IMG/VR virus record: IMGVR_UViG_3300025327_000066 | Location: 1-42,319 of that record | Strand: one strand, 5' to 3' | DNA length: 42,319 bases | Origin: a virus | Shown: piece by piece, positions 1 through 42,319 of the stretch | How positions within the stretch are numbered: the stretch's first letter is position 1 | How the letters are laid out: each line of letters opens with the position of its first letter | The notes under the pieces: generated by a model | What the model was told of the DNA's origin: nothing | Seen by the model: only the letters and a program-made list of their open reading frames with translations | Databases searched by the model: none | Made by a program: the position numbers and the translations under genes

Positions 1-28
1 TTTATCATGGAAGCGCATCCATGATAAA
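1..28. repeat. Near-perfect 28-bp palindrome at the left edge
   Basis: Positions 1-11 (TTTATCATGGA) are the exact reverse complement of 18-28 (TCCATGATAAA), around a centre AGCGCA. Thirteen of 14 possible pairs match; only the A at 12 and the A at 17 do not. It lies about 50 bp beyond the stop of the minus-strand methyltransferase gene. There is no T-run on either side, so it does not look like an intrinsic terminator. It may extend past the window edge. An operator, replication site or end structure are all possible. Confidence 0.6.
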
Positions 29-77
29 TCTGGATGACATTGGCAGGGACAAAGCTGTTTACCCTTTCCAGACACCA

Positions 78-983
78 TTAACGCACCATCACGAAGCCGA
101 AGCCCCCAAACGATTCTCGGAAGGACAGCACATTCTCCCCCAGATAAATCACCGCTTGGCCTTGCAATGGTGCAGCTTCGCGCTCTGGGTGCCAGAACTT
201 CACCCTACCCCTCGGAAAGCAGATGGCTACTGCTACATCGGCAAGGTTCTGGAACCATACCGTCTCTGTGGCGTTGTTCACGAGCGCGCACGCTTCAGTG
301 ACGCGCCGAGTGGTGTATTCCTTGGCGAGCTTGGCACAGAAAGCGCCGATGGCAGGCTGAGCATAGGGTGGATTCATCCAGACGCGGCCAGCCCACGGTT
401 GCTTCAGCCCATTCTCTTTCTGAGTGTAGTAGGTGCTAGCACCGACAACCTCATTGGCGATGGGCGTGGACGCAGGGTCGAGGTCGATGCCGCCCATGAC
501 AGCGACGGCGGCGGCGATGTAATTCGCTGGAGTGTACCACTCGCTCTCACCAGCGTTATAGCCGACGTGGGCACTTTTTCCGGCGAGCCGCGCGTTCACG
601 GCGTCCCTGACGAGGCTAGCCGTGAGCCTCTCGCCATGCTGCTCGCACAACTCCCGCCAGACTTCCACCATCTGCGCCTCGTCCTGGCGGAGCAGCGGCA
701 CCAGCTCGCGGGCCTGCCGCTCGGACTGTATACCGTGGTCTACGCCAAGAGCCTGCGCCACTTCAGCCGAGCGGATGAGCTTGTAACCATAGTCGCGGCT
801 CCACCCCCAGCGTTCGCGGCAGTAGGCGTCGAACGTGGCGTGAGACTCGCGGTACAGCCGCCCGTCGCGTATCTCCAGCAGCGCCAAGCCCACGTCCACA
901 AACGTCTCAAGGCCACGCTCGATGATAGCTTCTAGTTCATTGAAGCGTGTCTTCTCTGTTGGTACTAGGCTGGTATCGGACAT
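78..983 (-). CDS. Phage DNA N6-adenine methyltransferase (Dam family)
   Basis: A 301-residue protein expected to transfer a methyl group from S-adenosylmethionine to adenine N6 in DNA. The catalytic half (about residues 147-301) shows the family pattern: EWYTP at 148-152, the acidic segment GIDLDPAS at 165-172, and the catalytic NPPY at 204-207 in VWMNPPY. Residues 1-135 form an extra helical N-terminal domain ([19 protein letters not shown] at 57-75) resembling helix-turn-helix domains of plasmid and phage DNA-binding proteins, so it may help target recognition. It is the last minus-strand gene before the left edge. Its ribosome-binding site is unusual: AGGAG runs into a GA dinucleotide repeat just before the ATG. 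The likely role is protection from host restriction or timing of replication. The target sequence cannot be read. Confidence 0.92.
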
Positions 984-988
984 TTAAC

Positions 989-1002
989 CTCTCTCTCTCT
1001 CT
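989..1002. repeat. (CT)7 microsatellite in the methyltransferase ribosome-binding site
   Basis: Seven consecutive CT units on the plus strand read as GA on the transcribed minus strand, between AGGAG and the ATG at 983. A change in unit number would alter the spacing of the Shine-Dalgarno sequence. Purine repeats can also simply form a strong, diffuse ribosome-binding site. Confidence 0.85.
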
Positions 1003-1006
1003 CCTA

Positions 1007-1192
1007 TCAAGGCATATCATCATACATCTGTTCCTGAGGATAACCCGTATCGCAGGGATTCTCCGAACCCCAGCATTCTAAGTCCCCCTTACCGGCATGG
1101 TAAGCCATAGAGATAACCAGGAACACGACCAAGAGAATCATCCCTACCACTATAACCATGCCTACGTCTTCAGTACCCGCTTCGCTACCCAT
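1007..1192 (-). CDS. Small membrane protein (61 aa)
   Basis: A short protein with one clear hydrophobic segment at about residues 11-30 (VGMVIVVGMILLVVFLVISM), preceded by an acidic N-terminus (GSEAGTED) and followed by a polar tail with two cysteines (ECWGSENPCD). It probably sits in the inner membrane with one pass. The gene overlaps the end of the uracil glycosylase gene by 8 bases, and AGGAGG lies about 13 bases before its ATG, so it belongs to the same transcript. No family is recognised. Accessory lysis or superinfection exclusion is possible but unsupported. Confidence 0.7.
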   Translation of the reverse strand: MGSEAGTEDVGMVIVVGMILLVVFLVISMAYHAGKGDLECWGSENPCDTGYPQEQMYDDMP

Positions 1193-1826
1193 GAATAAGA
1201 CACACCTCCTGTTCTATAAGATAGGTAGGTATAGCAGCGCCAACAAAATTCCTGAGCGCCCGCTTCCAATCATTGAGGCTGCGGTTCACCCACGGAGCCG
1301 TCCTTGAGTGTAAGAAGTACGCTGGATGAAAAAGAGTCAGCGCCTCTACCTCCCCATACCCCAAGTCAACCTTCCATACGCGATTCACTATTTCCTTCTG
1401 CGTCATGTTCCCAGGCGTCTTGAGTATCCTAGAGGCCGCGACATTCCCAAGCAGCACCAACTTCTCCGGCCTAAACATATCAATCTCCGCGTCAAGAAAC
1501 CCAGCACAAGCCTTGATAGCCTCAGCGTTGGGCTTCTCTTGCTTCCCCTTGTACCCCACCGTAACAGGTGGCCTATGTTTTACACAGTTGGTAAGGTAGT
1601 ATGACTCTACTCCGCACTCTTCCAGCAAGGCTCTAAGCAACTGGCCTGACTCCCCTACGAACGGTCTGCCTTCTTCCTGTTCTACCCTACCCGGCGCTTC
1701 TCCTACCACCAGCACTTCATACGGCCCCTTACCTACATACTCGCCCACCACCCCTGCTCCTCTGAACGCCAGCGAACAAGCTTGACAGGCTCTAATGAGG
1801 GCAGAAAGAGTAGAGTACGTGGTCAC
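1185..1826 (-). CDS. Uracil-DNA glycosylase, family 4-like (Fe-S type)
   Basis: A 213-residue protein expected to remove uracil from DNA. It shows motif 1 GEAPG (42-46), the EGRPFVGESG loop (52-61), TNCVKHRPP (79-87) and the motif with HPA (167-169, in LFHPAYF). Cysteines at 14, 17, 81 and 107 could hold a 4Fe-4S cluster. In family 4 enzymes the third ligand normally lies in V-K-C-R-P-P; here that place is His84 and a cysteine sits three residues earlier, so cluster binding may be altered. It overlaps DUF4326 by 4 bases upstream and the small membrane gene downstream. It may repair deaminated phage DNA or act in nucleotide-modification conflict with the host. Confidence 0.88.
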   Translation of the reverse strand: MTTYSTLSALIRACQACSLAFRGAGVVGEYVGKGPYEVLVVGEAPGRVEQEEGRPFVGESGQLLRALLEECGVESYYLTNCVKHRPPVTVGYKGKQEKPNAEAIKACAGFLDAEIDMFRPEKLVLLGNVAASRILKTPGNMTQKEIVNRVWKVDLGYGEVEALTLFHPAYFLHSRTAPWVNRSLNDWKRALRNFVGAAIPTYLIEQEVCLIHG

Positions 1827-2113
1827 TTCTTCTCCAGCCTCTCCAATAATATGTCCCCATGACAGGGTAGAGGCTTACACCAGCAATATAAGTCTCTCCC
1901 CTCTAGTTCAGGTAGGGCTGCTAGTAGGGTAGGATTCATATCCAGGTACTTGGCATACCAATCCACTGCTGCCTGATGTGCCTCCTCATTGGAAAGCCCT
2001 GGGAACAAGCGGGTTACTTCCCTCACTGTCATCGGGTTGCCCCATTTTGACGGCCTGCCGATATAGATAGCTCCTGACACATCATCACGGTGTTTATTCA
2101 GGCTGTGAGGCAT
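1823..2113 (-). CDS. DUF4326 domain protein
   Basis: About 96 residues. It carries the family's two hallmarks: GRPSKWGNP near the N-terminus and LYCWCKPLPCHGD near the C-terminus. Members occur in many phages and bacteria; the biochemical function is not known to me. The Cys-x-Cys and Cys-His pair suggest metal or nucleotide binding. The ATG at 2113 forms a TGATG overlap with the stop of the upstream gene and follows GGAGAAG; an in-frame GTG one codon earlier (2116) is the alternative. Its C-terminal tail (LLERLEKK) resembles that of the upstream gene product (MLERLEEK). It overlaps the glycosylase gene by 4 bases. Confidence 0.85.
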   Translation of the reverse strand: MPHSLNKHRDDVSGAIYIGRPSKWGNPMTVREVTRLFPGLSNEEAHQAAVDWYAKYLDMNPTLLAALPELEGRDLYCWCKPLPCHGDILLERLEKK

Positions 2114-2646
2114 CACTTCTCCTCCAATCGCTCCAGCATCTCGTCTTCGGCGAGCGCGAGGGCAGCACTAAAACTACAGATACACTCCCGACGTGAGCCC
2201 AAACAATCCCCCGTCATATGCACTCCGTAAGTTCTTAGCGCCTTGTCCTTCTCCGCCACTAGCGCCCGCAAGGCGGCGAGGGAACACAGAGCTTCACGCA
2301 GCCAAGCGGGAGGTGTGTAGATACTATAGTCTTGAGCCACGCCCCAACGCCGCCGCTCCTCCTCCGTTAGCCACTTCGTCCAGTCCTCAGACTCCGCTGC
2401 ACTCATGGTATCGAACCCTTCCTGCCAGTCTTCATTCGAGTCAGGCATCTTCCTACTCTTCATATACAGGTACTCACCCAAGACAAAAAATAGAAGCTCC
2501 ATGTCTTTGAGGTTCATATGCCATTCGGTTGTCCTCACATCGTTCACGCGTCGGCTGATGACCGCTCCCGACTTCCAACCTGTTCTTACTGTGAATGGCC
2601 CTGCGCTCACCTTGATGCTGTCTACATAAATAGAGTCAGGCTTCAT
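2113..2646 (-). CDS. Hypothetical protein (177 aa)
   Basis: I do not recognise a family. The start at 2646 (MKPDSIYVDSI) is chosen because GGAGGAG lies five bases upstream; an open frame continues to an ATG at 2718 but lacks a comparable site. The N-terminal half is mixed beta and alpha (VDSIKVSAGPFTVRTGW), the middle is rich in Trp and Glu (about 70-120), and residues 130-177 are predicted helical, with cysteines in GDCLGSRRECICSF that might bind metal. The gene couples to DUF4326 by a TGATG overlap. The 220 bases before it hold a cluster of TGACACA motifs and a strong hairpin, so it may be separately regulated. Confidence 0.65.
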   Translation of the reverse strand: MKPDSIYVDSIKVSAGPFTVRTGWKSGAVISRRVNDVRTTEWHMNLKDMELLFFVLGEYLYMKSRKMPDSNEDWQEGFDTMSAAESEDWTKWLTEEERRRWGVAQDYSIYTPPAWLREALCSLAALRALVAEKDKALRTYGVHMTGDCLGSRRECICSFSAALALAEDEMLERLEEK

Positions 2647-2680
2647 TTCTCCTCCAACCTTTCCTTGTAACGCTTTTAGC

Positions 2681-2863
2681 TTGTGACACAAGGACTTTAG
2701 ATATAAGGTGGCTTTCATTTTATATCTAAACCCTCTGTGTCAAAAAGTGCGTCTCTCTATATATATGGACACAGTGACACACTACTTACACCCTACGGGT
2801 TCCCCCGTCCTTAAGGTACGGGGGGAACACCGCCCCATTGGGTTTGACAGAGGCTCTGTGTCA
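2681..2863. promoter_or_regulatory. Cluster of TGACACA half-sites upstream of a minus-strand gene
   Basis: Four occurrences lie in 183 bases: the perfect 11-bp palindrome TTGTGACACAA at 2681-2691, TCTGTGTCA at 2734-2742, the divergent pair GACACAG/TGACACA at 2768-2781, and the imperfect palindrome TGACAGAGGCTCTGTGTCA at 2845-2863. The same half-site flanks the strong promoter at 6755-6782. This is compatible with binding of one regulator; no such regulator is identified in the window. Confidence 0.4.
2799..2828. other. Very strong GC-rich hairpin
   Basis: GTTCCCCCGT at 2799-2808 pairs with ACGGGGGGAAC at 2818-2828 with one bulged G; the loop region contains the self-complementary CCTTAAGG. 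It lies in the leader between the 63-aa gene and the 177-aa gene of the minus-strand operon. No T-run follows on the minus strand, so it may be an mRNA stabiliser, pause or processing site rather than a terminator. Confidence 0.6.
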
Positions 2864-2868
2864 CTCTT

Positions 2869-3060
2869 CTATTCCTCCGATTCCTGCTGTCCTGTAACAC
2901 GGGCGCGGAAGGTTTCGATTAACTCTCTCGTAGCTAGAGAGCTACCCCCACCTAGCCATCCGATTAAAAACCAGAAGGCAGAAGAGAGTTCGTTCCCCCC
3001 ACGCTGTAACCCAAATTCGATAGCCCGTGTTATCCCAAGGTCATTGTTAGTGTTATTCAT
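2869..3060 (-). CDS. Hypothetical protein (63 aa)
   Basis: A small protein starting at an ATG two bases after the stop of the RepA-like ATPase gene, with AGGAGGAG four to ten bases upstream that overlaps the ATPase C-terminal codons, so the two are translationally coupled. The middle has a hydrophobic patch (SSAFWFLIGWLGGG) that could be a short membrane or amphipathic segment, followed by a charged tail. No family is recognised. Its position directly after the helicase-like gene suggests a replication accessory role, but this is only context. Confidence 0.6.
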   Translation of the reverse strand: MNNTNNDLGITRAIEFGLQRGGNELSSAFWFLIGWLGGGSSLATRELIETFRARVTGQQESEE

Positions 3061-3063
3061 TAT

Positions 3064-4266
3064 CTACTCCTCCTCTAGCTCTTTCTTGAGCCGCTGCACA
3101 CTCTTAAACGGAATCTCCGTAGTCTCAGAGATAGCCCGTAAGCTAGCTTTAGGGTTTTCCTCTAGCACAGCCCGCACTCTTTCCAACTTCTCCCTGTGCT
3201 GGGCTTGCCTCTCTGTCTCAGTAACCAAACGATACCCTACTTCCTCGCTATAAGTCAAGTCCAATGGTTCATGTGCTCCGAACCTGCCTACCCTATACAA
3301 CGTCCGCTCCGGCTCTCTGTAATCCCCAGTCAGCGCCACTACAATATCAACATTACCAGCGAATGCCGTGCTTCCCTGCACTTGAGACACCCAGGCCGCG
3401 CTTTTAACCGTGGCCTTCCGCGCATGATGCAGCAATAAACAGGCAAAGTTATGCTCCCTTACGCGATTCACTATCAGCTTCAGTGCGCCTCTTACTTCCC
3501 CAGCCTGATTCTCATCATCCAACCCCATGAAAAACCCCAGCGTGTCTATCACCACGAGCAGCGGCGCAGGCAAGGGAAGAAACCCTGGACTATCAGCCAC
3601 CTCCCTTAGCGCACGGTCTACTAGCTCCATCAACCCTGCCCAGTCTCCCCCAGCTTCATAGCTAGTAAGAAAAGCAATATACCCCACCCGTTCAATAGCT
3701 CTGTTCCTCCCTTGCTCTAGCTTATAAGCTATAGGTACCTCACCCTCTTCACTAACATAGAGCACGTTCGCTAGATTCACCGCTTGCCCAACACAGGCCC
3801 CTTTGTTGCCTGCCATAGCACTGAGTAGGTCAAACACCAATGTAGTCTTCCCTAGCTTTGGAGGCGCGACGAGAAGAGTCACCAACCCCGATTTAATTAG
3901 TCCTTCCCACAGCCACGGGCGAGCTAACTCTACCGCCGCATCCTTTCTTATCTGCGCTCCCGTCCGCCAAGGCTGAAGCCATCTCTGTGCCCTGTACCTG
4001 AACCACCCAGCATCCTCTGTATGCCATACCTCACCGTGGTCATCGACATGATATGCCACAGTATCGTTCAGAACGATTGTGCAGCCTGTAGCTGCCCGCT
4101 CAGGGTCAAAGTAGTATTCCCTATCAGTTGGCTCAGGATGGAGGTAACAGGCGAAGCTCACGCCGTGTACGAGCCCTCCATTAGAACGGACTGTGGCCTC
4201 TGAGCCAGGATACTGTGCATTGAAATTTCTAGCAAACTCTATTGTCTCCTTAGATAAGAGTGTCAT
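3064..4266 (-). CDS. RepA-like replicative ATPase/helicase (AAA_25)
   Basis: A 400-residue RecA-fold ATPase. Walker A is APPKLGKTT at 134-142, Walker B is LLVVIDTL at 236-243, and a conserved His-rich segment LLLHHARK lies at 277-284. This matches hexameric RepA-type helicases of plasmids and phages that unwind DNA at the fork. Residues 1-110 form an N-terminal domain without recognised motifs. Residues about 355-400 form a winged-helix or helix-turn-helix region (ASLRAISETTEIPFKSVQRLKKEL) that could bind DNA. The start at 4266 is the first ATG after the upstream gene; its ribosome-binding site is weak. It probably works with the polymerase A of the right arm. Confidence 0.85.
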   Translation of the reverse strand: MTLLSKETIEFARNFNAQYPGSEATVRSNGGLVHGVSFACYLHPEPTDREYYFDPERAATGCTIVLNDTVAYHVDDHGEVWHTEDAGWFRYRAQRWLQPWRTGAQIRKDAAVELARPWLWEGLIKSGLVTLLVAPPKLGKTTLVFDLLSAMAGNKGACVGQAVNLANVLYVSEEGEVPIAYKLEQGRNRAIERVGYIAFLTSYEAGGDWAGLMELVDRALREVADSPGFLPLPAPLLVVIDTLGFFMGLDDENQAGEVRGALKLIVNRVREHNFACLLLHHARKATVKSAAWVSQVQGSTAFAGNVDIVVALTGDYREPERTLYRVGRFGAHEPLDLTYSEEVGYRLVTETERQAQHREKLERVRAVLEENPKASLRAISETTEIPFKSVQRLKKELEEE

Positions 4267-4325
4267 TTTTCATTCACCATGTCCTGTAGGCTGCTCCAAA
4301 CTGGGCAGCGAACGCGATAGTAACT

Positions 4326-4613
4326 TTATCTATCATCATGTTGGAAAGCTAAGCTCTCTTCTCTATGCACAGGGCAGATAGGTATATAAGAGGCTATTGT
4401 CTTTCCAGCACAGCGGCAATCGTCAGGCGGTTTAGAGATTAGCTGTCCTTGAGGTATAGCAGGCTCCTGGCTGAAATCATATGGCCAGCACCGCTTTCCC
4501 TGGTGCTCCCCATAGCACCTCACCCCATCATGCCTGACCCGCTTCAGTGGAAGTAAGCCTACCTTCCGCCCTCCAAGGCTGTTCTTAGGCCAACCCTTGT
4601 TATAATTATCCAT
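4326..4613 (-). CDS. Hypothetical Cys/His-containing protein (95 aa)
   Basis: A basic protein with several possible metal ligands: CYGEHQGKRC in the middle, then CRC and CPVH near the C-terminus. The pattern suggests a small zinc-binding fold. Its ATG overlaps the stop of the 85-aa gene in a TAATG junction, so the two are co-translated. A 59-base gap separates it from the RepA-like gene downstream. I do not recognise a family. Confidence 0.6.
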   Translation of the reverse strand: MDNYNKGWPKNSLGGRKVGLLPLKRVRHDGVRCYGEHQGKRCWPYDFSQEPAIPQGQLISKPPDDCRCAGKTIASYIPICPVHREESLAFQHDDR

Positions 4614-4870
4614 TACCTTGCCTCAGCGGCTATGAGAAGCGCCTCTAAATCGGCGCTATAGGTTTGGAGATAGCCATAAGGAGACTTGTCTCCTCGCTTT
4701 GGCTGTGTGGGCTGTGCCCCCACTATCCACTCCAACATACCCCGAACAAAGGCTGCGTTCTCATGCAACGGGCAGAACACTATCATAGCGTCCGCCCTGT
4801 CTAACTCCACATGACAGCCACACTCTAGCTTGTCCAGGTAAAGCTCGTCTAGGGCAATCAGGTTACTCAT
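4613..4870 (-). CDS. Hypothetical zinc-binding-like protein (85 aa)
   Basis: A small protein with CGCH at 18-21 and CPLH at 33-36, a spacing suggestive of one zinc site, followed by a helical C-terminal half ending in EALLIAAEAR. It overlaps its upstream neighbour by 4 bases (ATGA) and its downstream neighbour by 1 base (TAATG). No family is recognised. It is one of a dozen small Cys-rich proteins in the early arms. Confidence 0.6.
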   Translation of the reverse strand: MSNLIALDELYLDKLECGCHVELDRADAMIVFCPLHENAAFVRGMLEWIVGAQPTQPKRGDKSPYGYLQTYSADLEALLIAAEAR

Positions 4871-4992
4871 TTCGCTTGTACCTCCTGTATAGCCGGAGCA
4901 ACAAACTCCGCCACGGCTCCAGCGATAGCCATAGCAATCAGCAGGGTTATTACCATAAGTGCCACAGCTAGGAACGCTTCACGGTATGTCAT
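4867..4992 (-). CDS. Tiny single-pass membrane protein (41 aa)
   Basis: The start is placed at 4992 (MTYREAFLAVAL), where ATG overlaps the stop of the HExxH gene as ATGA; a longer open frame to 5076 has no supporting site. Residues 7-27 are a strongly hydrophobic helix (FLAVALMVITLLIAMAIAGAV), with a short tail. It is probably an inner-membrane protein. It is coupled both upstream to the HExxH mini-protein and downstream to the 85-aa gene, so a partnership with the putative metalloprotease is conceivable but untested. Confidence 0.6.
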   Translation of the reverse strand: MTYREAFLAVALMVITLLIAMAIAGAVAEFVAPAIQEVQAK

Positions 4993-5198
4993 TTCGTGTC
5001 CTTGTAGGTCAGAACGCCCCAACCCAGTGTGGCTTGAGCCTTGAGGATACTGCGGTCGGCGGCTAACTCGCTCCACCCCCGTGCTATCTGCCCCTGTTTG
5101 ACGTGGGTAGCCTCATGGACGAGCACCAGTGCCCAGCGCTGGGCTGGGGTTAGGCTGGTGACTCTGAAAGGGGGCAGGCGCTTTCCGGTTATTCTCAT
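4989..5198 (-). CDS. Minimal HExxH metallopeptidase-like protein (69 aa)
   Basis: Residues 28-32 are HEATH, a canonical HExxH zinc-protease motif, within an otherwise helical stretch (RWALVLVHEATHVKQGQIARG). A downstream helix SELAADRSIL (43-52) has Glu and Asp in the place where gluzincins such as M48 and M78 peptidases have their third zinc ligand (E-x3-D). At 69 residues it is far shorter than any standard protease and consists mostly of the active-site helices. It may be a peptidase, an adaptor, or a zinc protein without activity. It couples by ATGA to a tiny membrane protein. Function is inferred from motif only. Confidence 0.65.
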   Translation of the reverse strand: MRITGKRLPPFRVTSLTPAQRWALVLVHEATHVKQGQIARGWSELAADRSILKAQATLGWGVLTYKDTK

Positions 5199-5225
5199 TT
5201 CGTTCTCCTACTACTTGGCCTACTG

Positions 5226-5549
5226 CTAAGCCTGGGTCTTCTGGTAGGCATCTTCCTCGATGGCACTGTCAAGGAGGGACTGGGCGATTTCCTGACAGTT
5301 GACGGCCTTACGGTCGATTTCGGACTTGCCCCTGGTGTAAGCCTTGTCCTGCTGGATAGCCAAAGGGAGAAGGTAGAGTCTTACGGCCTTCGCCGCCTGG
5401 TCAATGTCGAACGTTCCTTTAACGTGCCTGCGAAGGAAGTTCTTGCCCCAAGCTGTCATATCCCTGTATAGCTCTTCCTCGTTACTCAGAATCAGATTCA
5501 CGTTCCATGTGTCCCAGTTTGTCCATCCGTTGTAACCTTGCTCGCTCAT
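5226..5549 (-). CDS. Conserved phage protein of the NGWTN-x-TWNV type (107 aa)
   Basis: The N-terminus reads GYNGWTNWDTWNVNLIL, the signature of a widespread phage small-protein family of unknown function. The rest is mainly helical and charged (residues 20-107), with a segment KAVRLYLLPLAIQQ in the middle. A GGAGG-type site precedes the ATG. It belongs to the leftward early operon, separated from its neighbours by fewer than 30 bases. Comparable proteins are generally found in early or accessory regions, but no activity is known to me. Confidence 0.75.
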   Translation of the reverse strand: MSEQGYNGWTNWDTWNVNLILSNEEELYRDMTAWGKNFLRRHVKGTFDIDQAAKAVRLYLLPLAIQQDKAYTRGKSEIDRKAVNCQEIAQSLLDSAIEEDAYQKTQA

Positions 5550-5566
5550 CTCCTTTCCTCCTACTA

Positions 5567-5791
5567 CTAGCCGCTGCCGTCCATGATGTGCTCGCTTGTC
5601 GCATCCGCTAGTGCCCAGTCAACGAACGCTTCATACGCCGCTTCCCCATGCTCGCAGTCCCATTCGCAGGAACAGTGAGAGCCATCGAAGTTGTAGCGGA
5701 ACACTGCTGGGCAGTCCTTGCATTCGATGACGGTATCGAGTGTCCCGTCATCTGCAAGCCGGAGTGTGTGCCGCTCTGTTCCTATCGTCAT
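5567..5791 (-). CDS. Hypothetical Cys-rich acidic protein (74 aa)
   Basis: A small acidic protein with CKDC at 24-27 and a second cluster C-S-C-E-W-D-C around 39-45, followed by HGEAAYEAFVDWALA. Four or more cysteines in two groups suggest a zinc ribbon or rubredoxin-like knuckle. It has GGAGGTAAGG before its ATG and follows a 24-residue zinc-ribbon microprotein by a 15-base gap. No family is recognised. Confidence 0.6.
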   Translation of the reverse strand: MTIGTERHTLRLADDGTLDTVIECKDCPAVFRYNFDGSHCSCEWDCEHGEAAYEAFVDWALADATSEHIMDGSG

Positions 5792-5806
5792 CGTTCCTTA
5801 CCTCCC

Positions 5807-5881
5807 TTACCGGCCACATTTAGGGCAACGGTCAAGAACTGGGCGGGGTGTCCCGCAGTAACGGCACTTAACTTGTTTCAT
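5807..5881 (-). CDS. 24-residue zinc-ribbon microprotein
   Basis: The frame ATG at 5881 to TAA at 5807 encodes 24 residues with CRYCG at 6-10 and CPKCG at 19-23: two CxxC knuckles eight residues apart, enough for one zinc ion. It is too short for ordinary gene callers. It is supported by AGGAGG seven bases upstream and by an ATGA overlap with the stop of the 99-aa gene. It could bind nucleic acid or act as a small adaptor to host RNA polymerase or the ribosome; this is speculation. Confidence 0.6.
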   Translation of the reverse strand: MKQVKCRYCGTPRPVLDRCPKCGR

Positions 5882-6177
5882 GGTTCCCTCCTCTCTTTGC
5901 TTGTCGCTCCAGCTGGCCTAACCGTGCGGATTTCCGGCTGGCACTCGCTAGCTAGGTGGAACTCGTCGGCGTTGTTGTGGGTCAAGTAGCTGTAGCCGTA
6001 CAAGCCGAACTTTATAGGAACGGTGAACTCGGCAGGCCGAGTCTTCCATGTTTGCGTTTGGCCGTTACGTCTCCAGTTTTCGGACTGGAAGCGCTCGCCG
6101 CCGCGTGAGCCGATGACCTTAACGCATGTTCCATAGTGGAATTCCCTTGCGGTCATTGCTTGCTCTCGCGTAACCAT
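5878..6177 (-). CDS. Hypothetical protein (99 aa)
   Basis: A basic protein starting MVTREQAMTAREFHYGTCVKVIG with a possible small beta-barrel character (GTCVKVIGSRGGERF, then FTVPIKFGLYGYSYL). A later in-frame ATG at residue 8 (MTAREFHYG) is an alternative start. AGGAGGGAACAGAAG lies upstream of the first ATG, favouring it. The gene overlaps the 24-residue microprotein by 4 bases. No family is recognised. Confidence 0.6.
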   Translation of the reverse strand: MVTREQAMTAREFHYGTCVKVIGSRGGERFQSENWRRNGQTQTWKTRPAEFTVPIKFGLYGYSYLTHNNADEFHLASECQPEIRTVRPAGATSKERREP

Positions 6178-6202
6178 CTTCTGTTCCCTCCTACTTCCTG
6201 GC

Positions 6203-6328
6203 CTACTTCATACGTCCTAGTATGCGCGCAGCACAGAGGATGCGCGTCCCGTTCGTCGGCTGGCCACAGTCCCTACAAATCAGTAAGGGGTCAGTCCCAG
6301 GTTTCTTAAAAGGCAGGATGATTGCCAT
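6203..6328 (-). CDS. Small CxxC protein (41 aa)
   Basis: The frame from ATG 6328 to TAG 6203 gives 41 residues with CRDCGQP at 18-24 and a single further Cys at 32, so a partial zinc knuckle. The ATG shares one base with the stop of the upstream gene (TGATG), which supports coupled translation; the independent ribosome site (GAAGG) is weak. The CGQP segment resembles that of the 58-aa gene two positions upstream, suggesting related folds. Confidence 0.5.
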   Translation of the reverse strand: MAIILPFKKPGTDPLLICRDCGQPTNGTRILCAARILGRMK

Positions 6329-6546
6329 CAACTGATTACCTTCACAACCATCCCATCCTCGACCTCAACCTCCGCGTACCAGGTGTGCGGCTTGGGGTAG
6401 TGTGGCCCTTCGATGGTCTCTCTGCCATTCTGTGTGCTCCCGAATGGGCCTGGAGAAAAGACTGTAGGCCGAGCACCACTAGCGACAGCCTCTTTGAGGG
6501 CCTTCTTAGTCGGGTAGTTGGGCCTGACATATGCCATCTGCGTCAT
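6328..6546 (-). CDS. Conserved phage protein with YVRPNYPTKKAL and FSPGPFG motifs (72 aa)
   Basis: The sequence YVRPNYPTKKALKEAV, then VFSPGPFG, then EGPHYPKPHTWYAEVEVEDG and a final VVKVIS, belongs to a small-protein family that I recognise from many phage genomes; its role is unknown. The compact beta-rich C-terminal half suggests a single folded domain of about 70 residues. It overlaps the upstream 58-aa gene by 4 bases (ATGA) and the downstream 41-aa gene by 1 base. Confidence 0.75.
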   Translation of the reverse strand: MTQMAYVRPNYPTKKALKEAVASGARPTVFSPGPFGSTQNGRETIEGPHYPKPHTWYAEVEVEDGMVVKVIS

Positions 6547-6719
6547 CCCCTCTTGTTGATACTAATCAGCCGCCAGGGGAGAAATGGTACGTGCACAAAG
6601 ATTAATGAACCATCCTTCCTTGGGTAGCATCCGGCAGTGCAATGCATCAGGTAGCCAAAGTAGTTTGGGCTTGTTGCACACACTAACGTGGGTTGACCAC
6701 ATACTTCGCATTTTGGCAT
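6543..6719 (-). CDS. Zinc-ribbon-like protein (58 aa)
   Basis: ATG at 6719 to TGA at 6543, preceded by AAGGAGGG at good spacing. Cysteines occur at 4, 7 (CEVCGQP), 14, 27 and 31 (CTAGC), fitting a two-knuckle zinc fold, followed by a hydrophobic beta-like tail (LIFVHVPFLPWRLI). It is the first gene after the strong minus-strand promoter at 6755-6782 and is missed by length-based callers. Function is unknown; DNA or RNA binding is plausible from the fold type. Confidence 0.65.
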   Translation of the reverse strand: MPKCEVCGQPTLVCATSPNYFGYLMHCTAGCYPRKDGSLIFVHVPFLPWRLISINKRG

Positions 6720-6754
6720 TGTGCCCTCCTTGCTACTGGCCTGTTGGCCTCCTC

Positions 6755-6782
6755 ATTATACCCCCTGACACGCCTGTGTCAA
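6755..6782 (-). promoter_or_regulatory. Strong sigma70-type promoter (leftward)
   Basis: On the minus strand TTGACA (6782-6777) and TATAAT (6760-6755) are both perfect consensus, with a 16-bp spacer. Transcription would start near 6748 and drive the 58-aa gene and everything leftward. A palindrome overlaps the -35 and the spacer, so repression by a bound protein is likely. Confidence 0.8.
6766..6781. promoter_or_regulatory. Operator-like palindrome within the leftward promoter
   Basis: TGACAC (6766-6771) and GTGTCA (6776-6781) are exact inverted repeats around GCCT. They cover most of the -35 box and the upstream part of the spacer of the TTGACA-16-TATAAT promoter. The half-site recurs in the cluster at 2681-2863. 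Confidence 0.55.
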
Positions 6783-6790
6783 GCCCCTTA

Positions 6791-6919
6791 TTAGCTTCTT
6801 TTCAAACTTTCCATGTCCCGCCGCACAATCTCCCGCACAAGCCTCCGCCTCGCCGCGAGGACAGCGAGCTTCCTTCTGGCCGCACCCATCGCCTGTAGCC
6901 TCCGAACCAGGTCTTCCAT
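6791..6919 (-). CDS. Small arginine-rich protein (42 aa)
   Basis: ATG at 6919 to TAA at 6791, with GGAGGTGAAAC directly upstream. Of 42 residues about 13 are Arg or Lys, arranged in helical repeats (LVRRLQAMGAARRKLAVLAARRRLVREIVRR), so it is probably a basic amphipathic helix that binds nucleic acid or membranes. It is the second gene of the leftward operon, nine bases before the -35 box of the internal promoter. Another frame across this stretch is also open, which lowers certainty. No family is recognised. Confidence 0.55.
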   Translation of the reverse strand: MEDLVRRLQAMGAARRKLAVLAARRRLVREIVRRDMESLKRS

Positions 6920-6960
6920 GTTTCACCTCCACAACTAAGGACGCTGACCGGCCCGGCCTG

Positions 6961-7128
6961 TTACAAGGCGTGCTCTTTGTGAGAACCATAGGCACCGGCC
7001 CCAAGCGTACTTTGGTATACCCCAGGGCGAGGATACCCCTGCTGACGGGCATCCTGGCGCGTCTGAGGGGATAGTGTATCTCCAGTCAGGGTAGGATACC
7101 CCCGCAGATAGGAGAATCTACCAAGCAT
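6961..7128 (-). CDS. First leftward gene: hypothetical protein (55 aa)
   Basis: ATG at 7128 to TAA at 6961, with a near-perfect Shine-Dalgarno AGGAGGTG five bases upstream. The product is Tyr-, Gly- and Pro-rich (LRGYPTLTG, QQGYPRPGVY) with a GYP repeat at 10-12 and 31-33, and no recognised family. Operators 1 and 2 end only 14 bases upstream of this ATG, so this would be the gene most directly governed by the operator array. As a first early gene it may be a regulator or host takeover factor, which is only positional inference. Confidence 0.55.
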   Translation of the reverse strand: MLGRFSYLRGYPTLTGDTLSPQTRQDARQQGYPRPGVYQSTLGAGAYGSHKEHAL

Positions 7129-7141
7129 TAGCACCTCCTAA

Positions 7142-7294
7142 TAGTGTACATCGTACACTAACTAATAGTGTACATGATACACTAAGTACACATGTTCTAT
7201 GGTTTTAGAGGGATAGTGTCATTGGTACACTATGTGTATGGGCTAATTAGGGAGGTTTGCGCACCGGAGTAGAGTTAGTGTACCAACTACACTA
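7142..7294. promoter_or_regulatory. Array of four 19-bp palindromic operators
   Basis: Sites lie at 7142-7160 (TAGTGTACATCGTACACTA), 7166-7184 (TAGTGTACATGATACACTA), 7214-7232 (TAGTGTCATTGGTACACTA) and 7276-7294 (TAGTGTACCAACTACACTA). The shared form is TAGTGTAC-NNN-GTACACTA, with outer TAGTGT and ACACTA nearly invariant. Starts are spaced by 24, 48 and 62 bp. This is the layout of a cooperative repressor binding region. No other copy was noticed in the window. Confidence 0.85.
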
Positions 7295-7307
7295 AGTCGA
7301 TATGCGC

Positions 7308-7336
7308 AGGGTAGCCCAGCACATCTGTTCTGTCAA
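7308..7336 (-). promoter_or_regulatory. Possible leftward early promoter
   Basis: On the minus strand TTGACA (7336-7331) is followed after 17 bp by TACCCT (7313-7308), a poor -10. The start would fall near 7301, just upstream of operator 4 (7276-7294), so a protein on the operators could block early elongation. The -10 mismatch keeps confidence low. Confidence 0.4.
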
Positions 7337-7520
7337 GCCCTAGTTGTGAAGATTGCATTAGAGTTTATCTCACCCATTCTATGACTCATATGTGCTACTC
7401 TGCGAGGTATGCCATGTGCGCACAGGTATAGGCAGGTTAGGGGGGATATGAAACTGCCAAGAGTTAGGTAGATTTAGTATGAATTACGCTGGTAGAAAAG
7501 TAGAGGTAAAGTCAGACAAG

Positions 7521-7540
7521 TCTGTGCAAATCTGTGCAAA
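7521..7540. repeat. Perfect 10-bp tandem repeat
   Basis: TCTGTGCAAA occurs twice in direct succession in the divergent control region. Two copies could be protein-binding sites or chance. Confidence 0.7.
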
Positions 7541-7572
7541 CCTGCCGTAGCGGAGCGGAGGCATTCCACAGC

Positions 7573-7635
7573 AAAATAAAAAATCCCCCCGAATAAAAAA
7601 TCTCCCCCGGTAAAAACTATTCCCCCAGTAAAAAC
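7573..7635. repeat. Degenerate 18-bp A-tract/C-tract repeat upstream of the late promoter
   Basis: Three units of the form (A/T)AAAAA-T(C/T)-CCCCC-(G/A) lie head to tail, and a fourth A-tract runs into the TTGACA at 7636. Period is about 17-19 bp. Such alternation could bend DNA, serve as an UP element for RNA polymerase, or bind an activator. Confidence 0.6.
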
Positions 7636-7666
7636 TTGACATACTAGCTTATATCAGTGTTAGAAT
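7636..7666 (+). promoter_or_regulatory. Rightward promoter for terminase genes, nearly leaderless
   Basis: TTGACA at 7636-7641 and TAGAAT at 7661-7666 are separated by 19 bp. The transcript would begin near 7673 while the first ATG is at 7675, and no Shine-Dalgarno is present before that ATG, so the first message may be leaderless. The long spacer suggests help from an activator or the A-tract repeat. Confidence 0.5.
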
Positions 7667-7674
7667 AATGGTAG

Positions 7675-8073
7675 ATGAGTAAGGTAACATCAGGCATAAC
7701 GGCGCGGCAGGCTCAGGCGGCCAAAATGTTTGTTCTAGGGCGTTCACTAGGGGAGATTTCTCAGGCCGTGCAGAGGTCTGGGTTCACTGTAGGCTCATGG
7801 CTCAAAGAGGAAGCAGTGTTGGCGCGGATATCCAAGCTGAGAGAGAAACTTGAGCTACCGGAGGGCCTAGTACCCTCTGGGATAAAGAGCAAGTCCGAAG
7901 AGGTACTACGCGAGGCGTTGTTTAATTCCGATACACCGCTGGCGATAAGGGTTAAGATAGCCATGTATTTTCAGAAGATAGAGGGCCGAGAGGCTGAGGA
8001 AGAGGTGGTGTCTCCTCAAATGCCTACGGGGTTCTCAGAGGAAGAGCTAGAGAGGCTCGCAGGAGATGAGTAG
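7675..8073 (+). CDS. terS: Terminase small subunit-like protein
   Basis: A 132-residue protein. Residues 9-45 (TARQAQAAKMFVLGRSLGEISQAVQRSGFTVGSWLKEE) form a typical helix-turn-helix of phage small terminases, which recognise the packaging site. The middle is a helical oligomerisation region (EVLREALFNSDTPLAIRVKIAMYFQKIEG), and the tail is acidic (EEEVVSPQMPTGFSEEELERLAGDE), fitting contact with the large subunit. It is the first gene of the late operon, two genes before the large terminase. The ATG has no Shine-Dalgarno and sits at the predicted transcript start. Confidence 0.75.
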   Translation: MSKVTSGITARQAQAAKMFVLGRSLGEISQAVQRSGFTVGSWLKEEAVLARISKLREKLELPEGLVPSGIKSKSEEVLREALFNSDTPLAIRVKIAMYFQKIEGREAEEEVVSPQMPTGFSEEELERLAGDE

Positions 8074-8227
8074 GACTACTGAAGCACTAAGAGACTGGCA
8101 TGAACACAAAAAGCGTTTCATAGCTAATGCAGTAGCAGAGGGGTATATAAAAACTAGCATAGCATTTAGAGAAATAGCCTACCTGCTTTTTTACAAATGG
8201 TACTACAGCAAGCCTGAACATCGATAG
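8066..8227 (+). CDS. Small basic protein (53 aa)
   Basis: ATG at 8066 overlaps the last codons of the small terminase gene, with AGGAG immediately upstream; it ends at TAG 8227. The product is basic and aromatic (RDWHEHKKRFIANAV, then YLLFYKWYYSKPEHR), probably helical. Its weak spacing and short length make it uncertain, but it fills a gap of 160 bases in an otherwise packed operon and is followed by AGGAG for the next gene. Confidence 0.5.
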   Translation: MSRTTEALRDWHEHKKRFIANAVAEGYIKTSIAFREIAYLLFYKWYYSKPEHR

Positions 8228-8237
8228 GAGAAAGAAT

Positions 8238-8480
8238 ATGCAACTACCTCTATGGATTCGCAGACTGCCTCATAACTTGAGTACCATCAGGCCATTCATC
8301 AGGTTAGGAAATAACTCCCTCTTCTGGGCTCTCGGAGTCTACCTATACTTCTGGGCCAATCGAGGGGATGAGAACTACCTCTTCCATTTTGAAGAGACAG
8401 GACTTTCGGTTACTCTCGGCCCGCTAGAGTTCACTATAGGGCTAGTCGATACTCCTGAGGAGAACGCCTGGATACCATGA
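8238..8480 (+). CDS. Hypothetical protein (80 aa), late operon
   Basis: Starts at an ATG seven bases after AGGAG and ends in an ATGA overlap with the large terminase gene. It has a hydrophobic patch (SLFWALGVYLYFWANRG, about 28-43) and a beta-like C-terminal half (LSVTLGPLEFTIGLVDTP). No family is recognised. The coupling to the large terminase suggests a packaging or head role, but a small membrane protein is also possible. Confidence 0.65.
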   Translation: MQLPLWIRRLPHNLSTIRPFIRLGNNSLFWALGVYLYFWANRGDENYLFHFEETGLSVTLGPLEFTIGLVDTPEENAWIP

Positions 8481-9934
8481 CTACTACTACCCTTGAGAAA
8501 GTAGGAGTCCGGTTTGTCCGAGCCCGTACAGACTTCTTTACTTTCGTCTCTTTGATGACCTCGCTACTCAATCCTCCGTGGAAACTTGCCAAACACGAGC
8601 TTCAGTGGATAGAAGCCTTGCAAGAAGTAGCGGACGGAAAGAATACCGAGCTTCTGATTATCGGCCCACCTGGGTCTAGTAAGAGTAGCCTCCTTTCCCT
8701 CTTTGCGGCCTTCTTGATAGGTAAGAATCCGGCCTGTCACGGGGGAATCATCTCAAAAGGAGATGTACCCGCCTGGGATAGAGTAGCGGCTGTCCGGCGT
8801 ATTCTTGAGTTTAGTCCTACCTACAGGCAAATATTCCCAGAAGTTATCAAGGACGAAGAGCATTGGACTCGTAAAGCGTTTATAGTGCAGCGGCCTGATA
8901 TTAATGACCTCCACCCTACACTCATGGGGGCAGGAGCCTCTGGTACGATTATTTCCTACCGGCTGGACTGGTGTATCTATGATGACCCGCATGATGAGAA
9001 AAACACCAGGACTCCCTATAAGCGTCGCCAGGTACTCAATACCTTCGATGAGACTATTACTACAAGGCTAGTAGAGGGTGCTCCTATTATCTGTATTGCG
9101 ACTAGGTGGGCCGAAGATGACATTCCAGGCCACCTACAGAAGCGAGGATTCAAGACTATCCATCAAAGAGCCATAGTAGAGACCACGACGAAGGTTACAA
9201 AGGCTTACCCCAGGGGCTCCAGGCCAACTCATGTGGAACGTTCCTACTGGCCGGAGAAGTATTCGCTGGCGTTCTTGAAAGAAAAAGAACACAGAAACCC
9301 CGAAGCGTTCTACCTTCAGTACCAAGGAGACATCAAGGGGGGCAAATCGGCAGTCATTAAGAAGATTGTAACCTACACAGAGGACGAATTACCCCCTAGA
9401 GAAGCCCTAATGGTCGCTGGAGGGGGAGATACAGCCTATAAATCAAGCGAAACCAATGATTTCAATGTAATTTACATCGGTGGGCTCGATGGAGAGGGTA
9501 ATATCTGGATTCTCGATAGATTTAAGGCCCGATGTGGAGTAAATGACTTAGCAGAGGCACTTATAGACCTGAAAAAGAGGTGGAATTACTACACTCTATG
9601 GCTAGAAGACACAGGACAGGCCACTCCAGCAGTTGACATAGTGAGACGCAAGACACTAGGGGTGCCAATAGAGCTAACCAAGCCAGGACAAGGAGGAAAG
9701 CACTCTAAGGCCGCAGCAATAGCGGCTTACTTGCACACGGGACAGGTGAAGTTCCCTCAGTCCGCTGAGTGGCTAGAGGACGCCGAGTACTACCTGCTTC
9801 ACTTCGGCCACGCAGAGTTCGATGACGACGTAGATGCACTGTTCTATCTTATATATAACTTGCTCCAGGCTGTGCATTTTAGTAAGTATGGCCTAGGTAG
9901 ACCCAGGAAAAGAATACGGTTTCTTCCTAAATAA
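8477..9934 (+). CDS. terL: Terminase large subunit (packaging ATPase and nuclease)
   Basis: A 485-residue motor that pumps DNA into proheads and cuts concatemers. The ATPase half has Walker A GPPGSSKSS at 63-71, Walker B DWCIYDD at 164-170 and a coupling motif CIATRW at 206-211. The RNase H-like nuclease half has acidic residues at AGGGDTAY (Asp318), LWLEDTG (about 376-382) and DDDVDALFYLIYNLL near the C-terminus. Length and motif order are normal for the family. Its ATG overlaps the upstream stop as ATGA. It is followed by a 197-base gap containing a promoter-like sequence and a folded RNA element before the portal gene. Confidence 0.95.
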   Translation: MTTTTLEKVGVRFVRARTDFFTFVSLMTSLLNPPWKLAKHELQWIEALQEVADGKNTELLIIGPPGSSKSSLLSLFAAFLIGKNPACHGGIISKGDVPAWDRVAAVRRILEFSPTYRQIFPEVIKDEEHWTRKAFIVQRPDINDLHPTLMGAGASGTIISYRLDWCIYDDPHDEKNTRTPYKRRQVLNTFDETITTRLVEGAPIICIATRWAEDDIPGHLQKRGFKTIHQRAIVETTTKVTKAYPRGSRPTHVERSYWPEKYSLAFLKEKEHRNPEAFYLQYQGDIKGGKSAVIKKIVTYTEDELPPREALMVAGGGDTAYKSSETNDFNVIYIGGLDGEGNIWILDRFKARCGVNDLAEALIDLKKRWNYYTLWLEDTGQATPAVDIVRRKTLGVPIELTKPGQGGKHSKAAAIAAYLHTGQVKFPQSAEWLEDAEYYLLHFGHAEFDDDVDALFYLIYNLLQAVHFSKYGLGRPRKRIRFLPK

Positions 9935-9945
9935 GTAGATAATAC

Positions 9946-9975
9946 TTGACTAAGTTACTTTATGGGGATTAAGAT
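9946..9975 (+). promoter_or_regulatory. Possible rightward promoter before the portal gene
   Basis: TTGACT (9946-9951) and TAAGAT (9970-9975) lie 18 bp apart, just after the large terminase stop. The unusual 18-19 bp spacing is shared with the promoter-like sequences at 7636 and 17858. The transcript would begin with the hairpin element at 10000. Confidence 0.4.
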
Positions 9976-9999
9976 AGAGATGAATGTGATATCTTCTTC

Positions 10000-10066
10000 G
10001 GGCGGTCTCAGACTATTCGGGTAATGGGGGCACGAACGCATCCTCCCGTTCCTGCCCCAACCGCCC
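10000..10066 (+). ncRNA. Folded RNA element between terminase and portal
   Basis: GGGCGGT (10000-10006) pairs with ACCGCCC (10060-10066), closing a domain that contains a long inner hairpin: GGGGCA (10027-10032) with TGCCCC (10053-10058), a C-C mismatch, then GAACG (10034-10038) with CGTTC (10047-10051), and an 8-base loop. It has no tRNA arms and no T-run. It may be an independent small RNA, a packaging or processing element, or a leader structure of the portal message. Confidence 0.55.
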
Positions 10067-10131
10067 TCTTATTAAAGGAAAGGGGTAAACCCTTGATTAA
10101 GTCCCTTCTTAGTAAAGGATTCTTTCACTAA

Positions 10132-12081
10132 GTGGTGACAACAAGGCAACCCCCTTCGGGCTCTGAAGCCCGCCGCTTACAAGAAGAGCTAACTTTTATC
10201 TGGGGCAATGCGTTCCGTCGTGACCAGAGGATGCGTGACCTGGCTAACCTCAAGAATGTAGTAGAGCTACTTCCTGTCACCTCTACTATGTCGATTCAGC
10301 CTGTTCAAATGCACACAGGGCGGGCTGGAAGCCTCATAGACCATGCACAGAGCTTTGTCGTTTCTCTTCCTTCAGTGTCCGTAGAGCCTAAAAATGCCCT
10401 TACAGAGACCCGGAGGGAGTCAGAGCAGTCTGAGCGGTTTTTCAATGCTATATTTAACGAGCAGCTTGTAGCAAACGGCTTCTGGAGCAACCTGGGGCGG
10501 AGTTTGCTTCTTACTGGCCGTGGAGTCCTCCTCACTCTGCCTTTCCCCGCTGCATGGACGGCTGAGGCTGGCTTCCCTGTGAGGCAGCCAAAGGAGCGGG
10601 GGAAAACCTATATAGAGAGGGTGAACACATGGAAAAGAGAAGAGGGGAAGACTCCTATTCTTATTCAGAGTATTCCTAGTGACGACATACTCCTGAAGCT
10701 AGATAGTAATGATACTGTGCTTGCTGCATTGGAAACCAAGCTCATCTCCGCTTCGGTGGTCGCAGAATCTCTCGGTAGCTCCCAGATAGCCGAGCTACTT
10801 CAGCGCGGCACACTTAAACACTACGACCAGATGCCGGTGCTCCAGTATATAGATGATATCTATGTATGCTATTATCTCATTACTACTAAGCCGGTAAGAC
10901 AGTTCGATACTACCTATACTGATGCACGGACGGTTACCTTTGTGCCGGACTCCCAGCCTTATAAGAGCCTGAAGTCCTGGGAACATGGCTTGGGTAAGTG
11001 TCCTGTGGTGTTCATTCCTGGGGTTAAAACAGACGAAAAGGAATACGAATTCCGTTTCAAGCCTTTCCTTGCCGACGCTGAGGAAGACCTGGAAATGTAT
11101 GACTTCCTCATGTCGCGTCTGGCTACAATGGTTAAAGCGTTTTACTTCCCCAGTTTCATCTGGCAGTATGGCAGGAACTCTAGTGAGTTTCTAGGCCAGG
11201 ATAGGCCAGAGGAAGACGTAAACCTTGGGGGCACCACTGTTATATATTCTGATGAGAATATCTCAGTACCCCAACCTCCTCCGAACCTACCCGATGCCAC
11301 TTTGCTTGCACAGCAACTAGAAGAGCTTATACAGCGCAACACATTGGAGGATGTGCTTTTTGGTAAAGTCCAGGGGAGTGCCCCTGCTTTTGCCATTCGG
11401 TTGAGAATAAATGTAGCCAAGAATAAACTTGTCCCCCAAGTAACCCATATGGCCCTTGGGCTAACAGAGTCATTCGACCTTGTAACCCGTGCAGTAGAAC
11501 AGCTAGGAGAAGAAGTAGTAGTTAATGGAGAGTATATCACTCCTAAGATGGCTATCCTAGCTCGCGGGCGTATAGGAGTCAACGTTGACCCCAAACTTCC
11601 TGGTGAGGAAGGAATCGACCTCCAGAAGGCGGCGATGGCTCTTAATCTTAGACTCCCTGAGCCCTGGGTGTGGGAGCACATACTAGGGATTGCCGACCCC
11701 GCGACTCTTGCGCTGTTCAGAGATGTCCTAGAGCTTGAAGAAGACCCAGAAGTAAAGGCGCGGCTAATCCGCGACGGCCTGGAAGACCTACAGGCAAGGA
11801 TAGAAGAAGAAGAGACCACTGGGATTCTTGAGGCGCTGGATAAGATTGGAGATAAGCTAGACCCAGAAGTAGTAATGTTGCTCCAACAGCTTGCAGGTGG
11901 AGGGGCCGGTGGAGTTATGCCAGCAGAGGCTGGTGCTCCTGGGTTGGGTCGAGGCCCATTCCCTCCAGGGGCAAGCAACCAAGCGGTAGGCGGGGGTAGA
12001 GGGCTAGGTACACAAAAAGCTCCGCGCCCAGGAATGGAAGCCGTAGAGCCCGCCGCGACAGGGAGCGAGCCGGAGTTCTAA
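10132..12081 (+). CDS. Portal protein
   Basis: A 649-residue protein forming the dodecameric ring at the capsid vertex through which DNA enters and leaves. Supporting features are its position directly after the large terminase, its size, and portal-like segments such as SLIDHAQSFVVSLPSVSVEPKN (about 63-85), the LLLTGRGVLLTLPFPA strand (about 128-143), and a long helical stem region in the centre (TLLAQQLEELIQRNTLEDVLFG). The last 60 residues are Gly- and Pro-rich and probably disordered. The start is a GTG at 10132, with a second GTG next to it; AAAGGA lies 12 bases upstream, so the exact start is uncertain. Confidence 0.85.
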   Translation: MVTTRQPPSGSEARRLQEELTFIWGNAFRRDQRMRDLANLKNVVELLPVTSTMSIQPVQMHTGRAGSLIDHAQSFVVSLPSVSVEPKNALTETRRESEQSERFFNAIFNEQLVANGFWSNLGRSLLLTGRGVLLTLPFPAAWTAEAGFPVRQPKERGKTYIERVNTWKREEGKTPILIQSIPSDDILLKLDSNDTVLAALETKLISASVVAESLGSSQIAELLQRGTLKHYDQMPVLQYIDDIYVCYYLITTKPVRQFDTTYTDARTVTFVPDSQPYKSLKSWEHGLGKCPVVFIPGVKTDEKEYEFRFKPFLADAEEDLEMYDFLMSRLATMVKAFYFPSFIWQYGRNSSEFLGQDRPEEDVNLGGTTVIYSDENISVPQPPPNLPDATLLAQQLEELIQRNTLEDVLFGKVQGSAPAFAIRLRINVAKNKLVPQVTHMALGLTESFDLVTRAVEQLGEEVVVNGEYITPKMAILARGRIGVNVDPKLPGEEGIDLQKAAMALNLRLPEPWVWEHILGIADPATLALFRDVLELEEDPEVKARLIRDGLEDLQARIEEEETTGILEALDKIGDKLDPEVVMLLQQLAGGGAGGVMPAEAGAPGLGRGPFPPGASNQAVGGGRGLGTQKAPRPGMEAVEPAATGSEPEF

Positions 12082-12082
12082 G

Positions 12083-12385
12083 ATGAAGAAAGAAACTAAA
12101 GCGCCACCCCCGCAGACTCTTAATGAAAGGCTGGCCGCTAAGGTCACACTGCTGACTGATAGGCTGTATGAACGGCGCAAGGCTCTGCTGGAGAATACAA
12201 GGGATTCTTTTCAGAGCACAGAGCTTTCCCCAGAGGAGCGTCGGGAGCACTACCGGGCTCTCAGAGCTTCTCCTGTTTTGATGCTAAAGAGTCTCGCAGC
12301 GGCTTCTATTATTGGCAGCGATGGCCGCTTGAGAATAAGCAATAAGATGCTAGATGCGCTTACGGAGATGGGTCATGGCGACTAA
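12083..12385 (+). CDS. Hypothetical helical protein (100 aa)
   Basis: Starts one base after the portal stop with GGAG upstream. It is mostly helical and charged (LNERLAAKVTLLTDRLYERRKALLENTRDSFQ, then LSPEERREHYRALRASPVLMLKSLAAASIIGSDG). Its place between portal and the head proteins suggests a small virion or assembly component. No family is recognised. Confidence 0.7.
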   Translation: MKKETKAPPPQTLNERLAAKVTLLTDRLYERRKALLENTRDSFQSTELSPEERREHYRALRASPVLMLKSLAAASIIGSDGRLRISNKMLDALTEMGHGD

Positions 12386-12713
12386 ACCTACTGAGTTTAG
12401 TGCTATTATAGCTGCTATTCTTGGGAATAAAGGCTCCAAAGGCCCAGCGCCTCTTGCTTTCTCTCAGACTCAGGCAGGAGAGACACTAGCAGCCAATCTT
12501 AGGTTCAAGCTAGCTGGGCAGCGGGCTAACATTGACTTTGCACTACAACAGAAGCAAGCGCAGTCCGAGGCAGAGCTTCTACAAAAACAATATCTACAAG
12601 AACGAGAGTTAGAGCAAAAGGCACTAACTCAGGCACGGTCTAAGCTCTTTGTAGATACAATTGGGCGGGACATAGGCGCTTCTATTCTGTTTGCACTGAC
12701 GGGGAAAATCTAA
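12375..12713 (+). CDS. Hypothetical Gln-rich coiled-coil protein (112 aa)
   Basis: The start is placed at ATG 12375 (MATKPTEFSAI), with GGAG nine bases upstream; an ATG-less extension to 12354 has no support. After an N-terminal hydrophobic stretch (FSAIIAAILGN), residues 45-95 form a Gln/Glu/Ala-rich coiled coil (ANIDFALQQKQAQSEAELLQK), and the C-terminus is again hydrophobic (DIGASILFALTGKI). It overlaps the upstream gene by 11 bases and the next gene by one base. Such short amphipathic proteins between portal and a giant virion protein may be ejected with the DNA, but this is inference. Confidence 0.65.
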   Translation: MATKPTEFSAIIAAILGNKGSKGPAPLAFSQTQAGETLAANLRFKLAGQRANIDFALQQKQAQSEAELLQKQYLQERELEQKALTQARSKLFVDTIGRDIGASILFALTGKI

Positions 12714-13414
12714 TGGCCCTTGAAGGTATGTCCACTCAGCAGGTTATCAACCTGAGTAGGGCTTCCTTTCTCTTGGGGAAAGCTCCTGCCCCTCCTACCC
12801 CTGTTCCTACTCCTACTACAACCTTCGCTCCAGACCCATTCTCTACAACCCAGGCAGGTATTCTATTCGAGTACCAGCAGCAGCAGAACCTACTCGCCCA
12901 GCAGCAGGCTAACGCGCTCGAATTGCAGCGGCGAGAGCAAGTCGCCACAGCAGCGAGAGAAACCCAGAGGCTAGCTAGGGAGCGAGAGACAAACATAGCC
13001 CAGCTTCAGGTAGAACGAGAGACTACCTTTGCTGCCTTGCTCAGAGACGACCCCGTTCGCGCTACTCTCTTTGCTCTAGGCTATGGGCCGGATAAAGATG
13101 TGTTCGATGTACGAGCCCAGAGTCTCGGTATAACCCTAGGAGAACTCCGGGGAGCTAGAGAGCTTGAGGCTACTCAGGAGTCCGCGCTTAGTAAGGTACT
13201 TGGCCGTACTGTGGATATTGGAGTACAGGGTGTTCGTGGCCTAGGCTCTGCGGCACAGGCTGCGCGGGCATTCGTCCAAGGTGGGGTAGATATTCAGACG
13301 CTACTCAAATCTGCTTTTGGTGTAGGGTCTCTGGCTAGGGGAGAACAACCTGGACTTAGCGCGGCTCGTCTACAAGAATTAATCGCCGAGGTCGTGCCAC
13401 AAGGGGTGCTCTAG
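12713..13414 (+). CDS. Hypothetical virion-associated coiled-coil protein (233 aa)
   Basis: The N-terminus is Pro-rich (APAPPTPVPTPTTT), followed by a long Gln/Arg coiled coil (YQQQQNLLAQQQANALELQRREQ and TQRLARERETNIAQLQVER, about 52-105), then a globular C-terminal half with Gly-rich segments (GVQGVRGLGSAAQAARAFVQGG). The composition resembles the preceding 112-aa protein, so the two may work together. The gene abuts the 1480-residue gene with no gap. A role as internal head or ejection protein is plausible; no family match is claimed. Confidence 0.65.
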   Translation: MALEGMSTQQVINLSRASFLLGKAPAPPTPVPTPTTTFAPDPFSTTQAGILFEYQQQQNLLAQQQANALELQRREQVATAARETQRLARERETNIAQLQVERETTFAALLRDDPVRATLFALGYGPDKDVFDVRAQSLGITLGELRGARELEATQESALSKVLGRTVDIGVQGVRGLGSAAQAARAFVQGGVDIQTLLKSAFGVGSLARGEQPGLSAARLQELIAEVVPQGVL

Positions 13415-16400
13415 GTGCGCCCTTATGATGGGACAAGCCCACGTCTCCCAGGTTTCGTAAGCGGTAGGGAGACTCCCGACCAGAAGCTCAGACGCTTACG
13501 AGACTACTCGGAGCGGGTTAACCAACTTCAAGACGAGGAACGTGAGCGGGACACTGCGCGGGAAGTAGCGCGGTTCAAGCAGCTTGAGGCGCGGGCACGG
13601 AGAGTAGCTGCGCCAGTCAACCTAAAGATTATTCAAGATGTTTCTAACCGTCTGCGCCCTGATGAGCCTACCTCTAGGTTACTCAAATACGTCCACGGGA
13701 GTAAGGTCGCAGAAGATGTAGTAACGAAGGGCGCTGCTGGGCTGCCAGAGAACTCACCATTTCACCGGCCAGCTATTAACCCTGAATCTCTCAAAATCCT
13801 GTCTAATGCCGCAGAGGGTTTTGTAAGTGTGGAACGCCGCACACCCGCCTCTCGCGTTCCTGGGGCTCCACCGACTTTAGAATCAATGGAATTTCCCGTA
13901 GAGTTCCCCGAAGCCCTTCATGTAAAGTCTATTGTGGAAAGAACCTACTTCCCTGAGGGTTTTCAGGGACTTCCTCGACAAGGAGGATTGGCGGGGCAGC
14001 TTATTGGAGGAGTCTTTGAACCCCTAGATGTGCCAAGACAGCGCATAAAGAGGACTATCATCGACCCCGCGCTTCCAGATTTCAGAGTTGATGTGCCTCT
14101 TGAAGTTTTGGCTCTTGGAGTTCCTGTACTCGGTCAGGTAGCTCTTGCAGACCTTGCGCTCAAGACAGTGCAGAAAATCTCTGGAGTGGATATACCAGAA
14201 TTAAGTGATATAGTCCCCCTTCCAGATGTGCCTATCACAGATGAGTTGGTAGCCGACCTTCTTAGCTACACAGTAGGTGACCCCCTAAACTATGTTGGGC
14301 TAGGTATTGGTATGAAGGGGCTCGCTCTTATCAAAGCTGCCAAGGCTGGTAGCAAGCCTGCGGCGTTGGAAATAGCCCGTAACCCCAGCTTGCTAGAGAA
14401 AATGGGCAATGGCCTCCGTGCTCAACTAAAAGGACTGGGTAGGCTAGCTTCTCAAGACCTCAGCGGGCGCATAAGCAGGTCTGTAGAGATGTCCCCTACG
14501 GAGCTTCTCACCCGTAAAACTGTAGGTACGAGGCTCATACAATCCGTAGATGGTGTGCCTTCTGAGCTTCTTACACAGGAAAGGCTAATCGAACTAGCGA
14601 GTACCCAGCCCAACCCAGGGAGATTTTTCGATGACCTTATAGAAGAGGCCAGTCTAGAGTTTGGCCCTGAGTCTATAGTCCGTACTCCAGATGGCAAAGT
14701 AGGCATCGTCCGCACTCCAGAGATGGGGACTCCAGATGAGGCTGCCGATGCTCTCACAGACTTTGTCATGGGAAGAGACAGGCGGCTTACCTTTGAGCCT
14801 AGTGAAGCAGGAGGGGGGAGGTTTGGTGGCTTTGAGGCCGGTAAGGGAGGAGAAGCGATTGTTCCACCAAAGGCCCCACGGGAAGTTCCTACCGAGCGTC
14901 TGCCTGTCACTGGAGAAGTATCTACTGCCCGTCCTAAGCGTCCCCGTGTTACTGGACAAGCTGACATCGGGCTCCCTACAGAAGCCAAGCCCTTACCTGA
15001 GCCTAAGCCCGCTCCGACCGTGGAAAGCCTCAAGCGTGAGTTCGACCTCGCGGTAGGTAGAGCCCCCGGAGTGTCCAACCGTGAAGTGCTGGACAATATC
15101 CGGGCTGGAGTCTTCCACGGTGAGCCTATAGACTTCCGTGTGGCTAATCAGCTACTTAATGAGCTAGAAGGGCGCGGTGGCTTTATAGGCAACCGATTTA
15201 ACCCTAGAACACATCAGCTAGCTGCCGCGATTAGACGGGGGTATCGTCAGGAAATTAGTCAAAGTATAGAAAATCTCAACAGCCTTGCAAATCGTGGCCC
15301 GAAGCTAGAACAAGCCCTAAAGGATTTCGGAGACCCTAGGAGCTATGAAACCTATGTTGACGAGTATGTAGATAATGCATTGACTCTTGCTGCTAGAGGA
15401 AGGGGGCCTAGTCCTTCTGTTAAGACTCTTCAAGAAGAGGCAGGTTGGAGGTTCATGCATGACCAGGGAGTACCTGGGTTTGAAGCCGACCTCGCAGACT
15501 TAGAGAAGGGTATTGCCGAGATAGTAGATAACATTCTCCCTCTTAGCCTCAAAGAGTCTCAGTCTGCACAGGAGGCTCTACGTAAACTTCTTTATGGAGC
15601 TAAACTACCCATAGCAGGTGAAATAAAAGCCTTTTCTACGAGCTTCGGCCCCAACAGCAATGAAATAATAAAGGCTGTTGTTTCTGCAAAGACTTCCCTT
15701 TCTCACAAGGTCTGGCAAGAGGTTGTGGATACTCTCAATGTCCCTAGGCTGATTAAGAGTGTCTATGACCATTCTATGCCTCTACGTCAGGCCGTTATTC
15801 CTACAATAGCCCATCCGTTTGAAGCGGCTAAGGCTTTTAGGAAATCCTTGAGAGCCGGACTAGGTGAAGTCGAAGCTAAGGGTGTGCTTAGTGAGGTCTA
15901 TGAGACCAGGCAAGCCACGCGAGAGCTAGTAGTGGAAAGGTGGGGAGAAGAGGCCGGAAAGATATTTGATGAGTCCTTCTTCCAAGCCTCATTGTTCGAG
16001 CTTGTCCCTAATCTTACTACCACAGAAGAAGCCTATTTGGTTCGTCATACTGGAATCGTTGGAGGTCTAATACGCCGTGTACCAGGTGTCGGAGCAAGCG
16101 AACGCCTTGCTGTGACCTATCTTAATGAACTACGGGCAGGTATAGAACAAAGCACTCTACGTGGGTGGGCAGCAAGCCGAAATGAAGTATCTCTAAAAGC
16201 TATACAACAGCTTGGAGAGTTTATCTCTGTAACTACTGGCCGTGGTGTTGTTCCTAAATCAGCACAGGGTATTGCCACAATGCTTAACCCCGTGCTGTGG
16301 AGCACCAGGCTTTTTCTCAGCCGCATCGAGCACTTCACTATGCTTGCAGACCCTAGGACGGCCTTCATAGTACGACGACAAATAGCCCGTGATATGGGCC

Positions 16401-17857
16401 TCAGTTTTGGTGCAATAGCTTCTACGGTTGCCCTAGCTTCAGAGATTCCAGGGGTAGAAGTCCGTCTTGACCCCCTCAAGGCTGAGTTTGGAACAATCAA
16501 AATAGGTGACACCCGCCTTGACCCGTGGGGGGGATTTAAGCAATACGGAGTGCTAGCTGCCAGGCTAGTATCGGATATAGCTAATGGAAACTTGGAAGGA
16601 GCTAAAGACCATCTCTGGTATTTTGCCCGAAGTAAGTTTTCTCCTGTTCCTGGTAAGTTGGCCGATATTTATGAAGGTGAAACCTTTGTGGGGGAACCTG
16701 TCCCAACCGATGTATTAGGCAATATCAGAGATTTCTTCACCCCCCTAGTCGCTAATGACCTACTAGAAGGATTCAACAATGCCGGAGGTGGGATGAAGGG
16801 TATCATCCGCATGGTTGAGATTTCTCCTGCTTTCCTCGGAGTGGGAGCCAATACCTATATTAACTTCAATGATGAATTCAAGCGCCAGTTCGGACACGAC
16901 TATGACTCCAACAATCCAGCGGATGTAACTAAGGTAGAAGAAGCAAGAAAGAAAGATGACCCAGAGAGTAAGAGGCTTGCTGGAGCTAAGAGGCAGTCAG
17001 ATGACTCTCTACGTTCCAGAGAAGAGATTGGGGCAGAGGAAGCCAGGCTTCTCACTCCCCTTGCAGAGCGCATCTTAGCAGGTGACCCTACAGCTATCCA
17101 GGCTTGGAGGAATAACAAGAGCACATTTTTTGAATGGAAGCGGGGCCTACAGCAAGGTATCTTTGATGATTTTGAAATCGACGAGGACTCTGAGATTGGT
17201 AAGGCAGTAGAAGTCTATTATAACATAGATATTAATGAGTACCTTGACCCTACTGATAACTTTAATGTTGATTGGGATGCCGTAGAAAAGGCAAAAGAGG
17301 CCCAGCTAAAGAAGATTGACAAGTTGGCCCCAGGCGCGGCAGAGGCTATCAAGCAGCGTGATAAGTTTGTTAATCCCGACCTCAATGCTGTGGATGCTAG
17401 AGTTAAGGATGCAGGGGAGAAATACGACACATGGCAGGACATCGCGCCTTATCAGTATGGTGTGACCAAGGCTCAACTCAGGGCCGTAGAGGAACAGGTT
17501 GATGCAACTAAACTAGCTTGGTTCCAAGAAACAGGAGAACTATACACCAAGTCTGAAATCCTAGCTGCGCTCTACGACGCAACCCCAGAAGAAGGCAACT
17601 GGGAGCCTATATACATCGCGCTGCTGCGCTCCATCGATGTTCTCAGTCCTATGGCTGATAGCGACGAGGGCTATCAGTTCGTCCGCCAGAACCTAGCGCA
17701 ATCCTATGGCACCACACTAGAGGACAATCGCAGCCTGAGTATGCTATTCTGGTATCCTAGTATATGGAGGAGTCTCACTATGGAGCAGATTAGTGAACTT
17801 CTAGTGGCCTTCCCAGATATAAGAGACCTCATTCCTGACGATATGCTGGCAGAATAG
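13415..17857 (+). CDS. Giant putative internal virion/ejection protein (1480 aa)
   Basis: The largest gene in the window, starting at GTG 13415 with AAGGGG upstream and no in-frame ATG nearby. I do not recognise a domain with confidence. The first 130 residues are helical and charged; residues 220-320 include hydrophobic stretches (LEVLALGVPVLGQVALADLAL); residues 480-545 are a Pro/Arg/Glu linker; residues about 600-1050 are helical; a membrane-like segment lies near 990-1010 (LSFGAIASTVALASEIPGV); the last 350 are acidic and helical. Location between portal-linked small genes and the scaffold, and the membrane-active look, suggest a protein injected into the cell. A polyvalent effector is the alternative. 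Confidence 0.6.
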   Translation: MRPYDGTSPRLPGFVSGRETPDQKLRRLRDYSERVNQLQDEERERDTAREVARFKQLEARARRVAAPVNLKIIQDVSNRLRPDEPTSRLLKYVHGSKVAEDVVTKGAAGLPENSPFHRPAINPESLKILSNAAEGFVSVERRTPASRVPGAPPTLESMEFPVEFPEALHVKSIVERTYFPEGFQGLPRQGGLAGQLIGGVFEPLDVPRQRIKRTIIDPALPDFRVDVPLEVLALGVPVLGQVALADLALKTVQKISGVDIPELSDIVPLPDVPITDELVADLLSYTVGDPLNYVGLGIGMKGLALIKAAKAGSKPAALEIARNPSLLEKMGNGLRAQLKGLGRLASQDLSGRISRSVEMSPTELLTRKTVGTRLIQSVDGVPSELLTQERLIELASTQPNPGRFFDDLIEEASLEFGPESIVRTPDGKVGIVRTPEMGTPDEAADALTDFVMGRDRRLTFEPSEAGGGRFGGFEAGKGGEAIVPPKAPREVPTERLPVTGEVSTARPKRPRVTGQADIGLPTEAKPLPEPKPAPTVESLKREFDLAVGRAPGVSNREVLDNIRAGVFHGEPIDFRVANQLLNELEGRGGFIGNRFNPRTHQLAAAIRRGYRQEISQSIENLNSLANRGPKLEQALKDFGDPRSYETYVDEYVDNALTLAARGRGPSPSVKTLQEEAGWRFMHDQGVPGFEADLADLEKGIAEIVDNILPLSLKESQSAQEALRKLLYGAKLPIAGEIKAFSTSFGPNSNEIIKAVVSAKTSLSHKVWQEVVDTLNVPRLIKSVYDHSMPLRQAVIPTIAHPFEAAKAFRKSLRAGLGEVEAKGVLSEVYETRQATRELVVERWGEEAGKIFDESFFQASLFELVPNLTTTEEAYLVRHTGIVGGLIRRVPGVGASERLAVTYLNELRAGIEQSTLRGWAASRNEVSLKAIQQLGEFISVTTGRGVVPKSAQGIATMLNPVLWSTRLFLSRIEHFTMLADPRTAFIVRRQIARDMGLSFGAIASTVALASEIPGVEVRLDPLKAEFGTIKIGDTRLDPWGGFKQYGVLAARLVSDIANGNLEGAKDHLWYFARSKFSPVPGKLADIYEGETFVGEPVPTDVLGNIRDFFTPLVANDLLEGFNNAGGGMKGIIRMVEISPAFLGVGANTYINFNDEFKRQFGHDYDSNNPADVTKVEEARKKDDPESKRLAGAKRQSDDSLRSREEIGAEEARLLTPLAERILAGDPTAIQAWRNNKSTFFEWKRGLQQGIFDDFEIDEDSEIGKAVEVYYNIDINEYLDPTDNFNVDWDAVEKAKEAQLKKIDKLAPGAAEAIKQRDKFVNPDLNAVDARVKDAGEKYDTWQDIAPYQYGVTKAQLRAVEEQVDATKLAWFQETGELYTKSEILAALYDATPEEGNWEPIYIALLRSIDVLSPMADSDEGYQFVRQNLAQSYGTTLEDNRSLSMLFWYPSIWRSLTMEQISELLVAFPDIRDLIPDDMLAE

Positions 17858-17887
17858 TTGACAATCTCGAAGCTATACTAATAAAAT
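17858..17887 (+). promoter_or_regulatory. Rightward promoter for the capsid genes
   Basis: TTGACA (17858-17863) and TAAAAT (17882-17887) with an 18-bp spacer, in the 98-base gap after the giant gene. It would give extra transcripts for scaffold and capsid, needed in large amounts. Confidence 0.55.
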
Positions 17888-17955
17888 AGTAATGACAGTA
17901 CATACTCTTCTTAGCCCTTCTGGAGTAATTCAGGAGGAAATGTGAAAGGACTGAA

Positions 17956-18645
17956 ATGACTGACAAAGACACGACTGATGCTGAGGAAAAAGCAAGTGAG
18001 GAAGTACCAGCTTTCTCGCCTGACGCTCTTAGCCCAGAGGCCAAGGAATATATAAGGAGAACAGTTCAGTCTGAATCCGACCGCAAGGCCGCTCTTCAGA
18101 CCCAAGCTGAACTCCGAAAGTTTCAGGCCGCTCAGGCTGACGCGATGCGGAAAAACTCAGAACAGGCCGACCAAACAGAATTAACAAGACTGGCAACAGA
18201 GCAGAACTACGAAGAGATAGGTAGAAGGGTGGCAGGTCGTTTGTCTACTCAAGGGATTAAAGAAGCTGCGGTACTAGAGACTGCCGAGATAATCGAGCGG
18301 CAGCTAGTTGAGCAGTTCTCTAAGACACTTGGGGCAGAGGCGGTAGAAGAAATCCGCGCTCAGGTAGCCTCCACTGGTGGGGCTCACGCTGAGTTCGCTG
18401 TGGCTCTAGCCGCCGCTACTGCTGGCAAGACACGGGCTGAGGAAATTCAGGCCGAAATCAAGGCCGCGCTTATAGAAGCAGGAGTAGTAAAACGCGAAGA
18501 GACCGCAGGAGCTAGTGTGGCCGCTAAAGGCGGGACTGGAGCAAAGACCTCTACCTTTGAAGAGATAGAAACCGCCTATGGGCGCGGAGAAGTCTCCGAA
18601 GAGACCTACTTAGCTGCTAAGGCTGCCAGAAAAACTGGAGTTTAG
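17956..18645 (+). CDS. Scaffolding-like protein
   Basis: A 229-residue, very acidic, Ala/Glu-rich helical protein directly upstream of the major capsid gene, the usual place and composition of a phage scaffold. Residues 40-75 (ESDRKAALQTQAELRKFQAAQADAMRKN) and 80-180 are predicted coiled coil; the C-terminus is short and mixed (FEEIETAYGRGEVSEETYLAAKAARKTGV) and ends in the basic tail expected to bind the coat. AAAGGA lies six bases before the ATG, and AGGAGG about 20 bases before. No protease motif is seen. Confidence 0.75.
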   Translation: MTDKDTTDAEEKASEEVPAFSPDALSPEAKEYIRRTVQSESDRKAALQTQAELRKFQAAQADAMRKNSEQADQTELTRLATEQNYEEIGRRVAGRLSTQGIKEAAVLETAEIIERQLVEQFSKTLGAEAVEEIRAQVASTGGAHAEFAVALAAATAGKTRAEEIQAEIKAALIEAGVVKREETAGASVAAKGGTGAKTSTFEEIETAYGRGEVSEETYLAAKAARKTGV

Positions 18646-18668
18646 TACCTCCAGAGTGAGGTAGCAAA

Positions 18669-19559
18669 ATGTCAATTCAAACAGCAACAACTGGGCAGCT
18701 TGAAAACGCCCAGAGAATCCTCATCGCCAATACTCTATATGCTGAGGAGCACATGAGGCCCACCACGCATTTGCTTGCTCAGTTTACACTTGCTCAGGGC
18801 GAAAAAACCATGACCGTACCCAAGGTCGCTCGGATGACAGGCGTTCGCCTTGCCGATGGCGTTGACCTCGTGAACTCCGAGGACATCGGTATGACCACGA
18901 CTGATATTTCTCCCGTCGAGGCTGGCCTGAAGGTGATTATCACTGACAAGTTGGCCCGCCAGGAGAATGAGTCCGTGTTCGGTATGGTTGGACAGCAAAT
19001 GGGGCAGGCTATGGGCCGATTGATGGAGCGAGATGCAATCGCTCTATTTACCGGACTCAATGGTGGCACCGCCCTTGGCGCGACAACCGAGCCTTTCAAC
19101 ATTACAAACCTCAGTGGTTGTATCGCCGTCGCCCGCGCCAACAGGTATGGGTCTAAACTCGTCATTGTCCACCACCCCAATGCGATTTATGATGTAGTGG
19201 CTGCCGCCTTGGTTGCCGCTGCTCCTTCTTGGTCGGGTGGGCCTGTTGGTGGGTTTAGTGAAGCCCTCCTCAAGGACTTCTTCAGCTTCAGTATTAGTGG
19301 TGTACCTGTATTCCAGACTGGAGAGATTGATGCTGGTGCAGGCGGCGTGGCAGGTGATGGTATCGGAGCCATCTTTGACCCAACCGCCGCGCTTGGTATG
19401 CTGACCTCTAAGGGACTCAGCACAGCACAGCAAAGAGATGAGTCCCTGCGGGCTACCGAGCAGATTGTCGTCGCGGACTACCAAGCCTTCGAGCTTGATG
19501 ACGCCCGTGGCGCACCGCTGCTTTACGATATCACGGCTGTCAGCACAACCGCTGGATAA
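18669..19559 (+). CDS. Major capsid protein (HK97 fold)
   Basis: A 296-residue protein that would form the icosahedral shell. It has the pattern of short HK97-type coats: an N-terminal helix, a long EGEKT-like strand (LAQGEKTMTVPKVARMTGVRLADG), the segment MTTTDISPVEAGLKVIITDKLARQENESVFGMVGQQMGQAMGRLMERDAIALFTGLN typical of the spine-helix region, then strands including LVIVHHPNAIYDVVAAAL and the C-terminal ADYQAFELDDARGAPLLYDIT. It follows the scaffold-like gene by 23 bases with GAGG upstream. A structured element follows its stop. Confidence 0.9.
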   Translation: MSIQTATTGQLENAQRILIANTLYAEEHMRPTTHLLAQFTLAQGEKTMTVPKVARMTGVRLADGVDLVNSEDIGMTTTDISPVEAGLKVIITDKLARQENESVFGMVGQQMGQAMGRLMERDAIALFTGLNGGTALGATTEPFNITNLSGCIAVARANRYGSKLVIVHHPNAIYDVVAAALVAAAPSWSGGPVGGFSEALLKDFFSFSISGVPVFQTGEIDAGAGGVAGDGIGAIFDPTAALGMLTSKGLSTAQQRDESLRATEQIVVADYQAFELDDARGAPLLYDITAVSTTAG

Positions 19560-19573
19560 GCCTTAGCCTGATA

Positions 19574-19623
19574 GGGCTGGTCTGGCTTCGGAGAGCCAGA
19601 GGGTACAGGAGTCGGGCCAGCCC
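19574..19623 (+). other. Nested hairpin downstream of the capsid gene
   Basis: GGGCTGG (19574-19580) pairs with CCAGCCC (19617-19623), enclosing TCTGGCT (19581-19587) paired with AGCCAGA (19594-19600). No T-run follows, so full termination is unlikely. It may stabilise the capsid message from the 3' side or reduce read-through to downstream genes. The architecture (7-bp closing stem plus inner hairpin) echoes the element at 10000-10066. Confidence 0.6.
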
Positions 19624-19644
19624 TGCCAGAGAAAGACATAGGTT

Positions 19645-20169
19645 ATGGGAATAGACATTACGGACTACGAGCGAAGACAGTTAGAGGGTCAATCATATCT
19701 TATACGCCCTCTGCTTGGTGCAAATGGAGTCCAGAGGTCTACTTACCATGACCCCATAACAGGCCAAGAGTTTGAGAACCTGCCGATTGACCCCCGAAGC
19801 TATCAAGGTTACACAGTAGGTAGTGGTTGGAGGCTAGGCCCCGCGCCTGAAGAACTTAAAGCGAAGTGGGCAGCGGGAGAAGCAGAGCGCACGGCGGCAT
19901 GGAAACAAAAGTTAGCTACTCATAAAGTAGTTACCCCGTCCCTGCCTTCCAACGTTCCAGGCTTCGCTGAGGCCGTCGCAGAGGCAGTCGCGCAGGTTCT
20001 CAAGACTCTTGGTATAGAGACTCCACCTGAAGTTCCGGTGGTGGAGGAAGTAGTAGAGGAACTGATGCCGTCCAACATCACCAATATGGACGAGTGGCTG
20101 AGCACTTTCTCAGATAAGACGGGCCTAACCAGCCTGTCGAAAACAGGGCTTCAACTGAACGTCCCCTGA
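19645..20169 (+). CDS. Hypothetical head-associated protein (174 aa)
   Basis: The N-terminal 80 residues look folded (DYERRQLEGQSYLIRPLLGANG, then PITGQEFENLPIDPRSYQGYTVGSGWRLGPAP), followed by a helix (ELKAKWAAGEAERTAAWKQKL), an Ala-rich helix (FAEAVAEAVAQVLKTLG) and an acidic Pro/Val/Glu linker (PPEVPVVEEVVEELMP). Its place just after the capsid gene suggests a decoration, head-tail connector or assembly role. The ribosome-binding site is weak, so expression may be lower than that of the coat. No family is recognised. Confidence 0.6.
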   Translation: MGIDITDYERRQLEGQSYLIRPLLGANGVQRSTYHDPITGQEFENLPIDPRSYQGYTVGSGWRLGPAPEELKAKWAAGEAERTAAWKQKLATHKVVTPSLPSNVPGFAEAVAEAVAQVLKTLGIETPPEVPVVEEVVEELMPSNITNMDEWLSTFSDKTGLTSLSKTGLQLNVP

Positions 20170-20185
20170 AGAAAGGTATAGAATA

Positions 20186-20917
20186 ATGAGTTTTCCTAGT
20201 TTCACTCGATTGTCTGAGGAGCAGATTTTTAGTACCTATACTACAGAGAGAGTCCCAGTCGGTGTGGCTGGTATGACTGAGGATGGTAGAGTATTCCGCT
20301 TCTGTGAAAATGGTGGTGTAGCTCAACTTGTGGCTAGGTTCTATCAGAGCGAAGTTCCGTCTGCTAACGGGCTGAATGAAGTTGTCGCTACTATGGCAGC
20401 GGGTGCTACCGTTATTACGGGAGTTGGTGCAACCACAGCAGACATTGCTATTGATGCTCTAAAAGAAGGCTATGTCTTTTCCCTGACGGCGGCTGATACC
20501 AACCCAGCGTATCGAATTAAGAGTAACACACTTCTTGATGCGGGCGCAGCCACCGGAACCATTACGCTCTACAGTCCACTTCAGGCGGCTATTGCCGCAG
20601 CCTCTACCATCTCTTACTTTAAGAATCCCTACAGAGATGTGGTTGTCGCCGTAGCTACTACACCAGATGCGTTTGTCTGTGGTGTGGCTGTCCAAGCTAT
20701 TGCGCTTGACGAATTCGGTTGGCTTCAGACCCGTGGCCCTGCTCGTGTTCTAGCAGGCGGTACTACCTATGTCATTGGAGACCCCGTTGGGCCTGGTGGT
20801 GTAGCTGGTTCCGCGATTCCCATTGCGGCCACCGAGCTTACCGTGCCTCTCTACGGCCACGTTATAGTTGCTGCAACCAACGCAGAGATGGGCATGATAT
20901 TCGTCCAGATAGACTAG
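20186..20917 (+). CDS. Probable capsid decoration or tail-surface protein (243 aa)
   Basis: A beta-rich, Gly/Ala/Thr/Val-rich protein with few charges, typical of capsid decoration or surface proteins. Segments ATVITGVGATTADIAIDALKEGYVFSL and LTVPLYGHVIVAATNAEMGMIFVQID look like beta sandwich strands, and residues 175-225 resemble the fold of decoration proteins that repeat VLAGGTTYVIGDPVGPGGVAG. GAAAGGT precedes the ATG. No specific family name is claimed; the C-terminal pattern is the best clue. Confidence 0.6.
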   Translation: MSFPSFTRLSEEQIFSTYTTERVPVGVAGMTEDGRVFRFCENGGVAQLVARFYQSEVPSANGLNEVVATMAAGATVITGVGATTADIAIDALKEGYVFSLTAADTNPAYRIKSNTLLDAGAATGTITLYSPLQAAIAAASTISYFKNPYRDVVVAVATTPDAFVCGVAVQAIALDEFGWLQTRGPARVLAGGTTYVIGDPVGPGGVAGSAIPIAATELTVPLYGHVIVAATNAEMGMIFVQID

Positions 20918-20959
20918 AGGTTAAAACACCTTTAGCTTAATAACAAAATAGTAGCCTTT

Positions 20960-20981
20960 GGGGGTGGGTGGTTAAACCCCC
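20960..20981 (+). other. Short GC hairpin in a late intergenic gap
   Basis: GGGGGT (20960-20965) pairs with ACCCCC (20976-20981) across a 10-base loop, in the 94-base gap between the 243-aa and 104-aa genes. No U-tract follows. It may be an mRNA processing or stability element. Confidence 0.45.
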
Positions 20982-21011
20982 TGTGTAATAGCGAGAGGAG
21001 AGCGAAAGCAC

Positions 21012-21326
21012 ATGAGTAAGTTTGTCACGTATGAAACGATGGCGGGCACCGGAGCAGCCCAATCCCTCGGTGCCACCATATTAACCTCTTCCACTGGCTT
21101 CGACGTAAGGATAGTTCGTATCTATGTTGAGACCGCCCCTATCAGGTTTACCCTTAATGGTACTGCGCCTGTGGCTGCTACTACCGGCGAGGTAGCTCAA
21201 GTAGGGGATGTACTACTGCTCTTCGGGGCTGAGTGCCGTACCTTCCAATTTATCAATGAGACAGGTACTGCGTCTTCGCTCAAGATGCATGGTGGACTCT
21301 GGCAGGCCAAGGAGGATTTTAGATAA
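21012..21326 (+). CDS. Small beta-rich virion protein (104 aa)
   Basis: A compact protein of alternating strands (FVTYETMAGTGAAQSLGATIL, FDVRIVRIYVETAPIRFTLNG, VGDVLLLFGAECRTFQFINETG) ending in LKMHGGLWQAKEDFR. The pattern is like that of small beta-sandwich decoration or connector proteins. GAGAGGAG lies 11 bases before the ATG. It shares one base with the following gene (TAATG), and both products have a similar strand pattern, suggesting duplicated or cooperating surface proteins. No family is named. Confidence 0.65.
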   Translation: MSKFVTYETMAGTGAAQSLGATILTSSTGFDVRIVRIYVETAPIRFTLNGTAPVAATTGEVAQVGDVLLLFGAECRTFQFINETGTASSLKMHGGLWQAKEDFR

Positions 21327-21775
21327 TGATAAAGATAGTTGGGCCGGATTCTCTCCGTTTTGTTAGTAAGAGTATAACCTTTACTGGTGCGGCCAACCTC
21401 GGTGCGGTAGGAAACGTCCCGTTGTTTACTACTACAGGCGAGGTGTGGCTGGTTACTATTACCCCATTCATTGTCCTGACTCTAAACCCAGCTATAGCGG
21501 GAGCAACAATTACCCTTGGCGTTACAAACGCTACAACCTTGTTCACGGGAGCCGCTACCACTGCTGCCAACTTGGTGACAGGAGAGTTCTGGACTGAGAC
21601 TACAGGAGGTGGTGTAGCTAATGCTGGTATAGCACTTCCGGCGACTCTCAAGGATATAGTTATTAGTTCCAACATAGTAGGAACAGTAGCTACTCAAGCT
21701 ATTGATGGTGGTACGTTGCGAGTAGATATTTACTACCGTCCGCTGTCGAGCGATGGTCTACTTAGTGCTGAATAG
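21326..21775 (+). CDS. Small beta-rich virion protein (149 aa)
   Basis: Predicted beta sandwich (LRFVSKSITFTGAANLGAVGNVPLFTTTGEVWLVTITPFIVLTLNP, ATITLGVTNATTLF) ending in a domain with TQAIDGGTLRVDIYYRPLS, a pattern seen in phage surface and baseplate-like domains. AAGGAGG lies in the end of the preceding gene. It sits directly before the collagen-like fibre gene and may attach it. No family is named. Confidence 0.65.
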   Translation: MIKIVGPDSLRFVSKSITFTGAANLGAVGNVPLFTTTGEVWLVTITPFIVLTLNPAIAGATITLGVTNATTLFTGAATTAANLVTGEFWTETTGGGVANAGIALPATLKDIVISSNIVGTVATQAIDGGTLRVDIYYRPLSSDGLLSAE

Positions 21776-21797
21776 TTGAGGCTAAAGGAATAAGATA

Positions 21798-24338
21798 GTG
21801 GCGACCGAAGAGGAGAGGGCAGCCTTCCGAGAGGAACTGCTGAAGAAATATAATGAGCCCTTCAAGCCTTTTGAGAAGAAGGCTCCCTCTCTTCGTGGGG
21901 AAAAAGGCGACCAAGGCGAACAAGGGCCACCTGGAGAGGATGGTATAGATGGGCTGGATGGAGAAGACGGGCTAGACGGAGCAGATGGAGAACAGGGGCC
22001 ACAGGGCGCGCCTGGGCCCCAAGGTGAGACAGGGCCTGAAGGTAAGGAAGGTAAGATAGGGCCTCGTGGCGACCCTGGCCCACAAGGGCCACGGGGCTTT
22101 GTTGGGACTAAAGGTGACAAGGGTGATAAAGGAGATAAAGGCGACAAGGGAGACCGAGGGCCAGAAGGTAAGCAGGGAAAGAAAGGGGAACCTGGAGAGA
22201 CTAGAGAACTATTATTAGGTGGGGGTGGTGGAGGCGGGGGCACAGTCCCCACTGGCACAGGCTTTACTCATATTACAGCCGGAGTACAGGATGCCGCCGC
22301 GAAGGTTGTTGACCTCGCCTCTGCTGATGTAACTGGTGTTCTCCCTGATGCTAATATCGATGCTGCTATAGCTAGGGATGCTGAGGTAGCAGCGGAAATT
22401 GCTACCCATGCTGGTGGCGCTGACCCACATACGGGCTACCGCTTAGAGTCCGCCGACCACACACACCAATCAACAGGAGCACAGGCTGGCAAGCTAGACC
22501 ACGGGTTGGCTTTAGATGGGCTTCTTGATGATGACCACACGCAATACCTTCTTGCTACGGGTGCTCGCGCTGGCTCCACCAGCCAAGCGCAGGACTTCGG
22601 TACGACTGGCCTTAAGACTGATGTTATCGCCGAAAGCACAGCCGCAACAGGCGTCACCATCGACGGAGTGCTCCTTAAGGATAATGGGATAGAGCTAAAC
22701 AATACCTCAGTGCCGCTTACCGCGACGTTGGTCAGCAATATTTTCGCCCCCTTTATCTCTGTGAGGAGAGCCAAGGCTGGCCCCGCAACTGTGATTAGCA
22801 ACGATGCACTAGGCACGTTCGGCTTCAGTGGCTATGACGGCACTGATTACGGGACAGGAGCCACCTTCACGGCTCAGGCGACCCAGACTTGGACTGTCAC
22901 AGCCCACGGCGGCAAGTTTATTATCCAGACAACTCCAAACGACAACACCATACCCGTAACTCGTTGGACTGTTGGTCAGGACGGGACTCTGGCGGGGTCG
23001 GCGGGCTGCAACATCACCCTGGCCGCCTCAGCGACCGTGGACGGGGTAGACGTGGGAGCCCACGCAGCGGACGCAAATGGCCACCACGCCGAAGTTCACG
23101 ACTATGACATACATTCAGGTGGGGTGCCCTACGCTGAAGTGGAGTATGACGATGCCACCAGCAATCCACTTATCGATGCCGACGCTGCCTCCGACGGTAC
23201 AGAGAACTCAGCGGCAAGAAAAGACCACGTTCACCCAAAACACCATGTTGCATATGTAGCGGCTGACCACACGGCGGTAGGAGATTCTTCTCCTCACCAC
23301 GCTGCACTCCACGCTGCATTACATGCTGAGAATGCCAGCGATGAGTTGGATGCCGCAAGTCTAGGCTCAGGCGCGAGTTCAGACGGACAGGTTCTCACTT
23401 CTGACGGACTGGGGGGCGCAGCTTGGGAGGCTGCGGCGGGCGGCGGTAATGTCACCAAAGTAGGAACTCCTGTTAACAACCAAATAGGCATCTGGACAGG
23501 TGATGGGACTATCGAGGGGGATGCGAATCTCACCTATGATGGTACGTCTCTAAATCTGGCTACGGCCAAGAACCTCCAGATAGCAGGGGCAACCGTCCTC
23601 GCTGATGCTTCAGGCACAACCACCCTGTCGAACATCGACGCCCTGGACGCTACGACGGAGGCCACGATTGAGGCGGCGATAGATACGCTGGCTAACCTTA
23701 CCAGCATTCAGGGACGGACAGTTACCCTCGCTGACGCGGGGGCGAACGCAATTTTAGGGTGGGATGATGTAGCAGGTGCGTATGAAAATCTGACACAGGC
23801 AGAGGTACAGGCGGTTATCGGCACCTCGTCGCCAACTGCACAGGGTGTGGTCGAGCTTGCCATCGCCTCTGAGGTAGACACGGGCACATCAACATCTCTA
23901 GCCGTATCACCAGCAGCCTTGGCGGGCTCGAACTACGGTGAGCGCGTTATCGGCATCCTCATCTCAGACCCCGGAGGCGATGCCCTCACAGTAGGAGATA
24001 CCAAGGCGATGGTGAGAATACCCTCGTCAATGACGGGGTTCTCGTTAGTAGAGGCCAACGCCTGTGTAACCACTGTTTCCTCGTCGGGGCCGGTGACAAT
24101 CCAGGTGGCCAAATCTAGTAGGTCGTCGGCTACTGCAAGAGCGGCAAGTGTTGACATGCTGAGCACCCCGATAACCATTGACGTATCTGAGTTTGATAGC
24201 CTGGACGCCGCTGGAGAGGCCGTGAAAAGCGATGGCTCAGAGGACGTGGTGACGGGAGACCAAATTCGCATTGACGTTGACGCAGCAGGGACAGGCGTAA
24301 AGGGCTTGTTCGTCGAGCTTATCTTCAGGTTGCCATAA
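21798..24338 (+). CDS. Collagen-like tail or head fibre protein (846 aa)
   Basis: Starts at GTG 21798 after AAAGGA. Residues 34-134 are an uninterrupted Gly-x-y tract of about 33 triplets (GPPGEDGIDGLDGEDG, GDKGDKGDKGDKGDRG), which would form a collagen triple helix. A poly-Gly hinge follows at 141-148. Then come fibre segments with histidine pairs (ADHTHQSTGAQ, LDDDHTQYLLATGARAG, ARKDHVHPKHH) as in metal-binding trimeric phage fibres, and a C-terminal beta domain of about 130 residues (GERVIGILISDPGG to VELIFRLP), probably the receptor-binding tip. It is likely a trimer that contacts the host surface. Base composition becomes GC-richer in the second half. Confidence 0.88.
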   Translation: MATEEERAAFREELLKKYNEPFKPFEKKAPSLRGEKGDQGEQGPPGEDGIDGLDGEDGLDGADGEQGPQGAPGPQGETGPEGKEGKIGPRGDPGPQGPRGFVGTKGDKGDKGDKGDKGDRGPEGKQGKKGEPGETRELLLGGGGGGGGTVPTGTGFTHITAGVQDAAAKVVDLASADVTGVLPDANIDAAIARDAEVAAEIATHAGGADPHTGYRLESADHTHQSTGAQAGKLDHGLALDGLLDDDHTQYLLATGARAGSTSQAQDFGTTGLKTDVIAESTAATGVTIDGVLLKDNGIELNNTSVPLTATLVSNIFAPFISVRRAKAGPATVISNDALGTFGFSGYDGTDYGTGATFTAQATQTWTVTAHGGKFIIQTTPNDNTIPVTRWTVGQDGTLAGSAGCNITLAASATVDGVDVGAHAADANGHHAEVHDYDIHSGGVPYAEVEYDDATSNPLIDADAASDGTENSAARKDHVHPKHHVAYVAADHTAVGDSSPHHAALHAALHAENASDELDAASLGSGASSDGQVLTSDGLGGAAWEAAAGGGNVTKVGTPVNNQIGIWTGDGTIEGDANLTYDGTSLNLATAKNLQIAGATVLADASGTTTLSNIDALDATTEATIEAAIDTLANLTSIQGRTVTLADAGANAILGWDDVAGAYENLTQAEVQAVIGTSSPTAQGVVELAIASEVDTGTSTSLAVSPAALAGSNYGERVIGILISDPGGDALTVGDTKAMVRIPSSMTGFSLVEANACVTTVSSSGPVTIQVAKSSRSSATARAASVDMLSTPITIDVSEFDSLDAAGEAVKSDGSEDVVTGDQIRIDVDAAGTGVKGLFVELIFRLP

Positions 24339-24339
24339 C

Positions 24340-24591
24340 GTGAGGCAGGTAAACGGCATCGGCATCTCAGGCAAGACGGTGACGGTCTACTTCACCGACG
24401 GCACTACCCGCACGTTGACCTTCACCATCCCCAAGACGGGGAACAGGGCCACAATCGAAGCGGCGGCGAAGAACCTTATCGCCCAGCACCCCGAACTGTG
24501 GCCGGTGAGGATACACATCTACTCGCTGAACCCGCTGGACTTCAACATCGCGTTCGGAGAGAACATCACCGATAACTGGTGGTTGCGATGA
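24340..24591 (+). CDS. Hypothetical protein (83 aa), fibre cassette
   Basis: Starts at GTG 24340, one base after the fibre stop, without a clear ribosome-binding site, so it relies on coupling. A beta hairpin N-terminus (VNGIGISGKTVTVYFTDGTTRTLTFTI) precedes a helix (NRATIEAAAKNLIAQ) and mixed tail. It ends in an ATGA overlap with the next gene. Codons are GC-rich, unlike neighbours upstream and downstream. No family is named; a fibre chaperone or small tail component is possible. Confidence 0.65.
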   Translation: MRQVNGIGISGKTVTVYFTDGTTRTLTFTIPKTGNRATIEAAAKNLIAQHPELWPVRIHIYSLNPLDFNIAFGENITDNWWLR

Positions 24592-26282
24592 CGCTAATTT
24601 GTGCGCTGGGGTTTGAGAACAACTCCATTGAGGAGTTCACGTCTGTCGGGGCGTCTGTGGGGACGAGTCCGGTGAAGGAAGGCACGTACGGCCTTGGCAC
24701 ATCCATGTTCTTCGGGTCTTATCTATACTGGGAGCCGGTGCCGCAGGCGGCCTTTTCAGTCTCCGGCTGCTACGTCCATTGCTGGTACAGAGCGAGCGCT
24801 ACCCCAACGACGACGGGCACAATGATTGCCATCAACGACGCCAACAATGCCAACCCTGTCGCGGAGCTTTACCACCGCTCGGACGGGAAGGTGGAGATAC
24901 GCATTTACACGAACCCCACCAAGGCAGGCCAGGAGAGCGCGGTTGGCGCGACCTTCACCATCGCAGTAAACACCTGGTATCGCATCGAGTTCTGGGCCGA
25001 TGTGAACAACGGCTCCGGCAAGGGCTACGCCGAGGTCAAGGTAAAGAACACCAGCGATACAGTGGTGGAGAACTTCTCCATCACACACACCACGACCACG
25101 CTCTACGCCGTTCTCAGCCGTGTCTGTTGGGGCAACCTCGCAGGGATGGGAAGTTTCAACAATCAATTCTTCGACACCCTCTGGGTCAACGACGACACAG
25201 GGACGAAAAACAACGGCTGGCCAGGGAACCTGTCGATGACCACCATCCGGCCCAACGCCGACTCTGCCACACATAACACCTGGCGGGGCAAGCCGGACAA
25301 CACGACCAAGTACACCAACGTCGATGACGTGGCCGCCGACACGACGACAGACGTGCGCGGTGACCAGTCAGCGTCCTCCCACAAGCAGACCTTCGGGCTC
25401 ACGGACGTAGCCACCGGCAAGACTATCCGCGCCGTCAAGCTGATGGTGCGGGCCAAGAGGACAGGCAGCCCCACAGACGCTGATTCCGTCGTAAGGGACA
25501 ACGCCACAGACTACCACACGGAACTTCTCACACCCTACAACCTGAACGCCGTCGCGGCGGGAACCTACAAGGATGTGCCGGTCCAGACGGTCGTGAGCGA
25601 TTTCGGGCCACAGTACTTCGACGTGCGCCCCTCCGGCGGGGACTGGACGAACGCGGCGGTCTCGGCGCTGGAGCTGGGCGGGAGCTGCTGGCCTGGGGTT
25701 AGCGCCGTCCAGCCCACCAACCCAAAGACGCCCGACATCCAGAAGCAGTGGACGACATCCTCAGGCACCGACCACTGGCCGCTCATCGACAACTACGACG
25801 CCCCCAACACGGCGGACTACATCGCGTCCTCAGTGCTGAACGACTTCGACATCTTCACGGTAACGCCGGTTGACCCCGTAGGTTACCTCTACGCTACGCC
25901 CGCCATCCAGGTCGCCATCTATGCAGCCAGAACCGGCGCGTCCAACGCCGTGATAGAGCCCTACATCCGCATCGGTGGGGTAGACTACGCGGGGGCGACG
26001 ATGACGGTGAGTTCAGCCTCGCCTACCTACGCCTTTTACTTCGGCGGCTGGACGACCAACCCCGCCACGGGCAACCCCTGGAACTCCGAGGACTTCACCA
26101 CCATCCAGGCGTTCGGGCTGAAGCACCTGGACGCCAACGGGGTCAGGGTGGCCGAAGCCCAGCTTCAAGCGCTCTACCAGCCCATCATCGTCATCACTCA
26201 GGCCTGGGGGATAGCAATCTATGACGACGTGGCCGAGGCGGGAGCGGCAGCAGCGTTCGTGTCGAGGGTGATGATGATATGA
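24588..26282 (+). CDS. LamG/concanavalin-like adhesin (564 aa)
   Basis: The start is set at ATG 24588, which overlaps the upstream stop as ATGA; a GTG three codons earlier is also open. Residues 1-205 have the pattern of a laminin G or concanavalin A-like jelly roll (CALGFENNSIEEF, YVHCWYRASATPTTTGTMIAINDANN, VAELYHRSDGKVEIRIYTN, NTWYRIEFWADVNNGSGKGYAEVKV), which binds sugars. The rest is a beta-rich, Thr/Asp-rich region with repeated modules of unknown type. Probably a host-surface adhesin. It lies in a GC-rich block that stands out from the genome, suggesting import of a host-range module. Confidence 0.75.
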   Translation: MTLICALGFENNSIEEFTSVGASVGTSPVKEGTYGLGTSMFFGSYLYWEPVPQAAFSVSGCYVHCWYRASATPTTTGTMIAINDANNANPVAELYHRSDGKVEIRIYTNPTKAGQESAVGATFTIAVNTWYRIEFWADVNNGSGKGYAEVKVKNTSDTVVENFSITHTTTTLYAVLSRVCWGNLAGMGSFNNQFFDTLWVNDDTGTKNNGWPGNLSMTTIRPNADSATHNTWRGKPDNTTKYTNVDDVAADTTTDVRGDQSASSHKQTFGLTDVATGKTIRAVKLMVRAKRTGSPTDADSVVRDNATDYHTELLTPYNLNAVAAGTYKDVPVQTVVSDFGPQYFDVRPSGGDWTNAAVSALELGGSCWPGVSAVQPTNPKTPDIQKQWTTSSGTDHWPLIDNYDAPNTADYIASSVLNDFDIFTVTPVDPVGYLYATPAIQVAIYAARTGASNAVIEPYIRIGGVDYAGATMTVSSASPTYAFYFGGWTTNPATGNPWNSEDFTTIQAFGLKHLDANGVRVAEAQLQALYQPIIVITQAWGIAIYDDVAEAGAAAAFVSRVMMI

Positions 26283-26304
26283 GCGCCGGAAGGTAAGATA
26301 TGAG

Positions 26305-27000
26305 ATGACCTCAACTTGGTTAGATTTTTGCATCCGACTAGACGGCCCGAAAGAGAAGCAGGGTTATCTTGGCGTTTCTTCTCGCACCCTTTCCGAGATT
26401 GAAGGCGAGGTAGACCACAGCACGGAAGGGCCGCTGTCTGCTGCGCTGGGGGAACTACAGAAGCTAGAACGGCAGGCTTCATGGCACTTCACGGTGCCCA
26501 AGTCCGGCCCACCACTCCAGCACTACCCCTTGGAAGCTATTACATGGCATGCGGGACTGCCTGGTGACCGTCGTGTAGATACTTCTCTCCTTGGTAATCT
26601 GACCCTTATTGGAGTTGAGCATGTAGACTGGCCTGATAATATTCTAAATGATAATCAACTAAACTGGAGCATAGAGCTAACAAAGGCTTTTCGCCAGCTT
26701 TGCCCCCGTATCGCGGCGCGTCCACCAACACTACGGGTGAACCTATGGGAGCACAACTGGCTTTCACCAACATCCTGTCCATCGGGGCTCATACCGTGGG
26801 CCAAGAAATTAGCAGCATTGGAGAATGACATGTCACTAACGGAAGCCGAGTTCGCAAAAATCCGCGCCATTATCAAGGAAGAAATCGCTGCCCGCCAAGG
26901 AGAGTTCATCCTCAACCAAGCGGCGCTCGATTTCATCGCCGTTAGACTTGCACAAGTCCTTGACGCAAGAGATAGAGCCCATAAAGGGGTAGTGAACTAG
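26305..27000 (+). CDS. N-acetylmuramoyl-L-alanine amidase endolysin (Amidase_2/T7 lysozyme type)
   Basis: A 231-residue enzyme expected to cut the amide bond between muramic acid and the peptide of peptidoglycan. Likely zinc ligands are His38 (VDHST), His150 (LWEHNW) and Cys158 (SPTSCPSG), the same His-His-Cys set as T7 lysozyme. Further family motifs are SWHFTVPKSG (59-68), WHAG (81-84) and IGVEHVDW (102-109). Residues 175-231 form a helical tail (LTEAEFAKIRAIIKEEIAARQG) that may bind cell wall. No signal peptide is seen, so it needs the holin. It is followed by small late genes including a holin-like one. Confidence 0.88.
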   Translation: MTSTWLDFCIRLDGPKEKQGYLGVSSRTLSEIEGEVDHSTEGPLSAALGELQKLERQASWHFTVPKSGPPLQHYPLEAITWHAGLPGDRRVDTSLLGNLTLIGVEHVDWPDNILNDNQLNWSIELTKAFRQLCPRIAARPPTLRVNLWEHNWLSPTSCPSGLIPWAKKLAALENDMSLTEAEFAKIRAIIKEEIAARQGEFILNQAALDFIAVRLAQVLDARDRAHKGVVN

Positions 27001-27012
27001 AAGGAAGGACAG

Positions 27013-27504
27013 ATGCCCACTCAAGTATTCAACTGTCCCAAGCACGGGGAGTTTGATATAAACATTCCCTTCAGCCTGGATGTTCCACAGACCTATCCCT
27101 GTCCTAATTCTTGGTGTGGAGATAAGTCCTGCTGCGACCCCTGTGAGAGACCCAGCCTACATGTTATCAAACCGCCTGCGGGGATAATCGTAGTCGGAGG
27201 TACAGGAGCAGGGCGAGGCAATGGTGCCGCACGAGCCCAGCTATCCTGGGACACTAGGGCCAACGAGATGCAACATGACCCTTATACTCAAGCTAAGGTT
27301 CAATCGGAGCATGTGTACCATGAGCAGAAAGACATGGGGCGCTATCCAGAGAAGGTTACGGAAGCACAGGTTCAAGCAACGGCGGCTGCGATTGCATCAG
27401 ATGAGGCGAGTGGAAATCGCGTGGGCAAGGCTTCTAGGGCCTTCCGTAGAGATTTGGCAGAGGGAAGGAAAGCTCAGAGCAGGAGGAAGAAGACCGATGG
27501 CTGA
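27013..27504 (+). CDS. Zinc-ribbon protein (163 aa)
   Basis: The N-terminus begins FNCPKHGEFD and continues to CPNSWCGDKSCCDPC, a Cys-rich region like FmdB-type zinc ribbons. The remainder is a Gly-rich segment (IIVVGGTGAGRGNGAARAQ) and a helical basic tail ending RRKKTDG. GGAAGGA precedes the ATG. Comparable proteins occur in phages near lysis and tail genes with no known role. It overlaps the next gene by 8 bases. Confidence 0.7.
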   Translation: MPTQVFNCPKHGEFDINIPFSLDVPQTYPCPNSWCGDKSCCDPCERPSLHVIKPPAGIIVVGGTGAGRGNGAARAQLSWDTRANEMQHDPYTQAKVQSEHVYHEQKDMGRYPEKVTEAQVQATAAAIASDEASGNRVGKASRAFRRDLAEGRKAQSRRKKTDG

Positions 27505-27760
27505 GTATGTTCAAACTATAAAGCAGAACCCCTTTCCTAACCCTCAGACAGAGCGTGAAGAGTTACTCTCTATCCTTTGGGGCCTGAAAGTCCTTGTGCC
27601 TGCTACCTGGCTCTTAGAGGTCTCTGAATTAAGAGATATAGTACAGTGGCAAATAGAGAAAGTACGCGAGGCCCCTGAGTTTAGTAAGGGGCATATGTCC
27701 GAGGAAGCTAAACTAGCATACAGGGAATACAATAACTGGCGAAATAAGCGTAATCAATAA
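27497..27760 (+). CDS. Hypothetical helical protein (87 aa)
   Basis: Start set at ATG 27497 (MAEYVQTIKQNPF) because AGGAGGAAGA lies directly upstream; longer in-frame extension upstream has no support. The product is helical (EELLSILWGLKVLVPATWLLEVSELRDIVQWQIEKVREAP) with a short hydrophobic stretch. It sits between the zinc-ribbon gene and the holin-like gene, in the lysis cassette, so it could be an accessory lysis factor, but no family is recognised. Confidence 0.65.
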   Translation: MAEYVQTIKQNPFPNPQTEREELLSILWGLKVLVPATWLLEVSELRDIVQWQIEKVREAPEFSKGHMSEEAKLAYREYNNWRNKRNQ

Positions 27761-27793
27761 AGAATGTGGTATATTTGAGTAGGAGTAGGCATA

Positions 27794-27970
27794 ATGGATG
27801 TTGACATTATCCGGGAACTATCCGCTGTACCTCTTGCCTCTCTTGCTGTGTACCTGATGTACCGGCTCGCTACAAATCATATGAACAGCTTGGCGACCGC
27901 TGTTGATAAATTAGCTGAAGCAATAGATGAACTGAAAACTTGGATATCCCAGAGCCCACGGAGAAAGTAA
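27794..27970 (+). CDS. Holin-like small membrane protein (58 aa)
   Basis: ATG 27794 after AGGAG, ending TAA 27970. Residues 10-27 are a hydrophobic helix (SAVPLASLAVYLMYRLA), followed by a helical charged tail (NSLATAVDKLAEAIDELKTWISQS) that looks like a coiled coil, and a basic end. One membrane segment plus amphipathic tail, immediately downstream of the endolysin cassette, fits small holins of the BhlA type. Too short for the usual annotation threshold. The holin call is by context and topology. Confidence 0.6.
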   Translation: MDVDIIRELSAVPLASLAVYLMYRLATNHMNSLATAVDKLAEAIDELKTWISQSPRRK

Positions 27971-28098
27971 TGGCAGTCAGCGCAGAGAAAGCTAGGAAAA
28001 TCCTCCGAGAAGGTAAAGCGAATGGAAAGGCCCTGACAGCTAAACAGAAGCGGTATTTTGGCTTTATAGTTGGAGGAGGGAAACCGAGGAAGAAATGA
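27970..28098 (+). CDS. Small basic phage protein with LTAKQKRYFGFIVGG motif (42 aa)
   Basis: ATG overlaps the stop of the holin-like gene (TAATG). The sequence AKQKRYFGFIVGGGKPRKK follows a Lys-rich start (AEKARKILREGKANGKALT), a small family that recurs near phage structural genes and whose members typically read G-x-x-LT-x-KQ-x-x-FFG. The function is unknown to me. The ATGA junction with the next gene supports co-translation. Confidence 0.65.
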   Translation: MAVSAEKARKILREGKANGKALTAKQKRYFGFIVGGGKPRKK

Positions 28099-28205
28099 AA
28101 CACGGGAAGCACAAGATGAAAGGCGATATGGATACCGCCGAACATAGGAAAATGATGAGGGAAGAAAAGAGAAAGAAAGATAGGAAGAAGAAAGGTGAGA
28201 GGTAG
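28095..28205 (+). CDS. Small Lys/Arg-rich protein (36 aa)
   Basis: ATG 28095 to TAG 28205, overlapping both neighbours (ATGA before, TAGTG after). Eighteen of 36 residues are Lys or Arg (REEKRKKDRKKKGER), so it is probably a DNA- or RNA-binding tail or a simple translational linker. The tight junctions support a real gene, but no function can be given. Confidence 0.5.
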   Translation: MKHGKHKMKGDMDTAEHRKMMREEKRKKDRKKKGER

Positions 28206-29755
28206 TGGCTCTACCCAGCAGGTCTAGAGCAAACCTGAGATTAGATGTCCTGAAGCGCCTGGATGCGCTCGCTGTCCCGCTATCTTCCTCGCTTACTTCT
28301 GATTCAGACTCACGGACACTGCTTAATGACACCATTCTTTCTCCTGTAGCTCAGGTAGAGGATTTCATAGGTGACTGGATTTACATTAGGAGCCAGCCTA
28401 CAAAGATAGATTCTACTACAAATACAAACGAGGCTGTGGATGCTTCCGAGACAGACATAGACGTAGTAGATGGGACAGTCTTTACCGTAGGTGATGGGAT
28501 TCAAATAGACAGCGAGATTATGCGCTTTGTATCTGCTGCTGTTAATACTATAACAGTAGTGCGAGCTATTCAAGGGACTACGGCAGCCACACACAATACA
28601 GCTACTGACATCTTTCTAATCGGGCCAGCAGTAGGCGAGATAGCTAGAGTAACCGATGTGACTTTCTCTAGCACTACGTCTCAACTAACTGTATCTCCGG
28701 CGTTCTCTTGCTCCCCTGTTAGCGGGCAAGCCTACGAGCGGCACCGCAAGGCGTATCCTAGCGTTCTGAACGATAGGCTAGACCTCATACTCGGACTGCT
28801 CCGGCGTAATGTGTTCATCCCTGCTACTCTTATCTCAGATGGAGATATGCAGACCTCAGGTGTGACTAGCTGGACAGCAGCCACCGCTACTCTTACTAAG
28901 GATACTACCGCAGCTTCCATCCGGCATGGAGCGCAGAGCCTAAAGATTGTAGCCACTGCTGCTAATGGGCAGGCCCAGAGTGCGAACGTTAACCTTCCTC
29001 CTGATACTCTATGTATAGTATCCGCTGACGTGTATATCACCTCTGGTGACTCGGCCAAGCTAACCTTCTATGATGTAACCAACAGCGCGGAGATTGACAC
29101 CGCTACGGCTGTAGGTACAGGCTGGGTTCACCTAGAGTTCCTGGCTACCACGCCTGCTACCTGTGAGATAGTCCAACTTCGGCTAGAATCCCAGGCTAAT
29201 ACAGATGTAACCTTCTGGGACAATGCAATACTCTGGCCTGTTGAGGATATGGAAATCGAGCTTCCTTCCTTCCTCGAACAAGCGCGAGATATACAGGACA
29301 TAGTCTACTTCCCTCTTGGTACGGGCTTCTCTGCTACTGGAGATTCTAATGCTTATCGAATCAATGAACAGTCCCCACAGATTTGGGCTCACTTTGACAA
29401 ACAAAGAGACGATACAGGAGCGATGCCAGTCAGGTTCTATCTAAAGGAACGCAATCCAGAGCATCCCTTGTGGCTAGTAGCACGGAAGTCCTACCCGGCT
29501 TTTGCTGGAGCCACTGATGCGCTTAAAGATGCTGATACCACCGTGGCTGACCGCTACGTGGTAGCCAATATAACAGCCGCGAGTATTCTAGATGACTCGG
29601 CGCTGGAAGCTATAGAGCGCGAGAAGAAAGACCTCGCGGCGATGCTCGTAGCTAAGGCTGATAGGCTCCGTGCGGATATTACAGACCTCGCGGCGAACAT
29701 GGCCCCACCGAAGAAGAAGGCAGTGACCACGCCGTTTACTCGTGGAGTGTCTTAG
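28205..29755 (+). CDS. Tail-associated protein with carbohydrate-binding-like domain (516 aa)
   Basis: Starts at GTG 28205 sharing one base with the previous stop. Residues 1-75 are helical (RSRANLRLDVLKRLDALAVPLSSSL). Residues 70-130 form a beta domain (ETDIDVVDGTVFTVGDGIQIDSEIMRFVSAAVNTITVVRAIQGT), resembling phage virion modules. Residues about 205-345 look like a carbohydrate-binding module (MQTSGVTSWTAATATLTKDTTAAS, LKIVATAANGQAQSANVNLPPDTLCIVSADVYITSGDSAKLTFYD, ATTPATCEIVQLRLESQANTDVTFWDNAIL). The tail is helical and basic. Likely part of the tail or adsorption apparatus. Confidence 0.75.
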   Translation: MALPSRSRANLRLDVLKRLDALAVPLSSSLTSDSDSRTLLNDTILSPVAQVEDFIGDWIYIRSQPTKIDSTTNTNEAVDASETDIDVVDGTVFTVGDGIQIDSEIMRFVSAAVNTITVVRAIQGTTAATHNTATDIFLIGPAVGEIARVTDVTFSSTTSQLTVSPAFSCSPVSGQAYERHRKAYPSVLNDRLDLILGLLRRNVFIPATLISDGDMQTSGVTSWTAATATLTKDTTAASIRHGAQSLKIVATAANGQAQSANVNLPPDTLCIVSADVYITSGDSAKLTFYDVTNSAEIDTATAVGTGWVHLEFLATTPATCEIVQLRLESQANTDVTFWDNAILWPVEDMEIELPSFLEQARDIQDIVYFPLGTGFSATGDSNAYRINEQSPQIWAHFDKQRDDTGAMPVRFYLKERNPEHPLWLVARKSYPAFAGATDALKDADTTVADRYVVANITAASILDDSALEAIEREKKDLAAMLVAKADRLRADITDLAANMAPPKKKAVTTPFTRGVS

Positions 29756-37642: not shown

Positions 37643-37843
37643 CTACGAGCCTGCGTTCAGAACGATATTCGCCCGTGGCCCTAGTGCAGCGGCCTTATCT
37701 CCTATCAGTAGGCCCTCTAGGGGTTCGTAGCAATGAGGACAGCGAAGGATGTGCCGCTCCAACCAAGCTGCTTTCCTGCAAGTCGTGCTGCAATACTCGC
37801 GGCGAGCGAAGTTACGGCAGCCCTCGCGCTTACAGGGATTCAC
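37643..37843 (-). CDS. Zinc-finger protein (66 aa)
   Basis: The start is placed at GTG 37843, overlapping the upstream stop as GTGA with GAGGGG before it, rather than at the ORF start 37879. The protein has CKREGC (3-8), CSTTC (18-22) and CPHC (34-37), which fit a CHC-type or double zinc knuckle, with a hydrophobic end (GLLIGDKAAALG). DNA or RNA binding is plausible. Confidence 0.6.
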   Translation of the reverse strand: MNPCKREGCRNFARREYCSTTCRKAAWLERHILRCPHCYEPLEGLLIGDKAAALGPRANIVLNAGS

Positions 37844-38046
37844 ATAAACCCCTCGAAAGGCATCTCGACACGACCACACTTAACACATGTAGCATCAGGA
37901 GTGTGGGCAATATCCTCCCCTTTGAATATCCGCCTAGCATCTGCCTTTACAAAGCGTCTACACTTCGGGCAGACTGGAATAAATGTAGCGCCTTCTCCAT
38001 AGACCACTCTACGTACCCCCTCATATAGAAAGTCGGTCATTTTCAT
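37840..38046 (-). CDS. Zinc-ribbon protein (68 aa)
   Basis: ATG 38046 overlaps the previous stop as ATGA. CPKC at 26-29 and CVKC at 54-57 form a two-knuckle ribbon with 24 residues between, like a small transcription-factor-type ribbon (VCPKCRRFVKADARRIF ... ATCVKCGRVEMPF). An additional GTGA junction couples it to the next gene. Possibly regulates transcription of phage or host; unproven. Confidence 0.65.
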   Translation of the reverse strand: MKMTDFLYEGVRRVVYGEGATFIPVCPKCRRFVKADARRIFKGEDIAHTPDATCVKCGRVEMPFEGFM

Positions 38047-38366
38047 TTCTGCATCTCTCCAGGCAACACCAGTCCTACCTTCTTCCGCCTCATAGCACTA
38101 AGACTCATAGCCTGTGCCGCAGCCATGCTTCTTTCAAACTCCACTAGCTGCTCCGGTAACATAACCGCAGCCTGTAGTATCTTAACCAAGACCTTGCTCT
38201 TACAATCCTGACATACATACTGTATAGCTTCAGCGGCTACCTTAGCATATCTCTCCAGTACATCTAGGTGCTGGCATTCCTTTACTGCCCCCTCAGGGAT
38301 AGCTACCCCATGCTCAGTCAAGGCCATGCGGAGTGTAGGGTCATACTCAGGCTTGTCTTCACTCAC
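38043..38366 (-). CDS. Hypothetical helical protein (107 aa)
   Basis: Acidic N-terminus, a Cys/His pair (KECQHLD, about 29-35), CQDC at 51-54 and a helical rest (VLVKILQAAVMLPEQLVEFERSMAAAQAMSLSAM). Four ligands C-H-C-C could hold zinc. It overlaps the nuclease gene start by 8 bases and the following gene by 4. Family not recognised; position suggests a partner of the PD-(D/E)XK nuclease. Confidence 0.6.
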   Translation of the reverse strand: MSEDKPEYDPTLRMALTEHGVAIPEGAVKECQHLDVLERYAKVAAEAIQYVCQDCKSKVLVKILQAAVMLPEQLVEFERSMAAAQAMSLSAMRRKKVGLVLPGEMQK

Positions 38367-39210
38367 GGGGTACTCCTAGCGCATCTGCTTGAGCGCACCA
38401 CTGACGCACAGGACAGTAAGCCGCGCATCTAACATTCTCCCCTGGCCGGTAAACCACATCATACCCAGACAGTTGAGAGTGAAGCTCATTGGCCTTAAAC
38501 TTGCTTTCAAACACCCTGTAGGCTCGTTTGGCCCCCCTCTTCACCACTGCCCAGGTGTCTGGCTTGGCCCAACGTTCTTCTGCTGTACAATCAGAATATA
38601 TACCTTCCCGCGCGGCTTGGTGGAGTGTCACCCGTTCCTCAAGGAAGCTTTGAGTAAAGTCAGACGGCCACTTCTCCACCTCAATCTCAGCAAAGGGGTG
38701 GTCAGGCCAGCTAGGGTTCTCTTTGGCCTGCCGCTTGTTCCAATCCCTGAGAAGCAAAACTATCTTGAGTTTATCCACAGGATACCTATTTAGCTCTGCT
38801 AGGTAAGCATAAAGATTAAGCTGGGCCTGCCAATCCACCCTGCCTCCAAAGATGTAAGCCCAAACAGAAGTCACCTTAAAATCCACTATGGTATTAGTAT
38901 CATAGTAGCGGTCGAATTGTCCGCTCACTACCCAACCTAATACCTCAGTACTCAGACGATGTTCAGCAATGGAGCCTGCTATCTCAGCCCTGGAGACTAT
39001 ATAGTGCATGGCCTGGCCAAGCAATCTCCAAAGCCCCTCGCTCACATCCTGAGTTATCTCGTCTGCATGGGCTAGCTCTAGCGCAGCCATCTGTGGAGGG
39101 CGTAGCAATCCCGTGACACTAATATCTCCCACTAGCTCATAGTTATCCTGCTTGATAGCCTCAGCTATGGCAGCGTCTATCCCATGAATGTTCGTCCAAG
39201 AACTAGGCAT
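38359..39210 (-). CDS. PD-(D/E)XK nuclease (RecB/Cas4-like)
   Basis: A 283-residue nuclease. The catalytic set is His69 (GQAMHYIV), Asp100 (GQFDRYY), Asp110-Lys112 (VDFKV) and the Q-x3-Y motif QLNLYAYL (130-137), as in RecB, YqaJ and Cas4 nucleases that resect DNA ends. The C-terminal VRCAAYCPVRQWC holds three cysteines, partly like the Fe-S Cas4 group; a fourth is missing in the usual N-terminal position, so a complete cluster is doubtful. It overlaps the 61-aa gene by 8 bases. With the Sak4-like ATPase and SSB-like protein it makes an exonuclease/annealing module. Confidence 0.85.
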   Translation of the reverse strand: MPSSWTNIHGIDAAIAEAIKQDNYELVGDISVTGLLRPPQMAALELAHADEITQDVSEGLWRLLGQAMHYIVSRAEIAGSIAEHRLSTEVLGWVVSGQFDRYYDTNTIVDFKVTSVWAYIFGGRVDWQAQLNLYAYLAELNRYPVDKLKIVLLLRDWNKRQAKENPSWPDHPFAEIEVEKWPSDFTQSFLEERVTLHQAAREGIYSDCTAEERWAKPDTWAVVKRGAKRAYRVFESKFKANELHSQLSGYDVVYRPGENVRCAAYCPVRQWCAQADALGVPRE

Positions 39211-39388
39211 GTCTAGTCCTCTTCACTGCCTGTATCAAATCGTGAGCTACCTCTAATGCACAAGGAGGGCAGAATACGTAGGACACCACGTGGGCAAGGA
39301 TTATTTTAGGAAGCTCAAGGTCTTTACAAAGGGTGCAAGGCTCTTCAGCTTCAATACCCAATGGGGCGCGGACTTCAAGCTGGGGCAT
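39203..39388 (-). CDS. Cys-rich small protein (61 aa)
   Basis: A 61-residue product with CTLC (18-21) and CPPC (40-43), a compact zinc knuckle pair with 18 residues between, then a helix (ALEVAHDLIQAVKRTRH). Its start overlaps the end of the 90-aa gene by 14 bases, and its own end overlaps the nuclease gene. It may help nuclease or recombination proteins bind DNA. Not recognised. Confidence 0.6.
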   Translation of the reverse strand: MPQLEVRAPLGIEAEEPCTLCKDLELPKIILAHVVSYVFCPPCALEVAHDLIQAVKRTRHA

Positions 39389-39647
39389 TGGTGACTTCCT
39401 TTAACCAACTAGGCAGCGGATTCTTCTTCCTATCCTGATACATATCATGGTCAGAGTGAGGCCGGTAGTACCTGAATGCTACCATAGCTTCTCTCTGTGG
39501 AGCCTTGCGTATCTCACTCCAAGCATAGGCATGAGCCTTCCTGCACTTCCCGCCACACCTATAAGGCCCCAGTTTTACCTCTGTCTCCGGCCAGCCAAAA
39601 GCCTGGATGTACAGAGAGACAGCCTGCGTTATATCTGGTGTAGCCAT
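39375..39647 (-). CDS. Hypothetical protein (90 aa)
   Basis: Start placed at ATG 39647 (MATPDITQAVSLY), since AGGAGG lies four bases before it; the open frame extends upstream to 39758 but that part (MPESQPPGRVFRFKLRG) lacks a site. CGGKC at 31-35 and His/Tyr-rich region RYYRPHSDHDMYQD suggest metal binding. It precedes the anti-Shine-Dalgarno hairpin gap. Not recognised. Confidence 0.6.
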   Translation of the reverse strand: MATPDITQAVSLYIQAFGWPETEVKLGPYRCGGKCRKAHAYAWSEIRKAPQREAMVAFRYYRPHSDHDMYQDRKKNPLPSWLKEVTNAPA

Positions 39648-39822
39648 TATTCCTCCTGCACTATCTCCTTTTTCTCCGGCCAGGCGGGGCATCTTCATGT
39701 TGGTTCTACCCCTGAGTTTGAACCTGAAAACTCTGCCTGGTGGCTGGCTTTCTGGCAAATCTCAAGCCCCGTCGGTCTTTTTGACTGCCTTCTTACCTTA
39801 AGGATGCCCTTCCTGGCCGAAG

Positions 39823-39862
39823 CTGGAGCAGGGCCGAAAGGAGGTGAAAAACCCTGCTCCAG
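39823..39862 (-). other. Hairpin with 16S-tail-like (anti-Shine-Dalgarno) loop
   Basis: CTGGAGCAGGG (39823-39833) and CCCTGCTCCAG (39852-39862) form an 11-bp stem with an 18-base loop. On the minus strand, which is transcribed here, the loop reads TTTTTCACCTCCTTTCGG, containing TCACCTCCTTTC, identical to the 3' end of 16S rRNA. The element lies 17 bases after the stop of the 286-aa gene, in a 231-base gap. No U-tract follows on that strand. It could base-pair with AGGAGG ribosome sites in phage mRNAs. The plus strand instead presents AAAGGAGGTGA. Confidence 0.7.
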
Positions 39863-39878
39863 ACCCGACTGTTACTAT

Positions 39879-40739
39879 CTAACTAGCTTCTTCCTTTCCA
39901 TTCAGACTAACAATCCCATTAATAATAGTGACTAACCCTTCGCCTTCTAGCCTAGCCGCGAGCTTCCCACTAACCGCACTAGCCATCACTGACTCGCCTC
40001 CTATCTGGATATTATGAGAAATCCCAGCGGCCATCAAAGCCTCATCAAGCGCCTGCATGGGCTTACCTTCAATGGCCTTGAGTACGCTGGCCTGCGCCTC
40101 TTCGTCCTGCATAATATCCCTGAAGTTGGCTGGGCTCGGTGCCTGCTGTCCCTCTTCATTGACCTGACTTGCTGGCGGGAGAATCCTCACATCTCCAGTA
40201 AAGATATAATCAGTCCCCAACACAGCAGTAGGCAAGGGCGCAGCGAAATTCACTGGGTCACGGTCGTTCTCCCTGTTACGCGGAGGCTTCTCCACAATAA
40301 AGTGGTTGTTCACTATCTTGGTAGCATCAAACCCTGGGTTATCCCCGATAGTGTCTACTCCATGAGCAACACACCAGGAGTCGAATCGCCCACTAGAATC
40401 ACCAGGGAACGCAGTAATCCCTAGCCCAGCAAACGCCTTGCTAATCTTGGCGGGCCTCTGGTTCTTATCAGCCATATGGTATGTTCCGTCCTGCCGCTTG
40501 GAGAATAGCCTGCAACCAGACGAAACGTTGACTGCCCCTCCATCAGCCTGCTTTGCGTCTAGAGCTATGTACTGAATGTCCCAGTATGGCTGGTCGGGGT
40601 CTAGCCCCTCTGGTAGCTGGCGCATCCGGCCACGAGTCACGGCCTCTGCGACTGTGATAATCTCGTCAACCACACACCGCACGTGATTCTTAAAGGTAAG
40701 CGGCTCACGCTCTGGTGCGTCGTTAGGGTTATACGGCAT
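39879..40739 (-). CDS. Probable single-stranded DNA-binding protein (286 aa)
   Basis: No definite family match. Supporting an SSB role are its place between a family A polymerase and a nuclease/annealing module, its own promoter (40785-40813) and strong AGGAGG, a beta-rich core (YWDIQYIALDAKQADGGAVNVSSGCRLFSKR, NNHFIVEKPP), and an acidic, Gln/Asp-rich linker followed by a C-terminal winged-helix-like domain (about 220-286: DEALMAAGISHNIQIGGESVMASAVSGKLAARLEGEG). The N-terminal part reads as a replication protein (NHVRCVVDEIITVAEAVTRGRMRQLP). Alternatives are other DNA-binding replication factors. Confidence 0.55.
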   Translation of the reverse strand: MPYNPNDAPEREPLTFKNHVRCVVDEIITVAEAVTRGRMRQLPEGLDPDQPYWDIQYIALDAKQADGGAVNVSSGCRLFSKRQDGTYHMADKNQRPAKISKAFAGLGITAFPGDSSGRFDSWCVAHGVDTIGDNPGFDATKIVNNHFIVEKPPRNRENDRDPVNFAAPLPTAVLGTDYIFTGDVRILPPASQVNEEGQQAPSPANFRDIMQDEEAQASVLKAIEGKPMQALDEALMAAGISHNIQIGGESVMASAVSGKLAARLEGEGLVTIINGIVSLNGKEEAS

Positions 40740-40784
40740 CTAATGTTCCTCCTGTACTGAATCGTTCTGCAACTAGCAATCACT

Positions 40785-40813
40785 ACTCTATCCTACATCG
40801 CGTGCATTGTCAA
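40785..40813 (-). promoter_or_regulatory. Leftward promoter for the SSB-like operon
   Basis: On the minus strand TTGACA (40813-40808) and TAGAGT (40790-40785) with a 17-bp spacer, in the 101-base gap after the polymerase gene. It would add transcripts for the SSB-like and recombination genes, which are needed in quantity. Confidence 0.6.
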
Positions 40814-40840
40814 GCCTCCGTGGGGAACTTTCTTGGGATT

Positions 40841-42319
40841 TTACAAAAGATTTTCATTGTTCCAATACTTGCTGCACTTAACCTCGACTGGCGCACCAAT
40901 CCGAGGTAGATACTCCCTTGCTGTCTCCTCCATGATACTCTTAAACTGCTGCTTGAGCAAGGGTATGTCGCCATCTGTGGGGATATAAGCATGAATACTG
41001 TCATGCACCTGATTAACCAGCATCCAGCCCTCTTGAAACAGCCTGACCATAGCAGCCTTAGTGATATACCCAGCCATCGATTGTGTAGGATGGTTAATAG
41101 CCTGCTTGTAGGCTGAGTCTCCGCTTAAAAGTGAGATAGGCCGCACATGAAGGAAGGGTTCAGGCGAAACCGACTTGCCTGTCCGCTGTACTTCTCTCCA
41201 ATGCTCCTCTGTGAACTTCCACCAACCTACCCATAAACTGCGGTGCCGAGCCATCAGGCTCTCTACCTCTCTTATTGGCCTGCTTACTACTTGGCTGACA
41301 AAGTTCGCTCCACCTCCATAAAGTCCAGCGCCGAAGTTGAAGTTCTTAGCCTTCACTCTGCTATCTAGGCCGAGTGCTACTCTGGTTTCCTCGTGGATAT
41401 CTCTACCTTCTCTAAATGCTTCAAGAAGGTAGGTGTCGTTTGAAATCTCAGCCGCACATCTAAGCTCTGCCCCAGAGTAGTCTCCCCTGATAAGTAGCAT
41501 ACCTTCAGGCGCTCGTAAGCACCATTCCATTGCGTCAGGCTGATTCTGTAGATTACTTCGCTCACTACTTAGCCTTCCTGTCTGTGTGCTGCCTTCACCC
41601 TCTTCACTAGGAGTAATGTTAAACAGCCCAGCTAGCTTGTCCTTTCCTCTATTGGGATAGAAATAGGTAGTCAACAGTTTGTCCGCTGTCACCCACTGGT
41701 GCCGGAGAAACGCAGCCAGCGCATACTCGCCTTCCCCCTTCTCTGCTTCCTCTAGGAATTTCTTGTCTACACTCCTGACTCCAAAGTAACGCTGGAGTTG
41801 AAGGGGGGAGTTAATCCCAGGGCGTCCGTACTTCTCGACGTAATCTGTGCCGGACTTACGGACTCTCTTTCTCCGGCTGAGAAGTATCTCTGACTCACCC
41901 ACGAGTCGCTGAAAGGAAGCAGCAGTACGAGCAACCACTTCTTCCGAGGCTGTAATAGCTCGCTCCAGTCTATCGGCATCAATTTCGTATCCTCTGTAGC
42001 TACAATCAATGAGTGCTGGTATGAGTGCTCTATCAATATCATAGCAGGTTCCTCTCTGCTTCTCATGTAGTATAGGAAACAGCCTCTGAGTCAGCCACAA
42101 GTCTTGCGCGTGATACTGGTCTGCTCCGACTAGTTCCTGTTGAGAGTAACTTACCGTCTGTACTCCGAGATACTTCTGCGCCAGTCCTTTGAGTGAGAGG
42201 TCTTCCTCTCCTTGGCAGTAGGCTAGAGCTAGGGTATCTTCTACCCCTACACCTTGTAGCCAACCTCTGTGAGTTTGAGTCTGTGGCTTGAGGTGATACT
42301 CAGGAGGAAAAGGCTTCTC
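40841..42319 (-). CDS. DNA polymerase family A, 5' end outside the window
   Basis: The frame is open from the stop at 40841 through the right edge; the ATG-like start near 42100 is only internal. The visible 492 residues include, near the edge, the Exo-type region VEDTLALAYCQGEEDLSLKGLAQKYLG and YHAQDLWLTQRL, so a 3'-5' exonuclease domain precedes the polymerase. In the polymerase part are motif A IRGDYSGAELR, motif B RVKAKNFNFGAGLYGGGANF and motif C NQVHDSIHAY. Motif A has Gly after DYS as in T7-type DASG, and motif C has HDS rather than HDE. It likely replicates the phage genome. Confidence 0.9.
   Translation of the reverse strand, partial: EKPFPPEYHLKPQTQTHRGWLQGVGVEDTLALAYCQGEEDLSLKGLAQKYLGVQTVSYSQQELVGADQYHAQDLWLTQRLFPILHEKQRGTCYDIDRALIPALIDCSYRGYEIDADRLERAITASEEVVARTAASFQRLVGESEILLSRRKRVRKSGTDYVEKYGRPGINSPLQLQRYFGVRSVDKKFLEEAEKGEGEYALAAFLRHQWVTADKLLTTYFYPNRGKDKLAGLFNITPSEEGEGSTQTGRLSSERSNLQNQPDAMEWCLRAPEGMLLIRGDYSGAELRCAAEISNDTYLLEAFREGRDIHEETRVALGLDSRVKAKNFNFGAGLYGGGANFVSQVVSRPIREVESLMARHRSLWVGWWKFTEEHWREVQRTGKSVSPEPFLHVRPISLLSGDSAYKQAINHPTQSMAGYITKAAMVRLFQEGWMLVNQVHDSIHAYIPTDGDIPLLKQQFKSIMEETAREYLPRIGAPVEVKCSKYWNNENLL

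Follow-up and report, generated by a model that had tools for sequence, protein, structure and literature searches.

An anti-Shine-Dalgarno hairpin loop within a candidate cis-acting translational leader of an orphan phage

What is the role of a hairpin that presents an anti-Shine-Dalgarno (anti-SD) sequence in its loop and lies between two genes of a phage? The hairpin, here called H1, is located at 39823..39862 on the minus strand of the window, which is the whole stretch of DNA analysed (an IMG/VR virus record of 42,319 bp). Its arms are perfectly complementary (39823-39833, CTGGAGCAGGG, and 39852-39862, CCCTGCTCCAG) and are separated by 18 nt, giving an 11-bp stem that is lengthened in RNA by two closing pairs to 13 bp. 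The minus-strand sequence of the loop is ...TTTTTCACCTCCTTTCGG... and contains UUUUUCACCUCCUUUCGG; TCACCTCCTTTC, at 39836-39847 within this loop, has its single occurrence in the window. The anti-SD stretch at 39836..39847 (minus), UCACCUCCUUUC, matches the consensus 16S rRNA 3' tail of many bacteria, and identity to the 16S tail is meant here as identity to this consensus.

H1 sits in a 231-nt minus-strand gap, which runs from the stop codon of the ORF at 39879-40739(-) to an ATG at 39647. The upstream ORF (39879..40739, minus) encodes an orphan protein of 286 aa with a coding score of 0.333 and ends with a stop codon 16 nt before H1. The downstream ORF (39375..39647, minus), the proposed regulated gene, encodes 90 aa with a weak coding score of 0.095, and no family or homologue was found for it. 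The minus-strand block around H1 comprises a family-A DNA polymerase, the 286-aa ORF, the gap, the 90-aa ORF, a 61-aa ORF and a PD-(D/E)XK exonuclease assigned to phrog_2139. A preliminary description of this DNA had reported the 11-bp perfect stem with a 12-base loop match to the 16S tail, a non-coding gap and the lack of a terminator T-run. All of these were confirmed, the match being to the consensus tail: the plus-strand ORFs spanning the gap score as non-coding, and neither strand has a T-run or U-run after H1. Its labels "early transcript" and "recombination operon" were inferred, the recognisable neighbours being the exonuclease and the polymerase. An intrinsic terminator, which needs a GC-rich hairpin followed by a U-run, was rejected for H1 as the U-run is absent, and a tRNA, tmRNA or Rfam RNA was rejected as none was detected. 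The DNA polymerase ORF (window 40841-42319) extends past the end of the record, so that either the record is incomplete there or the ORF crosses a circular join. At the record start, positions 1-28 hold a near-perfect 14-nt inverted repeat (TTTATCATGGAAGC / GCATCCATGATAAA), which may mark an end of the genome or of the contig.

The surroundings of H1, which the preliminary description missed, show that the hairpin belongs to a larger structured region. This region is predicted to be about 220 nt long and lies in the gap, with H1 as its 5' part. The minus-strand RNA of 39815-39870 folds at -30.6 kcal/mol (z -5.3), and the plus-strand fold of the same segment is weaker (-24.0 kcal/mol, z -3.3). 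Directly 3' of H1 is a multibranched domain (39674..39822, minus; fold z -5.4 to -5.7). It has a closing helix of 11 bp, which joins 39812-39822 to 39674-39684, and an inner helix of 7 bp, and it again folds better on the minus strand (z -5.7) than on the plus strand (z -4.1). This strand preference of both H1 and the domain is as expected for an RNA and not for a DNA palindrome. The bounds of the domain were taken from the fold, and an unbiased scan of the whole window selects the same region. In that scan (RNALfold with z-scores, both strands, all 42 kb), which reports locally optimal structures with bounds not chosen by the analyst, minus 39651-39844 ranks first with z -6.13. The weight of this rank can be judged from the share of the searchable length, about 0.3%, that the 231-nt gap on the right strand makes up. 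The scan also finds strong structure in other gaps of the phage, and we count this against a cis-acting leader.

The top-scoring fold, 39651-39844, does not contain H1. In this fold H1 is open and the CCUCCU of its loop (39839..39844, minus) is paired with AGGAGG at 39652..39657 (minus), which the sequence and the computed folds indicate as the Shine-Dalgarno sequence (SD) of the 90-aa ORF and as the proposed target. The right arm of H1 is also used, pairing with a GGAG just upstream of AGGAGG and so lengthening the closing helix of the domain. We call this alternative the OFF fold and that with H1 the ON fold; as computed, they use the same bases and are mutually exclusive. H1 was present in every 5'-prefix fold tried. 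When its left arm was blocked, the unpaired probability of the SD was 0.14, as against 0.4-1.0 in the free state, depending on the ends. The free energy of OFF minus ON ranged from -0.2 to +6.4 kcal/mol across 20 choices of transcript ends, leaving out rows that start at 39650, where the SD motif is cut off. The energies thus favour ON at most transcript ends, and OFF may never be populated.

The pairing partner of the loop is not an exceptional one. Among 44 ribosome sites of the phage, the cis SD ranks 9th as a duplex partner of the loop and 6th as a partner of the loop plus arm. It ranks 3rd of 44 for long-range SD pairing, comparable pairing being computed at two other starts of the phage (a comparison from which the "noH1" column was excluded, its constraint having removed other pairs too). 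The pairing of the 25-nt segment with the downstream region exceeds that of 98.7% of window 25-mers, but when the segment itself is shuffled, only 89.5% of the shuffles pair less well. Pairing is to be expected between any SD and any anti-SD; the cis site is favoured by proximity and by continuity with the closing helix, not by unusual complementarity.

On these grounds we tentatively suggest that the minus-strand transcript carries, in this gap, a structured leader that acts in cis and would tune translation of ORF 39375-39647, a reading that is plausible and far from assured. It is supported by the whole-window scan, which ranks this stretch and this strand first with CCUCCU paired to AGGAGG. 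With two exclusive folds, one of which masks the SD, H1 can be read as an anti-sequestrator. In the ON state H1 would fold first and keep the anti-SD in its loop, so leaving AGGAGG at 39652-39657 free and the next ORF translatable. Opening of H1 would release the anti-SD, and in the OFF state CCUCCU and the right arm would pair with the ribosome-site region, continue the closing helix of the domain and hide the SD. The balance might be shifted, for example, by a ribosome ending the upstream gene, by a protein or by a ligand; a terminating ribosome is one possible trigger because the upstream stop is so near to H1. We infer that the region is transcribed, that it folds and switches in this way, and that triggers of this kind act on it. 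Masking of an SD would matter to this phage, as many of its genes use strong GGAGG-type SDs.

Translational riboswitches and related 5' leaders work with a sequestrator and an anti-sequestrator, i.e. two exclusive folds, one of which hides a downstream SD. The computed folds of the gap have the layout of such a leader switch, an upstream segment complementary to the downstream SD together with a competing hairpin, and here too the folds are exclusive and an anti-SD stretch hides the SD in one of them. Unlike those leaders, the gap has no known aptamer, Rfam match, ligand or homologue, and its anti-SD, placed in a hairpin loop inside an operon, reproduces the 16S tail exactly. In phages with a C4 antisense RNA, a segment of the transcript pairs with regions around ribosome sites that the transcript itself encodes. 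Like C4, the gap would provide a phage RNA segment complementary to a ribosome site on its own transcript. It differs from C4 and its a1/b1 targets (Rfam RF01695, RF03163; listed in PMC2864571) in its structure and in having no Rfam match above cut-off, and genes for immunity or an antirepressor were not recognised here. A bolder version of the leader reading, which we regard as improbable, would make the gap a new RNA family, a bistable leader in which an exact anti-SD copy is parked in a loop and released to shut the next gene, possibly cued by translation of the upstream gene or by the level of free ribosomes. If the leader reading is true, the phage would switch translation within its replication operon by moving a copy of the host anti-SD. 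The element is thus a new candidate leader RNA, of interest with its mechanism predicted.

A simpler explanation, which we consider possible but rather doubtful, is that H1 is an operon-internal element of mRNA stability or processing, and that its 16S-tail match is due to chance or is the relic of a plus-strand ribosome site. The stem is indeed very stable and lacks a U-run. In random 18-nt loops, a match to the tail of at least 10 nt in either orientation had p ~1.5e-5, and an 11- or 12-nt match was found in 0 of 200,000 trials; for 12 nt the probability per loop is of order 1e-6. As the window has just one other perfect hairpin of this class (at least 10 bp, loop of 8-25 nt), a pure coincidence is unlikely, although any phage contains SD-like words more often than a random sequence would. 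As to a relic, the H1 loop read on the plus strand is the SD sequence AAAGGAGGTGA, and among the hairpins with this motif in other phage DNA are some, L181 and L225, that are ribosome sites on the opposite strand. A functional plus-strand ribosome site was rejected, there being no ATG, GTG or TTG at usable spacing and no overlapping plus ORF that scores as coding, and the same observations speak against a relic, as does the better folding of the minus strand. A directed search for further members of the class with the 14-mer TTTCACCTCCTTTC gave 124 places among the loci kept, most of them without a flanking stem. The clearest case with a stem (L181) was rejected, being a ribosome site of an opposite-strand gene.

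The preliminary description had proposed that the loop could pair with AGGAGG sites in mRNAs of the phage or of the host, either decoying ribosomes or regulating translation in general. The hairpin, free or on an mRNA, would then act in trans on ribosome sites or as a decoy for ribosome-bound mRNA. The sequence of the loop does allow such pairing: it is fully complementary to strong SDs, and its duplexes with ribosome sites of the phage are strong in several cases, the strongest (-18.8 kcal/mol) being at 21012. There is also a precedent in alpha-proteobacteria, where the alpha-r14 or cuckoo sRNAs carry anti-SD motifs in unpaired hairpin regions and silence mRNAs by pairing with their ribosome sites, as NfeR1 silences ntrB (PMC10746234). 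Like these sRNAs, H1 shows an anti-SD in an unpaired region that is able to pair with ribosome sites. The cuckoo sRNAs are, however, free and trans-acting, with three hairpins and the motif CCUCCUCCC (PMC10746234), whereas the gap has one loop, with UCACCUCCUUUC, in a phage operon leader. Nor does H1 resemble an independent gene, since a consensus scan found neither a promoter-like site just upstream of it nor a terminator at its end. Other phage DNA, about 1 Mb in all, showed no enrichment of anti-SD sequences in hairpin loops relative to permuted motifs, and an untargeted anti-SD would also strike the phage's own GGAGG-led genes. A trans or decoy role thus found no specific support. It is disfavoured by the lack of a promoter or terminator beside H1, by the larger leader and by the nearest AGGAGG lying on the same RNA, in front of the next ORF; we consider it unlikely, and a cis-acting leader more likely. 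The preliminary description knew of no phage element with this design. As a general claim of novelty this is wrong, since the cuckoo sRNAs already present anti-SD sequences in hairpins; for phages, a short literature search found no example.

The multibranched domain at 39674-39822 could also be a structured non-coding RNA or aptamer with a function of its own, such as ligand sensing, and H1 its expression platform. Its fold (z -5.4 to -5.7) and its place directly upstream of a strong SD would suit an aptamer. Such a claim requires conservation, and we think it quite unlikely. The gap has no Rfam match at E<=10, no Rfam family reached the gathering threshold anywhere in the window, and for this orphan phage no relative with the element was found among phages and plasmids at the nucleotide level. 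At the protein level, IMG/VR gave no usable relatives for polA, the 286-aa ORF, the terminase or the 90-aa ORF; a degenerate polA motif in IMG/VR gave nothing usable, and polA searches in genomes gave none. Relatives of the exonuclease were found at 32-49% identity (L015-L094, L219-L226), with no other ORF of the module close enough to align the gap and only weak generic matches to polA. Conservation of the stem was also sought through seven exact stem pairs in viral contigs; these were rejected because the loci are unrelated and their loops differ, and at least some are probably coding repeats read CTG GAG CAG.

A DNA-level element, either a MITE-like insertion with imperfect 20-nt inverted repeats (39674-39693 and 39803-39822 do form an imperfect inverted repeat adjoining H1) or a protein or replication site, is very improbable, as the window holds no second copy and the phages and plasmids none, no target duplication was seen, and the element folds better as minus-strand RNA.

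Further structured or palindromic sites were observed in the record. A second strongly structured gap, 9935-10190 (+), runs from the terminase to the next long ORF (GTG 10132), with a local fold of z -5.9 on the plus and -5.6 on the minus strand; it has a hairpin with CAUCCUCC in the loop, and an AAAGGA ribosome site lies inside another hairpin. The second most unusual fold of the window (z -6.05, plus) is at 2667-2756, where a 26-nt inverted repeat (81%) has 13 nt between its arms. The region that separates the left minus-strand genes from those on the plus strand contains, at 7142-7294, four operator-like palindromes TAGTGT...ACACTA (at 7142, 7166, 7214 and 7276), which are probable repressor or activator sites.
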